A stretch of DNA of 33,756 bases from an uncultured bacterium (lineage in GTDB: Bacteria; Patescibacteriota; Gracilibacteria; Absconditabacterales; Absconditicoccaceae). Of the stretch, positions 1-33,756 are shown piece after piece (the first letter of the stretch is position 1; every line of letters starts with the position of its first letter). The position numbers were made by a program, and so were the translations under genes. Where the stretch lies: NCBI GenBank assembly GCA_937862935.1, contig CALMEO010000081.1, positions 1 through 33,756 of the forward strand, in the 5' to 3' direction. The notes under the pieces were generated by a model. The model was not told where the DNA came from. It was given only the letters and a program-made list of their open reading frames with translations, and did no database searches.

Positions 1-4
1 ACTA

Positions 5-76
5 GCTTCTGTGCGACATAGAGTGTCGTCATAGAAGCGGTAATAGTACAAAAAGGGACCCCGCAATCCTGCGGGG
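5..76 (-). terminator. Structured intergenic segment ending in a probable terminator for mltG
   Basis: Two hairpins lie downstream of mltG. At 59-76 a 7-bp GC stem (CCCCGCA / TGCGGGG) has a 4-base loop; read on the minus strand it is followed by TCCCTTTTTG, as expected of an intrinsic terminator for mltG. At 5-38 an imperfect hairpin pairs GCTTCT with AGAAGC around an inner GCGACA/TGTCGT stem. No coding region is seen in 1-151. Confidence 0.5.
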
Positions 77-151
77 CAGGCACTAGATTGTGTATAATGT
101 ACCAAAATGGGTGCTTTGTGCGATGTCGTCTTTTGTCCTGGATTTTTTTCT

Positions 152-1177
152 TTATAAATATTTTGCTTTATTCGCATTGTGTTCTTCTAAACTTCTTCCA
201 TAATGAATATTTCCTTGCATATCATGTAAGTAGTACAGATAGTCAGAGGATTGTGGATTCATTACTGCATTGATACTTTCTCGTGTGGGATTGGAAATTG
301 GTGTCGGTGGTAATCAGCGAACTGCTCTTGTATTGTATACATTATTACTATCTCCGACATTTCTTCCTATGACTGCTGGGGTACATGAGGCATATGAAGT
401 TTTGAGTCCATAACAGAGGGTAATATCTGCGTCGATTTTCATTCAGATGTCTAATCTTTTGAGAAAAATACCTGCAACGGTCGCTTTATTATCATTATCT
501 CTTTCTTCTTTTTCGAGTACACTTGCTAGGATGATTGTTTTATACCAATCTATTGGATTCGTTACTTTGTTTCGTACTCTAGCTTGGAATGTTTCTAATT
601 GTTTATTTACCAATTGCGGAATTACTGGCTTGTTTTTGTCTAGATTGTAGGTGTCTGGATACAGAAATCATTCTAAACTTTGTAGTGCTTTGCCTATATA
701 CATTTTTTCATCTAAAAAATCATATCCTCCTGATGCTTTTCCACGATTTATTTGATTGATAAATGTTGGATTGGAGACGTAGGTCAGATATTCCCCTGGA
801 GTGATATAGCCTTTCCTTGTCAATGCTTCGTCGATATCGTAGATGGACCGTCCTTCCAAAATAGTTACACGAATATAATCTTTTTCTGATCCTTTGAGGA
901 TGTTTTGGACAAACTCTGCTTTGCTATAGGTTCCACTGAAGGTATAACTTCCTGCTTCAAGTTTAGAAAAATCGATAGCATGTGTTTTGATATAGAGTTT
1001 CATACGGAGTTTTTCTATAGGGTCGAGTTCGTTCAGAATTTTAGCTACACTTTCTCCTGATTCGATAGTTATTTTGGACTCGAGAGCAATATCTTTTGTG
1101 AATATATAGATGAATATGATAAGTATCACTACCAATATTCGTCTTCAGAGTTTAATTTTTTTCTTTGCGTGTTTCAT
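152..1177 (-). CDS. mltG: Endolytic murein transglycosylase MltG (YceG-like)
   Basis: Inner-membrane lytic transglycosylase that cleaves nascent peptidoglycan glycan strands and helps set strand length. Under code 25 the frame gives 341 aa, the usual size. A short basic cytoplasmic start (MKHAKKKIKLGRR) precedes one membrane segment at about residues 13-30, then a LysM-like region and the YceG domain. The catalytic stretch reads SVLEKEE, with Glu222 matching the active-site glutamate of the family, followed by the conserved RL.IGMKIDAD.T..YGL block and, near the end, NP...SINAVMNP. Several glycines, for example in LDIGMKI and AVRGLPP, are TGA; a standard-code reading would stop at about residue 156. 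ATG at 1175-1177 is preferred because it supplies the basic residues before the membrane segment. It appears monocistronic, with a terminator-like hairpin after it. Confidence 0.93.
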
Positions 1178-1408
1178 GGTTTAATTTATTGAATAAATGC
1201 CAAATATAGTAAGTATATGGATAGTAAATTCAAATAATTAAAAATATTTTTGTTTTTTGTCCTCTTCCTCTCCCTTTGAAAAAGGGAGACAAAATAATAG
1301 TTTTTTTTGATATATAGAATTTCTTCTTGAAAATTTTTATAAATACTGTATTGTGATGCTTCTCTATTTTTTTGATAATTTTTTTTATTTATATAAATAT
1401 TTAGCATT
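1178..1408. promoter_or_regulatory. Divergent intergenic region mltG/ppdK with a hairpin
   Basis: AT-rich spacer between two divergent genes, so it must hold both promoters, although no convincing -35/-10 pair stands out. At 1270-1288 an 8-bp stem (CTCCCTTT / AAAGGGAG) closes a 3-base loop and is followed on the plus strand, 12 bases later, by a run of eight T. It could be a weak terminator or a leader structure. No ORF here looks coding. Confidence 0.35.
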
Positions 1409-4048
1409 ATGTGATTATTTGGAAGCAGTGAAAAACATTATGTATACTTTTTTGGTGAAACCAAAGGTCTCGGAAAGGATATCTTGGGAGGTAAAGGAAA
1501 AAATTTGTCAGAAATGGTGGAAATGTGACTCCCTATTCCTAGTGGATTTACTATCACAACAGAAACATGTGATTTGTATTACAAAAGTAATAAAACATAT
1601 CCACAAATAGTCTTGGATCAAATTGAGGAAAAGCTTCAAAAACTTGAAAAAGTTATGGGGAAAAAACTTGGAGATCCTGTTGACCCATTATTGGTCTCTG
1701 TAAGATCTGGAGCTGCTGATTCTATGCCGGGAATGATGGATACTATCCTCAATCTTGGACTCAATGACGAATCTGTACAAGGATTGATTACCAAAACCAA
1801 CAATCCAAGATTTGTCCGAGATAGTTATAGAAGATTTTTGCAAATGTTTGGTGATGTGGTAATGGAGGTTCCTCATCATGATTTTGAGCATGCGCTTCAA
1901 TCGGTAAAGGATGCTAAGTGAGTAAAACTTGATACGGAACTTGATATAGCTGATCTTCAACAAGTTGTTGCTTTGTATAAAGAAGTAATTCAAAAAGCTA
2001 CAGGAAAATCCTTCCCAACAAATCCAAGAGAGCAATTGCAAATGTCTATCGATGCGGTTTTTGGTTCTTGGAATAATGATAGAGCTATCATCTATAGAAA
2101 ACTCAATGATATCAAATGACTGCTTGGTACTGCAGTAAATATCCAAGCTATGGTGTTTGGAAATATGGGAGAGACTTCATGAACAGGAGTGTGTTTTACA
2201 AGAAATCCATCAACAGGAGAAAATAAATTTTATGGAGAATTTTTGATGAACGCTCAAGGAGAAGATGTGGTTGCTGGTATTAGAACTCCTTTGGAAATTG
2301 CAGAACTTGATAAAATCATGCCTGCTTGTTATAAAGAACTTGTAGATATTTATCATGGACTAGAAAAACATTATAGAGATATGCAAGATATGGAATTTAC
2401 TATCGAAGAATGAAAACTCTATATCCTTCAAACAAGAAATGGTAAAAGAACGGCTGCAGCAGCTATCAAGATGGCAGTAGATATGGTAAAGGAATGACTT
2501 ATTGATGAAAAAGAAGCAGTGCTTAGAGTAAAACCAGAACAATTGGATAGTTTACTTCACAAACAAATAGATCCTACGGCTAAGATTACTGCAGAGTTGC
2601 TTACTAAATGACTTCCTGCTTCACCATGAGCTGCAGTGGGACAGATTGTCTTTAGTGCACAAGCTGCTCATGATCGAAATGAAGAAGGAAAAAAAGTCGT
2701 TCTTGTCAGAACAGAAACATCTCCAGAAGATATCGTAGGTATGGTAGCTTCTCAATGAATATTGACTGCTAGAGGAGGTATGACCTCTCATGCAGCGGTT
2801 GTTGCTAGAGGAATGGGGAAAAGTTGTGTAGCTGGAGCAGGAGAAATTATTGTTAGTGAAAAAGATAAAACTTTGATTGTCAAAGGAAAAACATACAAAG
2901 AAGGTGATGTTATTACCTTAGATTGATCAACCGGAGAGGTATTTGCCAGCGCATTAGCTGTAGTTGATCCAGAACTTAGTGGTGATTTTGCAACGCTTAT
3001 GACCTGGGCTGATAACTATAAAAAACTTTTGGTAAGAACAAATGCTGATACGCCACATGATGCTGAAGTAGCAAGAAAGTTTGGTGCGCAGGGGATCGGT
3101 CTTTGTAGAACAGAACATATGTTCTTCGCTGAAGATAGAATCAGAGCAGTCAGAGAAATGATTTTGGCAGACGATGTTGATGGAAGAAAGAAAGCATTAG
3201 CAAAAATATTACCTTTTCAAAAAGAAGATTTCATTGGTATATTAAAAGCTATGGCTTGATTACCAGTGACTATTAGATTCTTAGATCCTCCATTACATGA
3301 GTTTTTGCCTCAAGAAGAAAAAGATATTGTTGAACTTTCTCAAACTATGGGAGTTGATCTCGAAGTCTTAAAAAAGAGAATCGAAGCGCTTCATGAATTT
3401 AATCCTATGCTTGGACATAGAGGATGTAGATTGGTCGTTACCTATCCTGAGATAGCAGAAATGCAAACAGAAGCAGTGATTTCTGCAGCATGTGAACTCA
3501 AAAAACTAGGAGTAGATGTGAAGCCAGAGATTATGATTCCATTAGTCGGATTTAAATCAGAATTGGACTTCAATACAGAAATCGTAAGAAAAGTTGCTCA
3601 AACAACTATGGATACGTACGGTGTACAAATTGATTATAAACTCGGAACTATGATAGAAGTACCAAGAGGTGCAGTGACTGCAGACAAGGTTGCTGAAACT
3701 GCCGAATTCTTTTCATTCTGAACAAACGATCTTACGCAAATGACTCTTGGATTCTCGAGAGATGATGCTGGTTCATTCATCAAGGAATACGTTAACAAAA
3801 ATATTTTTGAAAAAGATCCATTCCAGACATTAGATACGGAAGGTGTTGGTCAATTAGTACAAATGGCTATTGAAAAAGGAAGAAAAACGAGACCTGATAT
3901 CAAACTTGGTATCTGTGGAGAACATGGTGGAGATCCAATGTCTATCGCATTCTGTCATAAAGTTGGATTGAACTATGTAAGTTGTTCGCCATTTAGAGTA
4001 CCTATCGCAAGATTGGCTGCTGCTCACGCTGCACTTAAAAATAACTAA
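1409..4048 (+). CDS. ppdK: Pyruvate, phosphate dikinase
   Basis: Cytoplasmic enzyme that interconverts pyruvate + ATP + Pi with phosphoenolpyruvate + AMP + PPi, linking lower glycolysis to PEP. Read with TGA as Gly the frame gives 879 aa, normal for the family. Seen: the N-terminal ATP-grasp region ([26 protein letters not shown], residues ~11-36, here quoted across a TGA-free stretch), the phosphohistidine motif [15 protein letters not shown] with His461, and the C-terminal PEP/pyruvate barrel with ICGEHGGDP and SCSPFRVP (Cys859 at the catalytic position). The start ATG at 1409 is the first after an in-frame TAA at 1394; its second codon is TGA. No clear Shine-Dalgarno sequence is visible. 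A strong terminator follows, so it is probably transcribed alone. Many internal glycines are TGA, which breaks it into at least five pieces under the standard code. Confidence 0.96.
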
Positions 4049-4103
4049 TAACTACTAGTGAATAACTACCAGTGATGGAAAAATTCTATCTGATTATAAA
4101 AAG

Positions 4104-4131
4104 AACGTTGAGAGAAATCTCGACGTTTTTT
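4104..4131 (+). terminator. Rho-independent terminator of ppdK
   Basis: A 10-bp stem (AACGTTGAGA / TCTCGACGTT, one G-T pair) with a GAAA tetraloop runs straight into a T tract, 55 bases after the ppdK stop codon. Confidence 0.85.
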
Positions 4132-4248
4132 ACTTGTATTTTTTTTATAAGTACACTCGCAAATACCATAGTTTTTTTTAGAATTTTCTTTATAAGAGGT
4201 ATTATTTATGACTAGATTGTTTTTTTTACTTTTTATCTAGGGATTTTT

Positions 4249-5211
4249 ATGAAACTTTCTACTTTATTTCAACATTCTCGTCCTAGATTTTGGCATTATC
4301 TTTATGGTCCTATGATGATCTGGTGAGCATATTATTTTTCTTCTAATAGTGATGTATTTACTCAAACATGATGATCTATGTGGTTTTTGATTTTTGCGTT
4401 TATTTTCTTTTTTCTTTCTTTTGTAGTATATTTTACTTTCCCAGCAAATCTTTTTGTCTATTGAGTAAATGATTTTGCTGATTATGATACTGACAAATTC
4501 AATACTAAAAAACAATGATATGAAAAGGTTCTTCAAACCAGGAAATCTTTTCTTTTTATCGTCTTTGCTGTACAGATAGGGTATTGGCTACTGATGGCAT
4601 TGCTCTATTTTTTTGTGTTTCTTCTTTCTGCTAAAATATCACATTTTACTGAAATACTTTCTTATCTTTCAGATTTTAGTCTTATCTTTTTGAGAATTTT
4701 TGTCTTGGTCTTGTTGCCATTTTTGCTCTTATCTTGGCTCTATAGTTTTGAACCTATAAGATTTAAGAAAAGGATATTTCTCGATGGTATCAGTAATGTC
4801 TTGTATATTATTACCCCTACAATTCTTATTTGATTGATGCAATGATATACATCATTTCAAGATATTTCTCCTCTTTTTTGGATGTGATTTGCGGCGGCAT
4901 GGCTTTGGTGTATAGCAATGCATTGTTTTTCTGCTATCCCTGATATCGCTTCTGATGCTAAAGCTGGGCTCAAAACAACTGCAATATTTCTATGAAAACA
5001 ATGATCTTTGCTGTATTGTATTGCTCTTTATGCTCTTGCATGAATCTTAGCAGCTCAGGTTATAGGTCCTGTATGATATGTCTTGTGACTTATCTACTGC
5101 GTTATGGTATTTTTATGATTTTATTATGATCTGTTTAAAATATATAAACGATTTCCTTATATCAATTTTTTTATAGGTTGATTTCTGTGTTTTCGGATAT
5201 ATTTTATGTAA
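4249..5211 (+). CDS. UbiA-family prenyltransferase, candidate lycopene elongase of the carotenoid cluster
   Basis: Integral membrane prenyltransferase of 320 aa. The first Asp-rich motif reads NDFADYDTD (N74, D75, D78, D80, D82), and a second conserved motif reads DIASDAKAGLKTTA (D232, D236); these bind the Mg-diphosphate of the prenyl donor. The remainder is hydrophobic segments with few charges. It sits 30 bp upstream of crtB and is followed by crtI, all on one strand. UbiA members next to crtB/crtI in actinobacteria and haloarchaea add C5 units to lycopene to make C50 carotenoids, so lycopene elongase is the inferred role; a quinone or other polyprenyl acceptor cannot be excluded. Several glycines, as in IWGAYY and QTGGSM, are TGA. 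Start at the ATG that opens the frame; no strong ribosome site is seen. Confidence 0.8.
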
Positions 5212-5241
5212 TATTTTACATTTATCGTTAAATTGTATGTT

Positions 5242-6228
5242 ATGATAAGGTACGTTTTTCGTATGTTTCGTTATGGTTTCAGCTATTTTATAGCTACGAT
5301 TTTTTTCCCCAAAGACATCCGTCAGGCCGTTTTTACCTTGTATTCTTTTGTGAGAGTACCTGATAATATTGTTGATGTTGTTGATGGTTGATTTGATATA
5401 AAATCAACTACTATATATTGCGAAAATAAAGAATGCTGATTTGCAGATACTAAGAATATCTGTACACAAAGGTGTAGAAAAATGCTTCTTACTCATTATC
5501 TCTCTGCCTATAAACAATTGGGGGAATATTATAAAAAATGGAATCATGCGTTTCACAATAAAGATAGAGAAGATAGTCAATTTGGTGAATATGTTAGATT
5601 ATTTGAAGCGTATGCTATTCCTTATGAGTATTCTACATCATTTTTTCAAAGTATGATCAGTGATTGTATCGTAAATAGATATCAAACCTATGCGGAAGTA
5701 GAAAAATATATGTATGGTTCTGCATCTGTTATTTGACTTATGATGTGTTCTCTTATGTGAGTAGATAATAATCGTGCATTGAAGTATGCTCGTATATTAT
5801 GAGATGCTATGCAATTTACCAATTTTTTGAGAGATATTCACGAGGATATTGTTTATTTGGATCGTATTTATCTTCCTGCTCAAGACTTGAAAAAATATTG
5901 ATTGGATCATGAAGATATTGTTGCTTTTTCTGATGATTTTGCTCGTAGAGATCTCAAAAAATGGTCTGCTTTTCAATCGTACATGAAAGCACAGATACTG
6001 TTTTGTCGTACTTTGTATAGACAAGCAATGAAATGATATCCTTATCTGTCTTTGGAAGCGAGAAAAGCGGTATCACTTTCTTCTTTGTTGTATCAAGAAA
6101 TATTGGCTAAGATAGAAAAAAACGATTACGATGTTTTTTCTTTGAGTGCAAAAACTAGCTTTTGGGATAAATTGGTGGTGTGGTGGAGATGGAAAAGAAC
6201 TGTTTCTGTATCGCTTATTAAAATGTAA
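5242..6228 (+). CDS. crtB: Phytoene/squalene synthase family protein (phytoene synthase)
   Basis: Head-to-head condensation of two GGPP to phytoene, the first committed step of carotenoid synthesis; membrane-associated. 328 aa. The family blocks are visible in order: FFPKDIRQAVFTLYSFVRVPD, the first Asp motif DNIVD (D41, D45), GSASVIGLMM, and the second motif MQFTNFLRDIHED (D198, D202), followed by DRIYLP. Squalene synthase shares this fold, but the neighbouring desaturase crtI argues for phytoene. The ATG at 5242 is chosen; an alternative ATG lies 21 bases further in. Glycines such as in SVIGLMM and ILGDAM are TGA. It is the middle gene of a tightly spaced cluster: 30 bp after the UbiA gene and 44 bp before crtI. 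Confidence 0.92.
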
Positions 6229-6272
6229 CTACTACTCACTTCTCTGTCTTTTTTATCTGTATTTTCGTTCAT

Positions 6273-7778
6273 ATGAAAAAAACAATCACTATAGTATGAT
6301 GAGGAATATGATGATTAGCGACTGCTATATTGCTTGCTAAACAGTGACATAGCGTATCTGTCTATGAAAAAAATGAATGCCTATGAGGAAGAGCAAGTAT
6401 TTTTTCAGAAAAATGATATACCTTTGATATGTGACCAAGTCGATATTTGATGCCAGATTTGTTTGAAGAATTTTTTGCTTCTATTGGGGAAAATATTACT
6501 GATCGATTGACCTTGGAAAAATTGAGTCCTAGTTATAAAGTATTTTATCCCAAGCAGTTTGGGTCAGCATTGTCTAGTGAATCATTATCTTCTATGAATG
6601 TCTATGCTGATATAGATCGTATGGCTGGTCAATTTGAGTCTCTGGAAGTGTGATCTGGTCAGAGATTCAAAAAATTTCTTAAAAATTCTTGAAGACAGTA
6701 TACGATAGGTATGGAATTTGCCAAGAGAAATTATGACTCTCTTTTTGATTTTTTTAGACTGGATATTGCTCGAAAATGATTACAGCTTAATATCTTTACT
6801 ACTATAGACAAGTATGTTGCTAGATTTTTTACAACAAGAATCCTTCAAAAGATTATGCAGTATACTACCGTTTTTTTGGGTACTCCACCTAGCCAGACTC
6901 CAGCTTTATATAATATTATGTCCTATGTTGATTTTGCTATGGGTGTTTGGTATCCTAAAGGTTGATTGCATAGTATAGTACAGGTGCTCAGAGATATAGG
7001 ATTGAAATATGGAGTCAAATATTATCTTGATAGTGAAGTTACTCAAGTTGTAATCCTGGATAATACAGTTTCTGAACTTGTATTGTCTGATTGACGTGTT
7101 GTTGCTTCTGATTTGTTCGTTATCAATGCTGATCAGGCATGGTTTGAAACTACACTTTTACCAGCATCGTTTCAGACATATTCTCAATCATTTCGAGATA
7201 AAAAAATATTTGCACCTTCATGATTTATTATTTATGCTGGTATAGATAAGAAACTCCCCAATTTTGAACATCATAATCTCTATTTCAATGATGATTGGAA
7301 TAAGAGTTTTGGTGATATCTTTGACCGTAAATTATTGCCTGAAGATCCTTCGATATATGTTTCTATGATATCCAAGACTGATCTGTGATCTGCTCCAGCA
7401 TGAAAAGAGAATCTTTTTGTTTTGGTTCCTATTCCCAACGGAATAATCATATCTGATGAACAGAAATCTACGTATCGTGATAAAATTTGGACTATTATAG
7501 GAAATATGGCAGGAGAAAAAATTGTTTCGCATATAGAATATGAAAGAATGTTTGATGTCTCTGACTTCAAAGAGAGATATAATGCTTGGAATGGTACTGC
7601 TTTGTGATTGGCACATACCATGCTGCAGACAGCATCATTTCGTCCCAATAATTATAGTAAAAAGCTACATAATCTATTCTATGTGTGACACAACACTAAT
7701 CCTGGTATTGGTGTCCCTATGGTTATTATAAGTGCTCGTCTGGTGGTAGAGAGGATGCAAAAAAGATGAGTCCTTTAG
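6273..7778 (+). CDS. crtI: Phytoene desaturase (CrtI type)
   Basis: FAD-dependent desaturase/isomerase that converts phytoene to lycopene or related products. 501 aa, normal for CrtI. The N-terminal Rossmann fingerprint reads ITIVGGGIGGLATAILLAKQGH, with Gly9, Gly10, Gly13 and Gly14 encoded by TGA and only Gly11 by GGA; this one site settles the genetic code. GGRASIF and the FDMGPSRYL block follow. The C-terminus has the diagnostic GLAHTMLQTASFRP and the FAD-closing HNTNPGIGVPMVIISA. The gene ends at TAG, 130 bp before the end of a convergent minus-strand gene. Product specificity (number of desaturations) cannot be read from sequence. No cyclase follows, so an acyclic product is likely. Confidence 0.94.
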
Positions 7779-7847
7779 TTTTTATCAACAATACGTTCCA
7801 AATTACGTTGCTAATATGTTTTTCTCTATGTGGTATATTTTTTGCTT

Positions 7848-7882
7848 ATAAAAAAAACTCCATCCCAAATACGGGAGGAGTT
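7848..7882 (-). terminator. Terminator of the 185-aa orphan gene (may also stop crtI)
   Basis: An imperfect stem pairs AACTCC with GGAGTT and, inside it, TCCC with GGGA. Read on the minus strand it is followed by eight T. On the plus strand no T run follows, so its effect on crtI transcripts is uncertain. Confidence 0.7.
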
Positions 7883-7907
7883 GTTACTACTACTGGATTT
7901 ATGTTAT

Positions 7908-8465
7908 TTACTGAAACAACGATTCGCCAAGTGTTTTTCCATTTTTGCTTATGAAACCATTAATTTCTTGTTTGATGTCTTCCATCATTAGATTATGGAA
8001 TTCGCCCATTGATTTTTTTGCTTTGAGATCCTGTATATGTGATAAAGACAGTAGATCTCTATTGAATTCGGAACTCAAAAAAATGTTTGTTTTTGTCGCG
8101 GAATAATGAATAGTTTTTCCGATTTTAAACCTTCTGAGTTTTGCTTTGTTTGAAACAAAAGAATGATGCTTCTCTGCTTTGTGACAGTCTCTGCCACAAA
8201 CTTTTAGTGTAGCATAGAAGCGGCCAAATTTACAAAACAATTCGGGATTTTCTATTTTCAATCCTTCTTTGATTTTGCTTAGCAATTTCAGCTCTTTGTC
8301 CTGGAAACGAGTTGCTATGTCTATTATTTTAAGCAATGTTTCCACCTGATCACTTTCTTCGGTGTGATTACTAAGTACTGTGTTTATGTTATTTTGAAAC
8401 TTAGTAATTACTCCTTTCGGAGTACATAATTTCCGAAGCTGAGCTTCTGATTTATTTTTTTTCAT
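7908..8465 (-). CDS. Hypothetical protein with a Cys/His cluster and no TGA codons
   Basis: 185 aa, not recognised. Basic and lysine-rich, with no signal peptide or membrane segment, so presumably cytoplasmic. Around residues 90-102 the sequence CGRDCHKAEKHH could bind a metal. The rest is predicted mostly helical by eye, with a central stretch rich in K, E and L. All of its roughly nine glycines use GGN codons and none uses TGA, unlike its neighbours; the sample is small, but it fits recent acquisition from a standard-code organism. It is a single gene, convergent with crtI and divergent from ksgA, with its own terminator. The start ATG at 8463-8465 opens with MKKNK. Function unknown. Confidence 0.75.
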   Translation of the reverse strand: MKKNKSEAQLRKLCTPKGVITKFQNNINTVLSNHTEESDQVETLLKIIDIATRFQDKELKLLSKIKEGLKIENPELFCKFGRFYATLKVCGRDCHKAEKHHSFVSNKAKLRRFKIGKTIHYSATKTNIFLSSEFNRDLLSLSHIQDLKAKKSMGEFHNLMMEDIKQEINGFISKNGKTLGESLFQ

Positions 8466-8528
8466 ATGTTTTGTTTTAGAACACTATAAATAGGTATTTC
8501 CCATTAAATGTCAATAAAAACTTGTTTG

Positions 8529-8558
8529 CACCCCGACTTTCTTCGGCAGGTCCGGGTG
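8529..8558. other. GC-rich hairpin in the divergent spacer upstream of ksgA
   Basis: CACCC pairs with GGGTG and, past a C-C mismatch, GACTT pairs with AGGTC around an 8-base loop. It stands out in a spacer that is otherwise very AT-rich. It lies 64 bp before the 185-aa gene on the minus strand and 67 bp before ksgA. No T run follows on either strand, so a leader or protein-binding structure is as likely as a terminator. Confidence 0.4.
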
Positions 8559-8624
8559 GATTTATAAGGTAAGCAAATTAATCTTGAATTTGATTGTTAT
8601 TCTTTAATCTGTATACATATCTCT

Positions 8625-9395
8625 ATGTGAACATATTTATGACAAAACTTTCTTATCGATACCAAAATCAGAAGTTATATCGCTGATAAGATTTCTGCGT
8701 TATATAAAGAGCTTTGATGTGAAGCTTTGATAGAAATATGACCTGGTAAATGATCTATAACTAAACTTATTCAGACTATTTCACCCCATTTTTTTATGAT
8801 TGATAAGGATCCAACGTTTCGTGATAATTGACAATTGAATATTGAATATGGAGAATTTATTTTGAGTGATGTACTTGATTTAGATGTTGAAATGATGTTG
8901 AAAGAAAAAAAATTGAATCCGGAAAAAACCTTGGTTGTTGGTAATTTACCGTATTATATTACTTCTCCGATTTTGAGAAAATTTTTTGGTTGAAAAAACT
9001 TTGTATGATGATTATTTATGGTGCAAGATGAGGTTGGTCAGAAAATAAAAAGTGATGCGAAAAAGAAATCATATCTTCGATGGTTGCTCAATTATTGATG
9101 TACGGTTACCTATCTCAAATGAGTTCCTGCAAAATGTTTTAAGCCAGCTCCTAAGGTCAAAAGCTGCTTAATTGAATTAAGAATTAAGGATGAAGAATTA
9201 AAAATTAATTGGGAAAAATTTATAGAATTTTTGGAATTGTTTGCCCCATTTAGTAGGAAAACCTTGTGAGCAATTCAAAAAATGATCCAAAAAAAATCAG
9301 AAATTTCTTTTAAAATTCCTTCGGCCTTATTATCTAAAAGACTGGAATCATTGTCTTGGGATGAGTTGACTGTTATATTGGCCCATAAAGCTTAA
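8625..9395 (+). CDS. ksgA: 16S rRNA dimethyladenosine transferase KsgA
   Basis: S-adenosylmethionine-dependent enzyme that dimethylates two adjacent adenines near the 3' end of 16S rRNA during small-subunit assembly. 256 aa, normal length. Seen: the N-terminal LGQNFL motif (residues 5-10), the SAM-binding IEIGPGKGS (residues ~37-44), and the catalytic NLPYYITS starting at Asn107. The start is ATG at 8625 followed at once by TGA; two of the first six codons are TGA-Gly, so a standard-code caller would miss the start. Between residues ~184 and 195 the coding sequence is a run of imperfect heptamers (listed separately). Next to it downstream, 65 bp away, is a small membrane protein gene. Confidence 0.93.
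9174..9208 (+). repeat. Five heptanucleotide repeats inside ksgA
   Basis: Five head-to-tail 7-mers: GAATTAA twice, then GGATGAA, GAATTAA and AAATTAA. They encode the stretch around ELRIKDEELKIN in the C-terminal helical domain. Because 7 is not a multiple of 3, three units give seven residues. Confidence 0.7.
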
Positions 9396-9460
9396 ATTCT
9401 ATAAAGCCTTAAGGTCTTGCAAATTAGCATATATTGCCTATAAAATATGTAAACATTTCT

Positions 9461-9946
9461 ATGTTTTTAAATATTCAACATTTTATTATGAGCAGTGTTC
9501 TTGTCTATAATGGAGAAAAATTTCAAAGAACTAAAGTATGGTATTTGGTGTTTGCTGTAATCTTTGCTAGTGTTTTTGTTCTTTCTATCCTCAGTGATAA
9601 TGTTGTTTGAGCAATATTGATCTTTTTTTTGTTGGGAGGATATTTCTATTATTCTACCATCAATAACCAAGTTATTAGCATTATTTTAGAGAGAAACCAA
9701 ATCATTATAGGAACAAGAAATTATCCACGAAATTCATTTGTCTGATATGCCCTGGAGATTCATCCCCAAACTCAAGATATAAAGAATATTGTTTTTCTGA
9801 CTTCAAAATGACATATGATTTATACTTTTGATGATTCACTCGAACATATTCGTTTATTTCTTGTAGAACTTGATTGATATCTTCCTATGCTTGGAGAGTA
9901 TAATCAGACATCTCTTGAAAAATTTTCTAGAAAAATGAAACTTTAA
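9461..9946 (+). CDS. Conserved-looking small membrane protein, function unknown
   Basis: 161 aa. Two adjacent hydrophobic segments at about residues 27-45 and 49-65 (the second holding GAILIFFLLGG) are followed by a soluble domain of about 95 residues with alternating beta-like strands (NQVISIILERNQIIIGTRNYP, then HMIYTFDD). This two-helix plus beta-domain plan resembles small PH-like membrane proteins common in these phyla, but I do not recognise the family. Four or so glycines are TGA, so the gene is native to the code. It lies between ksgA and a flippase on the same strand, 65 and 123 bp away. An internal ATG at residue 10 is an alternative start. Confidence 0.7.
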
Positions 9947-10069
9947 AAAAAATATATCCTTCCGATGTAATGAAATTAAACCTAATGAATTATACAAAGT
10001 ATATTACATTGAAGATATATTACCCGAGTAAAGCGAGTATATTGTATTTATTGTCAATTATTTAGTATC

Positions 10070-11620
10070 ATGGTCTCTTCACATAGATTAGTTATTAAGG
10101 ATGCAGCATGGCAACTGATAGGTAGGATTATTAGTGCTTTGTTTGGTTTTTTGACCATCAAAATCATGACACCTTATTTGTGACCTTTACAATATGGTGA
10201 TTATTCTACTATCTTAAAATATTTTGCAATATGGACAGCATTGGCTGATCTATGATTGTATGTTTTGGCAGTCAAAAGGCTTGGCGCTATTAAAGAAGCT
10301 CATAAAGATCCCAATCATACTGAACTCAAATTAGAATATGGAAAATTTGTCGGTACGAGATTGATTATAATGTCTGTAGTCTATCTCGTTGCTATTATAG
10401 TCGCTTATCTTCTTCCTGCATATACATCCAACCCTTATCTTGTTCGATGACTTCCGTTTGGTATGATTTTTTCTGCGAGTTTTATGTTTGCATGAATACA
10501 ACAACTACCACTTCAAATTTTTTGGAGAATGGATCAATTGAGTTGGTCATTGATTACTGCTAGACTTTCTCAGCTTGCTATTCTTGTCCCTGTGGTCTAC
10601 TTTATTTTTAAGGATATGACGTTCAACGGAAGCACCGTTTCGTTGATTGCTTTTTGTTGTATTATGTTTTCTGTAGTAGCAAGTTCCATAGGTCAAAATA
10701 TAGAAATTCATGTACGTTCCAAAAAACTTCTGCCACTCAAGATAACATTTGATTGGAAATTTACCAAAGATATTATCGTGAAAAATCGACAATACGGTAT
10801 ATCGTATTATCTGAGTAGTTTTCATACGTTGATTGTACTTTTGTTTTTGTGATGGTTTTATCCAACATCGTCAGGACATGATTATACTGGTGTATGGGCA
10901 TTATCTTTGACTTTGATAGAAATTTTGCTTATTATTCCATCTTCATTAGGAAATAGTTTACTTCATAAAGTATCAGGATATTCTCTTATCGACAAACGTA
11001 AAAGTATGGGAAATCTTCTTTTATTGATCTTTTGGATAGGAGGTGTGATTGCTGTCAATTTCTGGCTTTTCGCTGATCAAATCATCCTTGTAGTCTCATG
11101 AAAAGCCTTCTTGGGAAGTTTTGCTTCATTGGCTAGCTGGTGATCTAATCAACTTCTTCCTTTTTTGGGTATTGTGCTTCTACGAAGCTTTATCAAACAA
11201 TGATATAATTATCTTTTTGTTGCGGTAGAGAAACAAAATGTGCTCTTACCTATCAATTTGATATGAGTTCTTGTTGGTATTCCTTTATGAATACGAATGA
11301 TTCCTCAGTATGGGTTGTTTGGTTGAGTTGTTACTCAGATGAGTATAGAACTTTTGTTTATGCTCGGTGCGATTCGAGTAGGAAAAAGAAAAAAAGTACA
11401 GCCAATATTTTCTCTAAAAATATGATGAAAATTGACTTTGATATTGATTGGTATGGCTATTTTTGGGTATGGTATTACCTATTTTCGACATATTACTATC
11501 TTACAATTTTTTCTTGTGGCTCTTGTGCTCAATGCTTTTGTTCTCTATATTTCTCTTCCAAATATCAAAAAAATTGCTAAGGGCTTGACTGTAGAAGATA
11601 CTATAGATCCTATTATTTAG
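10070..11620 (+). CDS. Polysaccharide flippase of the MOP superfamily (Wzx-like)
   Basis: 516-aa integral membrane protein with about a dozen hydrophobic segments over its whole length, a short basic N-terminus (MVSSHRLVIKDAAWQLIGRI) and the N-terminal helix typical of oligosaccharide flippases. LGPLQYGDYSTILKYF at about residues 36-51 corresponds to the LGPEGYG-type block that marks the family. Such proteins move undecaprenyl-linked sugars to the outer face of the membrane for capsule or surface glycan assembly. No glycosyltransferases lie next to it, so the substrate is unknown; MurJ-like lipid II transport is less likely given the sequence. Glycines such as LADLGLY and LFLGWFY are TGA. It ends at TAG and overlaps the end of the convergent gene by 8 bases. 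Confidence 0.82.
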
Positions 11621-13772
11621 TAGTTACAAGAGACAAGGTGAGTAATTTTCATTCTTCTTGTGCTATCTCTTCTATTTTTACTTTTATAATATCTCATTTC
11701 TTATATTTTTTTAATTCATTTTTATCTTCTACTTTTATTCTTCATTTTATTGTTTCTTCTTGATCTAGGGTAACGTATGCTAGTTTGTTTTGGATATCAC
11801 TATTGATTACTCCTGTATATGTTTTTCCTATTTTTAATTCTTTTTTTGTTAACTTTGGAAGTATCTTACATCGAGAACTAATGTCTTGGTTATTTAATGG
11901 CTTTTCATTCTTTTTTTGTATTGATTTGAGATGGTTGATGATATCGGTTTTTAATGAAGTATCAGTGGTGTTAAACTTCTCTAAAAGTCTTTCTAGATCT
12001 TCTGATGTCGGATTGTTGATAATAAGAAAATGTCCATCTGTGGGAAATCACTCTATCATAGCGGGAAATTTCTTTGGACTATAAATATATATATTTCCTC
12101 TTTCTGATTTTATATTGAAAAATCCATATCCATGATATCCTGCTGTTTGAGGTCCATCTTGAATTTGATCTTCTGGTTTCTTTTCTATATCTACAATAAA
12201 TTTTGTATTTCCATAGCTTAGTTCTTTCCCTGCTTTTTTAATTTTTTCAAAATTATCTATATTTTTCTCTATTCTTTCTTTATGACTTTCTGATATTTCT
12301 TGCAAACTTTTATTACTTATTTTTCCGTCTTTTGTGATTGTTTTTGTTTTTTCCATATACCATTTGGGCAGTTTTTCAAACCCATTATGTTCTGGATCTT
12401 TGAAATAATCGAAAACGTTTTGTATACTCATCTTACGATAAAGTCCAAATAATGTCTGATAGTTATGTTTATAATCGATACTACTTATCTGATAATCCAT
12501 ACTATCTACTGTATTTACAAAATTTACAAATCTTTCAATTTGTGGCAATTGCTCTTTGTTTATTATTCATAATTCTTTGGCTATTTTAAAAATCATTTGT
12601 GTCGTAGAACTTGGTCTATTCGTTAAAATAGCTTCATCCGAAGCATCAGTATGTTCACTTATTATTTTTTTTGTTTCTCTAATTTCTTGTCATTTTGAGT
12701 TTTTTCATGTTACTTTCTCTATTATTTTTATTCCATTTGTTGTCTCTCATACATCCCAAAATATTCAACTATTGATGTTTTCTATATCATTATGATTTAT
12801 TTCATTGATTTTATTTTCCAATTTTATGCCAAATTTCTCAAGTAAGAACATGAGTGACGATTTATCGATATCATTTTCTCTGTGTACATAATGTTTTTGT
12901 GTATTCAGATATCTTTTCAATAGCTCTGCAAAATACAGGTTGTTGTTTGTTTTTTTATCTCATCATTGTTCTTTATTTCGTTTTTTATTTTTGTTTCTTA
13001 TGAGTTTAAAAAATTCTTGCAAATATTTTGATGAAAGCTGTTCTTGTGTTTCATTAAAAAATTTCATAGCCGTTTGTATTTTTTTTGATCTTACAAAGGT
13101 GTTATCATCTTGTTTGATATATTTTCTTATTTTATCAATAATATCATCAGGATTTATTTTTTTTACATGTCCGTTTTGTACGTCGATAATTACGCTGTCT
13201 GCATATTGAATTTCTTCTGTAAAATCTTCTTTTTTTCCTGGTATTAGTTTCTCCTGTTTTTTCCCGTCCTTATCATAATATGTTTTTTTTCTAGTATATG
13301 CCTCTTCTAAATTATCTTCTTGTTTTTTTTGCTTCATTATTTGTTCATTACTTATCGAGATTATTTTTTTGTCTTTATCATCTTTTCCTCAAACCATTCT
13401 ACATATAATTCCCTTATCATCCTTTTTGACTACATCTATCTTGTACATGCCATGATATGATTTATTTCCTTTAATATTATCTTTTATTAGTTCAAAAAGA
13501 TAATTGTTTGCTACTTTGCAATTATCTAGCGTATCTTTCAAATTTAGAAAAAGTACTTTTCAATATGTTTCAATATTTTTTTGTTGTTGGTTTGTTTTTT
13601 CTTTTTTTGTTTCCATTTGTTTTGCTAGCTCTTCTTTTGTTTTCCTTTGAATGCTAGAAAATGTATTTCCTCCTTGTTGGATTTGATTATCGAGATGTGC
13701 AAATCTTTTGTCTGATGATGATGCTTCTGGTCTTTTTGATGGAATTACTTTCTTTGTTGTTGTATCAGTCAT
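11613..13772 (-). CDS. Large hypothetical protein, possible degenerate DHH-like core and S1/OB-like C-terminus
   Basis: 719 aa, cytoplasmic by composition, very rich in Lys, Glu, Asn and Ile. The N-terminal 70 residues are charged and low-complexity. The middle (about 350-480) has an order of blocks reminiscent of DHH-type phosphoesterases: IFWDVGE, IISEHTDASDE, NRPSSTTQMIFKIAKELG and NFVNTVDSMDY; the resemblance is weak and by eye. The last ~75 residues (IGKTYTGVI, then AYVTL, KGRIKV, YKKGDIIKVKI, LLTLSL) look like an S1-type OB fold, suggesting nucleic-acid binding. About ten glycines are TGA; a standard-code reading breaks it into at least five pieces. It is divergent from tsaD and convergent with the flippase. 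Family not recognised. Confidence 0.75.
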
Positions 13773-13848
13773 ATTATTTTCTTTACATTATAAATGATAT
13801 GTATATATTAAGTATACTCTGAACTATTAAAAAAAGCAAATTCTACTT

Positions 13849-13876
13849 AGTAAAAAGTAAAATATAAGAAGTAGAA
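13849..13876 (+). repeat. Heptanucleotide repeats in the spacer before tsaD
   Basis: Four imperfect 7-mers (AGTAAAA twice, TATAAGA, AGTAGAA) in the 150-bp divergent region that must also hold the tsaD promoter. Same unit length and style as the repeats inside tsaD and ksgA. Confidence 0.55.
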
Positions 13877-13922
13877 GCTGTAAATTTGTGTATATGATTT
13901 ATATATTCTTAATTTTGTATTT

Positions 13923-15155
13923 ATGAAAACTCTTGCTATAGAGACGAGTTGCGATGATACTTCAGTCGGGATTGTAAACTTTGATTGAACGACTTTTGTG
14001 GTTGACTCTTTATTGGCGTATTCTCAGATTGATGATCATCAAAAATTCTGATGAGTTGTTCCAGAAATAGCTTCTAGATTACATTTTGATAAAATTATCG
14101 AAGTTACCAAAGCTATTGGTTTCGATGCTATCAAAGAGGTCGATTTTATCAGTGTCACTACTCATCCTGGACTTCCAGGTTCATTGGTGGTTGGTAAAAC
14201 TGTAGCTTCTTTATTGTCCAGTTATTTTGCTAAACCACTTGTCCATGTGAACCATATTTATGGACACATTTTCTCTCTTTTTCTTGAAAGGAATCCTTCT
14301 GACATACAGTTTCCGCTTGTTGTGCTTACTGCGAGTTGATGACATAATGACATCTATGTGGTAACGAGGGATGAGGGAACGGGAATCAGGGCTGAGGGAC
14401 AAGGAGAAATGGATGAGGTAAAAATATTTGGATGATATAACATAGCTAAAGTATGATATACTTTGGATGATGCAGCAGGAGAATGTTTTGATAAGGTTGC
14501 GAGAATGCTTGGTGGTCCTTACCCTGGAGGCCAGTGGATTTCAGAGCAAGCTCTGAAAAGTAGAAAGTATCAAGTAACAAGTAAAAAGATTACCGATGAA
14601 TCACATATATTACATGATGAAATGGCTGATAATGATAATGAAAACAACGAATTATTGCATGAAGATGTTCACGATATGTGAAGTGGTGAAGATATAAAAT
14701 TTAAACGCATATTTTTATCGAAAGATAATTTTGAATTTAGTTTTTCGTGAATGAAATCTCAAGTTTCCTCTTTACTTAAAAAATTAAGGGATGAGGGACA
14801 AGGAGAAAGGGACGAGGAGCTAGTCCCAAGTTCCATGCATCAACTTTCTGAAGAATTAATCTGTGATATTGCCTATGAATTTCAAGAAGCGGTTGTTGAA
14901 GTTATGGTTAAAAAGCTTGTGAGAGCTGGTATCGCTTTTGGTGCAAAAACCTTGTGATTGGCTGGAGGAGTTTCGTGCAATGATAGATTATGGGAATATC
15001 TAAATAAACAATTGGAAATGATAGATGATAAATTAGAGATAAAATGACAGCAACAAAAAAATATGATTTGTCTTAGGCCGATGAAAAAGGTCTATTCTAT
15101 GGATAATGCTGCTATGATTGGATTAGCTGGAATACTTGAATTTACTCATATATAA
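13923..15155 (+). CDS. tsaD: tRNA N6-adenosine threonylcarbamoyltransferase TsaD, enlarged by repeat-derived inserts
   Basis: Transfers the threonylcarbamoyl group to A37 of ANN-decoding tRNAs, as part of the universal t6A pathway. Seen: N-terminal ASKHA motif [14 protein letters not shown], the metal-binding NHIYGH (His111, His115), TASGGHNDIY, the [18 protein letters not shown] block, [23 protein letters not shown], and C-terminal [10 protein letters not shown] with the metal-binding Asp. The length is 410 aa against about 335-345 for the family. The extra residues lie in loops: roughly 147-166, 200-262 and 287-299, each holding or starting with heptanucleotide tandem repeats. All core motifs remain in frame, so the protein is probably active. 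Many glycines are TGA. Divergent from the 719-aa gene. Confidence 0.95.
14363..14418 (+). repeat. Eight imperfect heptanucleotide repeats in tsaD (block A)
   Basis: Eight 7-mers in a row on the theme GATGAGG (for example AACGAGG, GATGAGG, GCTGAGG, GACAAGG). They encode residues ~147-166, in a loop that in ordinary TsaD is only a few residues long. The last four units nearly match block C. Confidence 0.8.
14557..14591 (+). repeat. Five imperfect heptanucleotide repeats in tsaD (block B)
   Basis: Units on the theme CAAGTAA (AAAGTAG, AAAGTAT, CAAGTAA twice, AAAGATT). They encode residues ~212-223, at the beginning of a long acidic insertion after PYPGG. Confidence 0.75.
14783..14817 (+). repeat. 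Five imperfect heptanucleotide repeats in tsaD (block C)
   Basis: Units ATTAAGG, GATGAGG, GACAAGG, AGAAAGG, GACGAGG. They encode residues ~287-299 ([13 protein letters not shown]). The shared GAGGGACAAGGAGAAA core also occurs in block A about 400 bp upstream. Confidence 0.78.
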
Positions 15156-15178
15156 AAAAAGGGTCTGGGAAACCAGAC
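15153..15178 (-). terminator. Terminator of the purM operon
   Basis: A 6-bp stem (GTCTGG / CCAGAC) with a GAAA loop; read on the minus strand it is followed by CCTTTTTTT. It touches the tsaD stop codon and may also slow plus-strand transcription. Confidence 0.75.
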
Positions 15179-15189
15179 ACCTTATGCTG

Positions 15190-16407
15190 TTAATAGATAA
15201 ACTCACCGTATTCACTTTTTATGGTGAGCTTTTTTGTTTCGCTGGCTTCTACATGGCCGATAATTTTCGCTTCTACTTTGAATTGAGCAGCGATTTCAAT
15301 AATCTGATTGGCTGTCTCTTCTGATGATACATACAGTTCCATCCGGTGACCCATATTGAAACTTTTGTACATCTCTTGCCAGGATGTTTTTGATTCCTCG
15401 TGAATCAGTTTGAAGAGGGGAGGAAGATCAAAAAGCATATCCTTGATAATATGTACAGGATCAAAGACATAATTCATAACCTTAGTTTGTCCTCCACCCG
15501 AGCAATGGATGATTCCATTCAGTGTCTTTTTATCAATAGTGTTTAGTATCTTTTTGATGATTGGTGCATATGTTCTTGTCGGTGAAAGGACCAATTTTCC
15601 CACATTGATGGGTTTGTAAAAGCCCTTGCTTAGATCCCATACTGCATTTGGGATTTTGTAATCGAGTTCGTTACTTCCACGATATACCAATTCAGGACAT
15701 TCTGTAAGTAATATAGGATTGAAACTCTCCGGATATTTCTTGATGTATTTTTTACCAAACACATCATGTCGTGCAGACGTCAATCCATTGCTTCCCATAC
15801 CACCATTGTATTCGCTTTCATAACTTGCTTGTCCAAATGATGCGAGTCCTACGATGAAATCACCCGGGTGGATCTTGGCATTGATTACATCTTTTTTGTG
15901 CATGCGACAACTTAAGGTGTGGTCGATTACGATAGTTCGTACTATGTCTCCCACATCGGCAGTTTCTCCCCCGGTACTGTAGATTGGTATTCCAAGTTCT
16001 CTCATCTCTGCCAGAAATTCTTCGGTACCATTGATAATGGTTGCAATCACTTCAGCAGGTATGAGGTGTTTATTTCTTCCGATACTTGATGAAAGTAATA
16101 GTGGAACGTTAACCGCTCCTGCACAGATGAGATCATCGAGATTCATAACAATACTATCTTGTGCAACACCTTTCCATACCCAAAGATCACCGGTTTCTTT
16201 CCAATACATGTATGCTAATGACGTTTTAGTCCCTGCGCCGTCAGCATGCATAATATTGCAGAATGCTTCATCACCACCGAACATGTCTGGCATGATTTTA
16301 CAAAATGCTCTTGGAAAGATTCCTTTGTCTATCTTTTCGATGGCTGCGTGGACATCTTCCTTGTCTGAAGATACACCCCTTCTTGAGTAATCTGATTGTG
16401 TTGTCAT
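15190..16407 (-). CDS. purM: Phosphoribosylformylglycinamidine cyclo-ligase (AIR synthase), no TGA codons
   Basis: ATP-dependent ring closure of FGAM to 5-aminoimidazole ribotide in de novo purine synthesis; cytoplasmic. 405 aa, longer than the ~345-aa E. coli type. Seen: SRRGVSSDKEDVHAAI near the start, the HADGAGTKTSLAYMYWKETGD block, MNLDDLICAGA, IYSTGGETADVGD, the central GMGSNGLTSARHDVFGKKY and IHCSGGGQTKVM. From memory this long form resembles the Bacteroidota-type PurM. Unlike its neighbours it has about 34 glycines and not one TGA; it also uses GGC, GGG and CGG-type codons more freely. It is intact under either genetic code. Eight bases separate it from the 118-aa gene upstream, so the two are probably co-transcribed. 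Confidence 0.94.
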   Translation of the reverse strand: MTTQSDYSRRGVSSDKEDVHAAIEKIDKGIFPRAFCKIMPDMFGGDEAFCNIMHADGAGTKTSLAYMYWKETGDLWVWKGVAQDSIVMNLDDLICAGAVNVPLLLSSSIGRNKHLIPAEVIATIINGTEEFLAEMRELGIPIYSTGGETADVGDIVRTIVIDHTLSCRMHKKDVINAKIHPGDFIVGLASFGQASYESEYNGGMGSNGLTSARHDVFGKKYIKKYPESFNPILLTECPELVYRGSNELDYKIPNAVWDLSKGFYKPINVGKLVLSPTRTYAPIIKKILNTIDKKTLNGIIHCSGGGQTKVMNYVFDPVHIIKDMLFDLPPLFKLIHEESKTSWQEMYKSFNMGHRMELYVSSEETANQIIEIAAQFKVEAKIIGHVEASETKKLTIKSEYGEFIY

Positions 16408-16415
16408 ACGTTTTT

Positions 16416-16772
16416 TTATTTTTTAGGTTTTTGTTTTATTTTCATTATTATCCCATTTACTGATTGATGAACAGTTGTTGTTATATCCATCCTTTCCATG
16501 TATTTTCTCTGCCTTCTTTCGAAATGTAGAGTAAATCTTCCATTTTCATACCGCACATCATATATACATTTCCAATCATCAAAGACTTTTATTATTATTG
16601 CTTCAATATCCTCTTTTGATATTTGTTTGGAAAGTATTAAAGCCTCTACCTCTGAAGAAGCTGGATAGTACCTGAAAGAAATTGCAAGTTTCTCAGCATC
16701 TTCTTTTTTGATTTCCTGTACAATTATGTCAGGAAAATTTTTTTCTAGATAGTCTTTTAGTTTTTGTTCCAT
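16416..16772 (-). CDS. Hypothetical protein upstream of purM
   Basis: 118 aa, soluble, charged, beginning MEQKLKDYLEKNFPDIIVQ. No signal peptide or membrane segment. Two glycines only, both GGN, so code usage says little. An alternation of strand-like and helix-like stretches (RYYPASSEVEALIL, KCIYDVRYENGRFTLHFERR) suggests a compact alpha/beta domain. Not recognised. It lies 8 bp upstream of purM and 57 bp downstream of the NUDIX gene, in a minus-strand group of genes without TGA codons, so it may have arrived with them. Confidence 0.65.
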   Translation of the reverse strand: MEQKLKDYLEKNFPDIIVQEIKKEDAEKLAISFRYYPASSEVEALILSKQISKEDIEAIIIKVFDDWKCIYDVRYENGRFTLHFERRQRKYMERMDITTTVHQSVNGIIMKIKQKPKK

Positions 16773-16829
16773 TTGTTTTTGTATTATGTTAGTGTTTTGT
16801 TTGTATATATTTGTGGATTTTTTATTTGA

Positions 16830-17258
16830 CTAGTTGATTTTGTAAAATACCTTGATACATTCGTCGAGATCTTGTATCAAATCCATATCAAGCGCTTGTT
16901 TTGGTGTTTCTCGGATGTATTGTTTATGTTCGTTGGGGTTGATTATAACGGTTGGTTGTATATCAAATTTTTTGTGAAATATATGATACGTGAAGTCATA
17001 TTCAGGATATCTTACAAAAAGTTTATCAAAATGTATTGCCCCTTCCAGATCTATTTGCGTCTCTTCTTTTCCTTCTCTTTGTATAGCTTGTAGAGCATTT
17101 TCTCCTGGATCAATTTTGCCTGCAGGTACTCCATAGGTATTTGGCTGTGGTTTATGATCTTGTCTGAGTAAAAGTAATATTTTATTGTTATATTCCACAA
17201 AGCAGCTTACTACTTCAAATTTTGGACTAAAATTTTCTGGTTTGTTTTTTGAAATCAT
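16830..17258 (-). CDS. NUDIX hydrolase
   Basis: 142-aa hydrolase of nucleoside diphosphates linked to another moiety; the exact substrate cannot be told. The Nudix box runs from Gly47 (GKIDPGENALQAIQREGKEET): Gly47, Glu53, Arg61, Glu62, Glu65 and Glu66 are in place, while the final glycine of the consensus is Gln68. The preceding FEVVSCFVEYNNKILLLLRQ strand is typical. None of its roughly half dozen glycines is TGA. Position between FKBP and the purM pair, all on the minus strand with short gaps; function in nucleotide clean-up would fit the purine neighbours but is inference. Confidence 0.88.
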   Translation of the reverse strand: MISKNKPENFSPKFEVVSCFVEYNNKILLLLRQDHKPQPNTYGVPAGKIDPGENALQAIQREGKEETQIDLEGAIHFDKLFVRYPEYDFTYHIFHKKFDIQPTVIINPNEHKQYIRETPKQALDMDLIQDLDECIKVFYKIN

Positions 17259-17333
17259 TTTTTTTGATTACTGAAAAAACTAAATCTAGAAGATTTTTTT
17301 TGTTTAATTGTTTTGTTTTTTATATTCAAAAAA

Positions 17334-17972
17334 TTATTTCTGAACGCTTTTTACTGTGATATCAAAGATCAATGTTTTCCCTGCTAGTTCATGATTTGCA
17401 TCAAGTGTCACTTCTTTGTTGTCTATAGCATATACCGTGAATGATTGTCCGTTGGATGACATTAATTTCATTCCTTTTTCTATTTCATCTACATTAGGAA
17501 TTTGTTCACGAGGAACTTTTATTATATTTTGTTCGCTTCGTTCTCCGTATGCTTCTTTTGCAGGGATTGTTATGGTTTTAGTTTCTCCGACCTTCATACC
17601 TTCTACCCCCTTATCAAATCCTGCAATCATTTGTCCTGCACCTACAGCGAAAGATAGTCCTTCATTATAATTTCTTCCTGATGAATATTTTCCACAGGCT
17701 TGAGCTATAGATTCTACGCTAGTATCAAAGACAGTTTCTTCATCTAATCTTCCTACATAATCTACGGTTACGGTATTTCATTTGTTTACTACTTCTCCAT
17801 TAGTTGTTGCTTGTGTTTGTTGGAGATATGTTGTAATAGCTTGTTTACATGTTGTGTTGTTGGTATTCGTGTTGTTACTAGTTTCTTGTGGTTTTTTGGT
17901 CGAACATCCCATGAGTCATAATGTACATAATGATAAAATAGATATTGTAATGATTTTTTTGGTAGTATTCAT
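17334..17972 (-). CDS. FKBP-type peptidyl-prolyl isomerase, lipoprotein, SlyD-like
   Basis: 212-aa lipid-anchored prolyl isomerase that should help fold exported proteins. Residues 1-20 form a lipoprotein signal (MNTTKKIITISILSLC then TLGLMGC), with Cys23 or so as the lipidated residue, followed by a Thr/Asn-rich linker. The catalytic domain starts around VTVDYVGRLDEETVFDTS; GQMIAGFDKGVEGMKVGETKT is the FKBP core, and AKEAYGE through VTLDANHELAGKTLIFDI is the insert-in-flap arrangement of SlyD-type enzymes. Two glycines, including one in the lipobox region (TLGLMGC), are TGA. It is divergent from the giant PKD protein, a plausible folding client. Confidence 0.9.
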
Positions 17973-18174
17973 TTTTGTCATTCCCTTCTCTATAAAAGGA
18001 TAAAAGTGGCCCTACTGTATTTATTTCTTTATTGTTTTCAAACCCTATTTTATCCTTATTTTTTTTTGCAAATGCATCTAAAATCACTATAAGAAGTGTA
18101 TATGTCCTATATTGACTTTCTTTTCTTGGTGAATTCGTTTTGTTTACATTGGATTTAGCATCTTATCTTTCTTC
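17973..18174. promoter_or_regulatory. Divergent promoter region, FKBP lipoprotein / PKD protein
   Basis: A 202-bp spacer without a coding frame, which must drive both genes. AT-rich, with T runs; no confident -35/-10 pair or Shine-Dalgarno sequence could be picked out. Confidence 0.4.
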
Positions 18175-21100
18175 ATGAAATCGTTGTTTTCTAAGTCTAT
18201 TTTCAAGATTTTTTTGATGGCTATTGCTCTTTTGCTAGCCTTTTTGGTTGGAAAAATCAATGCAACTATTCCTACTGATTATATAGCAAATTATGAGATT
18301 AGTACAGATTATAATAAAATTCTCTGACTTTTTGTCGAAATTGATGCTGCGACCAAAATATGAAATCAAATTCCTCAGACTAAATTTAGTGAACTCAATA
18401 CTAGTTTCCAAGTAGTCTTCCCAAAATTTCCTCAAGATTATGCATTCAAAGTTACCTATCAACAGTGTTTAGATTTGAGTAAATGACTATCTACCTATAC
18501 CAGTATCGACTATCAAACAAAACTTTCATCTTTTATGACCAATTGTTATAAGCCATTTGGCGATATTGTAAAAAAGGTAAATACAAAATATACAGTAATC
18601 GCTGCGGCAAAAGTTTCTCCTCAAAGTGGACCAGCACCTTTGACCGTAACTTTTGATGCAAGATGAAGTATAGATCCTTCCAATGATACTATTCCTTCCA
18701 AAAACTATTTCCGATATTATAGAGATACTGATGGTAATGATACTACTATTGGTATGTGACCTGTGGTAAATACTACTTTTGCTACTCCAGGAAATTATCA
18801 AGTACATTTAACTGTCAGAAGTTCCAATAAAGTTACCGATGGTATTTTCGATGGTGAAAAAACCATGTCTATTGATGTGTTGCCAAAGACAGCCAATATT
18901 GTAGTCTATGCTAACGGACAAAAATTGGCTAAGGATGGGAGAATCAAAATAGGTATCCAAGAAGCTGAAAGATGAGTGATTTTTGATGGTTCAGCTACTT
19001 TGCCTATGTGAGGAAGACAGATTCTTTCTCATAATTGGTCCATAACTTCCAAAGAATGATTTGATTATAGTAAGGATGGAGATGGAAAACCCTCTGTGAT
19101 GAGATTGGTTCTTCCTGGACAATGAGAATATAAACTTGCTTTGACTACTAGTGACAATGAAGCAAATAAAATCACAGAAAATTTTTATATTCTTGTTTCT
19201 GATCCAGTCGCTATTATCAAACAAATGCCAGAAAAAGGTAATAGTTCTATTATATTCTCTTTTGATTCTACTCCTTCTTACTCTATAGTTTCTAGTCTCA
19301 AATTATTTACTCGAGAAATTTTTGATCAAGAAGGAAATAAAACTGATACTTTCCAGGGCAAATCTATCAAACAACAGTTTAAAAAACCTGGTGTATATAC
19401 CGTCAAATTGACTGTGGAAGATGAATTAGGACAAACCAATACAGATTCTCTTTCTGTCTATGTCGAATCTACTGATCCTATTCCTCAATTTACGATTACT
19501 CCAAGCAATAATCGAAAAAACCCTTCTGAATTTATTTTGGATGCTTCCGTGAGTTTTGATATTGATAAAATGAATGGATATGATACCCTTGCGTATGAAC
19601 GATCATTTTCTAATCCCCAACAAACTAAAATTATTAATACAGAAAATAATAATGAAAAAATAAAAGTCCAATTTAATTCTATAGGAAAACATACTATAAA
19701 ACTTACTGCTAGAGATGATTATGGGAAAATAATGGATATATCAAAAGATATAGAGGTAAAATCTACCCTTAGACCTGAAATATTTGTCGTGCCTGTTGCA
19801 ACTCCATGGGGCAATCCCATGAATTTTATAGTAAAATCTAATCAACCGATTCTCAATTATCAATGGGATTTTGCTGATGCAGATACAAGAACTATTCAAA
19901 CTGATAAAATAGCCCATACGTATCAAAAAGCTGGTATTTATAAGGTTGTACTCAAAGTGAGTTGATCAGATGGTATGGAAAATGAGGTCAGTAAAAATGT
20001 ATTCGTTGGAGAAAAGACCTATCCTGTGGCTTGATTTACTGTTATAGATAAGACATCAAATATCCAAACACAAAATGACGAGTGTCCAGATTTAGATAGT
20101 TCAGGTAATGTTGTCCCTGCATACAGGATAGATAGATATCAAGACTTTACTGTTGATCCTTCATTGTCGGTAAATACTAAATGAGAAAAAGAATGACTTC
20201 AATATTTCTTTCAGCCACAAAATAATGAAATTTTTAAGCAGGAAGTTTTCAAATATAGATTCAATGAATTGTGATGTACATATATTGATTTTACTGCTGA
20301 AGATACCACTATTTCCAAGAGTAATAAAGTCAAAATATATTTTAAAGTAGTAAATGCATTACCGAGAGTTGACAATCTCGTACTATTTTTCCCTCAATAT
20401 GGAAATGAAATCGGTGTCGGCTTTTCAGAAAATAATGCTAAGGATATATTTAATGATACTTTTGATCCATTGATTGTTAAAGTAAGTGCTACTAATCCAC
20501 TGGATCCTGATGGATTTATCTCGTATTTTAAATGGTATTATTATTATAAAGATGATCCAAGTAGGACACTAGAGACTAAAATCACTCCAGGTACTATTCC
20601 TTATGTTTTTTTCTCACTTCCGAGAGTTCCAGGAGAATTTATGTTTGGTGTGACTATGTATGACAATGATGATGGTCAACAAAGTAATGCAGATATTATT
20701 GGGAATGGTCCATTAGTTTTTTTTCCACCTGATGCTAGTAGGCCTGATATTCCTCTTGTTACACTAAAATCTGATACCGCAAGTGCTGAAATTGGTGATG
20801 AAATTACCTTTGATGTTGTTTCAAAAATAGTTTCTGATAGGCCAGATTTTATTAGAGAAAGAACGATTCAATATGATTTTGATGGCGATGGTACATGGGA
20901 TTTGACTACAAAATCTGATCGTGTCAAACATGTGTTTACTGATCCTAATGAATTCTGATATAGACCAAGAGCAGCTGTACTTTATAGAGGGTATAAATGA
21001 GTGGGTGTTTGAGGTACTATTGTAATAAAAAATTGACTTAAACCTATGCTTTTGTCTGATACCTTTGAAAAACTTGCTATCTTTAGAGATGTTAGTTTAG

Positions 21101-22419
21101 GTACTATTGCAAATAAAACTATCTGTCTTAGTATGAAAGATTGTAAAACTGATAATTGATTTGTTGTCTCTTCTGGTGATGCTTTTACTTTTAACTATCC
21201 TGATTTCGCTAAATATTTCATCTCTATGGAGGTGACAGATAAATATGCAAATATGTCTGATAAAAGGCGAGTCCTTGATTTGACTACTGGACAAGCTAAT
21301 GCTGGTGATTTTCATATTCTTTCTATTCCAAAAGTTTCCTTAGCTAGTGGTGCGATTGATTTTTTTGTCGGAAAAAATCTTAAAAATAGTATACTGATGT
21401 ATATCAAATATGATGATTCTAGAGGAACGTGTTATGTAGATACAGATATCGCTTTTGATAGTAATGGCGATATGCTCAAAGAAAATGATAAAGATTTTTT
21501 GTGTAATGAGCTCTATCTTAAAACATATGAACCAAAATATGAATCAGTTATCGGAAGAATATATTATACAAAAGCTGATACTACTTCCTTTTCTAAGGAT
21601 TTTACTGTTTCATTTTTGGATTTTGAAGCAAACTTAGATCCCGAGATGACTATTGTTTATAAAGAGATTAACGACTTTATCAATACTATGCAAGACGTTG
21701 AATCTACCGGTGATCTTCGTGATTTTAGAATGCTTATGGTAGCACTTAGAGATGGATTAATCGATCAAATAGACACAAAATCCAATATCGTTTCTGTAAA
21801 AGATTATTATGAAACACATGCGGTCCAACTCACGGAGGAACAAAAAACATTGCTTGAAGATATTTTCACTAAACTTACAGATAAAGCAGTTTCTGCTGCT
21901 GGATGAGGTAATATTTATGCACAATCTAAGGCTGAAATACTTTCTATTTTGCCTTCCAATTTAGCGGTAGATGTTGAATGATTATTTACCGAATTTGAAT
22001 CTGTTGTTTCTGATACTCAAGCTGATTCTTCTCAGCAAGATAAAAGAAAACAGGTTCTTCAAGAAATAATCAATCTTATTAGTAAAAATCTTGCTGCAGA
22101 TAGCACAACGGTTCAGACACATCAAATAGATCCTTTGGATATGAAAACAATTATCATGCCTAATATATGTAATATTCTTTCTTTTTATAGTATTGTTAGT
22201 GAGCTCTGTCCAAATGATGATGTCAGAATTGTTCCTGATGCTGATACTATCGTTGCTAACAACGTTACTTGATGATCTACTTGGTGGAAGATTGTCTTTA
22301 TTGTTCTTGGAATCGTTGTAGGTATTTTTGTTATCCTTGTAATTATATTCGCTATAAGAGCTAAAATGAATCAACAAGAAGAATCATCAGAAACATCTTC
22401 ATGAGAGACGGCGTCTTAA
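18175..22419 (+). CDS. Giant PKD-repeat surface protein with C-terminal membrane anchor
   Basis: 1,414 aa under code 25. The N-terminus is a signal peptide or anchor (MKSLFSKSIFKIFLMAIALL, cleavage possibly after VGKINA). Several PKD-like beta domains follow, recognisable by their final strands: ATPGNYQVHLTV near residue 205, KKPGVYTVKLTVEDELG near 405, YQKAGIYKVVLKVSG near 590, and DFDGDGTWDLTT near 905. An alpha-helical region (about 1150-1350, VYKEINDFINTMQDVEST onward) precedes one membrane helix (WWKIVFIVLGIVVGIFVILV) and a short polar tail. PKD domains mediate extracellular protein or glycan contact, so an adhesin or surface scaffold is inferred. Dozens of TGA glycines break it under the standard code. 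A terminator follows directly. Confidence 0.88.
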
Positions 22420-22449
22420 ATGTATAATTTAATGGTTATCGCTGTTTCT

Positions 22450-22477
22450 AAAAAAATCGCTTTAAGGCGATTTTTTT
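22450..22477. terminator. Bidirectional terminator between the PKD gene and dCMP deaminase
   Basis: An 11-bp stem (AAAAAAATCGC / GCGATTTTTTT) with a 6-base loop sits between two convergent genes; the T run is present on both strands. Confidence 0.88.
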
Positions 22478-22490
22478 AGTATAGAGGGTA

Positions 22491-22982
22491 TTATTGTTTT
22501 TCATACTGTTCTATCGATTCATCAAAATACATAAGTTCTACTCAGGCTTCTTTAAACATTATTTCTGATTCTATTCCTGCATGATATTTTTTTTCTGCTA
22601 CAATTTTTTTTATTCCACAACTAATAATCAACATTGCACATGTCCTACATGGTGTCATCTTACAATACAATGTTGCTCATTCTATACTGACACCTATTTT
22701 TGCTGCTTGACAAATTGCATTTTGTTCTGCATGGACTGTTCTTACACAATGATTTGTGACTTTTCCATCTTCATGAGTCATTTGTTTAAATTGATGACCG
22801 ATTTCATCACAATGGGGTAATCCTGGTGGTGATCATACATAACCTGTACATAAAATCTGTTTGTTCTTTGCTATTACACAACCACTTCTTCCTCTATCGC
22901 AGCTAGCTCTCTTTGCTACAGTTCTTGCTATTTCCATAAAGTATTCATCTCGTGTAGGACGAATGTATTTTTCTTCAGCCAT
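22491..22982 (-). CDS. Deoxycytidylate (dCMP) deaminase
   Basis: Zinc enzyme that deaminates dCMP to dUMP, the precursor of dTMP; cytoplasmic. 163 aa. Zinc ligands and catalytic Glu are in place: HAEQNA (His84, Glu86) and PCRTC (Cys112, Cys115). The N-terminal [23 protein letters not shown] and the [16 protein letters not shown] loop are typical of dCMP deaminases, including extra Cys/His residues that may bind a second zinc. Glycines in YVGSPP, IEGATL and EAGVEL are TGA. It lies 97 bp downstream of purA on the same strand and may share its transcript. Confidence 0.93.
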
Positions 22983-22991
22983 TTTACATGT

Positions 22992-23012
22992 AGTAAAAGC
23001 TAAAAGCTAATG
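22992..23012 (-). repeat. Short heptanucleotide repeat between dCMP deaminase and purA
   Basis: Three imperfect 7-mers (AGTAAAA, GCTAAAA, GCTAATG on the plus strand), the same style as the repeats near tsaD. Confidence 0.4.
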
Positions 23013-23079
23013 TATATACTATAGTTAAAATATCTATGATATCAATAATATATGATGTTTACCCCATTAATAATGTACA

Positions 23080-24480
23080 TTATTTATACACAATATATTC
23101 TTCTCATTTTATTCAAGTTCCCAATACTATATTGCCCTCAAATCATAGTACGCGTATAAGATAATCTGTATAATCTATGTAGTTTTGTGGTAATTGTGAT
23201 TTTTCTTTTGTTCCTTTAATGTTTTCACGTAAATCAAAAATTTGACTATATTCTACTTGTATATTTTCATATTCGTTTCCATAGGGTAATGAATCTATAT
23301 ATATTTTTCAACTTTCTGTATTAACATATTTTTCTCCTATTTTTGCTTCATGTCAAAGAGCATCTAAAAGATCATACTTCGTTATAAAAAGTATATCTGC
23401 TTTATTGGTTTTAAGCGTTTTTTTGAGCTCTACTATATCATAATATCAAACATCTCTTGTTCTTCAGCTTGTTGCTCATACTTCATCTCAACAATATCCT
23501 CTGTATTGGTCAGCTTGTTCTTTTTCAAGTTTTGTAGGAAAATATCATCATCAAACTTTTGATTTTATTGCTTTTGTAACCATTATGTGAGTATGAATTT
23601 CTGGTAAATTTAATCAGCTAGATACTCAATTTGAGGTTGTATCTGAACTTGTACAATATGGATAGTTTCATCAATCTATCGCAAGTCATGAAGATTGAGA
23701 ATGTTCTATCAAAATTTTATCTCATGTATGAGCTGCTTCATTTAACATCATATTACCTTGATCTATCTGTATATATCAATCATCAATCATTTTTTGAAGT
23801 AATTCTTTTTCTTCTTTCACTTCGTTCATTATTTCTTCCAGATCCAATCATGTAAATAAGGATGAATTTACTTTCATAAATTCGTTTAATTCATCAGGAT
23901 TTGAATTGGATAGTATATTAAAATTTGGTCATGTTCTTAGTGCTTTGAGTGCGTAAGCGGGTCATATTCATTTTTTTGTTGTTCATACTTTTTTTGATTT
24001 TAATCACTCTATTATTCCATCTAATTTTCTTTGTAAATTATTGAAAATTATTTGTGCTCATCCTGCTACAAAAGTTCTTCATTTCATAGTATATCATTTT
24101 GATTCTAATAATTTTATTTCTTCGTATATTCATTTTATATTTACGACTCTTCATTGTCCTATATATATTTTTGCTTTTTCGTTTACTGCTCAACCAGGTA
24201 ATTCATGAAGTGCGACTTTCTCTCAATTTTTACAAACAGCTTGATGTCCTGCGTTTCATCATCATGTAGATACTGCGACTCGGTCATTGTCTTTAAATTG
24301 TGATGTTACTTTACCTTTTCATTCATCTCATTGTTGTCATCCATATATCACAGTAACGTTTCCTCTTTCCCAAACCTTATTTTCAAAATTTTCATTTGTA
24401 AGATTTAGGTTTGCTTGCGTTTTATTATACTTTGCTTGTTCATTTTTTTGCGATAGAATCTCTTTCATTTTTTCTCTCAT
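23080..24480 (-). CDS. purA: Adenylosuccinate synthetase
   Basis: GTP-dependent condensation of IMP with aspartate, the first step from IMP to AMP. 466 aa, about 35 more than usual. Seen: P-loop-like YGGQQGDEGKGK (residues ~47-57), STGGGNAGHQAV with the catalytic His, GTTKKGIGPAY, EHSQSSGLAIDGGNYPYCTSSDTT, and C-terminal VDEL-type guanine region that is less clear. Many glycines are TGA; GDEGKGK itself has two. The extra length is an N-terminal extension of about 40 residues (MREKMKEILSQKNEQ onward), Lys/Asn/Gln-rich. ATG at 24480 is chosen, as no later ATG lies before the conserved core. Divergent from guaB, so the two enzymes that draw on IMP share a control region. Confidence 0.94.
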
Positions 24481-24658
24481 ATAATAAAAAAACTCCAATA
24501 TAGGTATTTGTTTTTTGTTCAAATATTTTTTTTGTTGATTTGTTATAGTTTTTTATATGTAATATGTCAAATGTTTTTTTAATATAAATTATTATTGTAA
24601 AACCGAGGTAAAATGATATTATGGATCAGATATTCTTTATTTTATTAGAAATATTTCT
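24481..24658. promoter_or_regulatory. Divergent spacer purA/guaB
   Basis: A 178-bp AT-rich spacer holding both promoters of the IMP branch-point genes. No riboswitch-like fold was seen and no promoter could be picked with confidence. Confidence 0.35.
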
Positions 24659-25741
24659 ATGAAATTTAATAATCCACTCTATGAAAATGAAGAGCTTGCT
24701 TATGAAGATGTTTTTCTTTTTCAAAATTATTTTGATGGAAATTCTAGATTGGAAATGGATGTAGATCCGACAATTCCTCTTGCAACACATATTCCTATTA
24801 TAACTGCAAATATGAATGCTGTCAGTGGGAAAAGAATGGCAGAAACTATAGCACGTTATGGTTGACTTTCTGTCTTACCTCAAGATATGGATATAGAAAC
24901 ACTTACTAGAATTATCTCGTCTATCAAAGCTGCTGATGTGCAATATGATACTCCTATTACCGTGAAAGCCCATAATACCATTAGAGATGCGTTGTGAATT
25001 ATTCACAAAAGAGCCCATAATTCTGTGATACTTATTGATGATGAAGGAAAGGCAATCAATATTTTTAAACCACAAGATCTTGAAAATTTGGATCAATTTA
25101 CCTTGTTGGGGAATATTTCTAAGCCTGGTATGATTACGTGAAAAATCTGAATCTCTGATGAAGATGCATTTACCTTGATGGATGAAAAAGGCATATCATC
25201 TCTCCCAATTATTGATGATCAGTGAATCCTTAAATGAATCCTTACCAAAAAAAATACACTAAGGAATACTTTGTATGCACCATCACTTGATCAACATGGA
25301 AAACTTAATGTAGCCGTTGCTGTGGGAATACATAATTTTGATGAAAAAGTTGCTATTTTGTATGATTTGGGTATTAGACTTTTTGTCTTGGATACTGCTC
25401 ATGGATATCAAAAATCTATGATAGAAAATATAAAAAACATAAGATCGATGTATGGAAATACTATTATTGTGGTTGCTGGTAATGTTATTACCGAAGAAGC
25501 AACACGTGCGCTACTTCTGGCCTGAGCTGATGGTGTAAAGGTTGGTATATGACCATGAGCTATGTGTACCACGCGTATGAAAACATGAGTTGGTAGACCA
25601 CAGTTTACTGCAGTATACAAATGTGCTCAAGAAGCCAAAAAACATGGATGATTTGTCTGGGCTGACGGATGAATCAAAACTCCGAGAGATTTTATCCTAG
25701 CTCTTGCTGCATGAGCAAATCATGTCATGTGGTGAACCTAA
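24659..25741 (+). CDS. guaB: IMP dehydrogenase GuaB, cut short by an in-frame TAA
   Basis: NAD-dependent oxidation of IMP to XMP, first step toward GMP. The frame gives 360 residues up to TAA at 25739-25741. Seen: N-terminal barrel start (ANMNAVSGKRMAETIA), two CBS domains around residues 95-200 (TVKAHNTIRDALG; ISSLPIIDDQG), LDTAHGYQ, the catalytic loop GIGPGAMCTTR with Cys303, and DGGIKTPRDFILALAAGANHVM. The TAA falls where the family has a hydrophobic residue in MxGs(l)fAGTxE. The same frame then continues for 119 codons of clear GuaB sequence (next entry). A single T-to-A change from Leu TTA would explain it. Sequencing error, a recent nonsense mutation or stop readthrough are all possible. 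Glycines are often TGA. Confidence 0.88.
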
Positions 25742-26101
25742 TGGGCATGAACCTTTGAATCGGTAGGTGATGTAAAATATGATGAAGAATGATTGATGTA
25801 TAAGGAAAACTATGGCATGGCTTCCAAAAAGGCTGTTTGTGATAGAAGTCAAAAATTAAGTAAATTTGAGCAAGCACAAAAACAGATGTTTCGTGAGGGA
25901 ATATCTAGCTCAAGAATATATATCAAACCATGAATGGAATCCGTTGGTGATATTGTCGATGAATGTATGACAGGACTTCGTAGTAGTATGACTTATGTCG
26001 GTGCTAAAAACTTAGAAGAATTTTGTGAGAAAGCGATTGTATGAGTACAAACCAGTGCTGGTTTTGTGGAAGGGACTCCTCATGGAAAAATTAGAAAATA
26101 A
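25742..26101 (+). pseudogene. guaB: C-terminal part of guaB beyond the in-frame TAA
   Basis: In the same frame as the preceding entry and without any further interruption: WAGTFESVGDVKYDEEG, YKENYGMASKKAV, the flap region, KPGMESVGDIVDECMTGLRSS (C-terminal IMP/K+ site) and MTYVGAKNLEEF. Together the two parts make 480 residues plus the stop-coded position, the normal IMPDH length. The flap Arg/active-site residues and C-terminal substrate contacts lie here, so the truncated upstream product should be inactive. The sequence shows no decay, which argues for a very recent event or an error. Confidence 0.85.
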
Positions 26102-26510
26102 TAGTGTTTATTATGGTTTAATAGAAAATTTTGTATGGCTATTTTTCAAGAAATTCATCTATAATATATATATTTATTTTTTTCTTAAACGCTTCGCTGG
26201 ACTTCCTTTTTGACATTGCCTCAAAAAGGAAGCAAAAAACTCTAGCCAGATGCAAACCCAACATACGGTCGTTTCACCATAAACTATTCATTATCTCACC
26301 TCAAAACCCCGGTAATTACCGGGGGGCCCATTTCGGTTCGTTAGGATGCTGTTGCTACGAATTTGGGGAGCGTCTTGTCATGCATCTGGCATGGTACTAT
26401 AGTTTTTTTATTTATCATATATAAAAGAATAATAGATAAATAAGTTCTCTACTAATATTTTCCTCTATTTTAGTCACACTTTTTTTTATTATGCTTTTAT
26501 TATCTATAAG
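26102..26510. other. GC-rich structured intergenic island, not coding
   Basis: No credible gene. Structures seen: a perfect 12-bp hairpin at 26202-26232 (CTTCCTTTTTGA / TCAAAAAGGAAG, 7-base loop); a long-range pair GCCAGATGCA (26245-26254) with TGCATCTGGC (26381-26390), which closes about 126 bases; and an 18-bp perfect palindrome CCCCGGTAATTACCGGGG at 26307-26324 inside it. Base composition at 26190-26395 is clearly more GC-rich than the rest of the window. It could be a structured RNA, a mobile-element remnant or an imported segment; no known RNA family was recognised. Confidence 0.55.
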
Positions 26511-26534
26511 AGACACATTCATGTGTCTTTTTTT
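26511..26534 (+). terminator. Rho-independent terminator, plus strand
   Basis: A 7-bp stem (AGACACA / TGTGTCT) with a TTCA loop followed by eight T. It would end transcripts from guaB or from the structured island. Confidence 0.85.
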
Positions 26535-26536
26535 TA

Positions 26537-26563
26537 TAAAAAAACTCTGTGAAAACACAGAGT
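26537..26563 (-). terminator. Rho-independent terminator, minus strand
   Basis: An 8-bp stem (ACTCTGTG / CACAGAGT) with a 4-base A/T loop; the minus strand continues with seven T. It ends the transcript that includes the 55-aa gene and lies back to back with the plus-strand terminator. Confidence 0.85.
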
Positions 26564-26570
26564 ATGCATA

Positions 26571-26738
26571 TTAGAGATTAAGAAATTCCTTCAGTGTTAA
26601 TGGTTTTTGTATCTTCAGTAAACGTATTACTGTTGATATTACCCATATAGAGAATAATATTGCCACTACTATACTGCCACCTATAATACCGGCTAATATT
26701 ACCACTATTACTAATCCAATGTCACCAAGTGTTTTCAT
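26571..26738 (-). CDS. Small single-pass membrane protein, 55 aa
   Basis: Opens MKTLGDIGLVIVVILAGIIG and continues as one long hydrophobic segment up to about residue 38, then a short basic/polar tail (RLLKIQKPLTLKEFLNL). Stop TAA lies just before a strong minus-strand terminator. Five glycines, none TGA. Too short for a family call. It follows the UPF0489-like gene after 64 bp and could be the last gene of a holB transcript. Confidence 0.55.
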   Translation of the reverse strand: MKTLGDIGLVIVVILAGIIGGSIVVAILFSIWVISTVIRLLKIQKPLTLKEFLNL

Positions 26739-26802
26739 TTTTTTTTCCCATTCGTTTTTGTGATTATATATTATTTTTATTGAAAATCAATATTTTTTAC
26801 TC

Positions 26803-27552
26803 TTATTGTAATAACTCTTTAATTATTTTTATTGCTCTTTCTTGGTCTATAAAGTAAGGTGATGTTGCAATAGTGACCAGTTTTGCGTTTTTTATGAGTG
26901 ACTTTATAATGAAAATATCTTCTTGACTAAGCACTTTCCCTACTCGAAAATCTATATCAATGTCGACTATAGTACTTCAAAGCTCAACTCCTCAAGTTCA
27001 AAGCTGTTGTAGGCTATAGTCACTTCTGATTTGTATTACCTTATTGATGATTCATGAATTCGTTGCTGCGGTGATGAAGTTTCCGACATTGGTTTTTGTC
27101 TGTACAAAATCTTCTATGTTGTCTCATCATGTATCATTTGTGATTCGTTTTTCTTTATTGTCTTTGGTGTCTGCATGCTGGTCAATATGAAACACTGTTA
27201 TATGTTCAAACGATCAAACCGTTAAGCGATATTGATTCCAGAAACTTAGCACATGATTATGATTATCTACTATATATATAGGTATTCATTCATATGTTAT
27301 CTGTACAAAATGTTTGAGTCATGTACATGATATTAGTGTAGTATTTACTACTTCTTCAAAGACTATTTCTGATCATTCTTCTAGATCGTCTAAACTACCT
27401 TGTATCAACGGTGGGACAAATATTTTTCCTGTAGATCAAAGCTCGATCCTTTCTTGATAAGAAAATTCATTGTTTCAAATGGGATCTGTAATATAGATTC
27501 AAACTTTGTACATGAACCATTGTACTATTGATAAAAATCCGCTTCTGTGCAT
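26803..27552 (-). CDS. UPF0489-like protein with an arginase-fold-type metal motif
   Basis: 249 aa, soluble. The blocks YIVDNHNHVLSFWNQY, FHIDQHADT, VGNFITAATNSGIINK and VDIDIDFR match, from memory, the UPF0489 (C5orf22-like) family; HIDQHADT and DIDIDF together look like the D-x-H-x-D and D-x-D metal sites of the arginase/deacetylase fold. The enzymatic role of this family is not known to me. Many glycines are TGA, sometimes paired (NDTGGDN), so the gene is well adapted to code 25. The frame is open upstream to 27627, but the first ATG is at 27552, just beyond the holB stop; the gap is 41 bp and the two are likely co-transcribed. Confidence 0.72.
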
Positions 27553-27593
27553 GACAAAAGCTTTACTATTTTTCGTTAACTTTTCGTCTATTT

Positions 27594-28505
27594 TTACTCG
27601 TTTAAAAGTCAGTAGAGGAGTATATTTTCTATGTTTATATTACTTCTCATAAGCTTTTTGGTAGCGAGTCGTTTGTGTCCTTTTACTTCCATATGATTGT
27701 TTATGCAATAAGCAATCCATCCATCAATGAATGCTTCAAGTATTCCATATTTATATATTTTTTTGAGTGCATCATGAGCAAAAAAACGGTTAGTATTTGT
27801 AGATAAATTATGAATCAGTTTGATAAATGTTTTTTCTAATGTTGGGTCTTCTTGTATAAGTGTATATATGCGTTGTGCTATTCCTGGTTTCCCTATTGCC
27901 ATATGTATAACGAGTTGTTTGAGCTCTGGATTGTTATTAAACATAGTATTGGTTTCCATTCGTTGTGATAATTCTCCATCTGACAATTGATTGAATTTTA
28001 TCATGAGGGCTCTTGAAAGTATAGTTTCGAGTAATTGTCATGGATTAGATGTTGTTGCAATAATCAATCTTTTGGGCAATGGTTCTTCGCAGGTTTTAAG
28101 AAAAGCATTTGCTGCCTCGGGAATCATTCTTTCTATATTTTCCAAAAATACTACTTTGTATTTTCCTATGGCTGATTGTTGGAGTCGTGAATTAACATCC
28201 CTGATACCGATATCTTGATAGTTATGTTCTTTGATGAGTATCTTGAATGTTTCTGAAGTCAGTACTGTTTTTAATTTGAGATTGTGTTTTTTTTCTAATT
28301 GTTCAGAAAAATCTTTGATATGTAACATATCACTCACAACATAATTTCCCATTTTCTCTTTGAGTAGTGCTTGTATACTACTTGTTTTTCCTATGTGTTG
28401 TGGTCCTGCAATGATCAAAAAATGTGGCGCTTTGGTATCTCCAGCAAAGAACATATCTATGTATTTCGTCAAGGTCTGGATATTCTCTTTGTTTCCTACA
28501 AACAT
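27594..28505 (-). CDS. holB: DNA polymerase III delta' subunit-like clamp-loader ATPase
   Basis: Part of the clamp loader that places the sliding clamp on DNA. 303 aa. Seen: Walker A-like GPQHIGKTS (residues 34-42), Walker B-region VVFLENIERM, then AANAFLKTCEEP and LIIATTSNPGQLLETILSRA. The clamp-loader SRC motif reads SRA and the four-cysteine zinc module of bacterial delta' is absent. The standard-code frame breaks at a TGA inside SNPGQL, and a second TGA near the end (LYGLLNE) means that the true stop is the TAA at 27594. Upstream of the UPF0489-like gene on the same strand. Confidence 0.88.
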
Positions 28506-28617
28506 ATTTTTTTCTGAACTAAATAGTATGACATGAGCATAAAAAAATATCTTAAAAAAACAACTATTTATTTTTTCTTCATATATCTTTATATGTCATT
28601 ATTTAATATTTTTATAC

Positions 28618-28645
28618 TTGACTTTTTATATTAAATATGTAATTT
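28618..28645 (+). promoter_or_regulatory. Possible promoter of the lipoprotein gene
   Basis: TTGACT and TAATTT separated by 16 bases, 30 bp before the ATG. The match to the -35/-10 pattern is fair but the region is AT-rich, so chance agreement is possible. Confidence 0.35.
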
Positions 28646-28674
28646 TTATGTTAAGTAAACAAAAAATAATAATT

Positions 28675-29382
28675 ATGAAAAATTCAATGTTGTATGTAGT
28701 GATTGCTGCACTCACTCTTATGTTTTTGACCAGTTGTGGCCGTTATGAAGTAAAAAACACACTTAATGGTGAGGGTATTGCTAAGGATGTACCATGGATA
28801 ACAGTAGTACATGACAGTGTAAAAACAGACATTGTTCGTTACTTTACGATTCTTGGGAAGGATAACCGCCCTAAAGTATCAGAAATCTTGATTCACCGAC
28901 AATTTGGTATTGTGCATGTTCCTAATGTTCTTGTTAAGGATATCGCTAGCTATCATGATTGTTTTTATATGGGTGAACCAATGATTGCTGAAAACGAATA
29001 TCATCGTACGTCTGGTCCTACTTTATGGTATGCCCCAAAGGTAACATTTACCCTTAAGGTTATGGATCCTATAAATTTTGATCAAGCAACTCTGCAAATT
29101 GTTGAAAGAGATGCTAGAATTTTTTGGCAAGTGGTGATCGTTATCCTTTTTTTATTTTTTTTCTTATTCATTTTTGTATCGTTTGATTCCGATGAGAGTG
29201 GGTGGGGTATAGTCTGTATTATTCTATCTACAGGTATGGGCTTTTTGAGCTGGTATTATTTATCTTATTTTCTTTCTGGTCTTTTATCATTGATAGTTTT
29301 CATAGTTATCATTTTATCTTTCTGGGGACAAATTAAGCGTGTATTTACTAAATCACCCAAGAAAGCGTTCGAAGATATCTAG
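28675..29382 (+). CDS. Lipoprotein with C-terminal membrane helices, function unknown, no TGA codons
   Basis: 235 aa. A lipoprotein signal (MKNSMLYVVIAALTLMFLTSC) ends in lipobox LTSC with Cys21 as the lipidated residue. About 130 residues of extracytoplasmic domain follow, then two or three hydrophobic segments (FWQVVIVILFLFFFLFIFV; GWGIVCIILSTGMGFLSWYY; GLLSLIVFIVIILSFW) and a basic tail. Not recognised. All of its roughly 14 glycines are GGN and none is TGA, and GGC/GGG and CGC codons appear, so it looks foreign to this genome. ATG at 28675 is preferred over 28618 because it starts the signal peptide. Own promoter-like site and terminator: an isolated transcription unit. Confidence 0.78.
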   Translation: MKNSMLYVVIAALTLMFLTSCGRYEVKNTLNGEGIAKDVPWITVVHDSVKTDIVRYFTILGKDNRPKVSEILIHRQFGIVHVPNVLVKDIASYHDCFYMGEPMIAENEYHRTSGPTLWYAPKVTFTLKVMDPINFDQATLQIVERDARIFWQVVIVILFLFFFLFIFVSFDSDESGWGIVCIILSTGMGFLSWYYLSYFLSGLLSLIVFIVIILSFWGQIKRVFTKSPKKAFEDI

Positions 29383-29411
29383 AATAATGAATGTCTTGTA
29401 TATTGGTTTAG

Positions 29412-29438
29412 AGGGTGGTTATTATCACCCTTTTTTTA
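29412..29438 (+). terminator. Terminator of the lipoprotein gene
   Basis: A 6-bp GC-rich stem (AGGGTG / CACCCT), 8-base loop, then T7, 30 bp after the TAG stop. Confidence 0.8.
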
Positions 29439-29646
29439 TTGTTTAGAGATTTCTATTTTACCCTTTTAGGAAAATCTTAAACTTTTGCATTTCATATAAA
29501 GTTTAAATTTTTTAGATGTCTACTATACCTTCGACCTTAGAAAATACTTATAAAGTTTCTTATTCTCTTAGTAGCTCAGTATACATAATTTTTATCTTTT
29601 CTATATACTTGTATCTGTAATAATTATTCATCTTAAACTATTATAC

Positions 29647-29673
29647 AAAAAGTTCACAGAACGTCCGTGAACT
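29647..29673 (-). terminator. Terminator of lysS
   Basis: A 7-bp stem (AGTTCAC / GTGAACT) with a 9-base loop; the minus strand continues with TTTTG. It lies 14 bp after the lysS stop codon. Confidence 0.65.
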
Positions 29674-29686
29674 AATATGTATTTTT

Positions 29687-31870
29687 TTATACTTGCAATG
29701 CTTTGATAACTTCTGGTACGAATTCATCTAGTGGGATGGCGAGATATTTTTCACAATTGAGAACTTCTTCTCTATCAACTCCTGCAGCAAATTTTTTATC
29801 TTTCAATTTTTTTTTGACGGAGCTATATTCCATTCACTCCAATCCTGTAGGTCTCATCAATCCTACCGCATAAATAAATCCTGTCAATTCGTCAACTGAG
29901 ATCAGATACTTTCTCAATAAAGAGTTTACTGCGACTGAGGTTTTGCTTGTATAATGTGATTTGATGTCATCTACCAGACATTGAGGTAGATTAATTTCTG
30001 CTACGATTTTTTCAAATTCTTCTCATAGATGTTTACTTGGGTCTTTACCAATATAATCTCGATCAATATCATGGAGTAGTCATGCAATATATCGAAGTTC
30101 CTCATTTTGTTTTAGTTTTTTTGCAAAATGTTTCATAACTGTCGCTACATCTATGCAATGTCTGTAGGTATCTTTGATATATTTTTTTGCTAGATTTTCT
30201 ACGTCTTCACGTGCAGGTAATGTACCATACAGCGTTGCGATATCTACTTCACTGGTGTCTTCTAGCTCTACTTTTTTTTCTGCTTTCATGAGTGGAAACA
30301 TCACGACATCTCTCAAGTTATCTTGTTCTGTTAAAATTGCCAATAATCTTTCTAATCCCATACCAAAACCTGATTGGGGTGGCATTCCATATTCCATAGC
30401 GGTCACAAAATCATCATCACTTGCTGTTGCTTCTTCATCACCTGCTTCTGCGGCTTTTGCTTGTTTATCAAAATTTTCTTGTTGTAAAATCGGGTCAACT
30501 AATTCAGAATATGCTTTACAGATTTCTCGACCATTGACCAATAACTGAAACTGTTCGACAATATTTGTATCTTTGTCTGATATCCTTGCTAATGGCTGCA
30601 TGATGACAGGATAGTTATAGATGAATGCTGGTCCTATAATTTTTGGTCTCAATACTTTCTTGTAGAGATAATCAATCAAAGTTGTTGTTCCCATTTTTTC
30701 CATTTTTTCAAATTCTATTCCTTTGCTTTTGATTTCATTTCTCAAGCTATCTGCATCATCCATTCCATATTTTGTAATGTCTATTCCACTTGCTTCTTGT
30801 ATGCCTTTTGTAAAATCTATTCTCTTTCGTGGTGTAGTAAAATCCACTTCTTGACTATTTTCGTCTTTGTCTTTGATGTTCAATTTTTTGGATAATCCCA
30901 AACTCTCAAAAAGATAATCAAACATTTTTTCTGTAAATGTCATATTATCTTCATAATTTCGATATACTGCATAATGTTCTACTTGTGTAAACTCTTGGAG
31001 ATGACTTGGATCAGATCCTTCGTTTCTGAAATCTTGTCCTATTTCGAATACTTTTTCAAATCTTCCTACCGTTGCTTTTTTGAGTCCTGTTTCAAATGCA
31101 ATTCTCAAGAATACGTCAGTATCATAATCGTTATGATGCGTTATAAATGGTCTTGCAGCTGCTCCAGAAGCTGAATTTCCTAATATATTGGTCTGTATTT
31201 CTGTAAATCATTCTTTGGTGTAAAACTCTCTGAGTGACTGATACATCTTTGATTTTAACAAAAATCTTTTGTAGGTTTCAGGATTCATAGTAAGATCCAA
31301 ATATCTTTTTCTATAGAGTTCTTCTTGGTCTTGGAGTCCATGAAATTTTTCTGGTAATGGTCTTATACTCTTGGATAAAAATTTGAATGCTGATACAAAT
31401 ATTGTAAGTTCTCCTTTATGTGTTTTAAATATTTCTCACTCTACCCCTATAAAATCTCCCATATCTACCATTTTTTCCATAAATTTGTAGGCAGACATTC
31501 CTTCTTCACTTCAATCCTTCAAATTTGTAATTGATCATTCGTTATCTGTTATTATTTTGCAGTTGTCTCTATGAAACATAAGCTGGATCTCTGCACTACT
31601 GTCCAATAATTTTGCAAATGCGAGCTTTCCATGAGAACGGTACAGCATTACTCTTCCTGCAGTTTTTACCTGTATCTCAGGATTGGGAATGATGTCTATG
31701 ATATCACGATGTTCTTTTGTTTCGTATGTTTGTATGATATCTCAGATCAGATTTTTTTTGTCGAAAGATTGTGCATAGGGAATGATTCCTATGTTTTTCA
31801 TTTTCTTGACCTTATTGATACGAACATCACGTTCGTTTTGATGTTCTTCGTGTGTTGTTGTTTCTGTCAT
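29687..31870 (-). CDS. lysS: Lysyl-tRNA synthetase (class II) fused to an HD-domain phosphohydrolase
   Basis: Charges tRNA-Lys with lysine. 727 aa, against about 500 for ordinary LysRS. Residues ~1-150 are the anticodon-binding OB region, and the class II core follows: LQDQEELYRKRYLDL, SASGAAARPFITHHND, motif 2 FEIGQDFRNEG, AYSELVDP, and motif 3 GFGMGLERLLAIL. After about residue 555 the chain runs without a break into an HD domain: RHCIDVATVMKHFAKKL (His571) then YIAGLLHDIDRDY (His600, Asp601), and further GFIYAVGLMRPTGLEG and KFAAGVDRE to the end. HD domains hydrolyse phosphate esters, often of nucleotides. The link is a TGA-Gly (AGLLHD), so a standard-code reading would hide the fusion. 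Stop is TAA. Confidence 0.94.
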
Positions 31871-31937
31871 TTTTCTACAAAAAATCTAGATAAAGTGCTT
31901 TTTACAGTATATATTTTTCTTTGTTTTTCAAATCAAA

Positions 31938-32126
31938 TTATTGTCTGAAATAAAGATATCCAAGGTAAGTTCCTATTACAAGGAATAAAATCCATCGTAG
32001 TACTTCTAAATTTTTTAGTGTTTCAGGAAAATAGATTGCCAACAAAATACCGACTGAAGCAATACAAAGTTTGAATAATCATGCTTGTCGTCGAGTGAAG
32101 GTAAAGTTGTGAAAAATCTTTTTCAT
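31938..32126 (-). CDS. Small membrane protein, 62 aa
   Basis: Starts MKKIFHNFTFTRRQAGLFKL, then two hydrophobic stretches (CIASVGILLAIYF and ILFLVIGTYLGYLYF) separated by a short polar turn (PETLKNLEVLR). One glycine (RQAGLF) is TGA, which supports that it is a real native gene. It lies between the pseudopilin gene, 24 bp upstream, and lysS, 67 bp downstream, all on the minus strand. No family recognised. Confidence 0.65.
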
Positions 32127-32150
32127 GATACTAATGGTAAAAATATAAAA

Positions 32151-33299
32151 TTATTTTGTATAGAAGTTTTTGGTATTAAATGTTGTCTGGAGATTGATTT
32201 GAAAATTATCGATATTTTCCATTCCGAGTCTTTTTTGTCGGATTGACCCATAAAGTTTACTCGTGAGATTGATGGTGAAATATGGATTTATCTGGATATC
32301 GTTTTCACTGAGTGCATATTGTGGATTTTTTGTCGGATAGACAATGATATTTCGGTCAGCGATTGTGATATTCTTTTGGAAAAGATTTACTCGTCCGTCA
32401 TTTTCATCTAAAGGTAATTTATATTCTTCATATATTGGACCTATTCAGCTTCATTTACACACAAATCCTTGCGCATAATCACAGGCTCGCGTATCTATTT
32501 TGCCATCATATACTCCTGAAGATGTGTTTACATCAAAGTCATGATTGTTTCCTGCATCAAATCCTCTGAGTTTTAATAGTTGTAGAGTATAGAGTCTTTC
32601 ACTGTCTCCACTTACGTTTCCATCGTGGTTTCGATCTCCACTTTCTATAAGCGCTCTTCTAATCAATATTCTTGATTTTCCATCTTGAGAAATAAGGTAG
32701 AGCTCTTGTATGTCTGTAGGGTTTTCTATGGCATTTGGTCATTTCATGACATTTTCATCGTCATCATCATTCCATGCTCCTAGTACTGAATCTACATCAT
32801 GTTTTATGTCTCGAAATTGCCAACTATATTGTCAGAACGATTGTTTCCCTGTACTGAGACATCATTCTCCGTTTTGTATACTTTCGTTGTTTATGACTTT
32901 TTGTGGTTCATTGTTGTCAATCGTTATATTTGAACTACAAAAATAGATTCTATGTTTGGGAGAAGCTATTTGGTCTATATTATTAGTGTTCCCATATGCA
33001 GTGAACATATTACAGTATCCATCAGTATTCACATCTCGTGTAAAATTTACATTGTAGTCGTCACATCCTACATTTTTTCTATTGAAATATTCTTCGTAGT
33101 CGATGGTATAATTTTTTAAAAGAATATTTATCTTTTCTATAGTATAATAAGAATCTTGGGTTACATTTGTTCTTGCTTGGATATTATATTTGAGTCTAAT
33201 CATCCTTGTATAGATATTTATAATCACGGTCAGTAATAGAAAAAAGCTTGTCACTGCTATGATTACTTCTAGGAGAGTAAATCCCCATATTTTTTTCAT
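32151..33299 (-). CDS. Long type IV pseudopilin / prepilin-like protein
   Basis: 382 aa. The N-terminus MKKIWGFTLLEVIIAV is a class III prepilin signal: cleavage after Gly6, Phe+1, Glu+5, then a hydrophobic helix (SFFLLLTVIINIYTRMI). Such proteins are processed by prepilin peptidase and enter a type IV pilus or competence-type machine at the membrane; in these small-genome bacteria pili serve attachment and DNA uptake. The large Asn/Asp-rich C-terminal part, with about eight cysteines, is longer than usual for a major pilin and resembles PilW/minor-pilin architecture. SGDRNHDGNVSGDSERL looks like a calcium-binding DxDG-type loop. Two glycines are TGA. An alternative ATG at 33320 would add seven residues that repeat the MKKI start. 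Confidence 0.82.
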
Positions 33300-33382
33300 G
33301 TTCCATCATATTTTTTTCATGCTTTGTTTTGTGGCTAAATATCAATGATAGGTGTATCTATTTGTTCTTAGCTTTCAATAAA

Positions 33383-33407
33383 AAAAGTGGATACTTTATC
33401 CACTTTT
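33383..33407. terminator. Bidirectional-type terminator upstream of the pseudopilin gene
   Basis: An 11-bp stem (AAAAGTGGATA / TATCCACTTTT) with a 3-base loop. On the minus strand it is followed by further T and sits 29 bp after the stop of the partial acidic gene, so it ends that gene. Confidence 0.82.
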
Positions 33408-33435
33408 GTTTATCATAATAAAATTGTCATTTATG

Positions 33436-33756
33436 TTATCTAATGCTGATAGTATATCTGTACCAATCCAACCATGCATCATAAAATTCATCAAACGTAT
33501 CATACGTTTTATTATACTCATTATTTATTATCTCTTCCATAGCTTCCTTGAGATCATCAGACATATTGTGTCGTGTCGTACTATTTCTTAGATTAGCATA
33601 ATCATCTTCTAAATCATTGATCATGTCATCTCGATTATCATATATATCTTCTACAGTTTCTATTTCTTCTGAAGTAAATCCATTTATATAGGAAGATGAA
33701 TTAGATCCTACATCAAAGGTAATTTCTTTATAGATGGAAGTATCGTCTTCATCGTA
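33436..33756 (-). CDS. Acidic protein, C-terminal 106 residues only (runs off the window)
   Basis: The frame is open to the last base of the window, so the start is missing. The visible part is rich in Asp, Glu, Asn and Tyr (SEEIETVEDIYDNRDDMIND, LKEAMEEIINNEYNK, FDEFYDAWLDWYRYT) and ends TISIR with TAA. No signal or membrane segment in the visible part; helical by eye. Its two visible glycines are GGN. No family recognised. Confidence 0.6.
   Translation of the reverse strand, partial: YDEDDTSIYKEITFDVGSNSSSYINGFTSEEIETVEDIYDNRDDMINDLEDDYANLRNSTTRHNMSDDLKEAMEEIINNEYNKTYDTFDEFYDAWLDWYRYTISIR

Follow-up and report, generated by a model that had tools for sequence, protein, structure and literature searches.

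The window analyzed here, the entire contig C81 (33,756 nucleotides) of a 1.32-Mb draft bin (G000, 95% complete), carries at 4249-7778 on the forward strand three co-directional open reading frames for a UbiA-family prenyltransferase, a phytoene synthase, and a CrtI-type desaturase, all written in genetic code 25, in which TGA specifies Gly. We predict that this cassette directs the synthesis of a long, red, acyclic C50 carotenoid like those of haloarchaea (bacterioruberin type), with the pathway ending at bisanhydrobacterioruberin or its dihydro precursors, and we put the probability of this reading at a little over three in four. An acyclic C50 pigment had been proposed in a preliminary description of this DNA. 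That proposal stands and is sharpened by the LyeJ type of the prenyltransferase, the bifunctional type of the desaturase, and the failure to find CruF, which together point to bisanhydrobacterioruberin.

A three-gene cassette in genetic code 25

The first gene (lyeJ type, 4249..5211, +) encodes a 320-aa UbiA-family prenyltransferase, the predicted lycopene elongase/1,2-hydratase, and contains 15 in-frame TGA codons. After about 21 to 30 bases it is followed by the phytoene synthase gene crtB (5233..6228, +; 331 aa, 7 in-frame TGA codons, likely start at ATG 5242), and after a further 44 bases by a crtI gene of the CrtID type (6273..7778, +; 501 aa, 19 in-frame TGA codons), which is predicted to encode a bifunctional phytoene desaturase/3,4-desaturase. 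The three proteins match the Pfam families UbiA, SQS_PSY, and Amino_oxidase with E values of 4e-15, 5e-50, and 8e-30, respectively, and NCBIfam places the third in the phytoene desaturase family. These matches and the code-25 reading frames confirm the gene trio named in the preliminary description, and its reading of TGA as Gly in all three genes was likewise correct.

Translation of 4249-7778 with table 11 yields only fragments, with ORFs of at most about 150 aa, and the contig reaches a coding density of 0.92 with code 25 but only 0.53 with code 11. TGA accounts for 71% of the Gly codons in the UbiA gene, 58% in crtB, and 49% in crtI, a usage at least as high as that of most neighboring genes. 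Elsewhere in the window, an AIR-synthase-related (PurM-like) gene (15190-16407, minus strand) has no TGA among its 33 glycines and a GC content of 0.40, unlike its neighbors; it may have been acquired recently from an organism that uses the standard code. A UPF0489 protein encoded at 26803-27552 (minus strand) has a weak match to peptide arginases.

The cassette lies between ppdK (pyruvate phosphate dikinase, named from sequence; 1409..4048, +) and ksgA/rsmA (rRNA adenine dimethylase, identified by the Pfam RrnaAD match and synteny; 8625..9395, +), the conserved left and right borders of a variable slot. A terminator-like stem-loop with a 14-pair stem and a T run (4100..4131, +; a consensus match only) separates ppdK from the cassette. 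It is followed, upstream of lyeJ, by a promoter-like site (TTTAGA-17-TATTAT, 4177..4205, +), a weak consensus match in a region where such sites are no more numerous than in shuffled sequences. The hairpin and the weak site after it suggest that the cassette is probably transcribed on its own, apart from ppdK.

Assignment of the three enzymes

The UbiA-family protein is predicted from its sequence to be a LyeJ-type lycopene elongase, which would catalyze C5 addition and 1,2-hydration of lycopene. In a 103-row tree, it falls with Haloarcula japonica LyeJ and with proteins from Acidobacteriota, further CPR bacteria, and haloarchaea. E. coli UbiA, MenA, and CyoE lie apart, as do the remaining Ha. 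japonica members of the UbiA family; the LyeJ references, like most reference sequences in this analysis, were gathered by similarity to the query, so the grouping is partly built in, while the outgroups are independent. The only rows labeled as outgroup on the LyeJ side of the tree are copies of LyeJ rows. LyeJ-like UbiA proteins encoded beside CrtI in two Flavobacteriaceae, Kordia (L117) and Aureitalea (L118), form a separate, well-supported pair.

The best NCBIfam model for the window protein is NF009516 (176 bits), a model named only "prenyltransferase" whose curated cutoff of 205 bits, which the protein does not reach, serves for calibration and does not define LyeJ. Ha. japonica LyeJ, used for calibration, also has NF009516 as its best model, with 455 bits. 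On NF009608, the CrtEb-type model, the window protein scores only 82 bits. An Arthrobacter plasmid elongase, called CrtEb type from its model and its crt neighbors, shows the reverse order, with 470 bits on NF009608. The preliminary description had matched the cassette to C50 loci of both haloarchaea and actinobacteria; the haloarchaeal match holds, and the match to actinobacterial CrtEb fails in the model scores.

These scores led us to reject a decaprenoxanthin-type cluster. A cyclic C50 route of the actinobacterial kind (decaprenoxanthin or sarcinaxanthin type) is very improbable: lycopene elongases there are also UbiA-family proteins, but the window protein and the Arthrobacter protein rank the two models in opposite order, and neither the window nor the annotated neighbors of related cassettes include a cyclase. 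The scan of the window proteins, in which no lycopene cyclase was found, agrees with the earlier remark that the window holds neither a GGPP synthase nor a cyclase.

The motifs NDxxDxxxD (N74-D75-D78-D82) and DxxxD (D232-D236) of the UbiA-family protein are invariant in the sequences of 36 relatives. Its AlphaFold model has a mean pLDDT of 88.8, and the best PDB matches to the model are UbiA homologues. The cassette protein is the only UbiA-family protein found in G000, and none was found in the congener G008 (99% complete), which makes a role in quinone or heme synthesis unlikely. A quinone/heme prenyltransferase was therefore rejected on the basis of the tree and because G000 yielded no second UbiA-family protein. 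The protein groups with lycopene elongases in the tree and the model scores, and not with the quinone or protoheme prenyltransferases that the preliminary description had raised as the contrary outcome. It is also quite unlikely that the protein is no elongase and serves an unrelated prenylation, leaving CrtB and CrtI to produce an acyclic C40 pigment (lycopene or 3,4-didehydrolycopene). The elongase function does depend on resemblance to haloarchaeal LyeJ (about 33% identity), but clustering with LyeJ, the occurrence of the same operon in relatives, and the lack of a second UbiA-family protein in the genome argue for the LyeJ assignment.

CrtB retains both Asp-rich motifs, DxxxD and NFLRDIHED. 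Its residue corresponding to Phe26 of CrtM is Thr, which haloarchaeal CrtB proteins share. Substitution of F26 in CrtM leads to C40 production (PMC13304436). The NCBIfam models give no decision for CrtB, with HpnD at 125 bits and CrtB at 117 bits, both far under cutoff. The desaturase scores 546 bits on NF058655 (CrtID) versus 439 bits on crtI_fam; it is under the CrtID equivalog cutoff of 640 bits, so we call it CrtID-like and do not file it as CrtID. Ha. japonica C0507 shows the same order (CrtID, 764 bits; crtI_fam, 503 bits), and Arthrobacter CrtI shows the reverse (454 and 546 bits, respectively). For both scores below cutoff (176 of 205 bits on NF009516 and 546 of 640 bits on CrtID), equivalence is judged by best fit. 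Disruption and complementation have shown that C0507 and D1086 of Ha. japonica perform both desaturation steps (PMC11946383). The sequence of the window desaturase fits the bifunctional phytoene/3,4-desaturase CrtID better than a four-step CrtI. A C30 (CrtM/CrtN) pathway was ruled out by the CrtB pocket residue and the model scores. Clustering of CrtB and CrtI with squalene or diapophytoene enzymes, the other contrary outcome that had been foreseen, was not what we found: CrtB has the Thr, and CrtI matches the CrtID and CrtI models.

Predicted product and precursor supply

The catalytic steps, end product, membrane location, and precursor source that we infer for the cassette pathway are as follows. 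CrtB would join two GGPP to form phytoene, which the CrtID-type desaturase would convert to lycopene before later adding the 3,4 double bonds. The LyeJ-type protein would extend lycopene by C5 at both ends and hydrate it at C1. In the absence of CruF, synthesis would end with a membrane pigment, either bisanhydrobacterioruberin or its dihydro precursors. GGPP would probably be supplied by a short-chain prenyl synthase encoded on contig C41. The C5 units would probably originate in a host or prey cell and might arrive as HMBPP, to be reduced by the bacterium's own IspH.

CruF (PF04240), which carries out the final step to bacterioruberin, was not found in G000, in any congener, or in the related genome G039 by a search that was positive in eight other genomes of the family, nor is it adjacent to the cassettes of G000, G005, and G039. 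These three genomes (95%, 96%, and 81% complete, respectively) together form one LyeJ clade. Because CruF is absent, we predict bisanhydrobacterioruberin or a close precursor and not bacterioruberin itself. A full bacterioruberin pathway in which CruF is unassembled or replaced by an unrelated hydratase is unlikely. Several family members, among them the sister lineage G017, have CruF together with the cassette, and the assembly of a draft bin only 95% complete could lack CruF, a cyclase, or IPP genes. However, three CruF-less members of one clade, lacking the gene both in the genome and beside the cassette, fit one loss. In Acidobacteriota, L075 (2883-4217, minus strand) and other loci encode a fusion of CruF with a NUDIX domain (isopentenyl diphosphate isomerase-like) beside lyeJ, crtI, and crtB.

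The rhodopsin search suggested in the preliminary description gave no match in the G000 genome, and a retinal/rhodopsin role there was rejected. A code-25 relative of another family (G181) has at L043 (contig C1, 3835-9191) a CrtID-like CrtI, CrtB, and a 683-aa fusion of lycopene cyclase and beta-carotene 15,15'-dioxygenase domains, with a type-1 rhodopsin gene adjacent; its sequence makes it an apparent retinal cassette in a CPR genome. The rhodopsins of G181 (L043 8349-9191) and G016 (L056) carry the residues N-D-Q (RYLNWLIDVP..LLxQ), positions that we take to be the markers of sodium pumps in known rhodopsins. In contrast to L043, rhodopsin-bearing Saccharibacteria have been reported without blh (PMC9296517).

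A genome-wide check for a GGPP synthase, also proposed earlier, found a PF00348 short-chain prenyl synthase on contig C41 that is, from its sequence, a plausible GGPP source. This enzyme is 82% identical to that of the cassette-free congener G001, which marks it as a general enzyme and led us to reject a dedicated GGPP synthase. It has Met five residues before DDxxD, where most cluster-embedded relatives have Phe and that of G043 has Met; the residue appears compatible with a short-chain enzyme and is no proof of a GGPP product. Across the family, a polyprenyl synthase is present in 14/14 genomes with CrtB versus 18/35 without it (Fisher P = 0.0008, uncorrected for kinship).

Searches for IspG, HMG-CoA reductase, and GHMP kinases revealed no IPP pathway. 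IspG and HMG-CoA reductase were not found in any of the 29 family genomes tested, and GHMP kinases, which would include IspE and the mevalonate kinases, were not found in G000. IspH with its conserved Cys, His, Glu, and Ser-Asn motifs, as read from sequence, is encoded in eight of the nine genomes of the genus. In G000, it is an orphan gene with intact motifs on contig C77 (L208 418-1329, minus strand). The preliminary description had looked for the precursor elsewhere in the genome or in a host cell: the prenyl synthase is indeed in the genome, while no pathway to IPP was found there. An intact IspH in the absence of IspG, HMG-CoA reductase, and GHMP kinases suggests scavenged precursors, and the economical hypothesis is that C5 units are taken up, perhaps as HMBPP. 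The cassette-bearing bacterium is probably host dependent. A fuller scheme, which we offer as possible but tentative, is that a host-dependent CPR bacterium that lost both the MEP and mevalonate pathways retains only IspH, the last enzyme of the MEP route, and uses it to turn HMBPP from its host or prey into IPP and DMAPP, feeding the prenyl synthase and LyeJ-CrtB-CrtID to form a C50 membrane pigment. Partial MEP pathways with nonisoprenoid roles are known (PMC13001223). A Gracilibacteria bin that uses the standard code (G168) has mevalonate and carotenoid genes in one block (L042 2607-12307), the former for HMG-CoA reductase, a kinase, diphosphomevalonate decarboxylase, IDI, thiolase, and an HMG-CoA synthase-like protein and the latter for LyeJ, CrtI, CrtB, and GGPP synthase.

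Distribution and comparison with known systems

The congener G005 (L026, uncultured bacterium Loc090907-5m_bin-782) has the same three genes in the same order and in the same chromosomal slot, from ppdK to ksgA, with protein identities of 83%, 75%, and 85% and no notable difference from the window. The dN/dS ratios between G000 and G005 are 0.13 for UbiA, 0.27 for CrtB, and 0.11 for CrtI. Retention in G005 and these low ratios show that the cassette genes are under purifying selection. It is therefore hardly credible that the cassette is a decaying or nonexpressed relic, a reading that could appeal to its sporadic occurrence in the genus (two of nine genomes) and to the seemingly frame-split CrtB of the relative G039, but that conflicts with the dN/dS range of 0.11 to 0.27 and the intact protein motifs. 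The G039 CrtB (L037 8078-9132) lies in two overlapping frames, through either an assembly error or a broken gene.

Phytoene synthase was not found in the remaining congeners. Four of them have unrelated genes or next to nothing in the ppdK-ksgA interval (window 4049-8624): G004 has folate-type genes, so named from sequence, and G001, G003, and G006 have other genes. The slot is therefore a site of gene turnover. The window also encodes there a 185-aa protein (7908-8465, minus strand) with no Pfam match and no TGA among its nine glycines, for which tblastn found no counterpart in the ppdK-ksgA region of the congeners.

Across the family, in which the named bins are "Candidatus Absconditabacterales," CrtB is present in 14 of 49 genomes. 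Nine of these 14, G000 and G005 included, encode a LyeJ-like UbiA, CrtB, and CrtI within a few kilobases, and the cassettes of relatives often have a polyprenyl synthase and CruF nearby. The UbiA and CrtI trees agree on the order (((window, G005), G039), G017). This concordance and the TGA usage support a long residence of the cassette in the code-25 lineage, as the preliminary description had supposed from TGA and as the relatives across the family now indicate.

An intact haloarchaeal-type C50 operon is thus placed in a code-25 CPR lineage that includes Absconditabacterales bins. Operons of this kind occur across the code-25 family and in other CPR groups, coupled to genomes that yielded no IPP pathway. 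The source of isoprenoid precursors in reduced, host-dependent bacteria, and why these are spent on pigment, can now be tested. We found no literature on carotenoids in Gracilibacteria beyond a study of Lake Baikal (PMC9948471), and the Vampirococcus paper makes no mention of isoprenoids or carotenoids.

Actinobacterial C50 clusters (CrtEb, decaprenoxanthin type) likewise have a UbiA-family elongase beside crtB and crtI, but CrtEb belongs to the other model, NF009608, and the scan of the window proteins showed no C50 cyclase. The closer likeness in motifs and best NCBIfam models is to the haloarchaeal bacterioruberin pathway of Ha. japonica (c0507, CrtI/CrtD; c0506, LyeJ; c0505, CruF; PMC11946383), with which the window shares a LyeJ-type UbiA, a CrtID-type desaturase, and CrtB. 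The window differs in having no CruF, in its gene order lyeJ-crtB-crtI, in its code-25 CPR host, in a sequence identity of only about 33%, and in a genome without a detected IPP pathway. In the Baikal study, lyeJ, crtD, and cruF were reported in CPR bacteria, the same superphylum and the same kinds of genes as here, mostly unclustered: the Baikalibacteria genes are not in an operon, and a Saccharibacteria genome has a distant cruF (PMC9948471). In contrast, the window has a tight operon in a code-25 lineage, with crtB adjacent and no cruF. What is new relative to that report is the missing IPP pathway, the CruF-less clade, the tight code-25 operon, and its family-wide spread.

Follow-up and report, generated by a model that had tools for sequence, protein, structure and literature searches.

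A lysyl-tRNA synthetase fused in frame to a predicted HD hydrolase domain in an Absconditicoccaceae genome, and the linkage of related HD genes with lysS in Patescibacteria

The window analysed here, a stretch of 33,756 nucleotides from an uncultured Absconditicoccaceae bacterium (contig CALMEO010000081.1), carries on its minus strand, from position 31870 down to 29687, a gene in which a lysyl-tRNA synthetase (LysRS) continues in a single 727-residue frame into an HD domain under NCBI genetic code 25, where TGA encodes glycine. The N-terminal part is a complete, normal class II LysRS, for which charging of tRNA-Lys is predicted, and the HD domain is predicted to be a catalytically intact metal hydrolase of the HD superfamily. 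The window exemplifies a phylum-wide pattern in which HD domains of this family are fused to LysRS or encoded beside it. The parts are each of a known kind. Their combination and the phylum-wide link are apparently new, since a full-text search of open-licence PubMed Central papers found no description of a LysRS-HD fusion or of a LysRS-linked HD gene; the architecture itself is surely visible in protein databases.

The fused gene and its two domains

Profile searches with the 727-residue protein placed LysRS at residues 11-531, followed by the HD domain, and so bore out the in-frame fusion reported in a preliminary description of this DNA, which did not name the strand. The LysRS part matched TIGR00499 with 458.9 bits (cut-off 427.6) and PRK00484.1 with 517.7 bits (cut-off 468). 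With the bacterial class II LysRS described by these two models it has in common the OB-fold, a complete catalytic core and the motif residues, and it differs from them by the additional C-terminal HD domain of about 180 residues, both curated models stopping at residue 530-531. Arg282-Asn283-Glu284, His290 and Arg508 show no variation across 37 aligned fused sequences, among them that of the window; we take Arg282, Asn283, Glu284 and Arg508 to be the catalytic residues of class II motifs 2 and 3. LysX, a lysylphosphatidylglycerol synthetase, is likewise a LysRS joined to a second domain. In LysX, however, the partner domain is N-terminal and is itself a membrane lipid enzyme, and the LysX model PRK02983 scored 396.3 here, far under its cut-off of 742. 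The features of the gene are collected in Table 1.

Table 1. Features of the LysRS-HD gene, in window coordinates; counts refer to 220 aligned HD relatives
Feature	Position	Strand	Remarks
LysRS-HD fusion gene	29687..31870	-	727 aa, code 25, 8 TGA = Gly, ATG start, TAA stop (included)
OB-fold anticodon-binding domain, residues 68-163	31382..31669	-	PF01336
Class II LysRS catalytic core, residues 182-531	30278..31327	-	Pfam (182-528) and curated models
Linker, residues 532-550	30221..30277	-	low model confidence at 535-540, no TGA
HD domain, residues 545-727	29690..30238	-	PF01966 / TIGR00277
His571, first metal ligand	30158..30160	-	217/220 relatives
His600-Asp601 doublet	30068..30073	-	218/220 relatives
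His614	30029..30031	-	214/220 relatives
His639	29954..29956	-	220/220 relatives
Asp660	29891..29893	-	Asp in 177, Glu in 43 of 220 relatives
Family-specific basic loop, residues 684-700	29771..29821	-	Phe694 and Arg700 in 219/220 relatives

The C-terminal part matched PF01966 at residues 568-630 (33.2 bits, cut-off 22) and the HDIG model TIGR00277 (33.4 bits, cut-off 27.6). His571 and the His600-Asp601 doublet, singled out in the preliminary description, were correctly located, and the roughly 130 residues said to follow the motif are 126 counted after Asp601. The H..HD..H..H..D metal site is complete, and an enzymatic role is reasonable because it is intact. Among the 32 fused copies of the phylum-wide sample described below, His571, His600, Asp601 and His639 are present in all, His614 in 31, and position 660 is Asp in 24. 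Conservation of the histidines and Asp601 is equally high in fused and in free copies, so the HD domain appears to be under selection as an enzyme. Asp603, two residues after the Asp of the doublet, is invariant and, together with Phe694, Arg700 and the basic loop, marks the family. Stand-alone HD/HDIG hydrolases of this family, presumably COG2316, are widespread in bacteria, with one archaeon seen, and have in common with the window the metal site, the Asp two past the doublet's Asp, the basic loop and the Phe-Ala...Arg signature. One such stand-alone protein (L096) matched the tRNA methyltransferase model PRK12703 with an E-value of 1.4e-8, far under the cut-off, and a literature search on this model was without result.

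The TGA codons of the gene stand at residues 43, 112, 120, 145, 221, 597, 616 and 679. A TGA-encoded glycine had been described at the LysRS/HD junction, with two separate ORFs expected under the standard code. There is no TGA among residues 222-596, and the codon closest to the junction is that of Gly597, inside the HD domain and three codons ahead of His600; the standard code would indeed break the frame, at residue 597 rather than at the junction. Two observations support reading TGA597 as glycine: among ten fused relatives from the family and class, seven have GGN at this codon and three have TGA, and the aligned position is glycine in 214 of 220 HD sequences.

Nine genomes of the genus were searched, that of the window included, and the fusion was found in five (G000, G379, G382, G383 and G384), the last four being separate assemblies with 77-84% identity. 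Three others (G381, G385 and G386) encode a LysRS without HD domain, and the 1.5 kb behind it gave no match to the HD profile; the remaining one (G380, an incomplete bin) gave no good LysRS match. Further fusions were found in the family, designated f1 (G397, G400, G403, G409 and G410; ten fused genomes in f1, window's included), in another family of the class (G417) and in relatives using table 11, where the frame contains no internal TGA. The fusion recurs in genus, family and class, without being universal, and it is not the case that all relatives carry the two domains as separate genes. The genome of the window is in 141 contigs with an estimated contamination of 4.22%, from which an assembly or contamination artefact might be suspected. 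We rejected this explanation as far as sequence allows and regard its probability as negligible: the same fusion is present in four other species of the genus, in separate assemblies, and therefore is not an assembly join; it is also found in the ten f1 genomes and in table-11 relatives, and codon 597 varies between GGN and TGA among the fused relatives of the family and class.

Three other regions of the window were noted by eye. An adenylosuccinate synthetase-like ORF (23080-24522, minus strand, 480 aa) contains 38 TGA codons, against 8 in the 727-residue LysRS gene. An IMP dehydrogenase-like gene (24659-26101, plus strand) appears split under code 25 into the ORFs 24659-25741 and 25793-26101, as by a frameshift. 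Finally, three consecutive plus-strand genes at 4249-7778 resemble a prenyltransferase, a phytoene synthase and a phytoene desaturase, a possible carotenoid cluster.

Linkage of HD genes with lysS across the phylum

A tool-drawn sample of 379 Patescibacteria genomes was searched with the whole protein and with an HD alignment, which revealed fused frames of about 690-775 residues in many families. The HD matches listed with E-values below 1e-30 were counted, except that of G053, where a strong HD hit lies beside lysS by its coordinates and enters no count; this resulted in 140 HD genes from 137 genomes. Hits with E-values above 1e-30 were left out, many of them lying in frames of about 500 residues that are probably RNase Y. 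The 140 genes comprise 32 fused to a class II LysRS, 37 near a class II LysRS, 11 near a class I LysRS and 60 'alone', meaning that the sequence retrieved around the gene (at most 3 kb on either side, less at contig ends) contained no recognised LysRS. Of the 137 genomes, 79 show linkage; of the 65 family codes in which the HD gene occurs, 37 include a linked gene, and fusions were found in 17 family codes. At least two 'alone' genes (G105 and G167) adjoin a frame with a tail of the B3/4 family that is probably part of a LysRS truncated at the end of the stretch; linkage is therefore undercounted.

Among the linked genes that are not fused, 46 of 48 were scored as following lysS in the same orientation, and the remaining two are overlapping frames with doubtful starts; the 'down' score of G154 and G377 results from the chosen start codon, which gave frame overlaps of 96 and 63 bases. 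Gaps between lysS and the HD gene range from -96 to 2,009 bp and are at most 13 bp in 28 of the 48 cases. The association is specific at the upstream side: Pfam searches of the gene directly upstream, run for 107 HD genes that are encoded separately, yielded the class II D/K/N synthetase core 30 times and the class I Lys core 9 times, the next unrelated family reaching 5. Downstream, for 106 HD genes, the commonest Pfam family was the class II G/H/P/S/T core, found 24 times. Sequence comparison identified SerRS directly downstream in 22 of these 106 cases, 18 of them beside lysS-linked HD genes, in 12 family codes. The gene order lysS-HD-serS, seen at L230, L192 and 20 other loci, is thus common, which calls for caution on the linkage.

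We also examined 80 HD loci in named records, within about 4 kb. Twelve are linked to LysRS, namely 10 of the 14 Patescibacteria loci, 2 of the 3 without phylum name and none of the 63 from other phyla, where the family is encoded by a separate gene in contrast to the fusion described here. The two sets overlap, the HD sequences of L052, L053 and L118 being identical to ones in the 379-genome sample. Gene context at the 80 loci revealed no consistent HD partner in other phyla, the neighbour clusters reaching up to 12 loci and some being plainly spurious antisense frames. In Elusimicrobia (L094 and L065), HD genes were observed at a distance of 0.8-1.6 kb from a class II synthetase gene (467 aa) that precedes them on the same strand; that of L094 encodes an asparaginyl-tRNA synthetase (asnS, about 0.8 kb upstream). 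Since 60 of 140 HD genes are not near lysS and 0 of 63 are linked in other named phyla, the HD enzyme can work without LysRS.

On a tree of the HD domains the fused and separate states require at least 18 changes, from which we conclude that they have been exchanged repeatedly; the tree was built by a quick method, 74 of its 214 inner branches lack support, and such change counts are rough.

Exchange of LysRS class and recruitment of further domains

The folds of class I and class II LysRS are unrelated. Profile matches support the class I identity of two of the synthetases, TIGR00467, over its cut-off, for L118 and PF01921 for L198. A family designated f6 contains both situations: eight of its genomes carry the class II fusion, and in three others (G251, G267 and G276; loci L263, L262 and L265) a class I LysRS gene lies upstream of the HD gene, with gaps of 8, 156 and 69 bp, respectively. 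The HD copies of these three genomes fall in the same well-supported clade as the fused f6 copies. A class II LysRS was matched only weakly by the whole query in G267 (best E-value 1.1e-41) and G276 (5.2e-36), and with an E-value of 3.3e-98 in G251. From these matches the class II enzyme seems to have been replaced in G267 and G276, an apparent in-place synthetase swap, and G251 appears to have both LysRS classes. The HD partner staying while the synthetase class changes argues that its function belongs to lysyl-tRNA synthesis and not to the class II fold.

Other domains were also found by Pfam searches at the C-terminus of LysRS. B3/4, the editing domain of phenylalanyl-tRNA synthetase (PheRS), is attached to LysRS at L023, L191, L230 and L253 and to class I LysRS at L198. 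DUF2000, which presumably resembles peptidyl-tRNA hydrolase II, is attached at L175, L234, L253, L255 and L319 and lies inside the LysRS frame in 16 of the 33 genomes carrying it (with cases among L272-L291); its only PDB match was 2gax, with an E-value of 0.025. The domains occur in different orders: LysRS-DUF2000-HD (L175), LysRS-HD-DUF2000 (L255), LysRS-B3/4-HD (L191) and, in G280 (L253), LysRS-HD-B3/4-DUF2000, a protein of 1107 aa with a second, separate HD gene behind it. These arrangements suggest that repeated recruitment of different domains to the LysRS C-terminus is a common theme. A candidate new fusion at L107 was rejected, its N-terminal part being a beta-propeller fragment open at the contig end.

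The HD gene could also merely be a member of a lysS-HD-serS cluster, fused to lysS now and then by neutral loss of a stop codon, with no functional coupling. SerRS lying directly downstream in 22 of 106 cases would agree with this, as would the absence of the HD domain in sister species, and many of the fusions could be read-through of an adjacent pair. We nevertheless consider this explanation quite improbable: it accounts neither for the link to both LysRS classes and the fusions in 17 family codes, nor for the fused proteins in which other domains separate HD from LysRS or come after HD (L175, L191, L253 and L255), nor for the metal site being kept in fused copies.

Relation to GlyRS and YqeK and the possible function of the HD domain

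The model of the HD domain has a pLDDT of 96.3 and a pTM of 0.92; that of the full-length protein has a pTM of 0.70, with the low-confidence linker noted in Table 1, and does not fix how the two domains are oriented. In a fold comparison with VIA-align, the best 50 matches were headed by the HD domain of E. coli GlyRS (Z 11.9 and 11.4), followed by PgpH (11.0) and YqeK (2ogi, 10.0), these scores being tied within about 1-2 Z and all below 13, where chance matches between helical folds may occur. The best GlyRS match covers 156 residues at 3.8 A with 10% identity. Full-length RelA/SpoT enzymes were absent from these 50 best matches, which excludes nothing, and Foldseek found no match at E-values up to 0.001. 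Profile comparison using hhalign with 15 GlyRS beta sequences was colinear but weak (local E-value 0.0025, probability 11.8%), and against E. coli GlyRS beta alone the probability was 1.2%.

GlyRS beta resembles the fusion protein in having an HD domain attached to a synthetase and gave the highest, nearly tied, fold score; its sequence relation is weak. According to PMC9908026, the GlyRS HD domain clamps the tRNA acceptor stem, its cavity meeting U73 and C74, and the C-terminal half puts a loop into the acceptor stem. In contrast to the window and all 32 fused copies, in which the doublet is intact, the GlyRS beta domain has lost the catalytic doublet, replaced by Ser393-Lys394 (PMC8464048), and is used for tRNA binding. 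By analogy, the HD domain studied here could mainly bind tRNA or a regulatory nucleotide and tune aminoacylation, as the GlyRS beta domain does. Its top fold match and the loop placed in the acceptor stem by the GlyRS C-terminal half would fit such a role. Binding alone does not explain, however, why the linked domains keep the metal ligands that GlyRS beta has lost, and we hold this reading to be rather unlikely.

By sequence profile, the nearest solved relatives include the Ap4A hydrolase YqeK (8jja, E-value 2.1e-4 over 41 positions). YqeK, a symmetrical Ap4A hydrolase (TIGR00488), shares with the window the HD fold and the six-residue dinuclear signature H..HD..H..H..D described for it in PMC8177086. 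TIGR00488 (cut-off 70.15 bits) gave no match to the LysRS-HD protein among the best 25 of 28 model matches at E-values up to 1, and in the YqeK search of the 379 genomes the window gene was absent from the matches, a contig of the same genome (C66) reaching 19.3 bits. The lysine of YqeK that contacts ADP, Lys62, three residues after Asp59 of the doublet (PMC11857287), corresponds to Arg604 in the window and to Tyr, Trp or Phe in 201 of 220 relatives. With the curated cut-off missed and the substrate-contacting lysine replaced, membership of the YqeK family was rejected.

The HD domain might nonetheless hydrolyse dinucleoside polyphosphates (Ap4A, Ap3A or NpnN), removing a by-product of LysRS and so preventing its build-up or shaping an alarmone signal; Ap4A removal had been offered as a guess in the preliminary description. 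LysRS is a known Ap4A producer (PMC10148737), the YqeK hydrolases are close by profile and the six-residue signature is present. Moreover, canonical YqeK exceeds its cut-off in only 4 of the 379 Patescibacteria genomes, which leaves room for a substitute. Against this stand the position outside the YqeK family, the absent lysine, a genome with both a fused HD domain and a YqeK match (G022), and the extension of the linkage to class I LysRS, for which our literature search found no report of Ap4A synthesis. B3/4 and DUF2000 are attached to the same synthetase, and we know of no link of either to Ap4A. We see the dinucleotide role as a serious rival, though a less probable one than the reading below.

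We tentatively favour the reading that the HD domain works as a hydrolase, with the end of tRNA-Lys or the activated intermediate as its target. The links to class I LysRS, B3/4 and DUF2000, with the YqeK model match and lysine missing, point to tRNA or aminoacylation intermediates as the target, and the uptake by the LysRS C-terminus of B3/4, an editing domain of PheRS, is the reason for supposing quality control. To our knowledge, no HD enzyme is known to edit aminoacyl-tRNA. The chemistry on record for HD enzymes is mostly phosphate-ester or anhydride hydrolysis (PMC8177086), and candidate substrates in the vicinity of LysRS are Ap4A, lysyl-adenylate or a mis-adenylate, and the ends of tRNA. 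The fusion would be a two-enzyme protein, a class II LysRS that bears an HD hydrolase on a short, flexible C-terminal linker, and the HD domain would be devoted to assisting the synthesis of lysyl-tRNA(Lys). It would sit close to the acceptor end of the tRNA, like the HD domain of bacterial GlyRS, and its two-metal site may hydrolyse a phosphate-containing product or intermediate, such as a faulty tRNA 3' end, a wrong adenylate or a wrong aminoacyl-tRNA, the exact substrate being a guess; its activity would then amount to quality control. This hydrolase reading is favoured by the LysRS linkage and neighbour specificity, the class swap, the repeated exchange of fused and separate states, the kept metal site, the B3/4 and DUF2000 domains and the GlyRS fold match; it is opposed by the 60 of 140 HD genes away from lysS and the absence of linkage at the 63 loci of other phyla, by the three species of the genus without the domain, and by fold matches that are weak and nearly tied.

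A bolder version, which we think unlikely, is that LysRS of either class in Patescibacteria anchors a proofreading cassette, HD, B3/4 and DUF2000 being recruited again and again to its C-terminus, and that the active HD domain, placed like the dead one of GlyRS, destroys wrong products at the tRNA-Lys end. If so, these HD enzymes would be a new kind of tRNA-quality-control enzyme.

Few synthetases have been studied as much as LysRS. That many tiny symbiotic bacteria provide it with a putative metal hydrolase, as its tail or as an adjoining gene, hints at a partner activity so far overlooked in the making of lysine-tRNA. A widespread uncharacterised HD family thereby gains a testable pathway, and the enigmatic HD domain of bacterial GlyRS a putative active cousin. 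If this is true, a partner that accompanies LysRS across a phylum and is kept through replacement by class I LysRS would indicate an unknown step or hazard in the synthesis of lysine-tRNA.
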